Positions 1-64,000 of a stretch of DNA of 64,000 nt are shown here, one piece after another. Source of the DNA: Verrucomicrobiales bacterium (GTDB taxonomy: Bacteria; Verrucomicrobiota; Verrucomicrobiia; Verrucomicrobiales; DEV007); assembly GCA_029233965.1 (NCBI GenBank), contig JARGOP010000004.1:41218-105217 (forward strand), in the 5' to 3' direction. The notes under the pieces were generated by a model. It was not told where the DNA came from. It saw only the letters and a program-made list of their open reading frames with translations, and ran no database searches. The position numbers were made by a program, and so were the translations under genes. Every line of letters begins with the position of its first letter. Within the stretch, counting starts at the first letter, position 1.

Positions 1-140
1 CCTTTCATGATAAGGACAGCGCGACCGTTGTGTTCGGCAGAGTAGTCGGCGGCCCTGGTGAAGGCGGTCGCATCGGGCGCGAGGGGGGTCAGCTTCCCCC
101 GGCGGAATGGTCGGCGGAGCGCCCGGGGTCGCGGCCCGTT
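1..140 (-). pseudogene. Edge fragment, serine-hydrolase-like N-terminal frame (uncertain)
   Basis: Reading the minus strand from about 140 to the left edge gives an open frame whose second half (AADYSAEHNGRAVLIMK) resembles the N-terminal strand of the secreted serine hydrolase / beta-lactamase-fold family. The frame has no ATG, GTG or TTG start before that segment and is preceded by two adjacent TGA codons. It lies in a different frame from the EF-hand gene just upstream. In PVC bacteria EF-hand segments can be fused in front of such hydrolases, so this may be the downstream half of a broken fusion. The rest lies outside the window, so this is a weak call based on a short match by eye. Confidence 0.3.
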
Positions 141-147
141 TCATCAA

Positions 148-351
148 TTACGCCGCCTCGCCCGCAGTGACAAAACCGTCGCTGTTCCGGTCTGCGATCC
201 GGAAAAAGGGACGGTCGCCGGCTTCTTCCTGCGAGATCCGGTTGTCGCCATCGCGATCCAGGAGAGAGAGCCTGCCGGGGAGGGCTTCCGTCTGCGCCGG
301 GGCAGGCAGGGTCAGGAGCAGGACAAGGGCGGGGATGAGAACTGTTTTCAT
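148..351 (-). CDS. Small secreted EF-hand protein
   Basis: This 67-residue ORF has a Sec-type signal peptide (about residues 1-20, ending PAPAQ) and two calcium-binding EF-hand loops, DRDGDNRISQEE near 32-43 and DRNSDGFVTAGE near 54-65. It stops with TAA directly after the second loop, which is abrupt for this family. It is probably exported and binds Ca2+. It lies 32 bp downstream of the TolB-like gene on the same strand, so the two are likely cotranscribed. It may be an intact mini-protein or the N-terminal part of a disrupted EF-hand/hydrolase fusion, because a hydrolase-like frame follows immediately in another frame. Confidence 0.6.
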   Translation of the reverse strand: MKTVLIPALVLLLTLPAPAQTEALPGRLSLLDRDGDNRISQEEAGDRPFFRIADRNSDGFVTAGEAA

Positions 352-383
352 TCGATCCTTAAATCTAAAGCTTTTGTGGCAAC

Positions 384-1325
384 CTACTTCGGCGTCGCCT
401 CACCATGAGGATAACGGTAGTCGGCCTTGTCGTCGGTGGAGACTTTCTCCGTGGATCCGTCAGCCGGGTGATAAAGGAACAGTTTTCCCCCGGCATGATA
501 AACGATGGCCGTCTGATCTTTCGTCCAGCGGGGGTAGGCGAACCAGACGGGTTTTCCCTCCTCATTGGCGAAGGCTTCGAAATTCGTCATGGCCCGCTTT
601 CCGACGTCGAAATCGGCGAGGTAGAGGGTGCGCCCGGCAACCAAGTTCTTGAAACCCTTCTGATACTCGAAGCAGACCTTTGTCTCATCGGCGGAAAGGC
701 TCACCCGGGCGAGCACGCCGCTCTGGTCGAGTTCACACTGGATCCGCTCGAAGGTCGGCTCTCCTCCGGGATTCGGAGTCATCAGGTAATACCCGCGCTT
801 CCGCTTCGGCGGCGTCGCCCCCACGAGGATGCGCCCGTCCATGAGACAGGTGAAGGCCCAGGCATGGTAGGACAAATCGGTCAGCGCGATCTCCCCGCCC
901 GGTTTTCCATCGATCTTTCCGGCCATGACCTGATAGCTCCCTTTCGTCGGGTGTTTGCGATTCCAGATCGGTGTGTTCGTTCCGTCCCGCGTCCAGGTCT
1001 GGTTGAAATCGGTGTGGGTCCCGTCCGTGATTTGGTGAAACCCGCTGCCATCGACGTTGATAATGCAGATCGCCGTCTTCCAGTTGCTGACCTCCCTGTC
1101 ATTCACGAGGCGGCGGAAAAAAACGATCTTGTCGCCGGTCTTTGACCAGGAAGGTTTAAAGTCCCAGTGCCCCGATGTGAGCGGTTCCTCCTCCGGCGTG
1201 CCGAGAACGTTGACGTGAATCTCCCCGTCTTTGTAGTAGGAGGATCGGTGGCCTTCTTCCGCGGAAACATCAGGCAGGACAACGGCGACAAAGATCAGGG
1301 ACAACAAACGGGGGGAAAATCGCAT
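384..1325 (-). CDS. Secreted TolB-like (PD40) beta-propeller protein
   Basis: The 313-residue protein has a signal peptide (residues 1-22, ending DVSA). It then shows repeated propeller strands typical of PD40/TolB-like repeats, such as FKPSWSKTGDKIVFFR and CIINVDGSGFHQITDGTHTDFNQTW, with further repeats near YPRWTKDQTAIVYHAGG. Proteins of this kind are periplasmic or secreted and mediate protein or carbohydrate binding; no catalytic site is seen. It starts at ATG 1325 and is divergent from the membrane-protein gene at 1490. The EF-hand gene follows 32 bp after its stop. Confidence 0.7.
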   Translation of the reverse strand: MRFSPRLLSLIFVAVVLPDVSAEEGHRSSYYKDGEIHVNVLGTPEEEPLTSGHWDFKPSWSKTGDKIVFFRRLVNDREVSNWKTAICIINVDGSGFHQITDGTHTDFNQTWTRDGTNTPIWNRKHPTKGSYQVMAGKIDGKPGGEIALTDLSYHAWAFTCLMDGRILVGATPPKRKRGYYLMTPNPGGEPTFERIQCELDQSGVLARVSLSADETKVCFEYQKGFKNLVAGRTLYLADFDVGKRAMTNFEAFANEEGKPVWFAYPRWTKDQTAIVYHAGGKLFLYHPADGSTEKVSTDDKADYRYPHGEATPK

Positions 1326-1489
1326 ACAGGGGCGTGAAACTCCGGAACCGCCCGAAAGTTTCGGAAAGATGGCTTCGCCTTACCCCACCCCCCCGGATCA
1401 TGAGGAATTCCGAAGGCCTGCCGTTTCTCAGAGTCTTCAAACCACCCCTCCGTCTTATCCTCTGGAAACCCCGCCGGTTCCCTGCACTC

Positions 1490-2284
1490 ATGGCGGATCC
1501 ACCACCACTTCCGGGCCAACAGCGTACCGTGCCGCCCCCGCTGCCTTCCGCAGATGACGGGCGCGATTGGCTTGCCGCCTTGCAGGCTCTGGGACTGGAG
1601 CACGACTCCGAAGCGCCCATCCAGTCGGGCCTGAACTTGCGCGGAACCATCGACGGTCATGTCGTCAAGGTTCACGCCTCGCGCCGCTCCCGAACCCGCT
1701 ACGCGGGTGAAATTCGCTATCGCAGCTACCATGGGCACCGGATCGAAATCACGGTCCTGACTTCGGTGCTTACCCGCTGCGCCCTGTCGCGACCGACGAG
1801 CGGGCTGGAGCATTGGGCAGCACGAACGAACCGCTGGTTTGGAGCCAAGGAAGTCGAAAGAAAGGGCGACGCCTGCGAGTTTTTGACGATTCGGGCGTCG
1901 GAGCCGGAGTGGGTGGAAGCGTTTCTCAACCGCCCCGAAGTGAAGGAGTCCATGCGAGTCCTCCTGCCGGAATCGGATCTGCCTCCCAGTATTGGACTGA
2001 AATGGTGGCCGGGATTTCTCACCTATTCCCAGCGAATCGATATCAAGCGGGTCGATGCGGCGAAGATGACCGACTGGGTTCGCCGTCTCGTGCAGCTGGC
2101 CGCCCTCGCCGAAGCGGATCCTCCCACTGTCGAGATTCAACTGAACCGCTGGGAACGGTGGTCGCTGCAGCTGCCGGTTCTCGCCGGTTGTCTGATCGTC
2201 GCGGCCGTTTTCACGATCGTGATTCTTGCGGGACTGGTCTTTACCGCCGCGTTGATCGGTCTTTCCATGCTCGTGAGTGGTTGA
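1490..2284 (+). CDS. Uncharacterised protein with C-terminal membrane anchor
   Basis: I chose ATG 1490 (MADPPPLPGQ) because the 52 upstream residues of the longer ORF are basic and read through the divergent promoter region. The resulting 264-residue protein has a proline-rich N-terminus, a soluble middle with no recognised motif, and one or two hydrophobic helices at about residues 226-264 (LPVLAGCLIVAAVFTIVILAGLVFTAALIG). It is probably tail-anchored in the inner membrane. Its stop codon directly abuts the next small membrane gene, suggesting translational coupling. Function unknown. Confidence 0.6.
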   Translation: MADPPPLPGQQRTVPPPLPSADDGRDWLAALQALGLEHDSEAPIQSGLNLRGTIDGHVVKVHASRRSRTRYAGEIRYRSYHGHRIEITVLTSVLTRCALSRPTSGLEHWAARTNRWFGAKEVERKGDACEFLTIRASEPEWVEAFLNRPEVKESMRVLLPESDLPPSIGLKWWPGFLTYSQRIDIKRVDAAKMTDWVRRLVQLAALAEADPPTVEIQLNRWERWSLQLPVLAGCLIVAAVFTIVILAGLVFTAALIGLSMLVSG

Positions 2285-2494
2285 TTGGATAGAGAGCTCA
2301 GAACCGACGGCGACTACTCTTTCTTTGCCAGGAACAAAAAAATTCAACTCCTTGGGTGGATCTTCTTCACTCTTTCCGCGTCTTCTTATATCGCCTCCAG
2401 CATCCGCGCTGGAGACCTTCCGGGGTTGCTGGGGGGAATTTTCTTTCTCGGAGCCTGCCTCGTCTTTCTCTATCTGCTTCTCACCGAAAATTGA
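2285..2494 (+). CDS. Small two-helix membrane protein
   Basis: This 69-residue ORF begins with TTG immediately after the TGA of the preceding gene, so it probably depends on translational coupling. It is mostly two hydrophobic helices (about 22-40, IQLLGWIFFTLSASSYIA, and 47-66, GLLGGIFFLGACLVFLYLLL) joined by a short polar loop. No family was recognised. It likely forms a two-gene unit with the upstream tail-anchored protein. The larger ORF listed over the same region in another frame (from 2277) is an artificial N-terminal extension of the beta-helix gene. Confidence 0.5.
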   Translation: MDRELRTDGDYSFFARNKKIQLLGWIFFTLSASSYIASSIRAGDLPGLLGGIFFLGACLVFLYLLLTEN

Positions 2495-2606
2495 GGCGGC
2501 TGGAACTCCGAAATCATCGGAGGTTCCGGAACTTGGCGGAGACGGCTGGCGTTCCGGGCAGGTGTCTCCATTGCCGCTCTCCGCAGGTGTGGTATCCTCG
2601 GCGCTG

Positions 2607-5309
2607 ATGACATTTCCCTTCCGTTTCGTCCTCATCGCTCTCGGGTTCCTCTCTCCGAATCTCCGGGCCGATATCCGCCTCGCCCCGAACAGCGAAATTT
2701 CGACTCCCCGTCTCGCACTGGAGGCAGCCCGGGCCGTGGAGGAACGCCCCGTTCGTATCACAGTGGCTGAGGGAGTCTATCCATTGGAAGAAGCTCTGAC
2801 ACTCGGTCCGGAAGATTCTCAAATCACCTGGGAAGCGGATGCAGATGTCGAGGTGGTCTTCTCGGGCGGAAGAAGGATCACGGGGTGGAAGCGGAACGAC
2901 GAGGGTCTTTGGGAGGTCACCCTGCCGCGCGTGCGGGACAGCGACTGGAATTTTGACCAACTCTGGGTCGACAGGAAACGGGCGACCCGCGCGAGAACCC
3001 CGAACCGGGGATTCTTTCATCTCGAAGGAAAGCTGGCAGAAGACACCTTCGAAGGAATCACGAATGCCGGCTACGAGGGGTTCACCTTGAACGAGGATGT
3101 GTTTTCCATTCTCGAGCAAATTCCCGAAACGGAGCGCAAGGGAGTTCTGCTCACGGTGCCGCATTCGTGGTCCGTCGCCCAGTGCCGCATCGCAGCCCTC
3201 GACCCGGCCTCGTTGTCGGTTCGAATCCGGGGAAAGTCGAGATACGAGTTCCTCGCCAAAGGGCCCTCTCAACGCCTCTGGATAGAAGGGTTTCGCGCCG
3301 CTCTCGATGCTCCGGGCGAATGGCACCTCGACCGGGACAGCGGGAAGCTGTTCTACTTTCCGCGAGAGGGTGAGGATCCCGGCACATGCGAAGTGATCGC
3401 GCCGGTGGCGCCGCAGTTTCTGAAGCTGGACGGGGCCACGGAGGTGACCTTTCGCGGAATCCGGTTCCTTCATTCCCAGTATCTCTATCCTGACGACGGC
3501 TTGCACGACGGTCAGGCCGCCGTGCTCATCGGGGGCAGTGTTGAAGTGGAGAACAGCCGGGAGATACACTTCGACCGTTGTGACTTCGGCCATCTCGGAA
3601 CCTACGCAATCTATTTCAAGGAGAATGCCCATCACTGCTCCGTCACCGGCGGACACCTCTTCGACCTCGGGGCAGGCGGAGTCAGGATCGGCAGCACGAA
3701 GCGACCGGGGGAAGGAAAGCTGTGTCATCACATCAGGATCGACAACTGCATCATCCAGCAGGGCGGGCGGATGCATCCGAGCGCCTGCGGGGTCGTCTTG
3801 ACGCATGCCACGGATTGCGCGGTGAGCCACTGTGACATCGGTGATTTCTACTACACGGGAGTCAGTTTCGGCTGGAACTGGGGATACGGGGAAAGCCTCT
3901 CCCGGCGCAACCGACTTGAGAACTGCCGCATCCACCACATCGGGTGGGCCTACCTCGGCGATATGGGTGGATTCTACAACCTCGGGAATGCTCCGGAGAC
4001 GGTGGTGCGGGGGAATCATATCCATCACGTGGCCAGCTACGACTATGGAGGATGGGGACTCTACACCGACGAAGGGAGTGGAGACGTGCTCATGGAAAAC
4101 AATCTCGTCCATGATACTTCCAGTGCCGGCTTTCATCAGCACTACGGATACGCGAACCGCATCCGCAACAACATCTTCGCCTTCGGAGAGGAAGCCCAGG
4201 TAAGGAGGAGCCGGCGGGAGAGTCACCTCACGATAACCTTTGAGAACAACATCGTTGTCTGGGATCCCGGCTCCCCGCTTTTTCGCGGGCCGGTTTCCCG
4301 CTGGGAGAAGAGTTCGGAACGGGAAAAAGGCGATCCTGCTGACAGTGTCCTCTTCCGCCGGAATCTCTACTGGCAGAGCAACGGAGAAGTGCCTGCCCGA
4401 CTGACCGAAGAGGAGGATCCGGACAAGGGCCTGACCTGGAAACAATGGCAGGAATGGGGGCGGGACCGGGAGAGCCGTTTTGCGGATCCCCGCTTTCAAG
4501 ATCTCGCGGCCCGTGATTTCCGCCTTCAAGCAGAGAGTCCTGCTTTCGAACTCGGTTTCGTTGCCTGGAATCTCGATGAGTCCGGCGTGCGGGGGGACGG
4601 TCCCCGCGGCGGAGAGTGGAGAGAAGTCGCAGCGCGGGCTCACGAAGATCATCGCTGGGAAACGGAGGCAGTGCCGTGGCCGAAACCGCGATATCGAATC
4701 GAGGAAGAAACCTTCGAAAGAATCGGTTCCGGTTCCCTTGGGATCAAGGCGGGCAGCTGGGTTCCACAGGAGACGGCGGCTTCTGTGGGTGTCGTCGAGG
4801 GCATTCAATCCCCGATCCTGCTCGAGAAGCGGACGGGCGGAAAGAAGGCGCTGCGTGTCCTTGACGCGCCCGGTCTGGAGCCTGCCTATCACCCCATCCT
4901 CCATGTTCGTCCCGATTGGGGCGCAGGGACATTCCGGGCGAAGTTTGATGTCATGTCAGAGCCGGGAGCAGTCTGGTTTTTCGAAATGAGGGGAGCCGCC
5001 GAATTCGGGGCGGGTCCCTACGTCCGATGGCAGGAGGGAAAGCTGACCGCAGGCGTGTCCGGCTCCATTCCCCTTGCCGACGTCGCTGCCGGGGAGTGGA
5101 TCCGTCTTGAGATCCTCGCGACAACCGGGAGAGGAACCTGGACGATTCATCTTCTCCGGGCCGACGGAACCGAAGAGACCTTCACAGAGATTCCCTGCAA
5201 ACCTGAGTGGACTGATGCCGGCTATCTGCTCTGGAGCGGAATCGGACAGGAGAAAGCGGCTTTCTTCCTCGACAATTTGAGCCTGATCGAAGAGGACCGG
5301 GCCCCCTGA
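2607..5309 (+). CDS. Secreted right-handed parallel beta-helix protein, GH141-like
   Basis: Start ATG 2607 (MTFPFRFVLIALGF) gives a clean signal peptide cleaved near NLRA; the upstream 110 codons of the ORF are unrelated read-through. The 900-residue mature protein has many beta-helix rungs (for example NRLENCRIHHIGWAYLG, VRGNHIHHVASYDYGGWG, RIRNNIFAFG). The cluster GGWGLYTDEGSGD followed by GFHQHYG recalls carbohydrate-active beta-helix enzymes of the GH141 type; that family assignment is from memory. The last roughly 200 residues look like a beta-sandwich (laminin-G or concanavalin-like). Probable role: hydrolysis or binding of an extracellular polysaccharide. Confidence 0.75.
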   Translation: MTFPFRFVLIALGFLSPNLRADIRLAPNSEISTPRLALEAARAVEERPVRITVAEGVYPLEEALTLGPEDSQITWEADADVEVVFSGGRRITGWKRNDEGLWEVTLPRVRDSDWNFDQLWVDRKRATRARTPNRGFFHLEGKLAEDTFEGITNAGYEGFTLNEDVFSILEQIPETERKGVLLTVPHSWSVAQCRIAALDPASLSVRIRGKSRYEFLAKGPSQRLWIEGFRAALDAPGEWHLDRDSGKLFYFPREGEDPGTCEVIAPVAPQFLKLDGATEVTFRGIRFLHSQYLYPDDGLHDGQAAVLIGGSVEVENSREIHFDRCDFGHLGTYAIYFKENAHHCSVTGGHLFDLGAGGVRIGSTKRPGEGKLCHHIRIDNCIIQQGGRMHPSACGVVLTHATDCAVSHCDIGDFYYTGVSFGWNWGYGESLSRRNRLENCRIHHIGWAYLGDMGGFYNLGNAPETVVRGNHIHHVASYDYGGWGLYTDEGSGDVLMENNLVHDTSSAGFHQHYGYANRIRNNIFAFGEEAQVRRSRRESHLTITFENNIVVWDPGSPLFRGPVSRWEKSSEREKGDPADSVLFRRNLYWQSNGEVPARLTEEEDPDKGLTWKQWQEWGRDRESRFADPRFQDLAARDFRLQAESPAFELGFVAWNLDESGVRGDGPRGGEWREVAARAHEDHRWETEAVPWPKPRYRIEEETFERIGSGSLGIKAGSWVPQETAASVGVVEGIQSPILLEKRTGGKKALRVLDAPGLEPAYHPILHVRPDWGAGTFRAKFDVMSEPGAVWFFEMRGAAEFGAGPYVRWQEGKLTAGVSGSIPLADVAAGEWIRLEILATTGRGTWTIHLLRADGTEETFTEIPCKPEWTDAGYLLWSGIGQEKAAFFLDNLSLIEEDRAP

Positions 5310-5465
5310 AATCGAGACCCGGGCTCCGCATTCCGGTTTCGTTGACGCTCAATTTCCCCGCCCCCTCCCGGGACGACGGCAGTGACGATGGAGGGAATCA
5401 CGGCGAGTTTCTCCGGAATTTTTGGATTCGTTTTCCAGGTCGCTTCGTGATTCGATAGCGGGCCT

Positions 5466-6182
5466 ATGAAACGGGCTCATTTCTTTTTTCTCCTCATCCC
5501 CTTTTTCCTGTCCGCCTCTCCCCTGAGGGCGGAGGAAGCGAAAGTGAAAATCGCCCTCGTGGGAGATTCGACGGTGACTGATTCTGCCGGATGGGGAAAA
5601 GCCTTCGCGGATCGTTTTGGTCCGGGTGTCAGGGTCCGCAATTTCGCGGCGGGAGGGAGGAGTTCGAAGAGCTGGCTTGCAGAGGGCCGACTCGAGGAGG
5701 TCGTCGCGTTTGCCCCCGACTACGTCTTCATTCAGTTCGGTCACAATGGGCAGCCGGGAAAAGGGCCGAAGCGGGAGACGGATCCCGCGACGACCTATCG
5801 CGAATATCTGAAAACCTACCTCGCCGCCTTCAGGGAAGCGGGAGCGACTCCGGTCCTCGTCAGCTCCCTGACACGACGGGAATTCGGACCCGGGGGAACG
5901 ATTCGGACCGCATGGAAAGAGGGGCAGAAAGGCTCCCGCCCCCTGCAGCCATGGGCGCTCGCCGCGAAGGAAGTGGCTGCGGCCGCGAACGTCCCCTTCA
6001 TTGATCTCTACGGGAAAAGTGTCGCACTTCACAACCGCCTCGGAGCAGAGGCCAGTGTCGCCTTTTCTCCCAAGGAGGGGGACATCACGCATCTGAACGA
6101 GGCGGGCGCAGCCGCCATCGCGAACCTGATCGTTGAGGAAGTCCGCCACGTGATCCCGCGCCTGAGCGAGCATCTGAAATGA
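5466..6182 (+). CDS. Secreted SGNH hydrolase, rhamnogalacturonan acetylesterase-like
   Basis: The 238-residue protein has a signal peptide (1-22, ending PLRA) and the four SGNH blocks: nucleophile motif GDSTVTD near residue 33, the glycine block NFAAGGRSS, the asparagine block FIQFGHNGQ, and the C-terminal catalytic Asp/His block DITHLN. The GDSTVTD motif and block spacing fit rhamnogalacturonan acetylesterases, which remove acetyl groups from pectin side chains. The family usually has GHND in block III; here it is GHNG, a small deviation. It follows the beta-helix protein on the same strand, consistent with joint glycan degradation. Confidence 0.75.
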   Translation: MKRAHFFFLLIPFFLSASPLRAEEAKVKIALVGDSTVTDSAGWGKAFADRFGPGVRVRNFAAGGRSSKSWLAEGRLEEVVAFAPDYVFIQFGHNGQPGKGPKRETDPATTYREYLKTYLAAFREAGATPVLVSSLTRREFGPGGTIRTAWKEGQKGSRPLQPWALAAKEVAAAANVPFIDLYGKSVALHNRLGAEASVAFSPKEGDITHLNEAGAAAIANLIVEEVRHVIPRLSEHLK

Positions 6183-6297
6183 TTCGCCGGGACAGCTTGC
6201 GATCCGAAAGCTCCCCGCAGTCGCTCCGGGACGCTGACCCCGGCGTTTGGGTTGACCGGGGTCCCGAAGGTCTTCATCGTAGTTTCGATTTTTCTAC

Positions 6298-7079
6298 ATG
6301 AGCGGGAATCGTGTCCATTCGCAGAACCTTCGAACCTACCGCCGCGAGGGTCTGATCTTCAATCTCATCTGCGGGGTCTATTTTCTCACCCTGGCACCCT
6401 CGATCGTCGAGGCAGCGGATCTTGCGATGCGTGGAGAGGAGGGCACCACGGTGATCTGGCTGGGGTACTTCTGATCCTGATTTCGGTGCTGGAGACCTAT
6501 GCGTTTCCGGTGAAAATGCGGTATGTGCGTGAGGCAATCCGGGAGCGGGGCGATTCGCCGGGGGCGGGTTTCTGGCTCTGGTTGTTTCACTGCGTGATCT
6601 CGATCATCCTGCTCTTTCTCATCGCAGGCTGCTTCGGGTTCCGGATTGAGGAAGGCGGCGAAACTGAACTGCCCCGGTGGATCCAAATCTGTATTCCCCT
6701 GGTCGTGATCAAAGAACTGGTCTTGTCGATGTTCGTGATCTCAATGAACGAGGACGGCGAGAGTCGCGAGTCGGATCCCCGTTACCTCCGGCCTTCGGCC
6801 AAAGAGCGGTTCATCGATGTGATTCTCATCTGCTATGCCTGCCTTGTCTGGTCAGCGACGTGGGGAGCGATCACTATCGGTTTGTCGATGGAGAAAGAGA
6901 ATCCGCCGATGTTCGTGGTGAATCTCTTCGTCAGCGCGCTGCTGTTTCTCATTTTCTATCTCCCTCTGCGGATCCCCTATTGGATCGAAGAAACCGCTCA
7001 ACTGAAAACGGGAAGGACCCGGAGGGACCTCGCGAAAAAGCACAAGTTTGCTTTCGGCACGGTCCCGCCTTTTGCTTAA
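6298..7079 (+). pseudogene. Integral membrane protein gene with a one-base frameshift
   Basis: From ATG 6298 the frame reads MSGNRVHSQNLRTYRREG and a hydrophobic segment (LICGVYFLTLAPSIVEAA), then hits TGA at 6472. The protein clearly continues in the next frame (VLLILISVLETYAFPVKM) to the stop at 7079. Inserting one G in the GGGG run at 6462-6465 restores one frame of about 260 residues with roughly five hydrophobic segments. The ORF-track version starting at 6252 has a nonsense N-terminus from the wrong frame. No family was recognised. It is either a recently broken gene or one with a homopolymer sequencing error. Confidence 0.65.
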
Positions 7080-7089
7080 GCTGCCGATC

Positions 7090-8186
7090 ATGTCGCCCGC
7101 ATTTTCCCGCCTCTCCGTCTTTTCGTTTCTCTTCGCCTTCGCTCTGACGGCGCACGCCGAACCGGGAATATCGGTCGCTGACTACGACTCAATCCAGGCC
7201 GCACTCGATGCGAATCCAAACCGCATCCTCTTTGTCCCGGCGGAGACTATCTCCTCTCTGAAAAGCTGCGGATCCGCGGGGAAAGAGCCGGCCTTTTCGG
7301 CCCCGGCCGCCTCATTCAGACCAATCCGAATCACCCTCACCTCGAAATCGAGAATGCCAATGCCGCCGAAATCCGCGACCTCACCCTGACCCGTCCCGAA
7401 GGCAAGATGGAGACCGACCGCGAAGCCATCGTCGCGATCAAGTGCCGTGACCTTGTCATCGAAAATGTCCGCGTCCTCGACAACCGAAGCCGCGCCGGGA
7501 CGATCACGGTTCGGGAGTCGCGCGACAGCCGCATCAGTCACTGTCTTATCCGCAACTACATGCGTGTCACGATCGACGACCGCACGCAGAGCGAGGACTG
7601 GGGCTACGCCTTCAACTGCACCGATGGCACCGGCATCAGCGTGAGCTACAGCACCGGCACTCTCATCGAGGGGAATCGCATTGTTGAGGAAAATCTCGTC
7701 CCGACCCCGGAGATCAAGGCGCAGCATCGACTTGGCGACTACGTGAAAAAGAATCCCGAAAAAGGCAGGATCATCAGTCAGCAGGCCTGGGAGGCCGACT
7801 ACACCGACAACTGGCAGCAGGGCTCGGGAATCATTGTCACGGCTCCTCACGTGAGCGACCTCACCCGCATCATCGGGAATCACACCGAGAATGCGGCCCA
7901 GGGCATCGACCTGCACTGCGATCATGTCGTCGTTGCGAATAACATCGTCTCGAACTCCTTCATGGGAATGAAGGCGATGCACGGTTCCCGAAACGTGTTG
8001 GTAATCGGCAATCAATTCTCCCGCAATTCTTTATGCGCGATCGGCATGATGCTCTCCGCAGGAGGTCAGAAAAGCGACCGACCCGAAGCAGATGCTGAGC
8101 GCTGCCGTTTTAAGGCAGGACCGGAAAATAGGTTTTGGCAAAGGAGTCGAACTCTTCATGGGGTCAATTTCCGGATCTGTCTGTGA
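7090..8186 (+). pseudogene. Secreted parallel beta-helix protein gene, frameshifted
   Basis: The gene starts at ATG 7090 with a signal peptide (MSPAFSRLSVFSFLFAFALTAHAEP) and a typical first rung (SIQAALDANPNRILFVPA). At about 7242 the frame breaks; the other frame continues as GDYLLSEKLRIRGERAGLFG and then beta-helix rungs (EIRDLTLTRPEG, DLVIENVRVLDN, SRISHCLIRNYM, TLIEGNRIVEEN) to a stop at 8186. One missing G at 7242-7243 explains the shift. The last 40 residues no longer look like beta-helix, so the 3' end may also be degraded. The family resembles pectate-lyase-fold glycan enzymes. Confidence 0.65.
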
Positions 8187-8510
8187 GGGATTATAACACC
8201 CTCAGGGCCATGATCGGAAGCCTATTCACTCCTCCATTCACGGCCGAATCGCAGGTTCAACCGGGCGATGACTGGAACACTCATTCCTGCCGTCAGGTCA
8301 TTCACCATCCCGGCAAATACTTGACGTCGACTTAAATTTTCGGTCGCGATCCCGGCGATGAGGTTCTTTCACCCTTTCCTCCATGCGGCACCAACCCGGA
8401 CCCGGGACGATGCACGACAACAGCCATCACCGGAAGACAGCCTGACCGCAGCGTCAAAGCGCGGGGTTAAAAAACAATTCTCTGGCCGCAAATAATTGGA
8501 AGGTTTTGGG
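8187..8510. other. Intergenic stretch, no gene recognised
   Basis: These 324 bp follow the degraded end of the beta-helix gene. A 66-codon plus-strand ORF (8135-8335) has no signal, domain or credible composition and was not accepted. The right end, just before 8511, is comparatively A-rich (GGTTAAAAAACAATTC) and may hold the promoter of the next small membrane gene. I see no RNA gene or repeat here. Confidence 0.5.
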
Positions 8511-8780
8511 ATGGATGAGCAAGAGGTTGAAGATCAAACGGAAGAGGTGACGGAAGCGGACAGGCAGAAAGCGGAGCCGGGCCTGTGGACGGCTTTGGGG
8601 GCGTTGCTGGGGTTGGGGTTGTTCGTTTTTGTGCTCGGTGGGATGATAGGGGTACGCCTGGGCTGGATATCGGAGGCGATTTTGCCTTGGATTTTCCGGG
8701 TGTTTATCGGAGCGTTGGGAGTGGCGGTCACAGGACGAATCGTTCTGGTTCTTCTGGTCGTGTGGAAGCGAAGGGTTTGA
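8511..8780 (+). CDS. Small membrane protein with acidic N-terminus
   Basis: I chose ATG 8511 (MDEQEVEDQTEEV) over the TTG at 8496; a GGAAGG lies about 7 bases upstream. The 89-residue protein has a strongly acidic cytosolic N-terminus followed by two hydrophobic helices (about 28-47, ALGALLGLGLFVFVLGGMIG, and 55-84, ILPWIFRVFIGALGVAVTGRIVLVLLVVW). It ends in KRRV, in line with the positive-inside rule. No family was recognised and it stands alone between two gene-poor stretches. Confidence 0.5.
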   Translation: MDEQEVEDQTEEVTEADRQKAEPGLWTALGALLGLGLFVFVLGGMIGVRLGWISEAILPWIFRVFIGALGVAVTGRIVLVLLVVWKRRV

Positions 8781-9329
8781 GGAGAGCCCGGAAGGAAGGG
8801 AAGCGCGGGCTCAATACAGCCCGGCAATCTGACTGACGAATCCAACGTGAATTACCAAGAGCGGGACGGTCGAGTCTTTCAAAGGAGATTGCGACGTCGT
8901 TTCATCAACCGGCCGGAGATATGCGGGATTTAGAAAGAGCTGCTTTGACCCGGCTTTCCGGTGTATCCGATCCTCACCGAAACTGAACTTTGGAACAGAA
9001 AACATCCCGCCGCGTGTTCCCGGCAAATCGGGTGAGAGTCACGGCCGGTTCGACTTCACGAAGTCCACGGCACCCCATCTCCGAGGAGGAGGACGGAGAT
9101 GGAACGGTCGCAGAATCGCACTGTTTCGTGGAGTCGACTCCGGCACGTGAGGAAGGCTCACCGGGAGCCGCAAAAGATTGGCTCCCATCAAGTCTTCCGC
9201 CGAATTCTATAGCATTCTACGCCAGTTGTAGTAAAACTCGATTCCGGGGCTGGATGTGCGAGATGCGCAAAAAACGCTACGGTGGCGGAGGATTGCCCTC
9301 AGGGGGCGGAAAAGCGAACCATTTTTACC
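8781..9329. other. Intergenic stretch, no gene recognised
   Basis: This 549-bp gap holds only short ORFs with low-complexity, arginine/serine-rich translations (for example 8990-9346), typical of GC-rich non-coding frames. A relatively AT-rich patch (TTCTATAGCATTCTACGCC, about 9208-9226) precedes the AraC-type regulator and could be part of its promoter. I see no tRNA, repeat or insertion-sequence remnant. Confidence 0.5.
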
Positions 9330-10304
9330 ATGGAGAGCAAGGTTGAGACCGGGAAACGGACGGTTCACGAAGCGGAGGAAATCACGGCACTGATGCCTTC
9401 CATCTGGGAGGCGGAGCATGAACAACTTGATCCGGGTTCCTTCGAGGCACGCTACCGTTTTGCTTTCTCGCCGGAAGCCCTCGTCTACGAGGAAACCTTC
9501 GAAACGAGGGAGCGGGTCGTCGGGGCTCTCGCGAAGGAGTTCGTCGCCTTTGCTTTCGCCTGTCCCTCAGCCCGGGAAGGCGGACGCTGGTGGGGACGTG
9601 AACACCCCGCGAACGGGATTCCGTTCGGAAATGGGGGCACCGAACTCGACCTCGTCCTCCCTGGGAATCATCGCAAGAGTGTTGTCGTCTTTGAGCGGAA
9701 ACGATTTCAGAATCTCTTCACCGATCTCGCGGGATATGATCCTGATTTCCTCAATCAGCAGTCCGTGTTCCTCCAGTCTGCGGATACGGACGGGGAGAGC
9801 TTTCGCAACCGTCTCGACCGGGAGATTCTCAAAGCCGAGCAATCATCCGAAGGAGTACCATCCGACCAATTCTCCGAAAACCTCGCCGGAATTCTCATTG
9901 ATTCCATGCTTCACTCCCGGGACTCGCGCCCGACTCACGGCCGAACCGGGGCCCTTGTGCGGCGGGCGGTGTCTCTCGCGGAGGATCACGCCTTCCGGCT
10001 CTCCATGGCGGGTCTCTGCCGGGAACTGCGCTGCGGGAAGCGGACTCTCGAGTATGCCTTTCGCGACCAGCTCGATCTTTCGCCCTCGGACTATCTCCGG
10101 GCCCGACGCTTCGACACTGCACGCAAAATCCTCCTCGCGACCGATCCGGATGAGGCCACGGTAAAGGAGGTGGCCGAACGGCTCGGGTTTCAGGCGCTGG
10201 GGCGCTTCGCCTCACAATACCGTCACCAGTTCGGGGAATACCCCGCTGAAACGCTGCGGCGCCTGGAGCGGACCCGCGTTGAGCCAATCCCATGGCGGGC
10301 GTGA
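9330..10304 (+). CDS. AraC-family transcriptional regulator
   Basis: The start was set at ATG 9330 (MESKVETGKR), giving 324 residues; the ORF-track start at 9282 adds unsupported residues. The C-terminal 90 residues form the double helix-turn-helix of AraC regulators. Helix-turn-helix 1 is around LSMAGLCRELRCGKRTLEYAF, followed by DLSPSDYLRARRFDTARKIL, and helix-turn-helix 2 is around ATVKEVAERLGFQALGRFASQY with a terminal FGEYPAETL. The N-terminal half is a sensor domain of unknown ligand; the overall layout resembles EutR-like regulators. It lies upstream of a beta-helix gene on the same strand, so a local glycan-related target is possible but not shown. Confidence 0.8.
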   Translation: MESKVETGKRTVHEAEEITALMPSIWEAEHEQLDPGSFEARYRFAFSPEALVYEETFETRERVVGALAKEFVAFAFACPSAREGGRWWGREHPANGIPFGNGGTELDLVLPGNHRKSVVVFERKRFQNLFTDLAGYDPDFLNQQSVFLQSADTDGESFRNRLDREILKAEQSSEGVPSDQFSENLAGILIDSMLHSRDSRPTHGRTGALVRRAVSLAEDHAFRLSMAGLCRELRCGKRTLEYAFRDQLDLSPSDYLRARRFDTARKILLATDPDEATVKEVAERLGFQALGRFASQYRHQFGEYPAETLRRLERTRVEPIPWRA

Positions 10305-10473
10305 GGGCAGTTCACTCCGCTACGATCAAGTTTTTCGAAGGGCCGACCCGGTATTCCCGACACCTTTCTCCCCTGTTCCAGAGACGCGGCATGAACTCGT
10401 TTTCGCGGCTCTCAGACAACACGATTACGCTATTGTCAGGATAGTCCGCAGACTCAGGATGAGGGTTCTTCAG

Positions 10474-11781
10474 ATGACTTATTCCCTACCCCTCATGATT
10501 GCTCACCGAAAGGTGGTCTCTGCACCGGTTTTCTTCATCGTGGCGACTGTTTTCTCCGTCTTTTCGTCTCTGCAACGATGCCCGGCAGCTGATGAGTCGG
10601 CGAAAGATGTTCCCATCCGCGTCACCGCCGAAGGAGAGGGACCCTTCGCGGGAGCCACCGGCACAGTGATCGAGGCCGCCGCGAGGGAGGCACACCGACG
10701 GGGAGGAGGCGTGGTCCACATCGCGCCGGGAACCTACACGCTACATCGTGAGATCGACTTGTCGGGACTTCGCGGCGTTCGAATTATTGGCACCGGGAAA
10801 GTTGTCCTGCAGGCCGCGAAGCAGGAATCATCCGCCATCACTGCGGAAGCTTCCGAAGGTGACATGGTTCTCTCCGTGGATGCGGTGGAGCGTTTTCCCG
10901 AGGGAACGACGATCGAGATCCACAGTCCCGGTCGCCGGGGCACGAAACCCTCGGGGGAGCCCTATCAGGTTCCCTACATCATGGCCCGGGTTGCGGGCCA
11001 TGAGGACGGTGCCCTCCGGCTCGCCGAACCGCTCAAGTATCCGGCACCGGCCGGGGCCACTGTGATCCCGGTTTTCAACGGCGTGGTCATTCGGGGCGAA
11101 GCCTCCGACCTGCTCCTCTCCGATCTCACGATCGACATGAACCGGGATCACTGGCCCGTTGTGCCGCTGAATCATGTCTATCACTGTGGCGTATTCGCCG
11201 CCGGTCCCTACAGCTACGAAAAGGGGCCGACCGGTCCGCCGGTGAAGGATCTTCGCATCGTGAGATGCACGGTGCGCAACTCTCACTATCGCGGCATCGT
11301 TCTCTACAGCACGGTCCATACCAGCATCGTGGACTGCCGGATCGAGAATACCGATGCCGAGGGAATCGTCTTCGACCACTTCTGCCAACACGGGGAGGCA
11401 GTCGGAAACACGTTGGTGAACTGCCAAAACATTGAGCTGAATGACGCCTCTGATTGTGTCATCGCCTACAACCGCATCGAGAAGCCCGATGTCGGTATCA
11501 TTGTCTGGCAATGGTGCACCCAGCCCGGCCTGAACGAACGCAATCTTCTCATCGGCAATGAGATCATCGAGCCCGGGGGAGAAGGTATTTCGCTCAAGTC
11601 CGGAGCGGACGACAACCTCGTCTCCGGAAACACCATCGAGAACAGCGGCGGCGCCGGGATTGTGGTGCGGGGTAATGCGAACCTCATCCTCGGCAACCGG
11701 CTTTCCGGTACCGGGGGAACGCCTCTCGTTCTGGAGGGCGAAGGAAACTTCGAACGGGACAACATTTCGCCGAAACCGTGA
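10474..11781 (+). CDS. Secreted right-handed parallel beta-helix (pectate-lyase-fold) protein
   Basis: The start is probably ATG 10474 (MTYSLPLMIAHRKVV) or ATG 10495; both give a hydrophobic leader (APVFFIVATVFSVFSSL). The mature protein begins with the family's usual opening, GTVIEAAAREAHRRGGGVVHIAPGTYTL. It continues with short rungs such as VKDLRIVRCTVRNSHYRGIVLY, SIVDCRIENTDAEGIVF, NLVSGNTIENSGGAGIVV and NLILGNRLSGTGG. It is about 435 residues. Such proteins are polysaccharide lyases, epimerases or glycosidases; no catalytic set is clear enough to choose between them. It is the third beta-helix gene in 10 kb. Confidence 0.75.
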   Translation: MTYSLPLMIAHRKVVSAPVFFIVATVFSVFSSLQRCPAADESAKDVPIRVTAEGEGPFAGATGTVIEAAAREAHRRGGGVVHIAPGTYTLHREIDLSGLRGVRIIGTGKVVLQAAKQESSAITAEASEGDMVLSVDAVERFPEGTTIEIHSPGRRGTKPSGEPYQVPYIMARVAGHEDGALRLAEPLKYPAPAGATVIPVFNGVVIRGEASDLLLSDLTIDMNRDHWPVVPLNHVYHCGVFAAGPYSYEKGPTGPPVKDLRIVRCTVRNSHYRGIVLYSTVHTSIVDCRIENTDAEGIVFDHFCQHGEAVGNTLVNCQNIELNDASDCVIAYNRIEKPDVGIIVWQWCTQPGLNERNLLIGNEIIEPGGEGISLKSGADDNLVSGNTIENSGGAGIVVRGNANLILGNRLSGTGGTPLVLEGEGNFERDNISPKP

Positions 11782-11866
11782 CCGCCTCCCGTCACTGGCG
11801 AGCAGATCTTGACCCCCACTGACCGTCCCTCTACGCTGCGGTTCCACCTCGTTTCACTCCCTCGTC

Positions 11867-12769
11867 ATGCTTTCCCGATCCGTCCTTTCCAGACGCCGTG
11901 CCCTTCTTCGCGGGGGTGCGCTCCTCCTCGGAGGTCCCATCGCAGGACAGTCTCTTTCCGCCGCCGATGGGGGCAGTCCCGTCCTGCGTTTCGGAGCGGT
12001 GACGGACGTGCACTATGCTGACAAAGAAGCCAGAGGCACCCGCCACTACCGCGAATCGACCGGAAAACTGGGCGCAGCTCTGCGTTATCTTGAATCGCGG
12101 CAACCCCGCTTCGTCGTCGAACTGGGCGACCTCATCGACCGGACCGAGAGTGTCGAGGACGAGATCTCCTTCCTCCGGCGAATCGAAGAAGTCTACAGCT
12201 CCGTATCCTGTGACCGGCACTATGTGTTTGGCAACCACTGTATCGACACGCTGACCAAAGACGAGTTTCTTGAGAACAGCGGAGCAGTCGCGCCGCACTA
12301 CTCATTCGATGAAGGACCGTTTCATTTCGTTGTCCTCGACTCCTGCTATCGCTCTGACGGAACACCCTACGGTCGCAACAACGCCGACTGGAAGGACTGC
12401 AATATCCCCGGGGAACAGATCGACTGGCTCACCGCCGATCTCAAGCAGACGAGCCGGCCCACGATAGTCTTTGCCCACCAGCGACTCGACGGGGAGGGCG
12501 CCCACTTTGTCAACAATGCAGCGGAAGTCCGTCATGTGCTCGCGGAATCCGGCAAGGTCCTCGCCGTCCTGCAGGGGCACAGCCACAAGAACGAATATCA
12601 CGAGGTCGACGGCATCCACTTCTGCACTCTTGTCGCAGTCGTCGAAGGAAGCGGCACAGAGCAGAACGGTGCTTCGCTGGTTTCTCTCTACGAAGACGGC
12701 TCGATTCGCATTGAGGGTTTCCTTCGCCAGCAGGATCATGAGTTCGCCGCGCCGACCCCGGCCGCCTGA
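11867..12769 (+). CDS. Tat-exported calcineurin-like metallophosphoesterase
   Basis: The 300-residue protein begins with a twin-arginine-type leader (SRRRALLRGGALLLGG, cleavage near LSAA). The five metallophosphoesterase blocks are present: DVHY near 46-49 (D-x-H), GDLID (G-D), GNHC (G-N-H), a lone histidine in FAHQRL, and QGHSHKN (G-H-x-H). These bind two metal ions in the family. It is probably a periplasmic phosphomonoesterase or phosphodiesterase; the substrate cannot be told. It stands alone, with the beta-helix gene ending 85 bp upstream. Confidence 0.8.
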   Translation: MLSRSVLSRRRALLRGGALLLGGPIAGQSLSAADGGSPVLRFGAVTDVHYADKEARGTRHYRESTGKLGAALRYLESRQPRFVVELGDLIDRTESVEDEISFLRRIEEVYSSVSCDRHYVFGNHCIDTLTKDEFLENSGAVAPHYSFDEGPFHFVVLDSCYRSDGTPYGRNNADWKDCNIPGEQIDWLTADLKQTSRPTIVFAHQRLDGEGAHFVNNAAEVRHVLAESGKVLAVLQGHSHKNEYHEVDGIHFCTLVAVVEGSGTEQNGASLVSLYEDGSIRIEGFLRQQDHEFAAPTPAA

Positions 12770-12907
12770 GCGATAGGTCATTCCGTTTTCCACTGACAAG
12801 AGCGAGGTAGTCGGAATATTGGGATCAGCCCCGAACGCTGGAAGTACCTCTTCTCTATTCCGGAGTTGTCTCCAGCCCTTTGCCTTTTTCAACCGCCCCT
12901 CGCGGAA

Positions 12908-13801
12908 TCATCGGCCGGGCGCGACGGAAGCGGCTTCGAGCAGCTCCTTCACAAGCGGATTCGGAAAGCGACGGGACGGGGTGATGGCATAGAATGACTC
13001 CCGGATGTCCGGAAAACGGTAACGCTCCACGAGTTGGCCGCGTTCAAGCTCCCCCTTCACGACGACGGGGGGAACGAGCGCGAGTCCGTTGCTTTCGCGC
13101 GTGAGAAGACGCAACATCGCCATGTCATCGACCTCGGCGGCGATGAGAGGCTGTACGCCGAGACTTTCGAGAACAAGATCAAAGGCAGCCCGGATGTTGC
13201 TGTCGAGCGAGGGAAGGAGCAGGGGCACGGACCGCAGGTCATCGGGAAATTGAAAGGGTGCATCCACCTCGGGCGCTCTTCCAACGAGGCTCACCGGTTG
13301 CTCGTCGAGCAAGTGGCTGTGCCAGTCGGACTCAGCATCGCGACGAACCGGAAGGTTCGAAAGAACGACATCAAGCGTGTGCGCACGAAGACGACTGAGG
13401 AGATCGCGGAGATTCCCTGAACTGAAAACCAACTCGACATCGCTCCGGTCGAGGAAAGGCTTGAGACAGGCGACCTGAAAATTGCGGGAGAGCGTCGAAA
13501 CCGCGCCGACCCGGATCACCTGCTTGCGGCTGCCGGTCCGGTCACTCATGATATTGACCAGTTCATCCCCCGTCCGAAAGATCGTCTCCGCGTAGTCCAG
13601 CGCGATGCGACCCGCCTCCGTGAGGACGAGGGTCTTGTGTTCGCGTCGGAATAGCTCCTGCCCGAGATTTTCCTCCAACTGCTTGAGCTGGACACTGACG
13701 GAGGATTGGGAAACGCCAAGTCGCGCCGCCGCACCCGTCAAGGTGCCGTCATGAGCAATGGCGCGGAAATACCGGAGGTGATGATAATTCAGGTAGGACA
13801 T
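12908..13801 (-). CDS. LysR-type regulator, NhaR-like
   Basis: ATG 13801 (MSYLNYHHLRYFRAIAHDGT) was chosen; the track starts at an upstream TTG. The N-terminal winged helix-turn-helix (GTLTGAAARLGVSQSSVSVQLKQLEENLG) is typical of LysR regulators, and the LNYHHLRYF opening is characteristic of NhaR-type members. The C-terminal periplasmic-binding-like effector domain follows. NhaR controls Na+/H+ antiporter genes in enterobacteria, but no antiporter is seen here, so the name indicates similarity only. The 274-bp region upstream, toward the MFS pseudogene, is AT-rich near 13805-13860 and should hold its promoter. Confidence 0.8.
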   Translation of the reverse strand: MSYLNYHHLRYFRAIAHDGTLTGAAARLGVSQSSVSVQLKQLEENLGQELFRREHKTLVLTEAGRIALDYAETIFRTGDELVNIMSDRTGSRKQVIRVGAVSTLSRNFQVACLKPFLDRSDVELVFSSGNLRDLLSRLRAHTLDVVLSNLPVRRDAESDWHSHLLDEQPVSLVGRAPEVDAPFQFPDDLRSVPLLLPSLDSNIRAAFDLVLESLGVQPLIAAEVDDMAMLRLLTRESNGLALVPPVVVKGELERGQLVERYRFPDIRESFYAITPSRRFPNPLVKELLEAASVAPGR

Positions 13802-14075
13802 TCTCAATTCTATTTTTCAGAACAGGAAAATGCAAAAGTTATATTTTAATGAATTCAGATCACGGGAAGTTTCTTCTCATGACGATTCCAGAAACGCTTG
13901 AACCCAATACTTTGAATGCCGTGGAAGATCCTGCCACTCTCCAACGCCTCGCTCGAGTCGGCCGCGCTCAACGCCGCACCGGAAGTTCCCGGTCTCAAAG
14001 AATTCCGCAAATGGTTCGCAGCAACACCCTCCTGTAACAGAGTGCCTTCTCCCTTCGCGGCAAAATTAAACAGAC

Positions 14076-15494
14076 TCAATCGGCCCGCCCCAGGTCATGC
14101 TCGATCTGCTCCAGCGCGCGTCCCCTCGTCTCAGGGACCGCTATTTTTACCCAGAGAAGTTGCAGGACCATCATGAAGCAGAAAAAGCCGAAGACCCGGG
14201 CCGGGGCGAAGGCCGTCACCATCGATGGGAAGAACAGAGTCAGCAGCGCGGCGAAGCTCCAGTGGGTAAAACTGCCGAGCGACTGACCCCGGGCTCGATG
14301 GAGATTCGGGAAAATTTCCGAAATGAAAACCCAGATCACCGCACCCTGACCCACTGCATGAGTGGCGATGAAGGCAAAAATAGAGGCGGGCACGATCGCG
14401 AAATTTTCCGTCTGAAAGGCCCAGGCGCAGAGACCCAGTGAGGCAATGTAGCCGAACGAGCCGATGTAAAGCAGAGTCCGCCGCCCGAGCCGGTCGATAA
14501 GCCGGAGACCAACGAAGGTGAAGATCAAATTCGTCACCCCGATACCGACAGACTGCAGCAGGGCGGCTCGGGCCTCGAGGCCGGTCAGCTCGAAAATGCG
14601 CGGGGCGAAATAGAGAATGGCGTTGATGCCGGAAAGCTGGTTGAAAAAGGCAATCAGGAAGGCCAGCGAAATCGGCGTTTTGAGGCGGGCGGTCCAGAAG
14701 CCGCCGGTGTTGGCCGCTTCCCCGGCGACGCCGGCGATTTCCTCCGCCCTCGCCTCGATCTCTATCTCATCTGCGTTCGGATCGATGAGCCGCAGCACCG
14801 CCTTCCCCGCTTCTCTATCGTCCCTGCGGCCGATGAGCCAGCGCGGACTTTCCGGGAGACCGAAGCACATCAGGCTGTAGATCAGGGCCGGAATCGCTTC
14901 GACCCCGAGCATCCAGCGCCAGGCGTTTTCACCAATGCCGCCGAGGAGAGCGTTCGACCCGAAAGCGACAAGGATGCAGAAGACGATATTGAACTGGAAC
15001 ATGCCGCCAAGGCGACCACGCTTCTCCGCCGGTGCGATCTCTGCAATGAATAGAGGCGCCGCCACCGTAGAGATCCCCACGCCCAGCCCGCCGATAAACC
15101 GTGCGAACATGAAGGAGACCGGATCCGTCGCCAGCGCCGACCACAGAGCGGAGGCAAGATAAAGAATCCCGATCCAGAGCAGGATCGTTTTCCGCCCGAA
15201 ACGATCGGTCGGCTATGCCCCGATGAGGGAACCGAGCACCGTTCCCCAGAGCGCGGCGCTCATAGCCAGTCCATGCAGAGCCGGGCTCAGGGACCACAGT
15301 TCCTGGATGGTCTGCTCCGCCCCTGAGATGACCACGGTATCGAAGCCAAAAAGGAACCCGGCAAGGACGGCGGTGAGAGACCAGAGGAAGAGTCTGCGAT
15401 TCACTTTCTGAATTTTCCGAGCATGAACATTCATGAGCCGGGTGACAATAGATTTGATTTTGAGCTTCTTGCGAGGATGGAATTTCGCAGTCAT
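14076..15494 (-). pseudogene. MFS sugar porter interrupted by an in-frame amber codon
   Basis: The minus strand encodes a full-length 12-helix sugar porter of 472 codons, broken only by TAG at 15215-15213. Before the stop are the N-terminal helices (SLTAVLAGFLFGFDTVVISG) ending GSLIGA. Directly after it, in the same frame, comes PTDRFGRKTILLW, the canonical A-motif region. Later family signatures PESPRWLIGR and PETRGRALEQIEHDL are intact. In relatives the interrupted position is often Trp, so TGG to TAG is the simplest change. The track shows it as two ORFs (15213-15494 and 14076-15110). Otherwise intact, which points to a recent mutation or a base-call error. Confidence 0.75.
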
Positions 15495-15570
15495 CCCCCC
15501 CGAAAGTCTGACCCGGAATCAGGACTTCAGCTGATCGAGGAAGAAATGAGACCGGGTTTTATCCGCCCTC

Positions 15571-16101
15571 TCAACCGGAACCGGAATCGGCAGGTGGCGC
15601 CTCCCCCCGTTTTTTCCCGACACGGCCCACGCTCGAAATCCCGCGGCCTGTTTTGCGAAGCATCTCATACGGGAAGGCCGTCATGCGGCGCATCCCCATG
15701 CTGAGGCCCCCGGTGCCGAAGATGCTGTTGCGCACCGAGGCAAAGACCTCATCCCGGATCTCCGATTCGCTGACGGTGCCTGCTTCTTCGATCAGAGAGA
15801 GCCGGTGCCAGGCGTAGAGTCCCGTCACGGCGGAAAAGATCACCGTGAGCAGCTTTCTCAATCCCACCTTTTCCACGACAAGAATCGCCGGAATCTGTGC
15901 CATTTGCGCGATCGGGGCAAAGCTGGCGAGGAGACCAATCACAAAATTGCTCGCTCCGAGCGCGAGAGCCATGCCGGGAAGGAGAGCGCCGGTCACGAGC
16001 AGGACCATGGAGTGGGAGGTGAGGGCCTCCCAGGTGAGAACCTTGAGCCCCTTCTCTACGTCTTCCTCCGTCAGTTCTGTTGTCGGGGTGTACCATGCCA
16101 T
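15571..16101 (-). pseudogene. MFS transporter remnant with large internal deletion
   Basis: The ORF starts normally (MAWYTPTTELTEEDVEKGL), and its first 80 residues contain two MFS helices and the loop VVEKVGLRKLL. After GLYAWHRLS it jumps to a typical C-terminal cytosolic tail (SESEIRDEVFASVRNSIFGTGGLSMGMRRM). Relatives of this family are about 450-500 residues, so roughly 300 central residues, including most helices, are missing without loss of frame. It cannot be a working transporter. It lies 76 bp upstream of the sugar-porter pseudogene on the same strand, so both transporters in this small block are dead. Confidence 0.6.
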
Positions 16102-16268
16102 ACGCCTATCCCGCGCAGAAAAGGTACCAGACTCGCCGAAAGCCTTCGATTCGGCTTTCGCAGGGACTCGCTCAAGTCCTGATCACCGCGCCACCCGGTG
16201 ATGAATCGGGAATGGCAGCATCCACAGGGTCAGGAGAAACCACTGCAGCGCCGTCGTCCTGTTTTCCC

Positions 16269-16727
16269 TTACGCCACCCCGGCCCAGGTCAGCAATCTCC
16301 CGGCAGGTTGAAACCCTGTCGTTCGGTCCGCTTCGTTGCCGCCCTTATACAAAATAAAAGCGGGAATCCCCTGGATGCGCTGCGCACTCGAAACGCCCGG
16401 CAGCTTCTCCGTATTCACCTTCGCAAGGATGGCCCGGCCGGATGCCTGCGTCGCCGCTTTCGTAAATTCGGGAGCCATCATCTTGCAGGGACCGCACCAC
16501 TCCGCCCAGAAATCGACGATCACGGGCAGTGGGGATTGAGCAACGAGGTTCGTGAAAATCTCCTCCGAAGACACCTCCACTGGCAGCGCGGGGAATGGCA
16601 GCCCGGCTTTGCAAGTGCCGCAACGCCCGCGCTGACTGAGGCGGGCGAAGGCGATGCGATTGGCGGAGTCGCAGGCGGGGCAGGGCTGAATAATTCCGCG
16701 GGAGTCGGCAGTAAGAGAAGATGTCAT
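16269..16727 (-). CDS. trxC: Thioredoxin 2-type protein with N-terminal zinc ribbon
   Basis: Starting at ATG 16727 (MTSSLTADSRG) gives 152 residues, the usual length for thioredoxin 2. Two CxxC pairs near the N-terminus (CPACDS and CGTCKAG) form the zinc ribbon that separates TrxC from TrxA. The redox site WCGPCK lies within VIVDFWAEWCGPCKMMAPEF, and the cis-proline segment is QGIPAFILYKGG. It acts as a cytosolic disulfide reductase, fed by thioredoxin reductase elsewhere in the genome. The final residues (GRLLTWAGVA) are slightly shortened compared with typical members. Confidence 0.85.
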   Translation of the reverse strand: MTSSLTADSRGIIQPCPACDSANRIAFARLSQRGRCGTCKAGLPFPALPVEVSSEEIFTNLVAQSPLPVIVDFWAEWCGPCKMMAPEFTKAATQASGRAILAKVNTEKLPGVSSAQRIQGIPAFILYKGGNEADRTTGFQPAGRLLTWAGVA

Positions 16728-17037
16728 TCCCTTCAAGGATGCACCTTTCGGGTCCAAACATCCAGAACGCTTCGTCCGAAATATTCTTTCCAACATCAAC
16801 CCCTAATCCCGCCTTCGCAGGCTTGCCTGTCGTCTCCCGACGAGTTCGCCTTGGCACCGGGTTCAGAAAATGCCATGCAGGGACAGGAATCGAGGGAAAA
16901 GTTTGCGAAGACAGGTTCCCTTCCTAAGATAGTGTCGTCATGCTCCGCCTTTTACCCAGCTCCGATCCGGCAATTTCCCATGGCCTCACGCCGGGTTTGG
17001 AGACGGAAGACAAAGACAGGATCCTGCCCACCGCTTC
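16728..17037. other. Intergenic stretch between divergent trxC and patatin genes
   Basis: These 310 bp separate the start of the thioredoxin gene (minus) from the patatin gene (plus), so promoters for both should lie here. The upstream extension of the thioredoxin ORF and the ORF at 16721-16927 were not accepted because their composition is not protein-like. No clear -35/-10 pair, palindrome or RNA was recognised. Confidence 0.4.
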
Positions 17038-17889
17038 ATGAAAAGCATCGGCATCGCACTGGGCGGAGGGGGAGTGAGGGGACTCGCTCACGTGCTCGCG
17101 ATTGAGGTCTTCGATGAGTTTGGCATCGTTCCGAAGGCGATTGCCGGTACCAGCATCGGATCCCTGATCGGTGCTCTCTACGCCTCGGGAAGGTCCGGAA
17201 GAGAAATCCGGGAGGGCGTTCGCGAACATATTATTCTGAAGGAGGATCGATTTCAGGAATTACGGCGAAAGCGGCGGACTCTCTTTCAATGGCTGAAATT
17301 CTTCCGGCCTGCTCCCACTCACGGCGCCATCCTCTCGCCGGACGGATTTCTCCACTACCTCCTCGATCAGCTCGCCGTGGAAACATTCGAAGAACTGAAG
17401 ATTCCCTTCTACGCCGTCGCGACTGACTACGACGCAAGGGAACGCGTCATTTTTGAACAAGGCCCCCTCCTGCCGGCGCTCAAGGCGAGCATGGCAATTC
17501 CGGGGGTCTTCGAGCCGGTCATGCATGAGGGTCGGGTCCTCGTCGATGGAGGAGTCGTCGAGAATTTGCCCCACCCGGTCATCGCCGGGAAATGCGACGC
17601 CGTCATTGCCATCGATGTCATTCCCTCTGCGGTGCCGGGGAACGGGGAACCTCCAAAGATGATCGACTCTCTCCTCGGGACCTTCGATACCATGACCGAA
17701 AGAGCGACCAAAGAAGCGGTAGAGAACTGCCCGCCCGCGATCTACCTGCGGACGAATCCAAAGGGGATCCGCATTCTTGATTTTGACAGAATCGAAGAGG
17801 TCTATGACCAGGCGGCCCCGGCGATGGACGAGTTGCGTCGAAAGCTGGAGCTCCTGCTTGATCGTGGAAGCGAGGGGTCCGATTCATGA
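17038..17889 (+). CDS. Patatin-like phospholipase / lipid acyl hydrolase
   Basis: The 283-residue protein carries all patatin signatures: oxyanion loop GGGGVRG near residues 9-15, nucleophile elbow GTSIGS near 39-44 and catalytic DGG (VLVDGGVVENLP) near 170. The size and the short linker match the bacterial RssA/YchK-like subgroup, which are serine-aspartate dyad lipid hydrolases associated with the cytoplasmic membrane. There is no signal peptide. The C-terminus ends in a coiled helix (AMDELRRKLELLL). The physiological substrate is unknown. The next gene starts 81 bp downstream. Confidence 0.85.
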   Translation: MKSIGIALGGGGVRGLAHVLAIEVFDEFGIVPKAIAGTSIGSLIGALYASGRSGREIREGVREHIILKEDRFQELRRKRRTLFQWLKFFRPAPTHGAILSPDGFLHYLLDQLAVETFEELKIPFYAVATDYDARERVIFEQGPLLPALKASMAIPGVFEPVMHEGRVLVDGGVVENLPHPVIAGKCDAVIAIDVIPSAVPGNGEPPKMIDSLLGTFDTMTERATKEAVENCPPAIYLRTNPKGIRILDFDRIEEVYDQAAPAMDELRRKLELLLDRGSEGSDS

Positions 17890-17970
17890 GAGAACCCGCT
17901 TGCCAGGCAGTCACGGACAAGATCCATTGACCACGGCGGGGCCGGGTGGTGCCCTCCCGGAAAGGTTCAG

Positions 17971-18792
17971 ATGATTCGAAAATTCCTCTCACTGTTGACG
18001 TGTGTGATCGCAGCTGGTTTTGCAGTGGCTGAGGAGGATGCCCCGCGTTCCCTTTCCCCGGAATCGATACGTCGCCTCATGGACGAAATGATTTGGGTGG
18101 AAGGCGGGACTTTCTCAATGGGCTCGGACTCGGTCGATGCCTCTGCCGCCGAAGGCCCCGCCCACAAGGTGACGCTTGCCGGATTTCATATCGGTAAGTT
18201 CGAAGTGAGTCAGGAACTCTTCGGGGAGGTCATGGGCTGGGACCACAGTTACTTTCGGGGAAAGGGGTTTCCCGTAAACAATGTGAGCTGGACCAACATT
18301 CAGCGGTTTATCGAACGATTAAACAAAATGACGGGAAAACACTTCCGGCTCCCGACGGAGGCAGAGTGGGAGTATGCCGCGAAGGGAGGGCAGCTTTCGA
18401 AGGGCTACCAATTCAGCGGTTCAAACAAGATTGATGAGGTTGCCTGGTATGCCGGGAACGGCGAACGACAGCTTCATCCATCGGGGAAGAAGAAACCCAA
18501 CGAACTGGGTTTGTACGACATGACCGGAAATCTGTGGGAGTTTTGTCATGACAATGCCGTGATGCGCCCCTACCCCCGGGGCGAGCGGATCAATCCTCTC
18601 GAAGGCAGTTTTGAGCAACCCTATTCATCACAAGCCAAGATCACACGTGGCGGTGGCTACGAATTTGATGAAGATGAATCCTTCGTTTTTCGCCGGGACG
18701 GAGCGACGCCAAATGTGCGCATGCCCGACATCGGATTCCGGTTGGTAATGGTCGGAAAACCGGATTCGGTTGAACGAAAAGAGCAGGAGTAG
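17971..18792 (+). CDS. Secreted SUMF1 (formylglycine-generating-enzyme-fold) protein lacking active-site cysteines
   Basis: The 273-residue protein has a signal peptide (ending FAVA) and the SUMF1 fold: MIWVEGGTFSMGSDS, the family's FRLPTEAEWEYAAKGG, ELGLYDMTGNLWEFC and the terminal ITRGGGY...DIGFRLV. True sulfatase-activating enzymes carry two cysteines in the C-terminal region around RGGSW. Here that region (TRGGGYEFDEDESFVFRRDG) has none. It is therefore more likely a non-catalytic or differently acting SUMF1 protein than the activator of the sulfatases in this window, which in any case would need a cytosolic or membrane enzyme acting before folding. Confidence 0.8.
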   Translation: MIRKFLSLLTCVIAAGFAVAEEDAPRSLSPESIRRLMDEMIWVEGGTFSMGSDSVDASAAEGPAHKVTLAGFHIGKFEVSQELFGEVMGWDHSYFRGKGFPVNNVSWTNIQRFIERLNKMTGKHFRLPTEAEWEYAAKGGQLSKGYQFSGSNKIDEVAWYAGNGERQLHPSGKKKPNELGLYDMTGNLWEFCHDNAVMRPYPRGERINPLEGSFEQPYSSQAKITRGGGYEFDEDESFVFRRDGATPNVRMPDIGFRLVMVGKPDSVERKEQE

Positions 18793-18824
18793 CACACCGA
18801 TCGCCTGAGGGGAGATCTCTCGAC

Positions 18825-19388
18825 CTACTTCGCCGCCGACAGATCGAGCACGTAGCTTTCCTCCCCCGGAAACAGGGTCTGGATCCGCGGAACCGCCTCG
18901 TCATTTACGTGATTCAGAAAGAGCACGCTGTAGATGCCTGTCTTGTGCGCCTTGATCTGATAGGTCTGCACGGAGGAGGGAAGTTTCGTTTCCCAAACCG
19001 CGCGAATCACGACGGGGTCATCGAGATTTTTGAGCGGACGGCCCGCCAGGGTGGTGAACTCGCAGGTGAACGTGGGTTCCTCGACTCCTTCGGGAGCATT
19101 GAAAATAAGATCGACCCGGGTCGGGATGAATTTCCGGGCGAGGTCGAACATTTCCTCCTTCTCCTCCGCATCGCAGCGCTGTAGATACCAGTAGAGCATG
19201 TAGAGTTCCTTCTCCGGATCATCGGTAAAACAACGGGGATCGATCTCTATTTCAATCCTCGCTTTTCCATCCTGCTCGAAGAATGCCCAGACCGGTATCT
19301 CGGGAAGCGGATGCGCCTGCAGGGAGACACAGGACGCCGCGAGCCCCAGGACCAGGGCCGGAAAACGGGCGAAATGACTGATATTCAT
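18825..19388 (-). CDS. Secreted protein of unknown function
   Basis: ATG 19388 (MNISHFARFPALVLGLAASCVSLQAHPLPE) was preferred because it gives a compact signal peptide; the track start adds 17 residues. The 187-residue protein begins the mature part with HPLPEIPVWAFFEQDGKARIEIEIDPRCF, followed by mixed alpha/beta sequence and a beta-rich C-terminal half (FTCEFTTLAGRPL, GIYSVLFLNHVNDEA). It resembles small periplasmic proteins that start with a mature histidine, but no domain could be named. It is convergent with the SUMF1 gene, 32 bp away. Confidence 0.6.
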   Translation of the reverse strand: MNISHFARFPALVLGLAASCVSLQAHPLPEIPVWAFFEQDGKARIEIEIDPRCFTDDPEKELYMLYWYLQRCDAEEKEEMFDLARKFIPTRVDLIFNAPEGVEEPTFTCEFTTLAGRPLKNLDDPVVIRAVWETKLPSSVQTYQIKAHKTGIYSVLFLNHVNDEAVPRIQTLFPGEESYVLDLSAAK

Positions 19389-19530
19389 GGAGAAGGGCCG
19401 CAAGAGACTGAATGGTCGCGTTCTCATTTGGCTTGCCAAAAGCAGTGAAAAACGATCTACTCAGCCTAGGTTCTAGCGGAATTCCTCCGCGAGAACAAAC
19501 AGATTACACTGGCCACCAAAGAAACTTATC

Positions 19531-19815
19531 ATGAAACAAATTCTCGGAATTATCGCAGCGATCGCTATCGCGGCAGGTTCGGCCTATGCCGGATGTGGAA
19601 AAAAGGTAACTGACTCAGGCGAAGCGACTTCGTATGACGCAGACACCAAAACTCTCACCGTAAAAGGTGCCAAGAAGCCTTTCACGATCCAGGCAAGCAC
19701 TGTGATCAAGAATGCCGCGGGGGAAGAAGTCGATATTTCTACTCTCGAAGGCAAGAAAGTGGAAGTTGTCAGCGAGCACAACAAGGCTGACTCCGTTACG
19801 GAGAAAGCAGGCTGA
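19531..19815 (+). CDS. Small secreted OB-like protein
   Basis: This 94-residue protein has a signal peptide (MKQILGIIAAIAIAAGSAYA) and a 70-residue mature part rich in short beta strands (TKTLTVKGAKKPFTIQASTVIKNAAGEEV, GKKVEVVSEHNKADSVTEKAG). The pattern resembles small OB-like secreted proteins that occur singly in Verrucomicrobia and Planctomycetes. Function unknown. It is followed by two hairpins, the second a good intrinsic terminator, so it is probably a single-gene transcript with substantial expression. Confidence 0.65.
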   Translation: MKQILGIIAAIAIAAGSAYAGCGKKVTDSGEATSYDADTKTLTVKGAKKPFTIQASTVIKNAAGEEVDISTLEGKKVEVVSEHNKADSVTEKAG

Positions 19816-19826
19816 GCCCGCCCGCC

Positions 19827-19846
19827 GTCAGCGTTCGCACGCTGAC
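19827..19846 (+). other. Hairpin after the small secreted protein gene
   Basis: A 7-bp perfect stem (GTCAGCG / CGCTGAC) closes a 6-base loop just after the stop codon. It has no T-run of its own and precedes the terminator 14 bases later. It may stabilise the mRNA 3' end. Confidence 0.4.
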
Positions 19847-19860
19847 TGTAGCACTTTGCG

Positions 19861-19893
19861 ACACCCGGCGGGAAACCGTCGGGTGTTTTGTTT
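19861..19893 (+). terminator. Rho-independent terminator
   Basis: The stem ACACCCGGCGG / CCGTCGGGTGT (11 bp, one G-T wobble) with a GAAA tetraloop is followed by TTTGTTT. It ends transcription of the small secreted protein gene before the rhodanese gene, whose ATG is 29 bases further on. Confidence 0.85.
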
Positions 19894-19921
19894 CCCGGTT
19901 CCTTTTCCCAACTTCGAATCA

Positions 19922-20323
19922 ATGAAAACTCTTCTTACCGCTCTCGCGATCATTCTCTTCACATCGCTGATTGGCCTCAGTGCTCCCCCGGAGGATTTTC
20001 CCGACATCCGCGTCGATGAACTGGAGGAACTCATCAAAACCGGAGAGGTGATTCTCGTGGATGTGAACGGGTCCAAATACTTTGCCAAAGGACACATCCC
20101 GGGAGCGATCGATTTCCGGGCGCACGAAGAAAAGATCACCGAACTTCTCAGCGACGATAAGAGCCAACTCATCGTGGTCTACTGCGGAGGCCCCTCCTGT
20201 GCCGCCTATGAAACGGCAGCGTTTGTGATCCGGGATGCCGGCTACACGAACATCAGGCATCTTTCAGCGGGAATCTCCGGTTGGATCGGCGCAGGAAAAG
20301 AGACCGCGCGGCTCGACCAGTGA
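19922..20323 (+). CDS. Exported rhodanese-domain protein
   Basis: ATG 19922 (MKTLLTALAIILFTSLIGLSA) gives a signal peptide and a 133-residue protein; the longer ORF from 19712 runs through the terminator. It has one rhodanese domain: the strand VILVDVNGSKYFAKGHIPGAIDF and the active-site loop VVYCGGPSCAAYETAAF, with the catalytic cysteine in YCGGPSC. The usual closing segment is NIRHLSAGISGWIGAG. Periplasmic single-domain rhodaneses handle sulfane sulfur or bind oxyanions; the exact substrate is unknown. Confidence 0.8.
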   Translation: MKTLLTALAIILFTSLIGLSAPPEDFPDIRVDELEELIKTGEVILVDVNGSKYFAKGHIPGAIDFRAHEEKITELLSDDKSQLIVVYCGGPSCAAYETAAFVIRDAGYTNIRHLSAGISGWIGAGKETARLDQ

Positions 20324-20343
20324 ACTGCCGCGCCTCTTTCCCC

Positions 20344-20375
20344 TTCCAGCGGAAGGCCGCGGAACGCCGGGCTTT
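20344..20375. terminator. Possible terminator between convergent genes
   Basis: TTCCAGCGG / CCGCGGAA forms an 8-bp stem with one bulged base and a 4-base loop, followed by CGCCGGGCTTTT. It sits between the rhodanese gene (plus) and the dehydrogenase subunit gene (minus), where a terminator is expected. The T-run is short and offset, so the call is tentative. Confidence 0.35.
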
Positions 20376-20409
20376 TCCGTCAGATCTGTCCCCGGGAATG
20401 TAAGCGGAC

Positions 20410-21072
20410 TCACTCCTGCGGCTTGAGCTCGAGCCGGTCCAGAACTTCCTGCGGCGGCCCGTTCCACTCCACCATGGCCACGTTTCCCCGGTAGCCGATA
20501 TCTCTCATCCCCTCCGGGGTCGTGTAGTAACCGCCTGCGACGAGATTCCTCAGCGTGTAGAAAAAGCTCCCGGGAAATCTTCGCCGATCCTTCTTCGCTT
20601 CGATCGCAAGATCCTGACAAATCTTCAGCTGCGTTTCGGCATCGAGGGAAACAAAGTGGTCAACGCCGTTCCGTTTCGCCTCTTCTTCAAGCCAGTCGAG
20701 CCCTTTGAGAATGGAATTTCGATCCGGTTTCTGATCCTGATAAGGGGAGCTGATCCACTCATCAACGAAGTCCGGCACCCCCAGCTCGGACGCTGCGGGC
20801 GAGGTCTCATCCGCAGGCATGATGATATCGCTCAGCACGGTGACGAGCGTGCGCTGGGATTCCGAAAAGGTGAGCGGCCAGAGTTCGCCGGGTTGGTAGA
20901 CCTTTGTCAGGTCAGGGTCGGGACCGTAGCCGGTCGCCGACGGTGCGGCGGCGGCAAAACTATCACCCCGGCTCAAGGGGAAAGTTGCCGCGGCAGCGGA
21001 CACCCATTGGATCGCGGTGCGGCGGTCGATTCGCTGCGGGGAGCGGTTTGGATTTTTCTCGCTTCTAGCCAT
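20410..21072 (-). CDS. Gluconate 2-dehydrogenase subunit 3-family protein
   Basis: ATG 21072 was chosen because it overlaps the GMC stop as TGATG, which implies translational coupling. The 220-residue protein has a Tat-like leader (DRRTAIQWVSAAAATFPLS) and the family's core: SESQRTLVTVLSDIIMPADETSPAASELGVPDFVDEW, then KGLDWLEEEAK and a final FFYTLRNLVAGGYYTTPEGMRDIGYRG. Members are small partner subunits of membrane-bound, FAD-dependent GMC dehydrogenases and can carry the Tat signal for the complex. This fits the gene directly upstream. Confidence 0.85.
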   Translation of the reverse strand: MARSEKNPNRSPQRIDRRTAIQWVSAAAATFPLSRGDSFAAAAPSATGYGPDPDLTKVYQPGELWPLTFSESQRTLVTVLSDIIMPADETSPAASELGVPDFVDEWISSPYQDQKPDRNSILKGLDWLEEEAKRNGVDHFVSLDAETQLKICQDLAIEAKKDRRRFPGSFFYTLRNLVAGGYYTTPEGMRDIGYRGNVAMVEWNGPPQEVLDRLELKPQE

Positions 21073-22886
21073 CACACATTTCCTTTCTTCATTTCCCCGA
21101 TCAAATGGTCGGCGGCACGCCAGGCCATCGCCATGATCGAGAGAGTGGGGTTCTTGTCCGCCGTTGTGGGAAAGGTGGCACCGTCGGCAATGACGAGGTT
21201 GGGAACATCCCAGACCTGACACCATTTGTTCGTAACTGATTCCACCCGCTTGGCTCCCATGATCGCCCCGCCCACTTCGTGAATGATACTTCCTCCTACC
21301 TTGACCCCGGCAAGCGGATCGTCCTCATAAGATCTGGAGACCCTACCTCCTAACACTTCCAGAATCGATCTCATTGACCGCTGCTGATCGGCGACCTGCT
21401 TCAGTTCGTCATCGGAGAACTTCCAATGAAACTTCAGCACCGGAATTCCCCACTGATCCTTGACCCCGTCGGGATCAATCTCGCAGTAGCAGTCCTTGTT
21501 CGCCGCCATTGCCCCCTGCGCTCCGATCCCGATGAACGATCCGTAGTAGCGGCGGGCCTCCTCCTTCAATTGATGGCCGAAGGGGATGCCTTCGGCTTCG
21601 GAAAGGGAATCGAAGCTCCTTCCTGTGCTGAGCCGGGGCATTTTCCGACCGCTGCTGACGATGAACTTGTAACCACCCGGAAAATCGAGTTTACCGGCGA
21701 GTTGGTCGGCGGCCCTCCACCAGGGCACGTACGCCTGTTGGCCAACGGTGCCGTCTTCGTTGTGAAGCGGAAGATTCTCCAGCGCCGGAATCTGTGCGCT
21801 GAGACTGCTTGCAACGGAGTCGGTCAACCCCTGTCCCACCATCCCGTGGTCGTTCCCGATCCCGTCCGGGAAGGCTCTCGATCTCGAGTTGAGAAGGATG
21901 CGGACGGATTCCTGGGAACTCGCCCCGAGAACCACGGTCCGGCCTGAGACATGATGCTCGCCGCCATCGACCTTATCGATGTAGGAAACTCCGGTAGCCC
22001 GACCCTCGTCGTTGACCGTGACTTCATGGACCATGGCATTGGGAAGAATATCGAGATTCCCGGTCTTCAGCGCCGGTCGCAAAAACACGGTCATCGAATC
22101 AAACGCGGCTCCGATCGAACAACCGCGATGGCAGTCCGTCGCGAAGAAACACTTCGCCCGCATCCGCATATTCTCCGCAAGGAGGCGCTGCGCTTTCCCG
22201 TTTCCGGGATGAAGGATTTTCGGCAGGCGTTCGGCATCCTGTGTTTTTGTCAGGATAGCCCGATGCACCGGAACGATGGGAATTCCCAGCGTCTTCGCCT
22301 TCTCCCGGGCGAGCAGTTCCCCGGCGCGGAATTTCGGGGGCGGCAACAGGACCCCGGGCGAAGAGTCCGGCGAGTTTTCGATGCCCTCGCTCGCTCCGAA
22401 AATGCCCGCGAGCATTTCGACCTTGTCGTAGTAGGGCGCAAGTTCGTCGTAGGAGATCGGCCAGTCGTGCCCCACCCCCATCCGGGTGGCCATTTCAAAA
22501 TCGTAGGGTCCGTTGCGCAGGGAGACGCGGCCCCAGTGATTCGTCCGTCCTCCTATCATGCGCTGACGCCACCAGGCAAACTGCCGCTTCTCTTCCTTGC
22601 CGGCATTCGTGTAGGGCTCACCGGGAATGTCCCATCCCGACGCGATCGATGCATCGTAGAATCCGTACTGCTTGTCCGGGGTCCGCTCCGCCCGCAACGG
22701 AGCCATGTTGGGCGTATGAAACATCGCAGTCTCCCGGGTCGGATCAAACATTCTCCCGGCCTCCAGCACGAGCGTCTTGATCCCGGCCATAGCGAAGAGA
22801 TAGGCGACCTGACCTCCTCCGGCTCCGGACCCTACAATCACGGCATCGTAGGATGGTTGCGTTTCCTCTGGTGAAATCACGGGCAT
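21072..22886 (-). CDS. GMC-family FAD-dependent oxidoreductase (sugar/alcohol dehydrogenase large subunit)
   Basis: Start ATG 22886 (MPVISPEETQPSYDAVIVGSGAGGG) gives 604 residues. The FAD-binding motif GSGAGGG is near residue 18 and continues to LVLEAGR. The flavin-covering loop is RQRMIGGRTNHWGR, and a cysteine-rich segment FFATDCHRGCSIGAAF is characteristic of the GMC subgroup paired with subunit 3. The C-terminal active-site histidine lies in GGSIIHEVGGAIMG, with FPTTADKNPTLSIMAMAWR closing the fold. It oxidises a sugar or alcohol and passes electrons to the respiratory chain with its partner. No signal peptide is present, so export probably relies on the Tat signal of subunit 3. Confidence 0.85.
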   Translation of the reverse strand: MPVISPEETQPSYDAVIVGSGAGGGQVAYLFAMAGIKTLVLEAGRMFDPTRETAMFHTPNMAPLRAERTPDKQYGFYDASIASGWDIPGEPYTNAGKEEKRQFAWWRQRMIGGRTNHWGRVSLRNGPYDFEMATRMGVGHDWPISYDELAPYYDKVEMLAGIFGASEGIENSPDSSPGVLLPPPKFRAGELLAREKAKTLGIPIVPVHRAILTKTQDAERLPKILHPGNGKAQRLLAENMRMRAKCFFATDCHRGCSIGAAFDSMTVFLRPALKTGNLDILPNAMVHEVTVNDEGRATGVSYIDKVDGGEHHVSGRTVVLGASSQESVRILLNSRSRAFPDGIGNDHGMVGQGLTDSVASSLSAQIPALENLPLHNEDGTVGQQAYVPWWRAADQLAGKLDFPGGYKFIVSSGRKMPRLSTGRSFDSLSEAEGIPFGHQLKEEARRYYGSFIGIGAQGAMAANKDCYCEIDPDGVKDQWGIPVLKFHWKFSDDELKQVADQQRSMRSILEVLGGRVSRSYEDDPLAGVKVGGSIIHEVGGAIMGAKRVESVTNKWCQVWDVPNLVIADGATFPTTADKNPTLSIMAMAWRAADHLIGEMKKGNV

Positions 22887-22987
22887 AGCGGCGAGTCTCG
22901 GAAACTTTTCTCGCCGGGGCAATAGCCCGTTCGCGGAATCGAAAACGGCCTGACTCCGGAAACCCGCTTTTCCCTTCCGAAGCCCAA

Positions 22988-23827
22988 CTACCGCCGGGAC
23001 ACTTCCCGATCGAGCAACCGGTTGTAGATCTGCTGCCGCTCGGGCAATCCGAGGCCACGGTTCCGGTATTCGTACATCTTCACATTGATACTCTCCCGCT
23101 GTGAAACGGAGAGTCGTGAAATTTTCGAGACCACCTCCGGCGGTATCGCCTGCTTGTCAGGGTAGCCGTCCGCCTGAAATCCGTCGCGGATGTTTCGGGC
23201 GGCATTACGGGCATCGTCCAACTGGTCGGGCGTGAGGATTCGTGGATCCGGCCCGCCATGAGGACCTGTTCCACCGCCGGGACTTCCATTACCAATGCGG
23301 GTGGAAACCATGACTCCCTTCATTCCTTTCACCGGCACGGGGGCTTCTTCATAGCGAACCGAAAAGACTTCAGCTCCGCCGACCCTGACCCGCGCCGTTA
23401 GGGTCTCGATGTCGGATTCGTCCCCCTTCACCTCCACGAGCTGCCAGCCTTCGACGTTCATCTCCTGTGAAACGAGATAGGACTGATAGGTTTCGAGATC
23501 CAGCATCGTCGCGACGGTGTCGTCAGCGATCCGGGCGAGTCCGGTGAGGACGAGCGACTGGGAGATATTCAAATGACGGAGAAACGGCGACTGCTCGCGA
23601 AGATCAGCGAAATTTTCGGCGGAAACCGGAGGAGGAAGGAATCCGGAATCCCCCGGCGACGGAGCGTCAGAAATCTGACCGTGCAGAGGCGAAGCCACAA
23701 AAAACAAGGCGCCGCCGATGACCAGGATCGGAAGGAGCCGCTGACAAATCACATTCAAGCCGACATCGTCCACAAAATTCCTGATTCCGGCCAGTCCGAG
23801 ATTGCGGGCCTCTCTGTCGATCATCAT
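22988..23827 (-). CDS. Uncharacterised exported or membrane-anchored protein
   Basis: ATG 23827 (MMIDREARNLGLAG) has a GGGGAG ribosome-binding site 5-6 bases upstream and was preferred to the track start. The 279-residue protein has one hydrophobic segment (LLPILVIGGALFFVASPLHG, about 30-50), then a mostly soluble region with a beta-rich middle (QLVEVKGDESDIETLTARVRVGGAEVFSVRYEEAPVP). A glycine/proline linker (GNGSPGGGTGPHGGPD) precedes a helical C-terminus rich in Arg and Gln. No family was recognised. It is divergent from tldD (53 bp between starts). Confidence 0.6.
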   Translation of the reverse strand: MMIDREARNLGLAGIRNFVDDVGLNVICQRLLPILVIGGALFFVASPLHGQISDAPSPGDSGFLPPPVSAENFADLREQSPFLRHLNISQSLVLTGLARIADDTVATMLDLETYQSYLVSQEMNVEGWQLVEVKGDESDIETLTARVRVGGAEVFSVRYEEAPVPVKGMKGVMVSTRIGNGSPGGGTGPHGGPDPRILTPDQLDDARNAARNIRDGFQADGYPDKQAIPPEVVSKISRLSVSQRESINVKMYEYRNRGLGLPERQQIYNRLLDREVSRR

Positions 23828-23880
23828 CTGCTCCCCATTCCCCATTGCCACCGCCTTCCAAACCCGCTAGCCTCGGTGGC

Positions 23881-25503
23881 ATGCAACGACGTGATTGGTT
23901 AAAGGGCGTCTCCGTAACGGGGATGGGGCTGCTTTCCTCCCGCTGGGTAACGACCGTGGAGGCGGCGACCCTGGTCTCCGAAAAATTTCCCGCGCTGGCT
24001 GATCTGGCGCTTTCTTATGCCTCAAGCCTCGGGGCTTCGTTCGCCGACTTCCATGTCATGCAAACGGACTCGGAGTCCCTCTTTGCCCGTGAGGAAATGG
24101 TTCAGGGAGTGAATGCGGATTCGAGGCTTGGCTGCTCCGTCCGCGTCATCGTGAATGGCGCGTGGGGATTCGCGGCGGGAGAAAACCTTTCCGAAGAAGC
24201 CGTCAAAAAAATGACCGCAGCCGCCGTCGCCCTCGCCAGAGGTCAGGCCGGTTGGCGCGCTCACCCTGTCGAGATCGAGAGCCTCCCCGCTTATGACGGG
24301 AGCTGGGAAATGCCCATCGAAATCGATCCGTTTACGATCCCGCTGGAGGAAAAGGTCGGGCAACTCCTCGGCATCAATCGCTCCGCCCTCGGTGCCGGCG
24401 CGAACTTCTGCTCTTCCTACCTGCGTGCCGTGCGGGAGCGAAAGTGGCTTGCGAACAGCTTCGGGACCCGCATCTCTCAGTCCCGGGTCCGGATTAACCC
24501 GGGCTTCAGCGTCACTGTGACTGATCCCAGGCAGGGCGGCTTTGCGAGCCGCGAAAGCTTCCTTCCTCCACGCGCCGCCGGATACGAACACCTTTGCGAC
24601 TGGAAGTCGGTCGAGGAAGCTTCTCTTGCCGTGGAGCAGGCGAAGGAAAAAATGGCCGCGCCCTCTGTTACCGCAGGGAAAAAGGACATCGTCATCGCTC
24701 CTTCAAATCTCTGGCTCACGATCCACGAAACGGTCGGACACCCCACTGAACTCGACCGCGCTCTCGGGTATGAAGCGAACTACGCGGGCACTTCTTTCTG
24801 CACTCCGGAGAAACTGGATACCCTGCGCTACGGCAGCGAGATCGTGAATATCTTCGCGGACCGCACCGCTGATCAAGGGCTCTCGACGATCGGCTGGGAC
24901 GATGACGGCGTGCAGACCGCCGGCAAAGAGTTTCCCATCATCAAAGACGGCATCTTCCGGAACTACCAGATGGCACTCGGTCAGGCCGCGCTCATCGGGC
25001 GTGAAGGAGGATCGAACGGCTGCGCTTATGCCGATGGTTACGACTCCGTTCCCCTCCAGCGAATGCCTAACATTTCGCTACAACCCGGAAGAGACGACGG
25101 CGTCACGGTGGAATCTCTTATCGCGGATGTTGAAGACGGGATCTACGTCGACGGACGTGGAAGCTGGAGCATCGATCAGCAGCGCTACAATTTTCAATTC
25201 ACTGCACAGGTCTTTCACAAAATCACGAACGGTAAACTCGACGGCATGTACAAAGACGTCGCCTATCAGGGCAATTCGGTCGATTTCTGGAATGCCTGCG
25301 ACGGACTCGGCGGAAAGGACACTTACGAACTCGGCGGCGCTTTCAACTGCGGCAAAGGCCAACCCGGACAGGGAGCACCTGTCTCTCACGGAGCGGTCCC
25401 GGCCCGCTTTCGACAAATCAATATTCTCAACACCGCCGAGGAGTCCGGCAGGAAAGTGGCCTCGAAATGTGAATGTAGCGGAGGAGGAACAGCATGGGCC
25501 TGA
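23881..25503 (+). CDS. tldD: TldD-family metalloprotease with Tat-like leader
   Basis: ATG 23881 (MQRRDWLKGVSVTGMGLLSS) was chosen; the track adds 12 residues. The 540-residue protein has the TldD fold with the metal-binding HETVGH (TIHETVGHPTELDRALGYE, around residue 285) and conserved later segments such as TIGWDDDGVQTAGKEF and YDSVPLQRMPNISLQPG. TldD with TldE forms a heterodimeric zinc protease that degrades unfolded peptides and matures some modified peptides. The N-terminus looks like a twin-arginine signal, unusual for a family known as cytosolic. It overlaps tldE by 10 bp. Confidence 0.85.
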   Translation: MQRRDWLKGVSVTGMGLLSSRWVTTVEAATLVSEKFPALADLALSYASSLGASFADFHVMQTDSESLFAREEMVQGVNADSRLGCSVRVIVNGAWGFAAGENLSEEAVKKMTAAAVALARGQAGWRAHPVEIESLPAYDGSWEMPIEIDPFTIPLEEKVGQLLGINRSALGAGANFCSSYLRAVRERKWLANSFGTRISQSRVRINPGFSVTVTDPRQGGFASRESFLPPRAAGYEHLCDWKSVEEASLAVEQAKEKMAAPSVTAGKKDIVIAPSNLWLTIHETVGHPTELDRALGYEANYAGTSFCTPEKLDTLRYGSEIVNIFADRTADQGLSTIGWDDDGVQTAGKEFPIIKDGIFRNYQMALGQAALIGREGGSNGCAYADGYDSVPLQRMPNISLQPGRDDGVTVESLIADVEDGIYVDGRGSWSIDQQRYNFQFTAQVFHKITNGKLDGMYKDVAYQGNSVDFWNACDGLGGKDTYELGGAFNCGKGQPGQGAPVSHGAVPARFRQINILNTAEESGRKVASKCECSGGGTAWA

Positions 25504-26828
25504 CAAAACAAGAATTTGCAATACTGAGCGAAAAGGTGCTCGACATGGTCGAAGCCGACAGCGCCGAAGTCCGGCTTCAGGAAACGGAGGATCTCCAGGT
25601 CCGCTCCGCAAACAACGACGTGACCTCAAACGGATTCATCGATCGTTTTCAAATCGGCATCACGGTGAGCTATGGGAAGCGCTCCGCTTCGATTGAGATC
25701 AACCAAACCGAAGACGAAGCGATCCGCGACGCCGTGAAGAAAGTCGAGGCGATGGGCAAGCTCGCCCCCGAAGATCCGGAGCACCTCCCTCCCGTCGAGC
25801 CGGGCGAGTATCTCACTCCCATCACCTTTTCCGAAGCGACGGCCGCGATGACTCCGGAGGAAGCCCTCGCGCAGGTGCGACCGGTCATCGAGCAGTCCCG
25901 CGCCGCCGGGGTCGAGAGCGCCGGATACCTCGAGCGCTCCGTCGGTTCCTCGGCTCTCGCAAACACAAATGGATTGTTCATTCACCAGCAAAGCACGGGA
26001 GTGAAGTTCTCGGTCACCGCTCGCGCCGCGGAGGGTCGCGGCTCAGGATGGGCCAGCGCCCAGGCGACTGACCTCGCCAACTTCGATCCCGCTCCCGTCG
26101 GTGAAAAAGCGATCCAGAAAGCGCTCGCCTCGCGAAATGCGAAAGAACGCAAAGCAGGGCGAACCACCGTCGTCCTCGAAGCGCCGGCAGTTCGCGATCT
26201 TCTCTCGATTCTCTCGTGGAATCTCGGACAGCGTGGCTTCGACGAAGGCCGCAGCTTTCTGAACGGACTCGTCGGCGATGACGGAGAACTTATCGGAAAG
26301 CAACTCTTCGGCGAAAACGCAACGCTTTACTCGGACCCCCTCTATGAGCCGGCCCCGTGTGGCGTTCACTCGGACGGGATTCCCCGGGAAAAAACCATGT
26401 GGATCGAAAACGGGGTCGTGAAGAATCTCATGGTGCCACGATACTGGGCGCAGAAAAACGGCACGGATCCGGTCCCATGGCCGGGAAATCTCATCATGCC
26501 CGGCGAAGGGAAGAGCACGGAGGAACTCATCGCCGGGGTGGAGGATGGCGTCCTCATCACGCGGCTCTGGTACTTGCGCCAGGTCCAGCCGCAGACCCTG
26601 CTTTACACCGGACTGACGCGTGACGGCACCTTTGCGATCAAAAACGGCAGGGTCGTCGGCCCCGTGAACAACTTCCGCTTCAACGAGTCACCGGCGAATG
26701 TGCTGAAGAACATCGTCGCGAGCGGAAAGCAGGAGCGCGTCCTCGGCAGCGAAAGCGACTCGCCGGCACACGTACCGGCCCTGGTCGTGAAGGATTTTAA
26801 TCTTTCGTCGGTGTCGGAGGCGAGCTGA
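25494..26828 (+). CDS. tldE: TldE/PmbA-family protein, partner of TldD
   Basis: The 444-residue protein starts within the end of tldD (10-bp overlap), which supports coupled expression of the heterodimer. It matches PmbA/TldE in domain order: N-terminal TKQEFAILSEKVLDMVEADSAEVRLQE, middle RGSGWASAQATDLANFDPAPVGEKA, and C-terminal LIMPGEGKSTEELIAGVEDGVLITRLWY followed by TRDGTFAIKNGRVVGPVNNFRF. It lacks the HExxxH site, as expected for TldE. It has no signal peptide, in contrast to TldD. Confidence 0.85.
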   Translation: MGLTKQEFAILSEKVLDMVEADSAEVRLQETEDLQVRSANNDVTSNGFIDRFQIGITVSYGKRSASIEINQTEDEAIRDAVKKVEAMGKLAPEDPEHLPPVEPGEYLTPITFSEATAAMTPEEALAQVRPVIEQSRAAGVESAGYLERSVGSSALANTNGLFIHQQSTGVKFSVTARAAEGRGSGWASAQATDLANFDPAPVGEKAIQKALASRNAKERKAGRTTVVLEAPAVRDLLSILSWNLGQRGFDEGRSFLNGLVGDDGELIGKQLFGENATLYSDPLYEPAPCGVHSDGIPREKTMWIENGVVKNLMVPRYWAQKNGTDPVPWPGNLIMPGEGKSTEELIAGVEDGVLITRLWYLRQVQPQTLLYTGLTRDGTFAIKNGRVVGPVNNFRFNESPANVLKNIVASGKQERVLGSESDSPAHVPALVVKDFNLSSVSEAS

Positions 26829-26840
26829 CCTTCGTTCCCC

Positions 26841-26900
26841 GTTGCGAAGAACCGGGAGGACAACTTCCCCGTTGTCCTCGATTCGCCGGTCTTTCGCAAC
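26841..26900. repeat. Nested inverted repeat after tldE
   Basis: The inner arms GAGGACAAC / GTTGTCCTC are perfect around a TTCCCC loop. The outer arms GTTGCGAAGAACCGG / CCGGTCTTTCGCAAC pair at 13-14 of 15 positions. Together they can form a roughly 24-bp stem, 12 bases after the tldE stop. There is no T-run, so it may be a processing or stability hairpin, or a REP-type element, rather than a terminator. Confidence 0.7.
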
Positions 26901-26937
26901 AGGGCCAGCCGTCTTCCATCCATCGGACACGACATCC

Positions 26938-26970
26938 CAACAGGGTCAGACCCCTGACCCAACCCTGTTG
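26938..26970. repeat. Intergenic palindrome CAACAGGGTCAG...CCCTGTTG
   Basis: CAACAGGGT (26938-26946) pairs with ACCCTGTTG (26962-26970), and inside it GGTCAG pairs with CTGACC. It lies between tldE and the MATE gene. Related AACAGG...CCTGTT palindromes occur at 44526-44558 and, more weakly, near 45735-45765, so it may belong to a small REP-like family. Confidence 0.55.
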
Positions 26971-27049
26971 AATTCCGGTTGCTCAATTTCGGGAAGAGCG
27001 AAGGGTATGACCTTTCCGGGCACCTCCCCCCTCGTCCGGTTTCACCCCG

Positions 27050-28390
27050 ATGGCTTCCTCCTCACGTCCCGCTCTCCTTCGCGAAGGAAAGAGCACGCTG
27101 CTCCTCGCCTTTCCGCTCATCGCGGGACAGGTCAGCCAGATGCTCGTGGGGCTCTCGGATACGGTCATGATCGGGCGGCTTGGCGTCGTTCCTCTTGCCG
27201 CATCGACCTTTGCGAACACCTTGATCTACATCCCGCTCATGATCGGAATCGGCATGACGATGGCGGTCTCGATCCGGGTTTCGCAGGCTCGGGGGGCCGA
27301 AAATCCTGCGATGGCGAGAGAGGCGCTTCGCAACGGCCTGTTCCTCGCCATTATCATTGGTTTGCTCACCGTCGTCGGGGCGCTCGCGACGATTCCGTTC
27401 TTCGAATTCTTCGGCCAGGAAGCAGTCGTCACTACTGCAGCAGCCGACTATTTTCTCATCGTTGCGGTGTCGATGATTCCGGCGATCGGGTGCATGGCGG
27501 TGAAGAATCATGCCGATGCGATGAATCACCCCTGGCCGGCCTTCTGGATCAGCCTTGGCGGAGTGATCCTCAACATTTTCCTCAACTGGATTCTCATCTA
27601 CGGAAAGCTCGGCGCCCCGGCTCTCGGGCTTGAGGGCGCAGGGATCGCGACTCTCATCGCCCGAATCGTGACGCTGGCCGCCCTCATTCAATGGTGCCGC
27701 CAGTCTCGAACCGTTCACGAGTGGGTCCCGCGAAACTGGTTCCGGCGACCGGACGGGCCCTCGATTCGTTCATTGGTGAAAGTCGGACTCCCCGCAAGTT
27801 TTCAACTTCTCGCTGAGGTCAGCGCTTTCGTCATGGCGACGATCCTTATCGGAACCCTCGGGAAGATTTCGCTCGCCTCTCACCAAATCGCAATCACCTG
27901 TGTCGCGACGATTTTCATGGTTCCCCTGGGCCTCTCCATGGCGATGACGGTTCGTATCGGCGAAGCCTGGGGCGCAAAACAAACGGAACGGATGCGACCG
28001 ATCGTCGTGAGTGGCTGGCTCATGGGTGGACTCTTTTCACTGATAAGCGCGACCCTCGTCTTTCTCTTTCCAAACGTCATCGCAGGATGGTTCGTTACCG
28101 AGCCGGAAGCCCGCGCCCTCGCCGCTTCCCTACTGGTCATTTCGGCGTTCTTTCAGTTCAGCGATGCCATGCAGATCATCTCCACCGGAGCACTGCGGGG
28201 ACTCGACGATGTGAACATTCCCGCCTGGCTCGCCGCTTTTGCCTACTGGATGATTTCTATTCCGGTCGGCTGGTGGTTCGCCTTTCGACTCGACTGGGAA
28301 GCCGCCGGGATGTGGTGGGGCATTACGATCGGACTGACGATGACCGCCGTCCTCCTCGGCATTCGCCTCTGGCGAAAGATCAGCCTCTAG
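27050..28390 (+). CDS. MATE-family multidrug/cation exporter
   Basis: The 446-residue protein has 12 hydrophobic helices in the two-lobe MATE arrangement. The first is LLLAFPLIAGQVSQMLVGLSDTVMIGRLG, which carries the family's conserved GxxDTxMIGRLG segment. The second lobe starts at VGLPASFQLLAEVSAFVMATILIGTLG and repeats the motif. The family exports drugs or other organic cations in exchange for Na+ or H+. Its length matches NorM-type members. It is convergent with a short membrane gene 5 bp after its stop. Confidence 0.85.
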   Translation: MASSSRPALLREGKSTLLLAFPLIAGQVSQMLVGLSDTVMIGRLGVVPLAASTFANTLIYIPLMIGIGMTMAVSIRVSQARGAENPAMAREALRNGLFLAIIIGLLTVVGALATIPFFEFFGQEAVVTTAAADYFLIVAVSMIPAIGCMAVKNHADAMNHPWPAFWISLGGVILNIFLNWILIYGKLGAPALGLEGAGIATLIARIVTLAALIQWCRQSRTVHEWVPRNWFRRPDGPSIRSLVKVGLPASFQLLAEVSAFVMATILIGTLGKISLASHQIAITCVATIFMVPLGLSMAMTVRIGEAWGAKQTERMRPIVVSGWLMGGLFSLISATLVFLFPNVIAGWFVTEPEARALAASLLVISAFFQFSDAMQIISTGALRGLDDVNIPAWLAAFAYWMISIPVGWWFAFRLDWEAAGMWWGITIGLTMTAVLLGIRLWRKISL

Positions 28391-28395
28391 CCGGA

Positions 28396-28602
28396 CTACT
28401 TTTTCCCGTCCTCTTTTCGCGTGATCGCAAAGTAGATCACGTAGAACCAGGAAAGGACCCCGGCGAGAATCGCCCAGAGAATGGATCGGTTGCGCTCCCA
28501 CGAACAAACGACGGCAAGGGCGGAACCGAGACCAATTCCGGTCCGGGTAATCGTTTCCGTGGTGCGTTCGGTAATTTCAGCGACTTCGGCAAGTATCATC
28601 AT
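28396..28602 (-). CDS. Small single-span membrane protein
   Basis: This 68-residue ORF has an amphipathic N-terminus (MMILAEVAEITERTTETITRTG), a moderately hydrophobic stretch (IGLGSALAVVCSW) and a clear membrane helix (SILWAILAGVLSWFYVIYFAIT) ending in a basic tail RKEDGKK. It lies between the MATE gene (convergent) and ppk2 (same strand, 56 bp upstream). Codon composition looks coding and the frame is free of odd residues. Function unknown. Confidence 0.55.
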   Translation of the reverse strand: MMILAEVAEITERTTETITRTGIGLGSALAVVCSWERNRSILWAILAGVLSWFYVIYFAITRKEDGKK

Positions 28603-28658
28603 GAGGGGATCTTCAACCTGATCTCTCCACCAAGCGATTCCAAGATCACACTCATTTT

Positions 28659-29690
28659 CTAATCGCCGGCCGCGTCTGCGGAGTTTCTCACTTTCTCTCC
28701 CCGCTCATAGATTGTCTTTGCTGATCCGACGACCAGTGAATCCATGTCACTCAGGAGCGCATGATCTTTTCCTGCATAATCGACATGGTTCAGTAGATAT
28801 TTGATCGCATTCAACCTCGCCCGCTTTTTGTCATCCGAACGGACAATCGTCCACGGAGCATCTGCAGTGTCGGTGTAGAACAACATGGATTCCTTCGCTT
28901 CCGTGTATTCATCCCACCGTCCCAGAGACTCCAGATCCATCGGACTGAGCTTCCATTGCTTGAGGGGGTCCTGAGCCCGGCTCAGAAATCTCCGCAACTG
29001 CTCTTCCCGACTCACTGAAAACCAGAACTTGAAAAGCTTCACTCCGCTGCGGGTGATCATGCGCTCAAACTCGGGCGCCTGGCGCATGAACTCCAGGTAT
29101 TCTCTCGGAGGACAAAATCCCATGACTCTCTCGACTCCGGCCCGGTTGTACCAGGACCGATCGAGAAAAACGAGTTCTCCGTTTGTTGGAAGGTAAGAGA
29201 CATAGCGCTGGAAATACCATTGTCCTCTCTCGCGATCCGTCGGCTTTGCCAACGCGACAATGCGAGCGCCCCGTGGATTCAAATTCTCGGTGAAACGGGT
29301 GATCGTTCCTCCCTTGCCGGCTGCGTCACGTCCCTCAAAGAGTATGACAATCTTCTCCCCGCTGTGAATTGCCCAGGCCTGCATCTTGACGAGCTCGATT
29401 TGAAGAAGGGCAATCTGCCTCTCATATTCATTGGAGTTCATGACCCTCTTGTAAGGATAGACTGAGCTGATAATCTCCTTCTTGTCCTTCGTTCCTTTGA
29501 CGCGGGCAACCAACTCAGGTGGAATCTGGTTTTCGACGACCTCATTAATCAGGGAAACCATGGGGTAAGCCTTCGCCATCGCTGAGGAAGTCTTCGCTGA
29601 TTTCCGCACCGTTGTCTTTCCCGCCACCGTCTTTGCCACAGGTGTCGCCGCTGCCGCCGTCTTCGGAGCACTTGATTTTGCCGTCGTCAT
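28659..29690 (-). CDS. ppk2: Polyphosphate kinase 2 family protein
   Basis: The 343-residue protein begins with an Ala/Lys/Thr-rich, basic, low-complexity tail of about 40 residues, common in some PPK2 proteins. The catalytic domain then carries the Walker A motif FEGRDAAGKGGT, the lid-region segment LNPRGARIVALAKPTDRERGQWYFQRY, and the Walker B-like LDRSWYNRAGVERVMGF. PPK2 enzymes transfer phosphate between polyphosphate and nucleotides, mainly making GTP or ATP from the diphosphate. It is in the cytosol. A second phosphorus-metabolism trait, the ptx operon, lies 17 kb away; any functional link is inference. Confidence 0.9.
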   Translation of the reverse strand: MTTAKSSAPKTAAAATPVAKTVAGKTTVRKSAKTSSAMAKAYPMVSLINEVVENQIPPELVARVKGTKDKKEIISSVYPYKRVMNSNEYERQIALLQIELVKMQAWAIHSGEKIVILFEGRDAAGKGGTITRFTENLNPRGARIVALAKPTDRERGQWYFQRYVSYLPTNGELVFLDRSWYNRAGVERVMGFCPPREYLEFMRQAPEFERMITRSGVKLFKFWFSVSREEQLRRFLSRAQDPLKQWKLSPMDLESLGRWDEYTEAKESMLFYTDTADAPWTIVRSDDKKRARLNAIKYLLNHVDYAGKDHALLSDMDSLVVGSAKTIYERGEKVRNSADAAGD

Positions 29691-29910
29691 GTTGTTCTGT
29701 CAGGTTGCAATCGGCGCACGATGAAATGATCGCCACGAATCTCTGTGTCCGCCGACCAGAGCCGCACAATCCGTGCCATGGGAACTCGGCTTTACTCCGA
29801 TAGAGAATCGACAATGGACGAAATCAGGTTTTGACCTCATCGGATTGTCGATCATGATGTTCGGTTATTGATTCATGCATTTGAACGTAACCTCCTGACA
29901 CTCTGACGAC

Positions 29911-30552
29911 ATGGAAACCCAGTCCCCTGACACAATCCTCGACGCTCTCAAATGGCGCTACGCCACGAAAGTTTTTGATCCTGCGAAGAAAATTCCTGCT
30001 GATCAGTGGGCCGCATTGGAGGAATCGCTCGTTCTGACACCTTCCTCGTTTGGTCTTCAGCCCTGGGAGTTCGTCATTGTGGAAGACGCCGGGATTCGCG
30101 AGCAGCTTGTATCACACTCCTGGAATCAGCGTCAGGTCGCGGATGCCTCGCACCTGCTCGTGATCGCTCTGCGCACCGACGTCGACGAGGCCTACGTCGA
30201 TCATTTCGTGAAGCGGGTCGAGGAAGTTCGCGGCGAGCCCGGCTTCTCCGGCTATCGCGACATGATGGTCGGCTTTATCAATCAACTCGACGCCGAGGGC
30301 GTGAAACAGTGGGGGAAACTCCAAACCTACATCGCACTCGGCCAGTTCATGACGGTCGCGGCCATGATGGGAATCGATGCCTGTCCGATGGAGGGATTCG
30401 TCGCGGCAAAGTATGACGAGATTCTCGGATTCGCAGAGAAGAACCTGACGACCGCAGTGCTCTGCCCGGCCGGCTACCGCTCGGAGGAAGACAAATACGC
30501 AAGCCTTCCGAAAGTCCGTTTTGAGCAGGACGGTATGATTTCCAGAATCTGA
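29911..30552 (+). CDS. Nitroreductase-family NAD(P)H-dependent flavoenzyme
   Basis: The 213-residue protein matches NfnB-like nitroreductases. The N-terminal phosphate-clamp region is LKWRYATKVFDPAKKI, the FMN contact segment is LVLTPSSFGLQPWEFVIVED, and ALGQFMTVAAMMGIDACPMEGF is followed by the closing segment VLCPAGYRSEEDKYASLPKVRF. These are homodimeric FMN enzymes that reduce nitroaromatics, quinones or similar acceptors in the cytosol. It is monocistronic: ppk2 is divergent and the next gene starts 109 bp later. Confidence 0.85.
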   Translation: METQSPDTILDALKWRYATKVFDPAKKIPADQWAALEESLVLTPSSFGLQPWEFVIVEDAGIREQLVSHSWNQRQVADASHLLVIALRTDVDEAYVDHFVKRVEEVRGEPGFSGYRDMMVGFINQLDAEGVKQWGKLQTYIALGQFMTVAAMMGIDACPMEGFVAAKYDEILGFAEKNLTTAVLCPAGYRSEEDKYASLPKVRFEQDGMISRI

Positions 30553-30661
30553 GCGAGCCTGCAACGTGATTCTATTACGGCAAAGCTGTTCCGTAGTCAC
30601 GCCATCCTTCCTCTCTTCATTCTAAAGGGATTACCCGTAAACTATCGGGTGGATCCTTCGG

Positions 30662-33600
30662 ATGAAGAAAACTTCGCTTACCCTCCTTTTCAGCTTTCTC
30701 ACGCTTCCCCTGGCTGCGGCGGAAGTGATCGATTTTAATCGCGACATCCGTCCGCTTTTATCCAATCGCTGCTTTGCCTGTCATGGACCGGACGAGGCCG
30801 AGCGGAAAGCCGACCTCCGACTCGACACACGGGAAGGGGCCCTCATGGACCTGGGCGGCTACGCTGCGCTGGCGCCCGGCAACGCCGATGAGAGCGAGTT
30901 GTTCTACCGGATCACTCTCGATGCAGACCATGAAGATCTCATGCCCCCCGAGGGCAAGGGACAGAAATTTACGGAATCCGAAGTGGAACTCATCAAGCGC
31001 TGGATCGAGCAGGACGGCCACTACGCGAATCACTGGTCCTACGATAAGCCGCAACGCCCTGAGGTGCCGACCGGAAAACGATCCGACTGGCCGAAGAACG
31101 AGATCGACGATTTCGTTCTCGCCCGTCTCGAAAGCGAAGGTCTCGAGCCGTCCCCGGAAGCGGACCGTTACGCTCTGGCGCGAAGGGCCTCACTGGACCT
31201 CATTGGACTTCCCCCAAGCTGGGAAGAGGTGATTCACTTCGTGAACGACGAGTCGCCCGACGCCTACGAAAAATACATCGATCACCTTCTCGCCAAGCCT
31301 GCCTATGGCGAACGCTGGGGCCGGGTCTGGCTCGACCTCGCCCGCTACGCCGACTCCGCCGGCTATGCTGACGACCGGGTCCGGACAATCTGGGCGTATC
31401 GCGATTATGTCATCAATGCCTTCAACGCGAACATGCCTTTCGATCAATTCACGATCGAGCAAATTGCGGGGGACCTTCTTGAAAACCCGACCCGCGACCA
31501 GCTCATCGCAACTGCCTTTCATCGCAACACAATGACCAACAGCGAAGGCGGCACGAATGACGAAGAGTTTCGCAACGAAGCCGTCGTCGACCGGGTCAAC
31601 ACGACGATGGCGACCTGGATGGGCACGACGATGGCCTGCGCCCAGTGCCACACCCATAAATTCGACCCCCTGACACACGCCGAATATTTTCAGCTCTTCG
31701 ACTTCTTCAACCAGAGCGAGGACGCTGACCACAAAGACGAACTGCCGATCCTCGATCTCTGGTCGGAGAAACAGGAGCAGGAAAAACAACACTGGCGCGA
31801 CGAAATTTCCCGCCTCAAAGAAGTCCTCGCGACCCCGACCGAAGCACTCGCGGCGGAGGAACTCACCTGGCGAAACGGGCTCAGCGAGGAGCCGGCCTGG
31901 TCTTCCCTGAAACCCCTTTCCGCGAAAGCGGACAAGATGAACCTCACGATCGACGAAGGGGGAACGATCCGGGCCTCCGGTGAAATCGCCGCGACCGACC
32001 GCTACCGCATTGAGTTCGCGCTGCCGAATGAGGCGACGACCCTTTCTGCGCTCCGTCTTGAGATTCCGGCAGATCAGACCTCAAATTTTGTCCTTTCCTC
32101 CCTCAGTGCGACATGGATCCCGCCGAAGAACCAACAGCCGGAAGCCCGCTACGTTCGGGTTTCGCTCCCCGGAAAAGACCGGATTCTTCATCTCGCTGAA
32201 ATCGAAGTTTTCTCAGGTGAAACCAACCTCGCCCTCTCCGGCACCGCGACCCAGAGTTCACTGGGGTCCGGCGGCGAAGCAAAACGGGCAAACGATGGAA
32301 ACACGGACGGCCTCTATGCCAACCTCTCCGTTTCCCACACCGCGACGGAGGCCAACCCCTGGCTCGAGATTGATCTCGGAAGACTTCACTCCATTGATCG
32401 CATCGCGATCTGGAATCGTACTGACGAAAGCGTGAGCGACCGCCTCAAAGGGTTCGAAGTCTCGCTTCTCGACGAAGCGCGCAAGCCGATCTGGAAGACA
32501 AGCCCTCCCGATCTCCCCGCTCCGAGTCTCGTCCTCACTCCGGGAGGACCGGTCCCCGTTTCCTTCGATGCCGTTTACGCAACCCATGAGCAGAAGGGCT
32601 TCGAAGCTTCCTCCATTCTCGCCGCGAAGCCGGATCCGAAAAAAGGATGGGCGATCGCCGGGGGCACCGGAAAAGCGCAGGAGCTGACCTTGACGCGAAA
32701 GTCCCCTCTCGAACTCACGGGCGGAAAGTTGGTCCTCACCCTTCCCCAGGAATCGGAACACAAACAGCATCTCATCCGGCACCTCTCGGCATCCTTCACC
32801 AACGCGAAAGAGATCTCCAGTTGGGCGGCGCTCCCGGCTGATGTGCGAACTTTCCTGAAGCGGGATGCGAAAGAACTGTCGGAAAAGGACGCGGCGCGAG
32901 TTTCCTCCTACTTTCGAAGCATCGCCCCCTCCCTCAGGGAGGAACGAACTTCCCTGACAAAACTCGAAAAACAGCTCGCGGAAGCGAAGCCGGAAACCAC
33001 GGTTCCGATCATGCGGGATCTGCCGCCTGAAAAACATCGCAAGACTTTTGTGCAACTCCGCGGCAGCTACCTGAGTCCCGGCGAAGAGGTTTCGGCAGGA
33101 GTTCCCGCCGCTTTCCACCCGCTTGAGGAAGGGGTCAAGCGCGACCGCCTCGCCCTCGCGAAGTGGCTCATCGACGACGACAACCCCCTCACCGCCCGTG
33201 TCATCGTGAACCGCTACTGGGAAGAGCTCTTTGGAATCGGTATCGTCGAGACGAGCGAAGAGTTCGGTTCCCAGGGAGAGCCGCCTTCTCATCCCGACCT
33301 TCTCGACTGGCTTGCGGTCGAGCTCCATGAAAACGGCTGGGACACGAAGCAGTTGCTTCGCAAGATCGCCCTCTCCGCGACCTACCGCCAGTCTTCGAAG
33401 ACGACGACGAAAGCTCACGATGCCGATCCATACAACCGCCTCCTCGCACGCGGCCCGCGTTTCCGCCTCTCCGCCGAACAGGTTCGCGACAACGCCCTCG
33501 CCGTGAGCGGGCTGCTCAGCGACAAGATGCACGGTCCCCCGGTCAAGCCACCCCAGCCGGAAATGGGCCTGAAGGCTGCCTTCGGAAGCGCAACCGACTG

Positions 33601-34084
33601 GGCCGACAGCAAAGGAGAGGACCGCTATCGCCGGGCGATCTACACTTCATGGCGACGGAGCAACCCCTACCCTTCCATGGCTACCTTCGACGCGCCGAAT
33701 CGAGAAGTCTGCACGGTGCGCCGGGGTCGCACGAACACGCCGCTGCAATCGCTCGTCACCCTGAACGATCCTGTCTACGTCGAAGCCGCGCAGGCTCTGG
33801 GGAGGCGGGCTCTCAGCGACGGAGGTGAATCGCTCGATGCGAAGATCACCTTTGCGATCCGCGAGAGTCTCGCCAGAGATCCAAAACCGGAGGAACTCGC
33901 CAGACTCCGCGACCTTTTCCAGTCGGCGAGAAACGAGTATGCCGCGATCCCTGACATGGCCACTGAAATCGCCGCGAATCCTCTCGGAGCGCTTCCGGAG
34001 GGAGCCGACGCGATCGACCAAGCCGCGTGGACCATCGTTGCGAACGTTATCCTGAACCTCGATGAAGTTTTCCTGAAACGCTAA
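30662..34084 (+). CDS. Planctomycete cytochrome c (PSCyt1)-DUF1549-DUF1553 protein with discoidin-like insert
   Basis: The 1140-residue secreted protein has a signal peptide (MKKTSLTLLFSFLTLPLAAA). The PSCyt1 haem site is CFACHG near residue 37 and a second CxxCH motif (CAQCHTHKFDP) lies in the DUF1549 domain. DUF1549 covers about 150-360. A central beta-rich insert near 490-610 (RILHLAEIEVFSGETNLAL, NPWLEIDLGRLHSIDRIAIW) looks like an F5/8 type C carbohydrate-binding domain. DUF1553 follows (LAKWLIDDDNPLTARVIVNRYWEELFG) to the end. Such proteins are periplasmic, probably electron-transfer partners of glycan-catabolism genes. A DUF1501 gene follows 12 bp downstream. Confidence 0.9.
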   Translation: MKKTSLTLLFSFLTLPLAAAEVIDFNRDIRPLLSNRCFACHGPDEAERKADLRLDTREGALMDLGGYAALAPGNADESELFYRITLDADHEDLMPPEGKGQKFTESEVELIKRWIEQDGHYANHWSYDKPQRPEVPTGKRSDWPKNEIDDFVLARLESEGLEPSPEADRYALARRASLDLIGLPPSWEEVIHFVNDESPDAYEKYIDHLLAKPAYGERWGRVWLDLARYADSAGYADDRVRTIWAYRDYVINAFNANMPFDQFTIEQIAGDLLENPTRDQLIATAFHRNTMTNSEGGTNDEEFRNEAVVDRVNTTMATWMGTTMACAQCHTHKFDPLTHAEYFQLFDFFNQSEDADHKDELPILDLWSEKQEQEKQHWRDEISRLKEVLATPTEALAAEELTWRNGLSEEPAWSSLKPLSAKADKMNLTIDEGGTIRASGEIAATDRYRIEFALPNEATTLSALRLEIPADQTSNFVLSSLSATWIPPKNQQPEARYVRVSLPGKDRILHLAEIEVFSGETNLALSGTATQSSLGSGGEAKRANDGNTDGLYANLSVSHTATEANPWLEIDLGRLHSIDRIAIWNRTDESVSDRLKGFEVSLLDEARKPIWKTSPPDLPAPSLVLTPGGPVPVSFDAVYATHEQKGFEASSILAAKPDPKKGWAIAGGTGKAQELTLTRKSPLELTGGKLVLTLPQESEHKQHLIRHLSASFTNAKEISSWAALPADVRTFLKRDAKELSEKDAARVSSYFRSIAPSLREERTSLTKLEKQLAEAKPETTVPIMRDLPPEKHRKTFVQLRGSYLSPGEEVSAGVPAAFHPLEEGVKRDRLALAKWLIDDDNPLTARVIVNRYWEELFGIGIVETSEEFGSQGEPPSHPDLLDWLAVELHENGWDTKQLLRKIALSATYRQSSKTTTKAHDADPYNRLLARGPRFRLSAEQVRDNALAVSGLLSDKMHGPPVKPPQPEMGLKAAFGSATDWADSKGEDRYRRAIYTSWRRSNPYPSMATFDAPNREVCTVRRGRTNTPLQSLVTLNDPVYVEAAQALGRRALSDGGESLDAKITFAIRESLARDPKPEELARLRDLFQSARNEYAAIPDMATEIAANPLGALPEGADAIDQAAWTIVANVILNLDEVFLKR

Positions 34085-34096
34085 GGACCCACGATC

Positions 34097-35542
34097 ATGA
34101 ATCCCCAGCTCGAACGCATTCAGTTTCAAACCCGCCGGCATTTTCTTCGCCACTCCACGGCGGGACTTGGAGGCATCGCCCTCAACGCGATGATGGCCAA
34201 CGATCTCGCGCGGGGAGCAGCGCCGGAACCGCTCTCGGAAAAGAAACCGCACTTCGCCGCGAAAGCGAAGCGGGTCATCTACCTGCACATGACCGGTTCG
34301 CCTCCGAACCTCGACCTCTTCGACTACAAACCCGAGCTGTCGAAATTCGACGGGAAGGATTGCCCGGACGAGTTTCTCGAAGGCAAAACCTTCGCTTTCA
34401 CCTCCGGTACCCCCAAGCTCATGGGCTCACCGCGGGAATGGTCGCAACACGGGAAGAGCGGCATGTGGATGTCCGATGCCGTGCCTCACTTTCACGGCAT
34501 CGCCGACGATCTCTGCATGGTGCACTCAATGCACACCGATCAGTTCAATCACGCTCCCGCCGAGCTCCTCGTCTACACCGGCTCGCCACGGGCGGGACGT
34601 CCTTCGCTCGGTTCGTGGGCGACTTACGGACTGGGAAGCGAAAATGAAAACCTGCCCGGCTTTGTCGTCCTGATTTCCAGCGGGGTGCAGCCAAACGGAG
34701 GCAAGGCCTCATTCGGGTCCGGCTTTCTGCCTTCGGTCTATCAGGGGGTCCAATGCCGCTCCAAGGGAGACCCGGTTCTCTACTCTTCGAACCCCCCGGG
34801 AATGGATCGCGAGATGCGCCGCAAAACGCTCGATGCAATCCGCGACCTCAACGAGCTGCAGGCATCAGAAATGGGGCACCCCGAAACCCTGACACGCATC
34901 TCACAGTACGAGCTCGCCTTCCGCATGCAAACCGCCGTGCCGGAAGTGATGGATATTTCGAAGGAGTCGCCGAAAACGCTCGAAACCTACGGAGCGGTAC
35001 CCGGTGAGGCCAGCCTCGCCAACAACTGCCTTCTCGCGCGGCGGCTCGTGGAATCCGGCGTCCGTTTCGTGCAGCTTTTTGACTGGGGCTGGGACTTTCA
35101 CGGCACCCGGGCCGACTCCGGGATCACCGACGGGCTCACGAAGAAATGCGCGACGATGGACAAGCCGGTCGCGGCTCTCATCAATGACCTGAAGGAACGC
35201 GGGCTTCTCGACGAAACGCTCATCGTCTGGGGCGGTGAGTTCGGGCGCACCCCCTTCCGCGAAGGACGCACCGCCAATTCAGACGTGCTTGGTCGCGATC
35301 ACTTTCCGGATGCCTTCACGATGTGGATGGCCGGAGGCGGCGTGAAAGGCGGGCTCGACTACGGGGCCTCGGATGAGCTGGGCTTCTCCGTCGCCGAGAA
35401 GCCGGTCCACGTGCACGATCTCCAGGCTACGATTCTGCATCAGTTAGGCTTTGACCACGAGCAATTGACCTATCGCTTTCAGGGACGCGACTTCCGCCTC
35501 ACCGACGTACACGGCCACGTCGTGAAGGATCTGCTTTCTTAA
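34097..35542 (+). CDS. DUF1501 protein (alkaline-phosphatase-fold, Tat-exported)
   Basis: The 481-residue protein pairs with the preceding DUF1549/DUF1553 gene, as is typical in PVC genomes. Its N-terminus FQTRRHFLRHSTAGLGGIALNAMM is a Tat-like leader. Family segments include RVIYLHMTGSPPNLDLFDYKP, MHTDQFNHAPAELLVYTGSPRAGRPSLGSW and the C-terminal LIVWGGEFGRTPF with LGRDHFPDAFTMWMAGGG. The fold belongs to the alkaline-phosphatase/sulfatase superfamily, but the substrate is unknown. The 12-bp spacing makes cotranscription with the cytochrome-type gene nearly certain. Confidence 0.9.
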   Translation: MNPQLERIQFQTRRHFLRHSTAGLGGIALNAMMANDLARGAAPEPLSEKKPHFAAKAKRVIYLHMTGSPPNLDLFDYKPELSKFDGKDCPDEFLEGKTFAFTSGTPKLMGSPREWSQHGKSGMWMSDAVPHFHGIADDLCMVHSMHTDQFNHAPAELLVYTGSPRAGRPSLGSWATYGLGSENENLPGFVVLISSGVQPNGGKASFGSGFLPSVYQGVQCRSKGDPVLYSSNPPGMDREMRRKTLDAIRDLNELQASEMGHPETLTRISQYELAFRMQTAVPEVMDISKESPKTLETYGAVPGEASLANNCLLARRLVESGVRFVQLFDWGWDFHGTRADSGITDGLTKKCATMDKPVAALINDLKERGLLDETLIVWGGEFGRTPFREGRTANSDVLGRDHFPDAFTMWMAGGGVKGGLDYGASDELGFSVAEKPVHVHDLQATILHQLGFDHEQLTYRFQGRDFRLTDVHGHVVKDLLS

Positions 35543-35545
35543 AAG

Positions 35546-35623
35546 GTTGGGGTAGGGCCTTCAGGCCCTTACGATGCCCCGGGGCCGGACCGATGAAGAA
35601 AGGGCTGAAGCCCTCACTCCAAC
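35546..35623. repeat. Long inverted repeat between convergent genes
   Basis: The left arm, starting GTTGGGGTAGGGCCTTCAGG (35546-35570), is an imperfect complement of the right arm, ending TGAAGCCCTCACTCCAAC (35600-35623). Each arm also contains a small hairpin, GGGCCTTCAGGCCC and GGGCTGAAGCCC. The repeat sits exactly between the DUF1501 gene and the convergent sulfatase gene. It could act as a bidirectional terminator or be a REP-type element. Confidence 0.65.
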
Positions 35624-35639
35624 AGCAAAGATCGTCCCG

Positions 35640-37829
35640 CTACTCGCCGTAGACGGGCGGCTTCCAATCTTTCGGAAGTTTACCCTGAGGGCGAACGCCA
35701 TAGGCTCCAGCCGGAATGGGATGATCTTCGGCGGTCTGCAACGGAAGATCGTCTGGGAGGTGCTTGATCTTGAAATCTTTGTATTGAATCGTCATCGCAG
35801 GACCGACATGCACCTGCACCGCAAGGACGCCTTCGAGAGAGCGACCCTCTCTATCGAGGTCGATCAGGTCAGCGGTCTGATGACCATTGATCCAGTGCTG
35901 ATGGTGGTTCCCTTTCACGAGAACGCGATACTCGTGCCACTCGTTCGCGGGAAATTCCTTCACCGGCATCGTGCCGATGACCCACGGCTGCCCCTCTTCA
36001 TCTACAATGACCTTCTCGCCCGTGTGGGAAAGGATGCGGCGGCCCTTTTCCTCATAGAGCATCCCGTTGTAATTCGGATTGTTCGCGACGACGTCACACT
36101 GGTAGCCGGTCACGATATCGAGGTCGATTTCCGGAGCTGACTTGCCGCGATACTGCAGACCACTGTTGCCGCCCTCGGTGACTTTCACCTTCACCCGCAG
36201 GTCGAAGTTTTGGATCGTTGATCCTTTCCAGGTAATGAACCGGTTCATCTTGAGGGAACCGTCCGTCACTCCGGTAAGGATTCCGTCTTTGAGCGACCAG
36301 TATTTTGGATCGCCGTCCCACTGACTCTTCAGGTTTCGACCCGCGAGAAGATTCACGAATCCATCCTGTCCGGGCTTCACCGTCACCGCGGCGGACGCCT
36401 CCGGGTGCGGGACGGTCGAGGCCGTGAAAGGCTGCTTGAGAGGATCAAGCGGGCCTCCGAGCTCGGCGACCCGGGCCGTGGTGCGGTCGCGCATTTCTTT
36501 CAGCGTTTCCGCAAAGGCTGCATCGCCCGCCAGATTCACGAGTTCATCAGGGTCGTTTTCGAGATCGTGAAGGAACTCGTAATTGTCGTGGTCAAAGTAG
36601 CGGACATACTTGAATTTCGCATTCCGCAGTCCCTCGAAAGCGGGGATGCGGTTTCGGACCGCGAAGTGCTCGTGAAAGGACTCCGTTCGCCAGTCATCGG
36701 GCGTATTCGCTTCGACGATCGGCTTGAGACTGTGCCCCTGATAACGATCCGGAATTTCCACTCCGGCCCAGTCGAGGAAGGTGGCGGGCAGGTCGAGATT
36801 GAGGGCGATCGATTCGGTGACCTTGCCCTTTTCTTCATCGGCGACGCGGGGATCATGGACGATGAGGGGAACGCGGAGCGACTCTTCGTAGTGTGACCAC
36901 TTTCCGGCGAAGCCGCGATTCCCCATATGGTAACCGTTGTCCGCCGAGTACACTATGATCGTGTTATCGGCGAGGCCTGCTTCCTCCAGCGCTTCCTGGA
37001 AACGCCCGATCGCACCGTCGATACCGGTCACCATGCGATAGTAGGCCCGCATGTTCGTCTGATACTTTTCATCCGTATTCCAGCGCCAGAAGTAGCGCTC
37101 GCGATTGATCGTCGTTTTCAGAAAGTCAGGCTGGCTCTCGAAAATGGCAGGATCGTTGAGACGAGGGGGATACATCTCGATATCGTCGTAGAGCCCATCG
37201 ACGGCACGCGGCCACGGAAAGTGACCAATCCCGGGGCGGCGGTCGCTGTCCTCCGCATGACAGGCGTTGAACCACATGTTGAGGGCGAAAGGCTTGTCTT
37301 TCGGCTGGTTCCTGATGAACTCGATCCCGCGATCGACGATTACCTCGGTCTCATGGCGGAGCGTCCCATCGGGCTGTTCCTTGTAAAACGGATTGCGCCC
37401 AATCGCCTCGAACTCGTCAAAGTGAGAAGCCTCATCATACCCCTTTGGCATCTTCGCATGCCACTTGCCGAAGTAACCGGTGCGGTAGCCGTTTTCGCGA
37501 AGGATATCAGAGTAGAGCGTCTCGACTGCATCCGGTCGCGCCTGATCAGGATTGTCCGGCGTCCCGTAGCTGCGCCCGGTGAGGCCACTCAGAATGGTGG
37601 TCCGGCTCACCCAGCAAATGGAATGACTGACGAAGGCATTTTCAAAACGAATGCCGCCCTCGGCAAGCGCATCGATGTTGGGAGTCTGCACGATGGGGTT
37701 TCCGTAACAACCGATCGTGCTCGTGGTCTGATCGTCCGTGAAGAAGAAAACGATGTTGGGGCGATCATCCGCGAAAAGACTGCCGACCGAGAGCACGAAG
37801 GCACCAAGGAGAGTGAAAAGGGGTTTCAT
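35640..37829 (-). CDS. Secreted sulfatase fused to a DUF1080 domain
   Basis: ATG 37829 (MKPLFTLLGAFVLSVGSLFA) gives a signal peptide and 729 residues. The sulfatase half has RPNIVFFFTDDQ (metal-binding Asp pair) and the formylglycine region ICWVSRTTILSG with Cys near residue 72. The usual C-x-P/A-x-R is here C-W-V-S-R, so the third position is Val. Further family segments are GYRTGYFGKWH and TIIVYSADNGYHMGNRG. From about 505 a DUF1080 domain (GFVNLLAGRNLKSQWDGD, EWHEYRVLVKGNHHQHWING), a concanavalin-like beta-sandwich, is fused. Likely role: desulfation of an extracellular glycan with carbohydrate binding by DUF1080. Confidence 0.85.
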   Translation of the reverse strand: MKPLFTLLGAFVLSVGSLFADDRPNIVFFFTDDQTTSTIGCYGNPIVQTPNIDALAEGGIRFENAFVSHSICWVSRTTILSGLTGRSYGTPDNPDQARPDAVETLYSDILRENGYRTGYFGKWHAKMPKGYDEASHFDEFEAIGRNPFYKEQPDGTLRHETEVIVDRGIEFIRNQPKDKPFALNMWFNACHAEDSDRRPGIGHFPWPRAVDGLYDDIEMYPPRLNDPAIFESQPDFLKTTINRERYFWRWNTDEKYQTNMRAYYRMVTGIDGAIGRFQEALEEAGLADNTIIVYSADNGYHMGNRGFAGKWSHYEESLRVPLIVHDPRVADEEKGKVTESIALNLDLPATFLDWAGVEIPDRYQGHSLKPIVEANTPDDWRTESFHEHFAVRNRIPAFEGLRNAKFKYVRYFDHDNYEFLHDLENDPDELVNLAGDAAFAETLKEMRDRTTARVAELGGPLDPLKQPFTASTVPHPEASAAVTVKPGQDGFVNLLAGRNLKSQWDGDPKYWSLKDGILTGVTDGSLKMNRFITWKGSTIQNFDLRVKVKVTEGGNSGLQYRGKSAPEIDLDIVTGYQCDVVANNPNYNGMLYEEKGRRILSHTGEKVIVDEEGQPWVIGTMPVKEFPANEWHEYRVLVKGNHHQHWINGHQTADLIDLDREGRSLEGVLAVQVHVGPAMTIQYKDFKIKHLPDDLPLQTAEDHPIPAGAYGVRPQGKLPKDWKPPVYGE

Positions 37830-37994
37830 AAGCCTGAATGAACCGGATTTGATGGATTCAAGCAATCAGCAAAGTAGGAGACTATGAGCCATTTTTGACG
37901 GGAATCGCACGAATTGTATCTCCGCCCTGGCAGAGATTGAATCAAGCCGGGTAAAATTCTTTCCCTTTTCGATCCCCTCGTGTTTCAATTGGGG

Positions 37995-38375
37995 ATGACC
38001 TTAATTAATTCCCCTCAAGCACCCGCCGCCGTTGGCCCCTACTCTCACGCCGCCCAGGTCGGGAACGTTCTTTTCTGCTCCGGCCAGATTCCGCTCGATC
38101 CTGAAACGATGAAAATCGTCGACGGCGGGATCGAAGCTCAGACGAAACAGGTCCTCGCCAACATCAAGGCGCTCCTCACCACGGTCGGGGCCAGCTTTGG
38201 AAATGTTGCCAAGTGCACCATTTTCCTGACCGACCTCGGTGACTTCGCGACGGTCAATGGACTCTACGAAGAAGCCTTCGGAAAGCACAAGCCGGCCCGT
38301 TCCACGATCCAGGTCGCGGCGCTTCCTCTCGGCGCCAACGTCGAGATTGAGTGCATCGTGGAAATGCCGATCTGA
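37995..38375 (+). CDS. ridA: RidA family enamine/imine deaminase
   Basis: ATG 37995 (MTLINSPQAPAAVGPYSHAAQ) gives 126 residues, the typical length; the track begins 5 codons earlier at a GTG. RidA signatures are clear: APAAVGPYSHA, LFCSGQIPLDP, and the C-terminal PARSTIQVAALPLGANVEIECI with the substrate-binding Arg. The enzyme hydrolyses reactive 2-aminoacrylate and related enamines in the cytosol, protecting PLP enzymes. It is followed 18 bp later by the acetylesterase-like gene, but a functional link is not obvious. Confidence 0.9.
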   Translation: MTLINSPQAPAAVGPYSHAAQVGNVLFCSGQIPLDPETMKIVDGGIEAQTKQVLANIKALLTTVGASFGNVAKCTIFLTDLGDFATVNGLYEEAFGKHKPARSTIQVAALPLGANVEIECIVEMPI

Positions 38376-38393
38376 TCTTTTCCCGTCATTCGA

Positions 38394-39158
38394 ATGCGCC
38401 TCTGGCTCACCGTCCTCGCCGCGCTCTTTCTCACTCTCTCCCTTCGGGGGGATGAAGTGGAAAGAAGTATCGACGTCTACCTCCTCATCGGACAGTCGAA
38501 CATGGCGGGAAGGGCGGAACTCAGCGAATCCGATCGGGGTCCCATCGCGGGAGCCCTCCTTTTCAACGGCGAAGGCGAATGGGAACCGGCGGAGAATCCT
38601 CTCAACCGTTTTTCGACGATCCGGAAAGACATCAAGATGCAGCGCATGGGTCCCGGCTATGGGTTTGCCCGGGGCATGCATGTGCTCGATCCGGGCCGGG
38701 AAATCGGTCTCGTCGTGAATGCGAAAGGAGGCTCAGCCGTTGCTGAATGGCAGCCGGATCAGGTGTTCTTCGCGGAGGCGGTCGCAAGGACCAAAGCAGC
38801 TCTCGAAATGCCCGGCACAACGCTGAAAGGGATTCTCTGGCACCAGGGTGAGGCGGATGTTTCCAATGAAAACTACCTCAGGGAGCTCGCCCATGTCATT
38901 GCGGAACTCCGCCGCGCACTGGATGCCGACAACGTCCCCTTCGTGGCCGGACAACTCTTTGCCCCGTCCGATCAACCCGCAAGGATCGGATTCAACGAGA
39001 GGCTGACTGAAATTCACAAATACATTCCGGATTCCGCTTACGTCAGCTCGGAAACGCTGACCGCCACAGACACCGCCCACTTTGATTCCCCGAGTATGCG
39101 ACTGCTTGGACTGCGCTACGCCGAGCGCATGATTTCGCTCCGGAGACAAGGTGAGTAG
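38394..39158 (+). CDS. Secreted sialate O-acetylesterase-like (SASA/DUF303) carbohydrate esterase
   Basis: The 254-residue protein has a signal peptide (MRLWLTVLAALFLTLSLRG) and then the family's nucleophile block DVYLLIGQSNMAGRAEL, with Ser in GQSNMAGR. The oxyanion block is ILWHQGEADVSN and the C-terminal catalytic block is DTAHFDSPSMRLLGLRYAE. These are SGNH-fold esterases that remove acetyl groups from sugars; in PVC bacteria they often occur with sulfatases. The sulfatase downstream (59 bp) on the same strand supports a shared glycan-degrading role. Confidence 0.85.
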   Translation: MRLWLTVLAALFLTLSLRGDEVERSIDVYLLIGQSNMAGRAELSESDRGPIAGALLFNGEGEWEPAENPLNRFSTIRKDIKMQRMGPGYGFARGMHVLDPGREIGLVVNAKGGSAVAEWQPDQVFFAEAVARTKAALEMPGTTLKGILWHQGEADVSNENYLRELAHVIAELRRALDADNVPFVAGQLFAPSDQPARIGFNERLTEIHKYIPDSAYVSSETLTATDTAHFDSPSMRLLGLRYAERMISLRRQGE

Positions 39159-39217
39159 CTCCTGAGTTCCCTGTTCACGCTCTTGTCGCGAGGGACGAAA
39201 AAAGGCAGGCTCGACAC

Positions 39218-40576
39218 ATGAGATCCATCCTTCTTTTTCTTACCCTTCTGGGTTTTACTTTCTCCGCCCTGGCGGAGCGACGCCCGAACATTGTCCTCAT
39301 CATGGCGGACGACATGGGTTACGAGTGCCTCGCAGCGAACGGCGGGGAGACCTACGAAACGCCCCGTCTCGATGCCCTCGCAGCGAGTGGGATCCGTTTC
39401 GAGCACTGTCACGCGCAGCCGATCTGCACACCGTCGCGGGTTCAGATCATGACCGGCATTTACAACAACCGAAACTACGTCAAATTCGGTGTCCTTGACC
39501 CTGACGAAAAAACCTTCGGTCACCTCTTTCAGCAGGCCGGCTACAAAACCGTCATCGCCGGCAAGTGGCAGCTTGAGGGTGGCTTTACCGGTCCAAACAA
39601 TTTCGGCTTCGACGAGTATTGCCTCTGGCAGCTTACCCGTCGCCCCCCCCGCTTTCCCAATCCTGGATTCGAGATCAACGGGAAAGAAGTGGATTTCACG
39701 ATGGGAGAGTATGGCCCCGACGTAGCGTCGGATTATCTCTGCGACTTCTTCGAGCGAAACAAAGACGAAGAATTCTTTGCCTACTACCCGATGATCCCCC
39801 CGCACTTTCCCTTTCAGCCCACCCCCGACAGTGAAGAATGGGACCCAACGGAAAGCCGCGAATATCCCAAAAGCGAATGGCGCGACGAGTGGTTTCAGGA
39901 CATGGTGAAATACACGGACAAAGTCGTCGGCAAAGTCGTCGATAAGCTTGAGGAGCTGGGCCTGCGTGAAAACACGCTCATCATTTTCACCGGTGACAAC
40001 GGCACCTACGCGGGCATGGAATCCCAATTCCAGGGGCGGACCTGGATCGGCGGAAAAGGGAGTCCGAGAGACAGCGGCACGCGGGTTCCACTGATCGTGA
40101 ACTGGCCGGGGACGACACCGGAAGGTCGGGTCAGCCAGAGCCTCGTCGACTTCTCTGACATGTTACCGACCATTGCCGAGGTCGCCGGCATCGAGGTCCC
40201 GGACGAATGGGCCATCGACGGGCTGAGCTTTGCCTCCGAAATCAAAGGCAAAGGTGCTGCAGAACGCGACTATATCTACTGCTGGTATGAACGCGATGGC
40301 AGACGCGAAAAATCAAGCGAGCACACCCGCACGCAGCAGTTCAAGCTCTATCGAAACGGCGAATTTTTCGACATCGTCGATGACTTCAATGAAAAGAAAC
40401 CCATCGATGTTGCGATCCTCGAAGGCCGCGATCTGGAAACTTACAAAATGCTAAAAACAGCTCTTGAGAAACACATGGCGATCACCAAAGAGCTTGACGA
40501 AACTCAGAACAACAAGCGGAACCTTCTTCAGCGCGATTCGAAGGAGCAACCCCGATCAAAGAAAAAAAACGTCTGA
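39218..40576 (+). CDS. Secreted sulfatase
   Basis: The 452-residue protein has a signal peptide (MRSILLFLTLLGFTFSALAE), the metal site RPNIVLIMADDMGY and a canonical formylglycine motif PICTPSRVQIMTG (C70-T-P-S-R). Further family segments are TVIAGKWQLEGGF, LIIFTGDNGTY and KGSPRDSGTRVPLIVNWPG. The mature enzyme needs conversion of Cys70 to formylglycine, so an activating enzyme must exist elsewhere; the SUMF1 protein at 17971 lacks the needed cysteines. The basic, coiled C-terminal tail (NKRNLLQRDSKEQPRSKKKNV) is unusual. Confidence 0.85.
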   Translation: MRSILLFLTLLGFTFSALAERRPNIVLIMADDMGYECLAANGGETYETPRLDALAASGIRFEHCHAQPICTPSRVQIMTGIYNNRNYVKFGVLDPDEKTFGHLFQQAGYKTVIAGKWQLEGGFTGPNNFGFDEYCLWQLTRRPPRFPNPGFEINGKEVDFTMGEYGPDVASDYLCDFFERNKDEEFFAYYPMIPPHFPFQPTPDSEEWDPTESREYPKSEWRDEWFQDMVKYTDKVVGKVVDKLEELGLRENTLIIFTGDNGTYAGMESQFQGRTWIGGKGSPRDSGTRVPLIVNWPGTTPEGRVSQSLVDFSDMLPTIAEVAGIEVPDEWAIDGLSFASEIKGKGAAERDYIYCWYERDGRREKSSEHTRTQQFKLYRNGEFFDIVDDFNEKKPIDVAILEGRDLETYKMLKTALEKHMAITKELDETQNNKRNLLQRDSKEQPRSKKKNV

Positions 40577-40648
40577 CAAACCGCCAGAACAAAGATACGG
40601 AAGAAGGAAAAGAGTTTCGAAGACTCATAGCTGAACCGCTTCACCAAA

Positions 40649-42436
40649 TCAGAGCCCCACGTGGAGACGTAAAATTCGTTTCAAATCGGCAATCGCAATT
40701 TCATGAGTGTAGGTGGTGTGGCCGGTCGGAACAATTAGCTCCGATTCCGCCCCCGGAACATGAGAACTCCAGTACTCGACCACCCCGTCGGAGCTGTCGG
40801 GAGTGTCTCCCTTCCCGCGATCTCCAATGATGGAATGATACTTCACCCCCGGCTTACAGGGGGAGGTGGTCAGGGCGACTGAGACAGGAGAATCTGGACG
40901 CAGTGACTGCACACTCGTAGTCGGCTTTGTCATATCCATCTTCAACCCATCGACCTGAACGCCCGAGGTCGGATCCAGAAGATCAGCCGTAGTGCTCAAA
41001 GTGGTCACGATAACATCGGAAGGAAAACGAACCAACTTGGACACGACATCGACAACAGACAGGGTCGCCATTTCCGCCCCTCCATGCGGGGTCGATAGAA
41101 AGACCGCTCTGCTCACCGCCTTGTCGGGTTCAAAGTAGACCAAATCCCGAAATTCCTGTTTCGCCTCACTACTGATCGGAAGTTCATCCAGAGGCACGTC
41201 ACTAACTTCATTCCAAAGACGGTCTTCGATATCAGCGACAAGGAGATGCGTGAGGACTCCTCCCATGCTGTGACCCATCGCCACAATATTGTTGGAAAGG
41301 GGATCATTCCCATCCGGATCGTACGTTTCCCGCAATGCGGCCAGTTCCTGGCGGAAGAGTTGAGCGGACTCCGGAATCGGGAAGGAACTCGGATAGGTGA
41401 AGGCCATGAACTGGTAGCGCTTCGCAATTTCCGGCTCCGAGAGAAACTCCGGAATAATGTCGCGCCAGATGATCGGCACTGAAATCAATCCGTGGGTAAG
41501 AATCACCGGGATACGGTCAGGATCGTAGGGCTCCATCAGAAAGATACCGGATTCTTTGATGCGATCTTTGGCATCGAAAAATCCTTCCAGCCCGCAAATC
41601 ACCTCATTCCTTCCCTTGAGTATCAACTCCACCGGAGCGGAGAAATCAGCCGCGAGCGGATAATTACGCCCCCCGACGTTTACCGACTGGCGCTGCACGG
41701 GGTCGAGGAGAGCCACCGAAATCACCTGGGTATCTTCAACCGTTTCAATGCGGTCTATGGTCAGAGAAACCGGCAAATGCATGCCCCGTTTCGGAAAACG
41801 GGCGAGTTCCTCTGCACGCTCCGGCCTTTGCTCCCGAACGCCTACCAGAGAGGCGCCGAAACCTTTGCGATGCTTGTCGATGACTCCCTTTCCTTTGATC
41901 GATTCGGTGGCAACGGCCCGGTCAAAAAAATGGCTGTCGTAATCCGAATTCGGGCTTTGCTTGATCTCGAATTTTTCCCCGTGAAGAGAAAAACGATAGG
42001 GCCCGGGCCCGTTACGACGGGGATCCTGAGACCAGATCTCGGCAAATTTTGCGAGGGCGTGATTGTGCAAATCGATCAGTTTCTTCTCCTCAGTCGATCC
42101 AACCGCCGCTTCCTCTCCGACAAGCATCTTCCGCGCTTCGACGGCTGCCTTCAGATAGCCGAAGGACGCATTGTCGCGCGCTCCAAAGGATTCGTTACGC
42201 TTCGCGTCTCGCAGGAGACAGATGCACCGCTCGCTCACTGAGGCGAGATTCGGACCATCGCGCTCGCCAAGATTCCGGAGAATTTTTGCCGACTTCAGGC
42301 TCTCCCGCGTCAGGATTCCTTTCTCAGTCCGCACGTTCACCGTTGAGCAGCTCGTCGCCAGGAGCGAAAAGACAAGGGCAAATAGGGCAGTAGCCATTTT
42401 GCCATGGGCGGATGCCCCGGCTCGGGTAGGTTTCAT
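40649..42436 (-). CDS. Lipoprotein alpha/beta hydrolase (lipase/esterase-like)
   Basis: ATG 42436 (MKPTRAGASAHGKMATALFAL) gives 595 residues with a lipoprotein signal ending LLATSC. The first roughly 280 residues are helical and then beta-rich, without a recognised family. The C-terminal half is an alpha/beta hydrolase: oxyanion region RIPVILTHGLISVPIIW, nucleophile elbow VAMGHSMGGVLTHLL, lid region RAVFLSTPHGGAEM, and a late GHTTYTHEIAIADL histidine. The layout resembles the PGAP1-like/triacylglycerol lipase group. It is probably anchored in the outer membrane. The gene stands alone between a sulfatase (convergent) and the pyruvyl-transferase-like gene. Confidence 0.75.
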   Translation of the reverse strand: MKPTRAGASAHGKMATALFALVFSLLATSCSTVNVRTEKGILTRESLKSAKILRNLGERDGPNLASVSERCICLLRDAKRNESFGARDNASFGYLKAAVEARKMLVGEEAAVGSTEEKKLIDLHNHALAKFAEIWSQDPRRNGPGPYRFSLHGEKFEIKQSPNSDYDSHFFDRAVATESIKGKGVIDKHRKGFGASLVGVREQRPERAEELARFPKRGMHLPVSLTIDRIETVEDTQVISVALLDPVQRQSVNVGGRNYPLAADFSAPVELILKGRNEVICGLEGFFDAKDRIKESGIFLMEPYDPDRIPVILTHGLISVPIIWRDIIPEFLSEPEIAKRYQFMAFTYPSSFPIPESAQLFRQELAALRETYDPDGNDPLSNNIVAMGHSMGGVLTHLLVADIEDRLWNEVSDVPLDELPISSEAKQEFRDLVYFEPDKAVSRAVFLSTPHGGAEMATLSVVDVVSKLVRFPSDVIVTTLSTTADLLDPTSGVQVDGLKMDMTKPTTSVQSLRPDSPVSVALTTSPCKPGVKYHSIIGDRGKGDTPDSSDGVVEYWSSHVPGAESELIVPTGHTTYTHEIAIADLKRILRLHVGL

Positions 42437-42551
42437 GTGTTCGGTGCTTCCACTGATCAAAAAAGATCAGCGGTCTCAAGAGATAGGTTCACCGGGGGCC
42501 GGTTTCAAGAGGCAATACGGATGACAAATGAAGCTAATCAACACATCCTAA

Positions 42552-43826
42552 CTACCCCGTCACCTTAGCAATCACCGCAGCAGTCTCACGCTGACGCTTC
42601 TCCACAAAGGCCCGCCCGGCGGCGGCTTTCTCTCTCGCTGCCGGCAGGTCGTGCGCCATTGCCAGGACCGTCTCCGGAAGCCTCGCGACGTCAGCCTCGT
42701 CATCAAAATCGTGAAGCCAATCCCCCAGTCCGATATCCTCCCACATGTATCCCTTTGAAGTCTGCTCCTCCCAACGGCAAACGATCGCGGGAATGCCCTG
42801 ACCGATACACATGATCGGCGAATGCATCTCGTTCCCGAAGAGCCCGGCACTGCGGGCGTAAACGCTCAGCGCTTCACCGGTGAGCCAGTAATCCGGACGC
42901 CAGACGACCCGGCCTTTCACCTCATCGGGGAGACGGTCATAGATCACCTCTTTACCAACCGTCATCTGGGTCCGGTCTTCCGGGCAGAGTAAAATTTTCA
43001 AATCCGTCTCTTTCACGACCCGCTTGATCGCTTCGATGTGCGGATCGTGGTCGTGGAATTTCATGGCTTCGTTCCGCGCGTGCTTCACTTCGTCCTTCGG
43101 GAGATCCTTGATCGTCCAGTAGGGTGTATAACGAAGCCGGGGAATGCAGCAGAGGAACTGTCCTTCCTCCAAACCGTTCGCGCTTAGAAACGCTTCCGCC
43201 TTTTCATCCTCTTTCAGATCGCAGGCGAAGGCTCCGTCCGGGCCGAATTCCATCACCGGTGAGATGCAACCCTGCTCTTTGGCTAACGCGAGCGAGTGGG
43301 AATCCCTGAAAAAGACGAACTCGGCTTTGCTCAAAATATCCACCGTTTGCGCCATCGCGTCCGCTGCCGTGACCGTCGTTGAAGACGATTTTTTCAACGG
43401 CAGGGTGATCCCGTAAACGCCGAACGGTTTGCCCGTTTCCTCATGCCATTGAATGACATCGCGTTCGGCGACGAGAGACGGCCCTGAGCCATGCAGCAGA
43501 AAGTCACACTCTGCAAAGGCAGCCTTGAGCTCCTCCGATCCCCGCGTCGCGAACCGGAGTTTCGGAAAGCGCTCCCGCAACAATTCCTCCACCCCGTTAT
43601 CGATCCGGCCCGGCCAGAGAGTGACTGTCACCTCGGGAAGATGCTGTTCCAGAATGTGAAGCACACCGGGAGTGTGGGCGATGTCCCCGATGTTGACGGT
43701 CTGCCACGAAGAACGCAGCAGGATGTGACGGGGCTTGTCCTCTGAGCGGGCTATCCCCGTCCCCGCCAGTGCCAGGCTGAGGTGAGCGATAAACTGCCGA
43801 CGACTCGAATCCGTTTCAGTATTCAT
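42552..43826 (-). CDS. Polysaccharide pyruvyl transferase family protein with Tat leader
   Basis: The 424-residue protein begins with a twin-arginine leader ([18 protein letters not shown]). The rest matches the polysaccharide pyruvyl transferase family: [57 protein letters not shown] and the C-terminal [25 protein letters not shown]. Normal members act in the cytosol on exopolysaccharide precursors with phosphoenolpyruvate, so an exported version is unusual and may have a different role. The neighbours do not include exopolysaccharide genes. Confidence 0.75.
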
Positions 43827-43954
43827 CTCTCACCTTCCAACAAGTCAACGCTTTGTCGACGATTCAGCCATCACGAAAAGACGGCTGTCCAACGACGGTG
43901 CCTGACGCGGTTGCAGCTCTTGAATCGTAGCAGTTCATCCGCTATCGGTTTCCC

Positions 43955-44527
43955 ATGCGAATGCTGATCCCTTCCTTTCCCACTCTCATCCTCCTGACAC
44001 TCATGGCTGCCGCACCCGTCGTTGCGGCCGACCCCGTTTTGCTCACCGACCTCGAAGGGAAAGCGGTCAATCCACTCGACGCCGGGGACAAAAAAGCCGT
44101 CGTTCTTTTCTTCGTTTCCCCCTATTGCCCGACTTCCAACACCTTTGCGCCGGCGATGAAAGAAATTTCGGAAGCCTTCTCCGAAGACTTCGCCTTTTTC
44201 TCGATTCACTCGGACACCTCGGTGAGCGATCAGGATCGCGCGGTGCACGCCGGGATGATGGAAATCACGCATCCTGTCTTGAAGGACGGCGAACAGAAAC
44301 TCGCGAAGCAACTCGGGGCCGCCATCACTCCCGAGGCGATCGTCATCGATCCCGATGGAAAAACCCTCTATCAGGGCCGCATCAACGACCTCTACCTCGG
44401 CCCGACGCAAAAGCAGAAAGAGGTGACGACGCACGATTTGAAGAACGCTCTCACCGCCATCCTCAACGGTGAGCCGGTCCCCGTTCCGAAGACCGAAGCG
44501 ATCGGGTGCACGATCAGCGGAATTTGA
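43955..44527 (+). CDS. Exported redoxin/thioredoxin-like protein
   Basis: The 190-residue protein has a signal peptide (MRMLIPSFPTLILLTLMAAAPVVA). A redoxin domain follows with the peroxidatic/thiol segment VVLFFVSPYCPTSNTFAPAMKEI and the cis-proline region GAAITPEAIVIDPDGKTLYQG. A C-terminal cysteine occurs in EAIGCTISGI, a tail seen in a group of verrucomicrobial and planctomycete redoxins. It should act in the periplasm in thiol redox chemistry, but whether it is a peroxidase or a disulfide reductase cannot be told. It is convergent with the cupin gene. Confidence 0.75.
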   Translation: MRMLIPSFPTLILLTLMAAAPVVAADPVLLTDLEGKAVNPLDAGDKKAVVLFFVSPYCPTSNTFAPAMKEISEAFSEDFAFFSIHSDTSVSDQDRAVHAGMMEITHPVLKDGEQKLAKQLGAAITPEAIVIDPDGKTLYQGRINDLYLGPTQKQKEVTTHDLKNALTAILNGEPVPVPKTEAIGCTISGI

Positions 44528-44558
44528 ACAGGATTGCTCGAATGGGCCAACCCTGTTC
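44526..44558. terminator. Hairpin between convergent redoxin and cupin genes
   Basis: GAACAGGATTG and CAACCCTGTTC pair at 10 of 11 positions across an 11-base loop, overlapping the redoxin stop codon and followed by TTAT. Its position between convergent genes fits a bidirectional terminator. The arms resemble the palindrome at 26938-26970. Confidence 0.5.
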
Positions 44559-44561
44559 TTA

Positions 44562-44894
44562 TCATCCGGGTTCCCGGTCCTCGCCGCAGCAGCAAGGTTC
44601 ATCTTCCTCCTCCACCGTCCGGATCGTGAGGTATTTCATGGTGGGCGTGTGATACTTGATCTCGGCGTGATAGACCCCTGACGGAATAAACACGACTTCG
44701 CCAGGCCCTGCCGTGATCGTCTTTCCGCCGAAGGTGTAGTCCGCCGAGCCTTCAATCAGGTAAAAGGCCTCCTCCGCTTTATGCTCATGCTGATAGGGCG
44801 GATGCGACGCCGTATCCGGAATCTCGGTGAGATGAATGTGCAGTTTCTTCGCGCCATCGCGAAAGCCGACGAGGGAATGGTAATCAAGACTCAT
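44562..44894 (-). CDS. Small single-domain cupin protein
   Basis: The 110-residue protein folds as one cupin barrel. Motif 1 is HPPYQHEHKAEEAFYLIEGSADYTF (His/His/Glu metal ligands), and motif 2 is GPGEVVFIPSGVYHAEI (His ligand). It has a C-terminal acidic/cysteine patch (EEEDEPCCCGEDREPG) that could bind metal. There is no signal peptide. Its function is unknown; small cupins of this kind are often metal-dependent enzymes or sugar/ligand binders. It follows the SGNH hydrolase gene by 19 bp on the same strand, so cotranscription is likely. Confidence 0.75.
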   Translation of the reverse strand: MSLDYHSLVGFRDGAKKLHIHLTEIPDTASHPPYQHEHKAEEAFYLIEGSADYTFGGKTITAGPGEVVFIPSGVYHAEIKYHTPTMKYLTIRTVEEEDEPCCCGEDREPG

Positions 44895-44913
44895 GAGATC
44901 ACGTTGGTTGAAT

Positions 44914-45750
44914 TTATTTGAGCTGCTGATCTAAAAATTCAGCAACCCGCTTTCCGAGGAATTGGTTTCCGGGTTCTTGATAGTGACAATCATTCGGATT
45001 CTGAAGTTCATCAACCAATGGGGTGATCGCCGAAAACAAATCATTCACGGCAACGCTGTTCTCTTTCATCACTTCAGCGGCCACTGCATTCCGCTCCACG
45101 ATCGACGACGCGGTCCACTTCTTCTCCGGAAGATCAGGGATCGGAGTGGAGCTCGCCCACACGAGCTTGGCGCCGGTTTCCTTCATCCGGGTGACGAGCA
45201 GCTCAAGGCGCTGCCGATACTCATCCAGGGGCGTCGCCCGGTCGTGGATTCCGAAATTGAAATGAATCACATCCCACTTCCCGTCGCCCAACCAGACATC
45301 AAGTTTCTTCAGTCCGGTCGCCGTCGGTCCACAATTCGCCGGCGCTCGATGCACGTTCGCTTTTCCCGCGAGTTCTTTCCGAACCGTCTGGGTGTAGGCG
45401 CGGGAGATGGAGTCACCAATGAGAAGAACACGGGGCAATTCCGGATCGTCTTGCACAAAATCCCAGGCGTTCGACTTGCCGGCCACTTTCTCCCGTTGGT
45501 GAATCGGCAGATAGAAGCTACCGAGCTCGGATTGCAGCGTTTTCTCCCAGGCCTGCTCCTCCGGAGAAAGGGTCAAAACGAGAGCTTGATATTGTGCGTC
45601 GGTTTCCGCTTCAGCTTTCGCCTTTTGAGCCGCGGCTTCCTCCCCATTCGTCGGCTCATCACTGGTCTTCGGCCCGGCCAATGCCACGGTGATGGATCCG
45701 AGAAAGAGCAGTCCGGCCAGAAAACGAAAATTTAAACAGGGTTGTGTCAT
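44914..45750 (-). CDS. Secreted SGNH/GDSL hydrolase
   Basis: The 278-residue protein has a signal peptide (RFLAGLLFLGSITVALAG) and an Ala/Glu-rich, helical linker of about 50 residues (GEEAAAQKAKAEAETDAQY). The SGNH core follows: nucleophile block LLIGDSISRAYTQTV near residue 110, RAPANCGPTATGLKKL, the Asn block VIHFNFGIHDRATPL, and the C-terminal DCHYQEPGNQFLGKRVAEF with the catalytic Asp/His. It is a carbohydrate-esterase-like enzyme acting outside the cytoplasm, probably in deacetylation. It is cotranscribed with the cupin gene downstream. Confidence 0.8.
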   Translation of the reverse strand: MTQPCLNFRFLAGLLFLGSITVALAGPKTSDEPTNGEEAAAQKAKAEAETDAQYQALVLTLSPEEQAWEKTLQSELGSFYLPIHQREKVAGKSNAWDFVQDDPELPRVLLIGDSISRAYTQTVRKELAGKANVHRAPANCGPTATGLKKLDVWLGDGKWDVIHFNFGIHDRATPLDEYRQRLELLVTRMKETGAKLVWASSTPIPDLPEKKWTASSIVERNAVAAEVMKENSVAVNDLFSAITPLVDELQNPNDCHYQEPGNQFLGKRVAEFLDQQLK

Positions 45751-45827
45751 GGACTTAACCCTATTGAATCAGCGGGAAAATCGAAGCGCGGAATGACCCT
45801 TCAACAGGCCACGGAAACTGCGCAAAC

Positions 45828-46940
45828 TCACTCGCCCGCCACGATCGTCGCATCACTCAGGTCGACTTCTTTGCCGTGAAGCTGCTGCCCGAGGAATGCC
45901 TTCACCGCCTCGTCCACAGAAGGGCCGAATCCGGCGCCATGGCCTCCGCCTTCCACGGTCAGGAGGATCGTGGGCACGCCTGCGGCCTCCTGCGCTTTCT
46001 CAAAATCGACCGACTGCGGATAGGGAACGAGTTCATCCTTCGTTCCATGGACGATCAGGGAGGGCTCGTCCGCTGCGGAGACCCAGGAAATTGGAGACGC
46101 GTTTTTCGCTGTGTCAGGATTTTCCTGCAACGTTCCGCCGACCAGTTTCGACTCGGGGGAATCGGGAGCGTTGTGATCGATCTTGCCCGGATGGTCATTC
46201 ATCGTGAGCAGCTCGGAGGGACCGAAAAAGTTCACGACGCAGGTGACTTCGGAGGACACCCCGGGGTGCGGTCCAATTTCGCCCTCCAGTTCCGGGACGT
46301 CACCTGAAACACCTAGCATGGCCACGAGATGACCGCCCGCCGAGGTGCCCCAGACCGCGATGCGATCCGGGGCGATTCCATACTCGCCCGCATTCGCACG
46401 GAGCCAGCGGATCGCCGCTTTGCAATCGTGGATCTGCGCCGGCCATTGTGCTTCATCCGTGAGACGATATCCGATCGAGGCACCGACATACTCGCCGGAA
46501 CCGACATACTCGCTTATGCGGCGACCACCCGAAGCCTTGTCCCCTTTTGCCCAGCCGCCTCCATGGATGAAGACGAGCAGAGGAAGGGGTTCACTGTCTT
46601 TGCTGTGATCCTTCGGTAAAAACAGATCGAGCGCCTGGCGCGGATTATTGGTTCCTGCGTAGTCGAGGTCGGAAACGACGGTGACGTTTTCAGAGGCTCC
46701 GCCCCGACTTTTCCCCTGCCCCATTTTGCTGCGTATCGCCTCGTCCTCGGCACGCGAAATAAAGCCGTCCCCATTCTGATCCACCCGCTGGAAATTTTTC
46801 TGCAACGGTGCCGGCAGCTCCTCTTTCGCGAGCTGACCATCACCGTTTTTATCCCACTGATCGAATCTGCCCTGACTTTGCCCCTGGAAAGGGAGAACGA
46901 GGAAGAGGAGGATCACCGGGGCGGCCGTGGATTTTTTCAT
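45828..46940 (-). CDS. Secreted EF-hand/alpha-beta hydrolase (BD-FAE-like esterase)
   Basis: The 370-residue protein has a signal peptide (KKSTAAPVILLFLVLPFQGQ) and two EF-hand loops (DKNGDGQLAKEE near 29-40 and DQNGDGFISRAE). A serine-hydrolase domain follows: oxyanion HGGGW (LLVFIHGGGWAKGDK), nucleophile elbow GTSAGG, and the late Asp/His pair (HGTKDELVP, VEGGGHGAGF). It matches the BD-FAE/carboxylesterase group common in PVC genomes, where EF-hands are thought to bind Ca2+ for stability. Its start lies 50 bp downstream of the ptxE stop on the same strand, so it is the gene after the ptx operon but unrelated in function. Confidence 0.85.
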   Translation of the reverse strand: MKKSTAAPVILLFLVLPFQGQSQGRFDQWDKNGDGQLAKEELPAPLQKNFQRVDQNGDGFISRAEDEAIRSKMGQGKSRGGASENVTVVSDLDYAGTNNPRQALDLFLPKDHSKDSEPLPLLVFIHGGGWAKGDKASGGRRISEYVGSGEYVGASIGYRLTDEAQWPAQIHDCKAAIRWLRANAGEYGIAPDRIAVWGTSAGGHLVAMLGVSGDVPELEGEIGPHPGVSSEVTCVVNFFGPSELLTMNDHPGKIDHNAPDSPESKLVGGTLQENPDTAKNASPISWVSAADEPSLIVHGTKDELVPYPQSVDFEKAQEAAGVPTILLTVEGGGHGAGFGPSVDEAVKAFLGQQLHGKEVDLSDATIVAGE

Positions 46941-46990
46941 GGAGCCTTTAACCCCGCCTCGTGGACAAGGTTGCGGAAAAACGGGGCGAT

Positions 46991-47866
46991 CTAGGCGGCT
47001 CTTTTCCTCGCGAATTCACAAAACCGGCTCGCAACTGAGGAAGCGGGAAGGTCCGACGAAGTGACAAGTCTGATTCCCTTTTTCAGCCGGACTCCCCGGA
47101 GAGAGATTTCGCAAAGTGAGCCGAGGAGCAGTTCCTCCCGCACCGCCCCTTTGAGGACGAGGGATACCCCGAGACCCGCCTTGACCCCTTCCTTGACTGC
47201 CTCCGTCGAACCGAGCGTTTGTGAAATCGTCAGACTCGCGGCAAGATCCCCGAGAAATTCGCTGAGGATGCGCCCCGTCCCCGTTCCTTTTTCCCCTCCG
47301 AGAATCTTCTCTTCGACGAGGGCTTCCGGCCGAATCGTCTTCCGGCCCGCCCAGCGATGTTCCGGCCCGACGATGAGGACGACGGGTTCCTCCCTCCAGA
47401 GGAGATTCCTGAATTTCCCGCTCCGGTCCTCCTCGTCGTTCCACCACTCCATCGCTGCGACATCGATCTCACCGCTCTGAAGCTTCCCCGCGATCGCCGG
47501 ATTCGTGTCGATGAAGATACTCCCGGAGACGTCCGCTTCGCCGAGAAACCGGCTGAAGACGGGCTGAATCAAATACGTGCCCACATTGGAGGAGGCACCG
47601 ACACGAAGCCGTGACTGATCGAGACTTCGCTGCGCGAGTTCCGCCAGCTCGATCAAACTCCTCGCATGGCGTACGAATTCTTCAGCCCGCTCCGCGACTT
47701 CGCAGCGAACCGTTCCCCGCTCAATGAGGCGGGAGCCAAGAGACTCCTCCAGCTTGCGGACATGCTGGGAAACCGCCGGTTGGGTTACTCCGAGCCTCTT
47801 CGAAGCGGCCGCGAAGCTACCGGTATCGATGACGGCGAGGAGACTTTTTACTTGGGTCAGGTTCAT
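46991..47866 (-). CDS. ptxE: LysR-type regulator of the phosphite operon
   Basis: The 291-residue protein has the LysR winged helix-turn-helix (TGSFAAASKRLGVTQPAVSQHVRKLEESLG) and the effector domain with RLRVGASSNVGTYLIQPVFSRFLGEADV. It is the last gene of the ptx cluster and overlaps ptxD by 4 bp (ATGA), so it is translated with it. In the classical Pseudomonas stutzeri cluster the fifth gene ptxE also encodes a LysR regulator, whose exact role is unsettled. The effector is presumably phosphite or a related signal (inference). Confidence 0.85.
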   Translation of the reverse strand: MNLTQVKSLLAVIDTGSFAAASKRLGVTQPAVSQHVRKLEESLGSRLIERGTVRCEVAERAEEFVRHARSLIELAELAQRSLDQSRLRVGASSNVGTYLIQPVFSRFLGEADVSGSIFIDTNPAIAGKLQSGEIDVAAMEWWNDEEDRSGKFRNLLWREEPVVLIVGPEHRWAGRKTIRPEALVEEKILGGEKGTGTGRILSEFLGDLAASLTISQTLGSTEAVKEGVKAGLGVSLVLKGAVREELLLGSLCEISLRGVRLKKGIRLVTSSDLPASSVASRFCEFARKRAA

Positions 47867-48888
47867 TCGAAAGCGGATGGATTCAGGGCGTGTTCGGGGA
47901 TCTGCCCCGCAAAAAAGGATTTCAACTGCTGAGCGGCCTCCATCGCAATGTGTTTTCTCACTTCCTCGACGGCAGAACCAAGGTGAGGAGTGAAAAAAGT
48001 CTGCTCCCTGTTTTCGAGAAGCCGGGCCGGAATCTTTCGGGGTCGGTCAGGGAGAGCCCAGTCCTCCAGTTCGAAGACGTCGGCCGCGTAGGCTCCGAGG
48101 TGTCCTCGCTCCAAAGAATCGGCCACCGCTTCTTCGTCGACGACTGAACCGCGACAGACGTTGACGAGGATGGCCCCCGGCTTCATTCGTTCCAGAAACC
48201 GGGCATCCACAAGATGTCTCGTTTCATCGTTGAGAGGAAGGAAAAGGGCGATCACATCCGCATTCGCGAGGATCTCGTCGAGCCCGAGCAGGGAGATCTT
48301 CAAGTCGTCGAGGAGATCCTCCGCGACCGGATTTTCGTCCGTGGCGATCAAGCGACAGTCAAACCCGCTGAGACGACGGGCAAAGGCTTTGCCGACCGCT
48401 CCCAACCCGACAAGTCCGACCGTTTTTCCAGCGAGACCGAAGCCATAGAAAATCGGTCGCCACCCCCGGAACGCACCGCTTCGAATATGGTGGTCGCCCG
48501 GCACGCATTTCCTCGCCACCCCGAGAAGAAGCGCCACCGCGAGTTCGGCGGTGGGGATCGTGAGGAGGTCAGGGACATTGGTGAAAAGCACTCCCGAATC
48601 GGTGCAGGCCCCGACGTCGAAATTGTCATACCCTTTCAACGCCCCGGCGATGATCCTGAGATTGGGACATTGATCGAGAAAGGCCTGATCAACCGTATCG
48701 GGCATGAACACCATGAGACCATCAGCCCTCCTGCAGTTCGCCATGAGGGTTTCCAACGGCCAGGAATCCCGGGTTTCGTTGAGGATCGGGTCGCAGAAAT
48801 CTTCGAGAAAGCTCACGACCTCCGGATGAATCCAATGGGTGACGACGAGATTCGGTTTCTTTGAAATCATAGGCACCGGACGGCTCAC
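47863..48888 (-). CDS. ptxD: NAD-dependent phosphite dehydrogenase
   Basis: The protein oxidises phosphite to phosphate with NAD+. Counting from GTG 48888 (which overlaps the ptxC stop as GTGA; ATG 48870 is the alternative), the segments GALKGYDNFDV, VPDLLTIPTAELAV, AFRGWRPIFYGFGL and DVFELEDWA match PtxD closely. Known catalytic residues of the P. stutzeri enzyme (Lys76, Arg237, Glu266, His292) map to K85, R246, E275 and H302. Pocket residues Met53, Trp134, Tyr139 and Ser295 map to M62, W143, Y148 and S305. The Rossmann motif is GLGAVG, and an acidic residue (D184) at the end of the second strand favours NAD over NADP. The length is as expected. Confidence 0.95.
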   Translation of the reverse strand: MSRPVPMISKKPNLVVTHWIHPEVVSFLEDFCDPILNETRDSWPLETLMANCRRADGLMVFMPDTVDQAFLDQCPNLRIIAGALKGYDNFDVGACTDSGVLFTNVPDLLTIPTAELAVALLLGVARKCVPGDHHIRSGAFRGWRPIFYGFGLAGKTVGLVGLGAVGKAFARRLSGFDCRLIATDENPVAEDLLDDLKISLLGLDEILANADVIALFLPLNDETRHLVDARFLERMKPGAILVNVCRGSVVDEEAVADSLERGHLGAYAADVFELEDWALPDRPRKIPARLLENREQTFFTPHLGSAVEEVRKHIAMEAAQQLKSFFAGQIPEHALNPSAFE

Positions 48889-49694
48889 TTAAACCGGCGA
48901 CGCAGTTGCGCACCGGTCGCGTCGACAATCATCACCATCGCCAGAATCACGAGGATGATCGCGAACATTTCATCGTATCGCAAAATTCTCAACGCGCCGA
49001 TGAGTTGGAATCCGATTCCCCCGGCACCGACGATCCCGAGAAGAGTCGAAGCCCTGAAGTTGTACTCCCACCGGTAGAACGCCGTATCTGCCATTTGAGG
49101 AATCACCTGCGGAAGGTAACCGTGAATGATCGTCTGAAGTCGGTTCGCGCCCGTACTTTCGACCGCCTCGACGGGTCGGGGATCGACATGCTCAATCGAC
49201 TCCGCGAAAAACTTCCCGACCATTCCTATCGAATGAATTCCGAGTGCGAGGGCGCCGGGAAGGGCTCCGAATCCGACGGCGGCCACGAGGACGATACCGA
49301 GGATGAGCTCCGGGACAGCGCGGGTGAGGCTTAAGATCGCTCTCGCAATCTGATAGACGACAGGATGAGGAGTCGTGTTCTGAGCCGCGCAGAATCCGAT
49401 CAGGACGGAAAAGACAAGAGCTAATGCGGTGCCGCCAATGCTCATCCCGAGCGTGTCGATGAGCGGTTTGACCCACTCCTTCCAGTTCGAAAAATCGGGC
49501 GGCAGCATCTCGAGGAAAAGACTGCCCATGTCAGGCAGCCCCTCCCAGAGACGTTTAAAATCAAAAAGGTCAACGTACCAAGCGGCCACGAGGACCGTGA
49601 TGAGAACCGCCCCCACTTCAACTGCGTTCCGCCGTCGCTGGCGGGACTCACCGTCGAGAATAGCTGCGTATTGAGGATCAGAGGCGGTCTCCAT
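48885..49694 (-). CDS. ptxC: Phosphite ABC transporter permease
   Basis: The 269-residue inner-membrane protein belongs to the PhnE/PtxC permease family. After a basic N-terminus it has about six helices, and the family's EAA loop for contact with the ATPase is EAVESTGANRLQTIIHGYLPQVIPQM. Family segments LTRAVPELILGIVLVAAVGFGALPGALAL and STLLGIVGAGGIGFQLIGAL are clear. It starts 32 bp after ptxB and its stop overlaps the ptxD start by 4 bp, so it is part of the operon. Confidence 0.9.
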   Translation of the reverse strand: METASDPQYAAILDGESRQRRRNAVEVGAVLITVLVAAWYVDLFDFKRLWEGLPDMGSLFLEMLPPDFSNWKEWVKPLIDTLGMSIGGTALALVFSVLIGFCAAQNTTPHPVVYQIARAILSLTRAVPELILGIVLVAAVGFGALPGALALGIHSIGMVGKFFAESIEHVDPRPVEAVESTGANRLQTIIHGYLPQVIPQMADTAFYRWEYNFRASTLLGIVGAGGIGFQLIGALRILRYDEMFAIILVILAMVMIVDATGAQLRRRFK

Positions 49695-49726
49695 GGGGTC
49701 TCAGCGTTCCGTGAAATAGGGGAATG

Positions 49727-50578
49727 TTAATCAAGGATCGAGGTGAGTTTTCTCACCTTCTCGTAGTCCTCGTCTTTTGCTTCCGCAAAACCGTCGGCCT
49801 TGAGCTTTCCGAGAATTTCCTCATCCTTGAGGTTGTAGAACGCGTTCCTGATTTTCTCCTTCAGTTCCGGCGCAAGGTATCCCTGCATCGTCCAGGGGTA
49901 GTTGGGATAGGCGGGAGAGACTTCGATCGCTTTGACCTTCGCGGGGTCAATCGTTCCCTTCGCCACAAGTGCCTCATAGATCGGCTGGCTCATGCCGCCG
50001 ACTTCTGCATTTCCGTTCTGGACGGCAAGCGCAACGGCGTCATGAGATCCCAGAAACTGCTCCGAGTAGTCCCGGCCCGCTTCGAGACCCCGGTCGATCA
50101 GGAGCGACTTGGGAATGAGATGGCTCGAAGTGGACGCCTGATCTCCGTAGGCCATCGTCTTCCCTTTCACATCCTCAGGTTTTTCAATGCCCGCCTCAAC
50201 GCTTCCGATGAAAACACTGTGGTAGGTCGGAGACCCGTCTTTCATCTGAGCCGCAAAAGGCTCCAGCTCCGGGCTTTTGTCTTTCGCAAGAACGTAGGAG
50301 AGTGGGCCGAAGTAGCCAAGTTCAAGCCGTCCACGGCGCATCGCTTCGATCATCGAGGAATAGTCCGTCGTCACGACGATTTCGACCTTTTTACCCAGTT
50401 CCGCTTCCAGGTAGTTTTTGAGGCCTTCGTTGGCTTTGATAATGGTCGAAGCATTCTCATCAGGGAGAAGGGCAACGCGGAGGGTATCAGGATCACTCTT
50501 TTCATCGGCATAGCCGGGAGCAATCAGGGTGAGTGCTGCAAAAAAGGCAGCGATCAGAGAGATGGTATTTTTCATCAT
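49727..50578 (-). CDS. ptxB: Periplasmic phosphite-binding protein
   Basis: The 283-residue protein has a signal peptide (KNTISLIAAFFAALTLIAPGYA) and is a PhnD-family substrate-binding protein: LRVALLPDENASTI, then RGRLELGYFGPLSYVLAKD and the anion-binding segment GDQASTSSHLIPKSLL. YFGPLSYV and the STSS turn are typical of the phosphite/phosphonate group. Its place between the ATPase and permease genes and next to ptxD supports phosphite as the ligand, though phosphonates cannot be excluded by sequence alone. ATG at 50578 or the adjacent ATG at 50575 is the start. Confidence 0.9.
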   Translation of the reverse strand: MMKNTISLIAAFFAALTLIAPGYADEKSDPDTLRVALLPDENASTIIKANEGLKNYLEAELGKKVEIVVTTDYSSMIEAMRRGRLELGYFGPLSYVLAKDKSPELEPFAAQMKDGSPTYHSVFIGSVEAGIEKPEDVKGKTMAYGDQASTSSHLIPKSLLIDRGLEAGRDYSEQFLGSHDAVALAVQNGNAEVGGMSQPIYEALVAKGTIDPAKVKAIEVSPAYPNYPWTMQGYLAPELKEKIRNAFYNLKDEEILGKLKADGFAEAKDEDYEKVRKLTSILD

Positions 50579-50631
50579 GAGTTCTTGTTAGGGTATTATG
50601 GTTGGGTTTCGTCGAAACGGGGAAGAAGGGA

Positions 50632-51477
50632 TCAGCGGACTGCGGCGAGGGCCGGGTCTTTCGTTGAGGAGGCATCAACTCCGGTTTTCCGGGAGTCGCT
50701 CTTTTCCACCGGTGTCTCTCCCTCGTAAATGGATGCAAGCGCGGCTTCGTTGAGTTGCTCCGGCGTGTCGTCAAAAACGATGCGGCCATGGGCGAGGGCC
50801 ACGATTCGATCTCCGAACTCCTTCGCAAACTCCACCTGGTGAAGACTGATCACGAGCGTGATGCCATCGCGGCGGCAGACATCGCGCAAGAGAGTGAGAA
50901 GCTGCCTGGAGGTTGCGGGATCGAGACTGGCGACCGGCTCGTCCGCCAGAATCAAGCCGGGCTCCATCGCGAGAGCACGGGCCACTCCGACCCGCTGCTG
51001 TTGGCCGCCGCTCAGCTGATCGACCCGCTGCAGGGCCTTGTCGAGCAGGCCGACGCGGTCGAGGCAGGAGAGCGCCTTTTCGCGGTCAGGGCGCGGAAGG
51101 GCAAAAAGAGATCGCAGGGTGGAAAATCGGGAAAGCCTCGCGGTCAGGACATTGGTCAGCGCGGTTTGTCTTCCGATCAGCTGATGCTGCTGAAAGACCA
51201 TCCCGGTGCGACGGCGGTGCTTTCGAATCTTTGAAACTCCTGACAAGTCTCCCAATACGGGACAGCTCACGGTTCCTTCGGTCGGACTGACGAGGAGATT
51301 CATGGCGCGGAGGAGGGTCGATTTTCCCGCTCCGGAACGACCCAGCAGGATTGTCACTTCCCCTTCGTGAATCTCAAGGTCTTGTGGAGAGAGCGCTTTG
51401 GTTCCCCCGGGATAGGTGACTCCCACTCCCGTGAGGCGGAGGATCGGTTCGGAAGAGGAAGGGACGGACTCATTCAT
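50632..51477 (-). CDS. ptxA: Phosphite ABC transporter ATPase
   Basis: The 281-residue ATPase has Walker [10 protein letters not shown] (46-54), Q-loop [20 protein letters not shown], the signature [16 protein letters not shown], Walker B LILADEP and the H-loop [13 protein letters not shown]. These match the PhnC/PtxA group. The C-terminal 30 residues ([26 protein letters not shown]) are an extra polar tail. It is the first gene of the operon. Its ATG directly abuts a 40-bp palindrome, leaving no recognisable Shine-Dalgarno sequence. No other start codon lies nearby, so it may be leaderless or translated through an unusual site. Confidence 0.9.
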
Positions 51478-51517
51478 AACGTTTCGTGATAGAAAATCGT
51501 TTTCTATCGCAAACGTT
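51478..51517. promoter_or_regulatory. Extended palindrome abutting the ptxA start codon
   Basis: The inner arms ATAGAAAA / TTTTCTAT flank TCG, and the outer arms AACGTTT / AAACGTT lie 3-4 bases further out. The 40-bp element ends exactly at the ptxA ATG. It is AT-rich in a GC-rich region and replaces the usual ribosome-binding site. It is a strong candidate operator for the phosphite operon, possibly for PtxE or a Pho-type regulator, or an RNA hairpin at the start of translation. It does not match the direct-repeat Pho box. Confidence 0.75.
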
Positions 51518-51555
51518 TATGGAGAACGCCCGAACCACCAGCGTTCCTTCGTTAA

Positions 51556-51587
51556 GAAATCTTCACCGCAAGCGCCGTGAAGATTTC
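51556..51587 (-). terminator. Perfect hairpin between the alcohol dehydrogenase and ptx operon
   Basis: GAAATCTTCAC and GTGAAGATTTC form a perfect 11-bp stem with a 10-base loop, starting 48 bases after the dehydrogenase stop. On the minus strand the stem ends in TTTCTTAACG, a weak U-tract. It probably terminates the dehydrogenase transcript and insulates the ptx promoter. Confidence 0.6.
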
Positions 51588-51634
51588 GTCACCTTCCTGT
51601 CGACGCCCTGATTCAACGTCTCGAAAAAACCCGG

Positions 51635-52645
51635 TCACTCAAAATCGTTCTGCAACACGATCCGGTGCGCAGGGCTCTCATCATGCAGCTTTTTCATCGC
51701 CTCATTGACCTCCGACATCGGCAGCACTTCCGTCTGTGGTGCAATGCCGTGACGGGCGGAGAAATCGAGCATCTTCTGCGTCGTGACCGGGCTCCCGAGC
51801 GGGGAAGCTCCGATCGATTTGTCTCCCGTGATGAGTGGGAACACCGCCGCACTGACACTCGGCGCGGCCCCGACGAGGTGTAGCTTTCCTTTAGGCCGCA
51901 GGGCCGCGACATACTTGTCCCAGTCGAGCTCGACATTCACGGTGACGAGGAGAAAATCGAAACTGTCCGCCGCCTTGTCGAGCGCATCCGGGTCTTTGGA
52001 GTTGATGAAATGATGAGCCCCGAAACCGCGGGCATGTTCCTCCTTATCCGGACTCGTCGAGAAGGCGGTGACCTCGCAGCCCCACTTATTGAGAAACTGC
52101 AGCGCCATGTGACCGAGGCCACCGATCCCGACGACACCAACGCGATCCGTTGGGGATACCTGATTCGTGACGATGGGGTTGAAGACGGTGATCCCTCCGC
52201 AGAAGAGCGGTCCGACTGCCGCCGCATCAAGCCCTTCCGGTAGCGCGGTGACCCAAAGCGCGTCCGCCCGGACCCGATCAGCAAAGCCTCCGTGACGTCC
52301 CACGATCGTCGATTCATTATTCGCGCAAAGGTTCTGATTTCCACCAAGGCACTGCTCGCATTTCCGGCAGGACTTGCTGTACCAGCCGAGACCGACTTTC
52401 TGCCCGACTTCGAGATGGGTCACGTTTTCTCCCTTTTCGGAAATGCGACCGGAGACCTCGTGACCGGGGACGAAAGGATACTGGCTTATCCCCCAATCGT
52501 TCGACCACATGCTGAGGTCGCTGTGGCAGATGCCGCAAAAATCGACCGCGATTTCCACTTCATCCGGCCCGAGCTCGCCGGGATCGTATTCAAAACGTTC
52601 CAGTTTTCCGTTCGATTCAGTGGCGGCGTAGGCTTGGATACTCAT
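51635..52645 (-). CDS. Zinc-dependent NAD(P) alcohol dehydrogenase (YahK/CAD-like)
   Basis: ATG 52645 (MSIQAYAATESNGKLE) gives 336 residues; the track adds 16. Catalytic zinc ligands are in DFCGICHSDLSMW and GHEVSGRI. The structural zinc loop is CRKCEQCLGGNQNLC (four Cys), and the Rossmann motif is GIGGLGHMALQFL. The arrangement matches the cinnamyl-alcohol/aldehyde reductase group (YahK-like), usually NADPH-dependent reduction of aldehydes in the cytosol. It lies upstream of the ptx operon on the same strand but is separated by a hairpin, so a phosphite-related role is unlikely. Confidence 0.85.
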   Translation of the reverse strand: MSIQAYAATESNGKLERFEYDPGELGPDEVEIAVDFCGICHSDLSMWSNDWGISQYPFVPGHEVSGRISEKGENVTHLEVGQKVGLGWYSKSCRKCEQCLGGNQNLCANNESTIVGRHGGFADRVRADALWVTALPEGLDAAAVGPLFCGGITVFNPIVTNQVSPTDRVGVVGIGGLGHMALQFLNKWGCEVTAFSTSPDKEEHARGFGAHHFINSKDPDALDKAADSFDFLLVTVNVELDWDKYVAALRPKGKLHLVGAAPSVSAAVFPLITGDKSIGASPLGSPVTTQKMLDFSARHGIAPQTEVLPMSEVNEAMKKLHDESPAHRIVLQNDFE

Positions 52646-52742
52646 GACTGAAGTTACGCCCGGGCTGGAGATCCGACATGGAAATCTCATCACAAAAAAA
52701 GGGAGTGAGCCGGTTTCAGGATTAGGCTAGAGTGTCTAAGAA

Positions 52743-52994
52743 ATGGAGGACTCGATTCAGGAACTGGCCGACGCGATTTATCGCGAGAAGGTACTGCGAG
52801 CGCGGAAGATGTCCGTAGCTGAGCGCATCGAGACGGGCATTGAACTCGGCATCGTTGCTGAGAAAGCAATGATCTCAGGAATACGCGCCCAGTTTCCTGA
52901 GGCCTCCGCTGAAGAGCAGAAGGAAATCCTCACGACTCGTCTCCGCCGACTCAGGAAGCTCCACGAGCGGGATCTTTTTAAAATCGTAAACTGA
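52743..52994 (+). CDS. Small helical protein, possible antitoxin partner
   Basis: The 83-residue protein is almost entirely helical and charged (EDSIQELADAIYREKVLRARKMSVAERIETG, then EEQKEILTTRLRRLRKLHERDLFKIV). It has no signal or membrane segment. It lies 17 bp upstream of a nucleotidyltransferase-like gene on the same strand. Such small acidic/basic helical partners often precede nucleotidyltransferase toxins, but no named antitoxin family was recognised. It could equally be a conserved accessory protein of the downstream enzyme. Confidence 0.6.
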   Translation: MEDSIQELADAIYREKVLRARKMSVAERIETGIELGIVAEKAMISGIRAQFPEASAEEQKEILTTRLRRLRKLHERDLFKIVN

Positions 52995-53011
52995 GCGGAG
53001 AATTAACTGCG

Positions 53012-53587
53012 ATGGACGGATTCGAGGCCACACAACTCGTGATCGAGACGGCGGAGAAACTTGGCCTGGGATACATGCTTGTCGGAGGCCTTTCGAGCAT
53101 GGCCTATGGGATACCAAGGGCAACAAAAGACGCTGATCTGGTGATGGCGGTTGGACCGGGCGACTTGGATCGGCTCACGGCGGAGCTCGGTGACGAGTTC
53201 ACTTTGGATCCGCAGGGCACTTTCGAGATGGTGACAGGAACGATGCGATATCATCTGCGCATCGCCGACACAACATTCGAGATAGAGCTCTTTCTGCTGA
53301 GCACGGACCCGCATGACCAGTCTCGTTTTGAAAGACGTGTTCCGGTGAGACTGGATCATCTCAACGGAGTCACTGCGTCCATTCCCACAGCAGAGGATGT
53401 CATCGTGATGAAGCTCCGCTGCTACTACATCGCGCAACGCGGAAAAGACCGCGAGGACATCCGCGACGTCATCGCGGTGCAGGGCGATGACGCCTTTGAC
53501 CGGGACTACATTCACAGCCGGACCTACGAACATGGAACGCGCGAACTGCTCGACGAAATCCGTGCCTCGATACCGCCGCTAGACTGA
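53012..53587 (+). CDS. Nucleotidyltransferase-fold protein (AbiEii/MNT-like)
   Basis: The 191-residue protein has the polymerase-beta nucleotidyltransferase signature: a Gly-Gly turn and the Asp-x-Asp metal site in VGGLSSMAYGIPRATKDADLVM, then strand TFEIELFLLSTDPHD and ASIPTAEDVIVMKLRCYYIAQRGKDREDI. Proteins of this layout (DUF6036/AbiEii-type) act in toxin-antitoxin or phage-defence settings or have unknown roles. The small upstream gene is probably its partner. The gene ends 9 bp inside the convergent MFS gene. Confidence 0.75.
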   Translation: MDGFEATQLVIETAEKLGLGYMLVGGLSSMAYGIPRATKDADLVMAVGPGDLDRLTAELGDEFTLDPQGTFEMVTGTMRYHLRIADTTFEIELFLLSTDPHDQSRFERRVPVRLDHLNGVTASIPTAEDVIVMKLRCYYIAQRGKDREDIRDVIAVQGDDAFDRDYIHSRTYEHGTRELLDEIRASIPPLD

Positions 53588-54898
53588 ACCGGGCTTCACG
53601 TGCTCCTCCGGCACGGCGCGATGGACGCGGCGGAAGTAGTAGATCAGGAATCCAGCGAGCATGATGAGGAAGAGCCAGGGCAGCCATGAGAGACTCTGAC
53701 GAAACACTTCGTTGTTCTGCCCGGTTTCCTCGAAACCCTCGGAGCGGAGACATCTCAAAATTCCGCCGTAGATCAGGCTCACCGCCCCGAAGCCGAGGTT
53801 TAATGCGAGTCCGCGAAAGCTGAGGACGGTAGCGCGCCGTTTCGAATCGACCTCGGCGTTGAGGTAATGCGATCCGAAGAAATTGAGAAATCCATAGCTG
53901 ATTCCGAAGAAGACCACCATCGCGACACCCCAATGCGGAATCGCGAGGGAAATTCCGAAGAGCCCGAGGATCGTCGCGAGAGAGACTAACAAATAGTTAA
54001 AACGGATTGACTGGTTCTTCACGAGCCACTCCGCCATCTTCGGCGTGAAAATGCCGAGGCCCGCAAAAGCAGCGCCGATCACTCCGAACCAGACCACCGG
54101 GATGTCGATGAGCCGGTAGTACTCGGATGCAGTCGTCAGGAATATGCGGACGACACTGTCATGCACGAGCGCCGCGAGGATCAGCGCGTAGACGAAGGGA
54201 CTTTTGAGAATCAATTTTCCAACCGCAAAGATATCCTGCCACATGGAGCAGGACTCATCGTGGCCGGAATCCTTCGGCGGTTCCTTCATCAAGGCACTGA
54301 CGACTAAAGCACCGATGGCCGTCATCAGGGTGAGGTAAATCGGAAATCGGATCACGGTTGCCTTCTCGACCGTAATTTCACTCCCGATCCATCCGAGCGC
54401 CTTGTTCGCGAGATTCGGATCGTAGACCGCGGAACCTACTAACATGGCAACAATGAAGGCCATTGAGGAAAACCTCATGAGGCGGGAAAGGACTCCGGGC
54501 CACTTCGCTTTTTGCTCATCAACCGGAATCGAATCGTAGGCGAGCGCTTCATCCGCTCCGCTCGCGGCTGCCTCCGCCGCTCCGGATAAGATCCGGTTGA
54601 TGACCCAGGCCCAGAAGACAAGGGTGGCGTTTCCAAAAGGGATAAAAGCGATCACCGCCATTTCGAGGACCATGAGCACCGAAGCGAGGACGACCATGCG
54701 CTTCCGCCCGATGCGATCCGCGAGTGCCCCCGAAGGCACCTCCAGCAGAACGATGGACACGGCCCAGATCGCATTGAGAAGCGCAAATTGCGACATCGTC
54801 AGCCCGTAGTCGAGCTGAATCACCGCGAAGACCGGGTAATAGAATCGCGCGTTGAAGAGGAGGCGAAAGGCAATGAAAAGCGGGATGTTACGAGCCAT
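53579..54898 (-). CDS. MFS transporter
   Basis: The 439-residue protein has 12 hydrophobic helices in two halves. The A-motif in the first loop is SGALADRIGRKRMVVLAS (G-x-x-x-D-R-x-G-R-K), and an acidic helix AAAASGADEALAYDSIP precedes the central loop. The second half starts near SPFVYALILAALVHDSVVRIF. It resembles drug-exporter-like MFS members of PVC and Bacteroidetes; the substrate is unknown. It is convergent with the nucleotidyltransferase gene, sharing 9 bp at the 3' ends. Confidence 0.8.
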   Translation of the reverse strand: MARNIPLFIAFRLLFNARFYYPVFAVIQLDYGLTMSQFALLNAIWAVSIVLLEVPSGALADRIGRKRMVVLASVLMVLEMAVIAFIPFGNATLVFWAWVINRILSGAAEAAASGADEALAYDSIPVDEQKAKWPGVLSRLMRFSSMAFIVAMLVGSAVYDPNLANKALGWIGSEITVEKATVIRFPIYLTLMTAIGALVVSALMKEPPKDSGHDESCSMWQDIFAVGKLILKSPFVYALILAALVHDSVVRIFLTTASEYYRLIDIPVVWFGVIGAAFAGLGIFTPKMAEWLVKNQSIRFNYLLVSLATILGLFGISLAIPHWGVAMVVFFGISYGFLNFFGSHYLNAEVDSKRRATVLSFRGLALNLGFGAVSLIYGGILRCLRSEGFEETGQNNEVFRQSLSWLPWLFLIMLAGFLIYYFRRVHRAVPEEHVKPGSV

Positions 54899-55299
54899 GG
54901 AAGCGCGGCAGGGACAGAGCGGTCGGCAAGGTCTACGGTTTTCGAAGAGGCCTTGATCAGTTCCTTTCCAGAGATCATGACTTCGGATAGGGTGTTCGTC
55001 ACCTGATTCTTCTTTTCATGAGTGACGCACTCCATCCAGTCATCCGGGGAGGCGTTGCACACTTTCCTGAAAACGAAACGGATGCCGAAGCAGAACTGTT
55101 CACGATCTGCATGCCCGCCGGCTTTGATCGTTTTCAGTTGGAAGTTGGAGAGAGAGAGAGTCGAAGGCAGCGATACCTCTTTCAGAAAACCGGACGACCG
55201 TGATCGGACTGCCGGAGGGCACCCGTCGAACCGCCCCCTGAGGAAAGCGTAATCCTGAAGCAGATCGCCGGCGACTACGGAATAGAAATCGGTTGGGAA
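54899..55299. other. Intergenic stretch between the MFS gene and the coiled-coil gene
   Basis: About 400 bp hold only one ORF of possible interest, at 55018-55203, described separately. The bases just before 54898 should include the MFS promoter on the minus strand. No other gene, repeat or RNA was recognised. Confidence 0.4.
55018..55203 (+). pseudogene. Short ORF resembling a cupin C-terminal fragment
   Basis: The 61-residue ORF (MSDALHPVIRGGVAHFPENETDAEAE...) contains ELFTICMPAGFDRFQLEVGE, which resembles the C-terminal strand of some cupin proteins. It lacks the cupin metal-binding motifs. It may be a truncated relic or chance; there is no ribosome-binding site of note. Confidence 0.25.
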
Positions 55300-56289
55300 T
55301 CAACCGCCGTGCTCGGCAAGGTAGGCTTTCCGGGCTGCGAGACTTTCTTTCATCGTCGCGATCTGGGCACGCAGCTTATTGAGTTCGTCATAGCGCTGAA
55401 AAATCAGGAAAAAATCGGACCGCAAATCGGACCGGGTGTCTTCGAGCATCCTGCCCAGATCATATGCTTCGTCCCGTCCGATTTTCCGGGTATCGGGCCG
55501 GTCCGCTGAATTCAACCGGATCATCTCATCCTGTCTCGACCGAATCGTTTCCGTGATTCGCCTCACATCGGACTCATAGAGGGCGCGCTCCGTGTCGGTG
55601 ATGGTATCCCCTTTGAGCTTCTCTTCCAGATACTTCTGACGCTGATCCAGATCCTGAAGGCTTTTCGAAAGCGCCTCCATGACCTCTTTGCGATTCACGT
55701 CTGTCTTGTGAACATCGCGACGATTCTGCTTCCAGCTTTCGCTGATTTCTTCATTGTTCCAGGTCGTTCCCCACCAGCCTGCGTAGCTGTCTGTGACCTC
55801 GTACTTCTCGACTTCTTCGTTCTGAGTAAAGGAAGCAGTCAGGGCAACGATCTGCTTCACCCGTTTCTCGATCCGCTCGTCAAAAATGTTTACGTCATTC
55901 TCGAGTGTCCCGGCAGGGATATTGGTGCTTCCTGTCCTCAGTTCCTCCCTGACGGTTCCCCGCTTCTGCCGGTAGAATTCGATCATTTTCTTCAAGCCGG
56001 CAATGGCCTCCTCTTTGACGTTGGCAACGCGCGTCCTCGATTCCTCCGAATCCGCGGAGTTCGCGAGCACATCAACGAGATCATCGATTCCATCTTCGAC
56101 GCGTTCATCGAGATCGAGAATGTCGTCCACGGTCTCTTGCATTCGCTCTTCCCGTTGCGTGATGTGAGCTTCCAGATTCGCGATCGACTCGCGCATCTGA
56201 TCCGGCGTGAGGCTGGGAGCGGCTTCTTGAGAGACTGCGGCGGAAAGGCTGAACGCGAAAATTCCGAGGATACCGAAATGGGGTTTCAT
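55300..56289 (-). CDS. Secreted coiled-coil protein of unknown function
   Basis: The 329-residue protein has a signal peptide (GILGIFAFSLSAAVSQEAA) and is then almost wholly alpha-helical and charged, with long coiled-coil-like stretches (IANLEAHITQREERMQETVDDILDLDERVEDG, EALSKSLQDLDQRQKYLEEKLKGD, ELNKLRAQIATMKESLAARKAYL). A central segment with aromatic residues (SYAGWWGTTWNNEEISESW) breaks the coils. No named domain. It may be a periplasmic structural or envelope protein. Confidence 0.7.
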   Translation of the reverse strand: MKPHFGILGIFAFSLSAAVSQEAAPSLTPDQMRESIANLEAHITQREERMQETVDDILDLDERVEDGIDDLVDVLANSADSEESRTRVANVKEEAIAGLKKMIEFYRQKRGTVREELRTGSTNIPAGTLENDVNIFDERIEKRVKQIVALTASFTQNEEVEKYEVTDSYAGWWGTTWNNEEISESWKQNRRDVHKTDVNRKEVMEALSKSLQDLDQRQKYLEEKLKGDTITDTERALYESDVRRITETIRSRQDEMIRLNSADRPDTRKIGRDEAYDLGRMLEDTRSDLRSDFFLIFQRYDELNKLRAQIATMKESLAARKAYLAEHGG

Positions 56290-56337
56290 GAGTATAGAAT
56301 GGCAGCAAATGGTCCGCGGGACAAGGCGACAACAAGG

Positions 56338-57261
56338 CTAGAGGTGTTTTTTTAGAAACCCGTCCACCGCCTCCACGGTGGGGTCAAACCATTCCCGCAT
56401 CACCCAGAATGGGTGGGGCGCATCAGGCATGAGCACGAACTCGTGAGGGATTCCCAACTCATCCATTTTCTTCCAGAAATCGGGATAGCGAAGCTTTGGC
56501 CGGTCATTTTCTCCATCAATAAAGAGCATCGGAGGAGACGCTTTGCTGAGATGGGTGAGGGGCGAAGCTTCCCGGTAAAGATCAGGATCAGCGGAGGGAA
56601 CGACCCCGCCCATAAAATCGAGAATGGCATCGCCGACTTCTGTTTTCGCTCCTGCCTCCGCCCGGTCCGCGACACCACCCGAAAGCATATCCATCGGCCC
56701 GCACATGACCACTGAAGCCTGCACCTCCGAGGAGGCATCCTGATGTTCCCCGTCTCCTTCGAAACGTTCGATGCCGTTACTGGCACCCATAAATCCTGAC
56801 AAATGTCCACCGGCTGATCCTCCCATCGTCGCAATCCGGCCGGGATCGACGCTGAGACGTTTCGCATTCTTCCTCGTCCACCGGATAGCCGCCTTGGCAT
56901 CATGAATCGCAGCAGGAAAAGGAGCCTCGCCGGAAAGACGGTATTCCGGGACAATGCAAACATAACCGCGCTGAGCAAGAGCCTGCGCCAGGGGGGCGAA
57001 GAGGGCGGGGCGGCCATTCTGCCAACCACCGCCGAAATACATCACGATCGCCGGATATGGTCCCTCACCGGTCGCCGGACGATAGACATCGAGCGAGAGT
57101 CGGCGGCGCTTCTTCTCATCGACATAGTTGAAGATAGAAGAACCATCGACATGGATCCCTTCCGTCATGTCGGGTTTTACCTTGGTACGATCGATTTGGT
57201 CCTCTCCAGAAGCCGGTAGAGAAAAGAGTAGTAGCACGAGGAGAGAAAAAAGCTTTTTCAT
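56338..57261 (-). CDS. Secreted alpha/beta hydrolase (carboxylesterase/BD-FAE type)
   Basis: ATG 57261 (MKKLFSLLVLLLFSLPASGE) gives a signal peptide; the track adds 27 residues. The 307-residue enzyme has the oxyanion region PAIVMYFGGGWQNG (GGGW type), nucleophile elbow GGSAGG in IATMGGSAGGHLSGF, and the late catalytic Asp (FIDGENDRP) and His (PDAPHPFWV). The type is common in PVC genomes, where such enzymes act as acetyl-xylan or feruloyl esterases; the substrate is not known. It is divergent from an EF-hand lipoprotein gene, with 66 bp between the two starts. Confidence 0.8.
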   Translation of the reverse strand: MKKLFSLLVLLLFSLPASGEDQIDRTKVKPDMTEGIHVDGSSIFNYVDEKKRRRLSLDVYRPATGEGPYPAIVMYFGGGWQNGRPALFAPLAQALAQRGYVCIVPEYRLSGEAPFPAAIHDAKAAIRWTRKNAKRLSVDPGRIATMGGSAGGHLSGFMGASNGIERFEGDGEHQDASSEVQASVVMCGPMDMLSGGVADRAEAGAKTEVGDAILDFMGGVVPSADPDLYREASPLTHLSKASPPMLFIDGENDRPKLRYPDFWKKMDELGIPHEFVLMPDAPHPFWVMREWFDPTVEAVDGFLKKHL

Positions 57262-57327
57262 GAAAGGGATTGAATGACATCGTGACTGACGAGACAACAC
57301 CTGATTCTGCCTAACCGCGCGATTCCC

Positions 57328-57801
57328 ATGAACATGAAACACTCCGTCCTGTTAATTCTTTCTGTGCTCCTGTTCGCGGGATGCCGGACCCTGGAAGAGG
57401 AAACGGTGGCATCAGCCGGGATGACCCCGGCCGCATTCGCCATGGCCGACTCCGACAATGACGGCAAGCTGACAAAGAGGGAACTGGCAACGCACAAGCA
57501 TCGCGAGGCGCTCGCCGAATTCGATCTCGATGATGATGGGAAAATTTCAGCAGCGGAATGGGCGGCGGCGAGGCCTTCAGCAGGCGAGAACGATCCCGCC
57601 TTCAACGCCCTCGACAAAAATGGTGACGGAACCATTGCTGAAGACGAAGCGGTTCTCTTCATCACCGAACATGTGAGTTTCAGCGATCAGTTTCGAAAAC
57701 TCGATGAAAACGGGGATTTCGGCCTTCACTGGGAGGAAATCGATGCCGGCGTCCCCGGCTCCCTCAGCGTGACCCTGTTTTCGATTCATCCGGACGCCTG
57801 A
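57328..57801 (+). CDS. EF-hand lipoprotein
   Basis: The 157-residue protein has a lipoprotein signal ending LLFAGC and four EF-hand loops: DSDNDGKLTKRE, DLDDDGKISAAE, DKNGDGTIAEDE and a fourth, degenerate one (DENGDFGLHWEE). It should be a Ca2+-binding protein on the outer or inner membrane surface. The regular arrangement of paired loops resembles calmodulin-like proteins of PVC bacteria. No catalytic domain is fused. Confidence 0.75.
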   Translation: MNMKHSVLLILSVLLFAGCRTLEEETVASAGMTPAAFAMADSDNDGKLTKRELATHKHREALAEFDLDDDGKISAAEWAAARPSAGENDPAFNALDKNGDGTIAEDEAVLFITEHVSFSDQFRKLDENGDFGLHWEEIDAGVPGSLSVTLFSIHPDA

Positions 57802-57944
57802 TCCCCGTTACCGTGGGGTAACCCGGCGACTCGGTTTTCGCGGGCACAGAACTGTCCTGCCGGCAGATCTTCCGACCCTATCGCGGTCGCAGAGTAGGCT
57901 TACGGGCAGCGTAATTCCGCTCTCGCCCGTTCACTCCCTCACTC

Positions 57945-58033
57945 ATGAAATATTCATTTAAATATTGTTAAATATTAAATATCTCTTATTTTATAAAAAT
58001 TATTGAATGTTTCTCTAATTCTCCTTTTCAGCC
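57945..58033. promoter_or_regulatory. AT-rich promoter region with TTAAATAT repeats
   Basis: This stretch (about 57945-58030) is far more AT-rich than the rest of the window. TTAAATAT occurs three times, at 57958, 57968 and 57975, followed by further A/T tracts up to the hydrolase ATG at 58034. It could be an UP-element-like promoter or a binding site for a regulator or nucleoid protein. No clear ribosome-binding site is visible before the ATG. Confidence 0.5.
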
Positions 58034-58882
58034 ATGGCAGATATTGTTTTCATCCCGGGACTCTGGCACTCGCCTGAAACCGTTCTCCCGTTGCGGGAAC
58101 ACTGCGAAAACAAGGGGCATGCCTTTCATGTTCCCCCGGTTCGTGGCCATCGCAGCTTACGGAGAAGGGTGCGCTCTGTGGAAGCATTTATCCTGAATGA
58201 GCGCTTTGATGCGCCCCCGGTTGTAATCGGGCACGGCATGGGCGGTTTGATTGCCCAACTCGTCGCCGCAGGCGTTGAAACCGGACCTCTCGTTCTCATG
58301 AACTCGCCCGCACCCGCCCGCGGCATTTCAGGTACAATCGTGATGCAGGGGCTGCGATGGCTGCTCTTCAGCACTCCGTCACGCATCGCGACTCCTATCC
58401 CGGGATGGAAACAGTCGTGCCTCGAGTTGGGCCTGGACGGTCTTATCAACCCGAATTCTCTACACGTCGGGGCCGGATCGATTGCCGCACCGATTCTTGT
58501 TCTGTCAGGAACACAGGACAATCTCGTTCCCCTTCGCGACGCGATGAACCTCTGCCATCACTATCCGCAGGCTGAGTTTCATGGGTTCTCCGATCACGGT
58601 CACTGGATTTTGGAGGAAGCCGGTCGCGAGCGGGTGTTTCACGCCATGACCGACTGGGTCGAAGCACTCGAATTTTATCGCGAAACTACTCATGCCGGAG
58701 AGAGTTCCATCGTGGAAGAAAAACAGTCCCATCATGAACACTACCCGCTCTATCCAGCAAAGAAGAACGTTTCTGCAGCGAAGCGTTCTCGCCTCCTCAC
58801 TCTTCCTGACTACACCGGGCGCTTTCGCGGAGGCTTTGGTCAAAACGCCGCGTCAAACCGAGGGGCCGTTCTACCCCGATAA
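58034..58882 (+). CDS. Alpha/beta hydrolase-fold protein with altered nucleophile and run-on C-terminus
   Basis: The ORF encodes 282 residues. The fold is clear: IVFIPGLWHSPE, nucleophile elbow VVIGHGMGGLIAQLVA, then ILVLSGTQDNLVPLRDAM and FHGFSDHGHWILEEAG with the late Asp and His. The elbow is G-H-G-M-G, so the usual nucleophilic Ser is Gly, which suggests loss of hydrolase activity. The last roughly 50 residues (after about VEEKQS) are the wrong-frame reading of the next gene's Tat signal; the overlap is 149 bp. A one-base insertion near the AAAAA run around 58720 would end it with the classical ATGA overlap at 58734. Confidence 0.65.
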   Translation: MADIVFIPGLWHSPETVLPLREHCENKGHAFHVPPVRGHRSLRRRVRSVEAFILNERFDAPPVVIGHGMGGLIAQLVAAGVETGPLVLMNSPAPARGISGTIVMQGLRWLLFSTPSRIATPIPGWKQSCLELGLDGLINPNSLHVGAGSIAAPILVLSGTQDNLVPLRDAMNLCHHYPQAEFHGFSDHGHWILEEAGRERVFHAMTDWVEALEFYRETTHAGESSIVEEKQSHHEHYPLYPAKKNVSAAKRSRLLTLPDYTGRFRGGFGQNAASNRGAVLPR

Positions 58883-59396
58883 GCTTCCGCTCGATACCGA
58901 CAACGATCTCATTCTCATCAACGATGAGATCACTCCCGCCGTTGGTGAAATCACGCACTTGAGCGGAACGGTAAAGAGCACCGCCGGCAGCCCCGTCCGG
59001 AATGCCGTCGTCGAAATCTGGCAGGCCGACAGCGACGGGAACTACATTCACAGCGGCAGCCGCGGCGGAGGAAGACGCGATGCCAACTTCCAGGGCTACG
59101 GTCGTTTTCTCACCGGCTCGACAGGCGATTACTACTTCCGCTGCATCAAGCCGACTCCCTATACCCGACGCACACCGCACATTCATGTCGCCGTGAGCGT
59201 AACAGGGAAACGTGTCCTCACGACACAATGCTACATCAAGGGCCACGAGCTCAATGCGAAGGACGGAATCCTCAATCGCACTCCGGAAAACCTTCGCGAT
59301 CTTCTGATCTGTGATTTCCAGCCCATCCCCGGATCAGAGACCGGCGAACTCGCGGCCCGCTTCGATATGGTGATCGGCCTGACCCCGGAAGACTGA
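58734..59396 (+). CDS. Tat-exported intradiol-dioxygenase-family protein
   Basis: ATG 58734 (MNTTRSIQQRRTFLQRSVLA) gives a 220-residue protein with a twin-arginine leader (QQRRTFLQRS). The dioxygenase core follows: RQTEGPFYPDKLPLDTDNDLI, GSPVRNAVVEIWQADSDGNYIHSG, GRFLTGSTGDYYFRCIKPTPYTRRTPHIHVAVS. This holds the two Tyr and two His that bind Fe(III) in protocatechuate 3,4-dioxygenase-like enzymes. Exported members occur in environmental bacteria, and some may act on other catechols. The cofactor residues are intact, so ring cleavage is plausible but unproved. Confidence 0.8.
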   Translation: MNTTRSIQQRRTFLQRSVLASSLFLTTPGAFAEALVKTPRQTEGPFYPDKLPLDTDNDLILINDEITPAVGEITHLSGTVKSTAGSPVRNAVVEIWQADSDGNYIHSGSRGGGRRDANFQGYGRFLTGSTGDYYFRCIKPTPYTRRTPHIHVAVSVTGKRVLTTQCYIKGHELNAKDGILNRTPENLRDLLICDFQPIPGSETGELAARFDMVIGLTPED

Positions 59397-59478
59397 CGCT
59401 CTTACGGCGGGAATCCGGCGCAAATCAGCCGGGGGATCGACTCGACGATCCCCCTTTGAAGATGCTAAAGGCATAGGA

Positions 59479-60513
59479 ATGAACCGTTTCCTCATGCCTG
59501 CCCTGTGCAGCGCCTCAGCCTTTCTCCTTTTCGCTTTCACTGTGATCTCCTGCTCCGGCCCTGCTGAAGTGGCTGAGCCGACACCGAAACCTCTCGAATG
59601 GTCGCCGGTCGCGGACTGGCTTCAACTCCCCGAGGGCATGGAAACTCTCGGTGCCGCCCACGGCGATGTCGCGGTCGCGAAGAACGGCGACGTCTACATC
59701 AGCCTGACGGGTGGACTTCGCGCGGGGATCCAGGTTTACGATGCCGACGGAAAATTCCTGCGAGTCGTTGAAGGAGCACCCAATGACTTTCACGGCTTCG
59801 TCATTCACGAAGATACCGACGGCGTTGAGTATATCTACGGTCCGCGCCTCTCGGCTGGAAACATTTTGAAAATGACGCTCGATGGTGAAGTCGTTCTCGA
59901 CATCCCTGCCGACGCAATTCCGAAGGAGTACTGGAAAGTTCATCCCAAGACCAAGAAGGCCGGCATTCGCCTCACCGCCTGCGATGTGGCTCCGAACGGA
60001 GATATCTTCATCACCGACGGTTATTCCTCGGACCTCATTCATCGCTTCAGCCCGACCGGTCAATACCTCGCCACCTTCGGCGGAAAAGAAGCGCCCTACC
60101 TTTTCCAAACCCTCCACAAAATCGCGATCGACACCCGCTTTGACCCACCCCGCATCGTTGGCGTGAGCCGGACTGACGGTCGGGTTGTCCATCTCTCTCT
60201 CGACGGGGAATTCCTCGGCAATGTCGCGACCGATCTCCTCAAACCGGCTGCTCTGGTGGTCCAGGATGATCTTCTCGCCGTCGGTGAAATCCTCGGTCGC
60301 GTCACCTTCCTCGACAAAGAGGGGAACATCGTGAAACAAATCGGTGCAAACAAAAATGAGGACGAGGTCGGTACGAACAAGACGGAACCGGAGAAGTGGC
60401 GCACCGGCATCGTCAATGCTCCGCATGGGGTTGCTTTCAACGGAGACGGCGACCTCTTTGTGACCGAGTACAGTCTTTTCGGGCGCATCGTCAAGTACGA
60501 CCGTGCGGAGTAA
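59479..60513 (+). CDS. Lipoprotein with six-bladed beta-propeller (NHL/SMP-30-like)
   Basis: The 344-residue protein has a lipoprotein signal ending TVISC and then about six repeats with the pattern of NHL or SMP-30-like propellers: DVAVAKNGDVYISLTGGLRAGIQVYD, VAPNGDIFITDGYSSDLIHRFSPTGQYLATFG, and a final HGVAFNGDGDLFVTEYSLFGRIVKYD. These proteins bind ligands or act as lactonases; no metal site is clear. It precedes the RND efflux genes by 63 bp on the same strand. Confidence 0.75.
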   Translation: MNRFLMPALCSASAFLLFAFTVISCSGPAEVAEPTPKPLEWSPVADWLQLPEGMETLGAAHGDVAVAKNGDVYISLTGGLRAGIQVYDADGKFLRVVEGAPNDFHGFVIHEDTDGVEYIYGPRLSAGNILKMTLDGEVVLDIPADAIPKEYWKVHPKTKKAGIRLTACDVAPNGDIFITDGYSSDLIHRFSPTGQYLATFGGKEAPYLFQTLHKIAIDTRFDPPRIVGVSRTDGRVVHLSLDGEFLGNVATDLLKPAALVVQDDLLAVGEILGRVTFLDKEGNIVKQIGANKNEDEVGTNKTEPEKWRTGIVNAPHGVAFNGDGDLFVTEYSLFGRIVKYDRAE

Positions 60514-60576
60514 GTCCGCCATTTACCATGTCCTTCGCCGGGGCGTAACTTCCGGAGGCAGTATGCCCGCGGCAAC

Positions 60577-61656
60577 ATGCGTCTTTGTTTCTCCCTCTCA
60601 ATCCTCGGCCTTCTCCTTTTCACCTCCTGCACCGAGGAGGGAACGTCGTCGCCGGTCCGCGGACCGGCGTCCGCCGTCCCCGTCCGCATCGCCCCGGTGG
60701 AAAAGCGGGAACTTTTCGATGAAACAATTGCGATCGGAACCCTGCGCTCGCAGGAGTCAGTCGATGTGTCTTCCAGCGTCACCGAACGCGTTGAAAGCCT
60801 CCACTTCGATGACGGGCAGGAAGTAAAGAAGGGGCAACTCCTCGCGCAGCTCGCCAACGAAGAGGAGGCCGCTGCGATCCAGATAGCCGACGCTGAACTG
60901 GCCGAAGAACGCCGCGAAGTCGCCCGCCTCGAGGTGCTCGCCGAACGCGATGCAGTTGCCGAGGTCACCCTCGATGAGCGGCGCACCCGCAGCGAAATCG
61001 CGATTGCCCGCCTCGCGAGAATGCAGGCGATGCTCGATGACCGGCGCATCGTGGCCCCCTTTGACGGAGTCGTGGGCCTGCGTCGCATCAGCCCGGGTGC
61101 CATGGCCGAGCCCGGAACGATTATCACCACGATCGATCAAATCGACCCGATGAAACTGGACTTTCAGGTGCCGGAAGTTTTCCTCACCAAATTGGAGACC
61201 GGCACGAAGCTGCAGGCCAGGTCAGCCGCGTTCGAAGGGGAAACTTTCGACGCCACCGTGAGCATGGTCGACTCCAGAGTCGACCCCGTGACCCGGTCGA
61301 TCGCGGTGAGGGCCCTGATTCCGAATCCCGAAAAACGTCTCCATCCCGGCATGCTCATGACGGTTGAACTGAAAAGAAATCAACGGGAGGCAATCGTGAT
61401 CCCGGAACGTGCCATCGTACCGGTCGGCTCCACCCAATCGGTCTACCTCTTGAACGATGGGACTGTCAGCCTCGTCGAGGTCACAACGGGGGCAAGAATT
61501 CCCGGCTATGTCGAAATCCTGGAGGGTCTCACCGAAGGAAGGCAGGTCGTTACCGACGGGGTTCTCTCTTTGAAGGACGGCTCCGAAGTCACTGTCGCGG
61601 GCCAATTCGAAGGAACCACTCCCCCTTTTGACCCTACCGCTGACCCCGTTCCTTAA
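60577..61656 (+). CDS. RND efflux periplasmic adaptor subunit (lipoprotein)
   Basis: The 359-residue protein has a lipoprotein signal ending LLFTSC. The adaptor structure follows: barrel-sandwich half (GTLRSQESVDVSSSVTERVESLHFDDGQEVKKGQLLAQL), alpha-helical hairpin (EAAAIQIADAELAEERREVARLEVLAERDAVAEVTLDERRTRSEIAIARL), and the matching lipoyl half (IVAPFDGVVGLRRISPGAMAEPG). The membrane-proximal domains then follow to LSLKDGSEVTVAGQFEG. The strong GGAGG at 60554 is spaced best for an out-of-frame ATG at 60563, whereas the true frame starts at 60577. The permease follows 3 bp downstream. Confidence 0.85.
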   Translation: MRLCFSLSILGLLLFTSCTEEGTSSPVRGPASAVPVRIAPVEKRELFDETIAIGTLRSQESVDVSSSVTERVESLHFDDGQEVKKGQLLAQLANEEEAAAIQIADAELAEERREVARLEVLAERDAVAEVTLDERRTRSEIAIARLARMQAMLDDRRIVAPFDGVVGLRRISPGAMAEPGTIITTIDQIDPMKLDFQVPEVFLTKLETGTKLQARSAAFEGETFDATVSMVDSRVDPVTRSIAVRALIPNPEKRLHPGMLMTVELKRNQREAIVIPERAIVPVGSTQSVYLLNDGTVSLVEVTTGARIPGYVEILEGLTEGRQVVTDGVLSLKDGSEVTVAGQFEGTTPPFDPTADPVP

Positions 61657-61659
61657 GCG

Positions 61660-64000
61660 ATGGTACTTTCCGACATTTCCGTTCGCCGTCCTGTTCTGGC
61701 GAGCGTCATGAGCCTCCTCCTCGTCGCCTTCGGGGCGGTGTCCTACCTGCGGCTTCAAGTCAGGGAGTATCCTGACATTGAACCACCCATCGTGAGTATT
61801 GAAACGGTCTATCCGGGTGCCTCCGCCGCGGTGGTCGAGCGCCGGATCACGCAACTCGTGGAAGACCGTATCAGCACCGTCGAAGCAATCAAAAATATTT
61901 CATCGACCAGTACTGACGAAGTCTCCCTGGTCAGCGTGGAATTCCTCATTGATCGTGACATCGATGCCGCCGCCAATGACCTCCGCGAAGCGGTTTCCGG
62001 ACTTCTCGATAGTCTCCCCGAGGAATCTGATCCGCCGGAGATCACGAAACAGGATTCCGCCACCGAAGTGATGATGTGGCTCAACCTCACCGGGGAAGGT
62101 ATGACTCCCCTCGAACTCGCCGACTACGCCGACCGCTATCTCGTCGACCGGCTCTCGATCCTCCGCGGTGTCGCGCGCGTCCGCATCAGCGGTGCATCCC
62201 GGTATGCCATGCGCGTCTGGCTCGACCGCGAAGCACTCGCGGCGCGCAACCTGACCGTCACCGATGTCGAAGACGCTCTCCGCGAGCAGAACGTCGAATT
62301 TCCCGCCGGCACCGTACAGTCCCTCGACCGTCAATTCACAGTCCGACTCCAGCGCGAATTTCGAAGCGAAGACGATTTCCGAAGCCTTGTCCTGAAACGG
62401 GGCGACGACGGCTACCAGGTCCTCCTCGGGGAAGTCGCCGAGGTCGAACTGGGAGGCGCTCAGCCCCGCCTCTCCTTCCGTGGGAACGGCGTGCCCATGG
62501 TCGGTCTCGGGATCATCAAACAATCACGTGCCAACACCCTTGAGGTCGCCCGGAACGCGAAGGCGGAAGCAGAGCGGATCCGGGAAATTCTGCCCGACCA
62601 CATGAAGCTCGAACAGAGCTACGACACCTCCACTTTCATCGAAGCCAGTCTGAAAGAAGTGCGAAGCACCCTTTTTATCGCCGTCGGTCTCGTCGTCCTC
62701 GTCATCTATCTCTTCCTCGGAAGCGTGCGCGCCACCCTCGTTCCCGCCGTCACCGTTCCGGTCTCCCTCATCAGCACCGCGATCCTGCTCTATACCCTCG
62801 ACTTCTCGGTCAACGTCCTCACGCTTCTCGCCCTTGTCCTCGCGATCGGTCTCGTCGTCGACGACGCCATCGTCGTTCTCGAGAATGTCTACCGCCGTAT
62901 TGAAAAGGGAGAAAGTCCGCTCGTCGCCTCCTTTCTCGGAGCGCGCCAGGTCGCCTTCGCGGTGATCGCGACCACGCTGGTTCTCGTTTCGGTTTTCCTG
63001 CCGATCACTTTCCTTCCGGGAGAAACCGGGAAGCTCTTCACCGAGTTCGCCGTCACCCTTGCCGTCGCAGTCAGTTTCTCCAGTTTTGTCGCCCTGACCT
63101 TATGTCCCATGATCAGTTCCAAGGTGCTGCGTCCGGGGGATGCGACACGTTCGAACTTCGTCACTCGAACTGTCGAAGCCGTCTTCGGTCGCCTCGAATC
63201 ACTCTACCGGAAGCTCCTCGAAAAAACGATCAACGCCGTCTGGCTGAGCGCCCTGGTCATCATCGGCGTTCTCGCGGGAGGATGGTTCCTTCTCAGGCTG
63301 ATCCCGAGCGAATTCACTCCGACAGAGGACCGCGGTGCCTTCTTTATCATTTCGAAAGCGCCCGAAGGAACGAGCTACGGATACAGTCTCGATATCGCTC
63401 ACAAAGTCGAAGAAAGACTCATGTATCTCACCGAGAGCGGAGAAGTTCAGCGTCTTCTCGTCCGCGTTCCGCGCGGATTCGGAGAAGCGCTTGACTACAA
63501 TCAGGTCATCACGATCATCAACCTGGAAGACTGGTCCGTGCGTCGTCCCGCGAATGAAGTCATGGCAGAGGTGAAAGAGAAGCTTTCCGATCTCCATGGC
63601 GTCCAGAATTTCATTATCATGCGCCAGGGCCTTTCCCGGGGTCTCACGAAGAAGATTCAATTTGTGATCGGAGGCCCCGACTACGAGACCCTCGCGAACT
63701 GGCGCGACCTCATGCTTGCAGAAGCAGCAAAAAACCCGGGCATCACAGGGATGGACTACGACTACAAGGAAACGAAGCCGCAGATTGGGATCGACATTGA
63801 CCGCACTCGTGCTGCTGACCTCGGAGTCCCGATCGACAACATCGGCAGAACTCTTGAAACCCTGTTAGGTTCCCGCCAGGTCACGACCTTCACCGATCAA
63901 GGCGAGGAGTACGACGTCATCCTCGAGGGGCAGTGGGATCAAAAAAGCTCCCCCGGTGATCTCCGGAACATCTTTGTTCGCTCCGACACCACGGGGCAAC
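61660..64000 (+). CDS. RND-family efflux permease (partial, runs off the right edge)
   Basis: The gene starts at ATG 61660, three bases after the adaptor stop, and is open to the window end (780 codons seen; family members are about 1000-1050 residues). The first helix is MVLSDISVRRPVLASVMSLLLVAFGAVSYLRLQVREYPDIEPP, then the large porter loop. The helical block at IAVGLVVLVIYLFLGSVRATLVPAVTVPVSL is followed by the proton-relay helix TLLALVLAIGLVVDDAIVVLENV with the conserved Asp-Asp, and the next helices contain GARQVAFAVIATTLVLVSVFLPITF. The hydrophobe/amphiphile efflux subfamily (AcrB/MdtB-like) is most likely. It forms an export system with the adaptor; an outer-membrane channel is not seen here. 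Confidence 0.9.
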   Translation, partial: MVLSDISVRRPVLASVMSLLLVAFGAVSYLRLQVREYPDIEPPIVSIETVYPGASAAVVERRITQLVEDRISTVEAIKNISSTSTDEVSLVSVEFLIDRDIDAAANDLREAVSGLLDSLPEESDPPEITKQDSATEVMMWLNLTGEGMTPLELADYADRYLVDRLSILRGVARVRISGASRYAMRVWLDREALAARNLTVTDVEDALREQNVEFPAGTVQSLDRQFTVRLQREFRSEDDFRSLVLKRGDDGYQVLLGEVAEVELGGAQPRLSFRGNGVPMVGLGIIKQSRANTLEVARNAKAEAERIREILPDHMKLEQSYDTSTFIEASLKEVRSTLFIAVGLVVLVIYLFLGSVRATLVPAVTVPVSLISTAILLYTLDFSVNVLTLLALVLAIGLVVDDAIVVLENVYRRIEKGESPLVASFLGARQVAFAVIATTLVLVSVFLPITFLPGETGKLFTEFAVTLAVAVSFSSFVALTLCPMISSKVLRPGDATRSNFVTRTVEAVFGRLESLYRKLLEKTINAVWLSALVIIGVLAGGWFLLRLIPSEFTPTEDRGAFFIISKAPEGTSYGYSLDIAHKVEERLMYLTESGEVQRLLVRVPRGFGEALDYNQVITIINLEDWSVRRPANEVMAEVKEKLSDLHGVQNFIIMRQGLSRGLTKKIQFVIGGPDYETLANWRDLMLAEAAKNPGITGMDYDYKETKPQIGIDIDRTRAADLGVPIDNIGRTLETLLGSRQVTTFTDQGEEYDVILEGQWDQKSSPGDLRNIFVRSDTTGQ

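Follow-up and report, generated by a model that had tools for sequence, protein, structure and literature searches.

In the transposase leaders of IS10 and IS50, hairpins that sequester the start codon or the ribosome-binding site silence read-through transcripts, and in leaders of the ompA type 5'-terminal stem-loops stabilise the mRNA. The ptx operon of P. stutzeri is reported as a member of the Pho regulon, according to White and Metcalf 2004 as cited in PMC5082522 and PMC4046663. The 64-kb stretch of DNA analysed here (hereafter the window, to which all coordinates refer) carries a complete ptxABCDE phosphite operon on its minus strand: ptxA (50632..51477; ABC transporter ATP-binding protein of the PhnC family, TIGR02315), ptxB (49727..50578; PhnD-type substrate-binding protein, TIGR01098), ptxC (48885..49694; permease of the PhnE family, TIGR01097), ptxD (47863..48888; phosphite dehydrogenase, PDB 6ih2, 1.1e-112) and, as last gene, ptxE (46991..47866; LysR-family regulator by family model match). 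The identification of ptxA in a preliminary description of this DNA was correct, as ptxD matches solved phosphite dehydrogenases (1e-112) and ptxA-C match the PhnC, PhnD-type and PhnE families. Upstream of ptxA lies a co-directional zinc-type alcohol dehydrogenase gene (51635..52693, minus strand), a possible source of read-through, whose stop is 158 nt from ptxA.

Orthologues were sought in the genus (34 genomes), in the family (75 genomes) and, by sampling, in the order and phylum, a search that yielded one close and two distant relatives. Among the 34 genus and 75 family genomes the operon was found in one further genome only, a Verrucomicrobiales MAG (L002), which is also where PtxC has its best database match, at 88% identity; L083 contains the identical sequence, and both count as one relative. 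PtxA-C of this relative are 74-88% identical to those of the window, and PtxE 63%. The operon (46991-51477) occurs in 2 of 34 genus genomes with different upstream neighbours, and its patchiness suggests horizontal transfer or repeated loss.

At 51478-51517 the plus strand reads AACGTTTCGTGATAGAAAATCGTTTTCTATCGCAAACGTT, which the preliminary description took for a 40-bp inverted repeat with AACGTTT arms stopping exactly at the ptxA ATG. An inverted repeat is indeed present, slightly longer than claimed (about 46 bases): because the symmetry continues through CATA...TATG, it spans 51475-51521 on the minus strand and includes the ATG (51477-51475), with arms of about 22 nt and a 3-nt loop (CATAAACGTTTGCGATAGAAAA-CGA-TTTTCTATCACGAAACGTTATG). 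The AACGTTT arms exist, but the outer AACGTTT and AAACGTT pair only at a one-base offset; furthermore, because AACGTT is self-complementary, part of the outer repeat can just as well be read as AAACGTT repeated directly at a distance of 34 bp. Within it lies a perfect 21-bp palindrome, GATAGAAAA-TCG-TTTTCTATC (51488..51508), which read as RNA forms a 9-bp stem and a triloop. The repeat as a whole takes in the start codon of ptxA, the first phosphite-uptake gene, together with what is probably the promoter edge. We tentatively favour, at somewhat below even probability, the reading that this palindrome acts as an RNA hairpin, specific to the lineage and placed where ptxA starts, with an effect set by the position at which transcription begins.

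With a score of 14.5 the repeat ranks first among the gapped inverted repeats of the whole window, against a top score of 13.5 in local dinucleotide shuffles (n=24). Its coding-strand RNA folds at -15.0 kcal/mol (z = -5.0), a stability reached by 0 of 200 shuffles and by none of 177 sampled segments whose GC content was similar or lower, and RNA of the opposite strand is more stable (-18.5 kcal/mol, z -6.7). At three or fewer mismatches the pattern occurs once in the 64-kb window (0 expected), and the inner palindrome is a single copy in the whole 4.83-Mb genome, also at three or fewer mismatches; having one genomic site at this threshold, it is no member of a MITE- or REP-like repeat family. 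In related genomes, the palindrome and a reversed-pattern control find matches at about equal frequency, that is, at chance level. A search of Rfam gave no match above the gathering score, only sub-threshold microRNA-like matches as for any AT-rich hairpin, and a Rho-independent terminator was rejected as no GC-rich stem followed by a U-run was found on either strand of the palindrome.

These figures bear on a sober alternative, namely that the element has no selected function and that, in this lineage alone, an AT-rich promoter leader became a near-perfect palindrome by drift or by a template switch. Although we rank it below the RNA hairpin, and regard it as doubtful in itself, it is nearly as likely. 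It fits with the single copy, and with a best shuffle barely under the observed score, which makes the window-wide surprise modest; less easily accommodated are the precise placement from the ATG to the -10, another strong repeat 30 bp upstream, and z values of about -5 to -6 in both repeats.

The start codon itself (51475..51477, minus strand), with ATGAATGA conserved in the close relative, was said to lack both a Shine-Dalgarno sequence and an alternative start nearby, and on both counts we agree: anti-SD pairing amounts to -0.1 kcal/mol, and there is no upstream in-frame ATG, GTG or TTG because 13 codons upstream the frame is closed by a TAA. Anti-SD pairing is weak or absent in many genes of this genome, among them ptxC, ptxD and ptxE, each at its first start; the missing Shine-Dalgarno at ptxA is not special, being common in this genome, and some Verrucomicrobia have been classed as SD-scarce (PMC10783764). 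The proposal that the palindrome is the core promoter of a leaderless ptxA mRNA draws on this lack, on the ATG at the element's edge and on a TATCAC 8 bases before the ATG. It is nevertheless weak, and we consider it highly improbable: the hexamer 12 to 7 bases before the ATG is TCACGA in both genomes with no sigma-70-like site, a better -10 (TATAAT in the close relative) lies about 45 bases upstream, and SD-less starts are common in the genome.

A search of related genomes, proposed earlier as a check, came out as in the first half of the refutation named in the preliminary description, as the palindrome is not conserved in the sole close relative with the operon. The two leaders align without gaps over about 120 bp upstream of ptxA and share GTGACGAAA (51584-51592), GGTnAnGATTTCTTAACnAAGG (51546-51567), ATAA (51517-51520) and TCACGAAnnnTTATGAATGA at the start codon. 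Start codon and spacing are kept, but the palindrome is gone, with 10/21 identical positions in the inner 21 bp, and the relative's leader does not fold (-2.9 kcal/mol, z +0.55). This absence from the only close relative, despite the ungapped alignment, is what a functionless palindrome would lead one to expect. In the distant verrucomicrobial operons (L116 and L117) the 260 bp preceding ptxA contain no 6-bp dyad, and no comparable hairpin was found. Both of these leaders carry TTCACACAAAnGAACGnTAT, placed some 45-65 bases ahead of ptxA, and a strong Shine-Dalgarno is missing in both. A single candidate for an upstream ORF coupled to ptxA was seen in the window and rejected, since a stop interrupts its counterpart in the close relative. 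Given its absence from the nearest relative, the palindrome is at most a local control hairpin, and it may also be functionless.

The same comparison weighs on the idea, advanced in the preliminary description, of an operator of the phosphite operon, which is unsupported as a general feature because the close relative keeps start codon and spacing without the palindrome. In this reading, a dimeric repressor sitting over the transcription start would bind GATAGAAAA-TCG-TTTTCTATC, or else the pair of AACGTT sites, and block ptx transcription. The core is perfectly two-fold symmetric and near the predicted start, and proteobacterial ptx leaders likewise have a dyad between promoter and start codon. 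However, the element is missing in a relative that retains ptxE (63% identical), there is no second genomic copy within 3 mismatches, and matches in related genomes are at chance level only; we hold such an operator to be unlikely. A LacI-type operator, considered for AAACGTTT, was discarded as the operon contains no such regulator; this arm has further sites in the genome only once 2 mismatches are allowed (forward 13 and reverse 21, vs 11 and 11 for the control).

More specifically, the palindrome might be the recognition site of PtxE, whose gene closes the operon, and candidate PtxE dyads elsewhere are similarly placed before ptxA. This version of the operator fails at the T-N11-A pattern of LysR-type regulators and has very little probability: the palindrome is GAT-N15-ATC, with G where T is needed six bases off centre, the best T-N11-A dyad of the window leader pairs 4/6, and the palindrome is not conserved in the close relative. 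The leaders compared were 38 dereplicated ptx leaders whose loci include ptxE-like genes. Of the 38, 16 carry GAT-N11-ATC (shuffles expect 0.83, maximum 4) and 8 carry ATTG-N7-CAAT; most of these dyads lie 30-50 bases ahead of the start, on the downstream side of Pho-box-like repeats, and carriers from other phyla include L014, L016, L018, L034, L037, L061, L062 and L071. These dyads are candidates for the PtxE operator of the LysR T-N11-A type; they are absent from the leaders of the window and its close relative, and the literature searched held no description of a PtxE target site. The leader comparison yields in this way a candidate operator for the LysR regulator PtxE.

Turning to the promoter, alignment with the relative points to a candidate -10 element, CATAAA (51516..51521, minus strand), a weak hexamer (4/6) which reads TATAAT at equal spacing in that genome, and from which the RNA is predicted to start near 51508-51510. 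Neither a -35 element nor a sigma-70-like site was found for the ptxA promoter. Further upstream, the conserved block GGTnAnGATTTCTTAACnAAGG (51546..51567, minus strand) is Pho-box-like, with two 5-mers 11 bp apart. The pstS leaders of the window's genome and of its close relative (L092 and L094) share a Pho-box-like block (TTGTGACAAGATTGATAC and GTGTGACAGGATTGAAAC) about 115 bases before pstS, which in both consists of two 5-mers 11 bp apart and is possibly the Pho box of the genus. The ptx block has a similar layout, GTCAC-GATTTC-TTAAC in the close relative and GTGAA-GATTTC-TTAAC in the window, and is tentatively regarded as a Pho box, although the roughly 29 nt that separate it from the -10-like site are more than is usual. 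The preliminary description was right that the palindrome is no Pho box, for its repeats are inverted rather than 11-bp direct repeats, and the block at 51546-51567 is the better candidate.

The arms of the repeat reach from the -10-like hexamer to the AUG, and computed folds differ with the point at which the RNA begins. Full-length RNA over the repeat, begun at or upstream of 51521, folds at about -16 kcal/mol with the AUG 12% unpaired (range 3-12%), so that the start codon pairs within a stable, better-than-chance hairpin. RNA computed from 51508-51510 has no outer stem, carries the 9-bp hairpin at most 2 bases from its 5' end and leaves the AUG about 68% unpaired. With only two orthologous leaders for comparison, the one close orthologue giving no conserved or covarying pairing, there is no evidence of covariation. 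We propose that the -10-like site, TATAAT in the relative, serves the operon promoter and that the RNA would start inside the palindrome; mRNA made from this promoter could then be translated, and its 5' end would perhaps be protected. Read-through RNA from the dehydrogenase gene would instead fold, bury the AUG and be poorly translated, and it is the conserved upstream block, rather than the palindrome, that would confer regulation by phosphate.

About 30 bp upstream of the ptxA palindrome lies a second strong inverted repeat, GAAATCTTCACGGC-GCTT-GCGGTGAAGATTTC (about 51550..51593, minus strand; 51546-51597 in the window-wide scoring), which with a score of 11.5 is the runner-up of the whole 64-kb window, so that its top two inverted repeats both sit between the dehydrogenase gene and ptxA. 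Its RNA folds at -20.2 kcal/mol (z -5.6), compared with -9.3 kcal/mol (z -1.1) for the weak counterpart in the close relative, where the outer bases are nonetheless conserved. It was rejected as a canonical terminator, being without a U-run.

The start-site RNA hairpin, one of the readings in the preliminary description, survives and is tentatively the preferred one. It is favoured by the strength and improbability of the repeat; by the accessibility of the AUG, which depends on the start (0.12 to about 0.68); by the conserved ATAA of the -10-like element at ungapped spacing, with TATAAT in the relative; and by the location of the window's two top repeats between the dehydrogenase gene and ptxA. 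Moreover, both are absent or weak in the close relative, where the gene upstream of ptxA is a divergent ZIP transporter gene instead of the co-directional dehydrogenase, and read-through is not expected. The one-base arm offset, tolerable in a hairpin but breaking DNA symmetry, favours RNA over a DNA dyad. Against the hairpin stand the greater stability of its antisense-strand counterpart (-18.5 vs -15.0), unlike the expectation from selection on the mRNA; the weak CATAAA with no -35 found; and an orientation correlation that comes from one genome pair, with two distant ptx operons free of a comparable hairpin. Going further, the palindrome could be promoter edge and RNA gate at once, insulating a sparse, perhaps horizontally acquired operon from its upstream neighbour, an extension that we put forward as improbable. 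If functional, the element would show how a sparse operon behind a co-directional gene escapes read-through expression by an insertion-sequence trick; if functionless, it cautions that a striking start-codon palindrome may belong to one lineage alone.

Set beside the described systems, the palindrome resembles LysR boxes (T-N11-A) in being a dyad close to the promoter of an operon that includes a LysR gene, but its spacing is N15 and T-N11-A does not hold. As in P. stutzeri, there is a ptxABCDE operon, here with a Pho-box-like block upstream; unlike a Pho box, the palindrome is not a direct repeat and lies downstream of that block. If the RNA starts at 51508-51510, it would share with the ompA type a stem (9 bp) at most 2 bases from the 5' end and, after it, a linker that is single-stranded, although here the linker to the AUG is only about 10 nt, there is no conservation, and the ptxA start is a predicted one. 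In contrast to IS10 and IS50, the repeat is situated in a metabolic operon and not at a transposon end, occurs in one of two known orthologues and is known here from sequence; like their leader hairpins, however, it spans the start codon, and folding over it is open only to RNA whose start lies upstream of the repeat.
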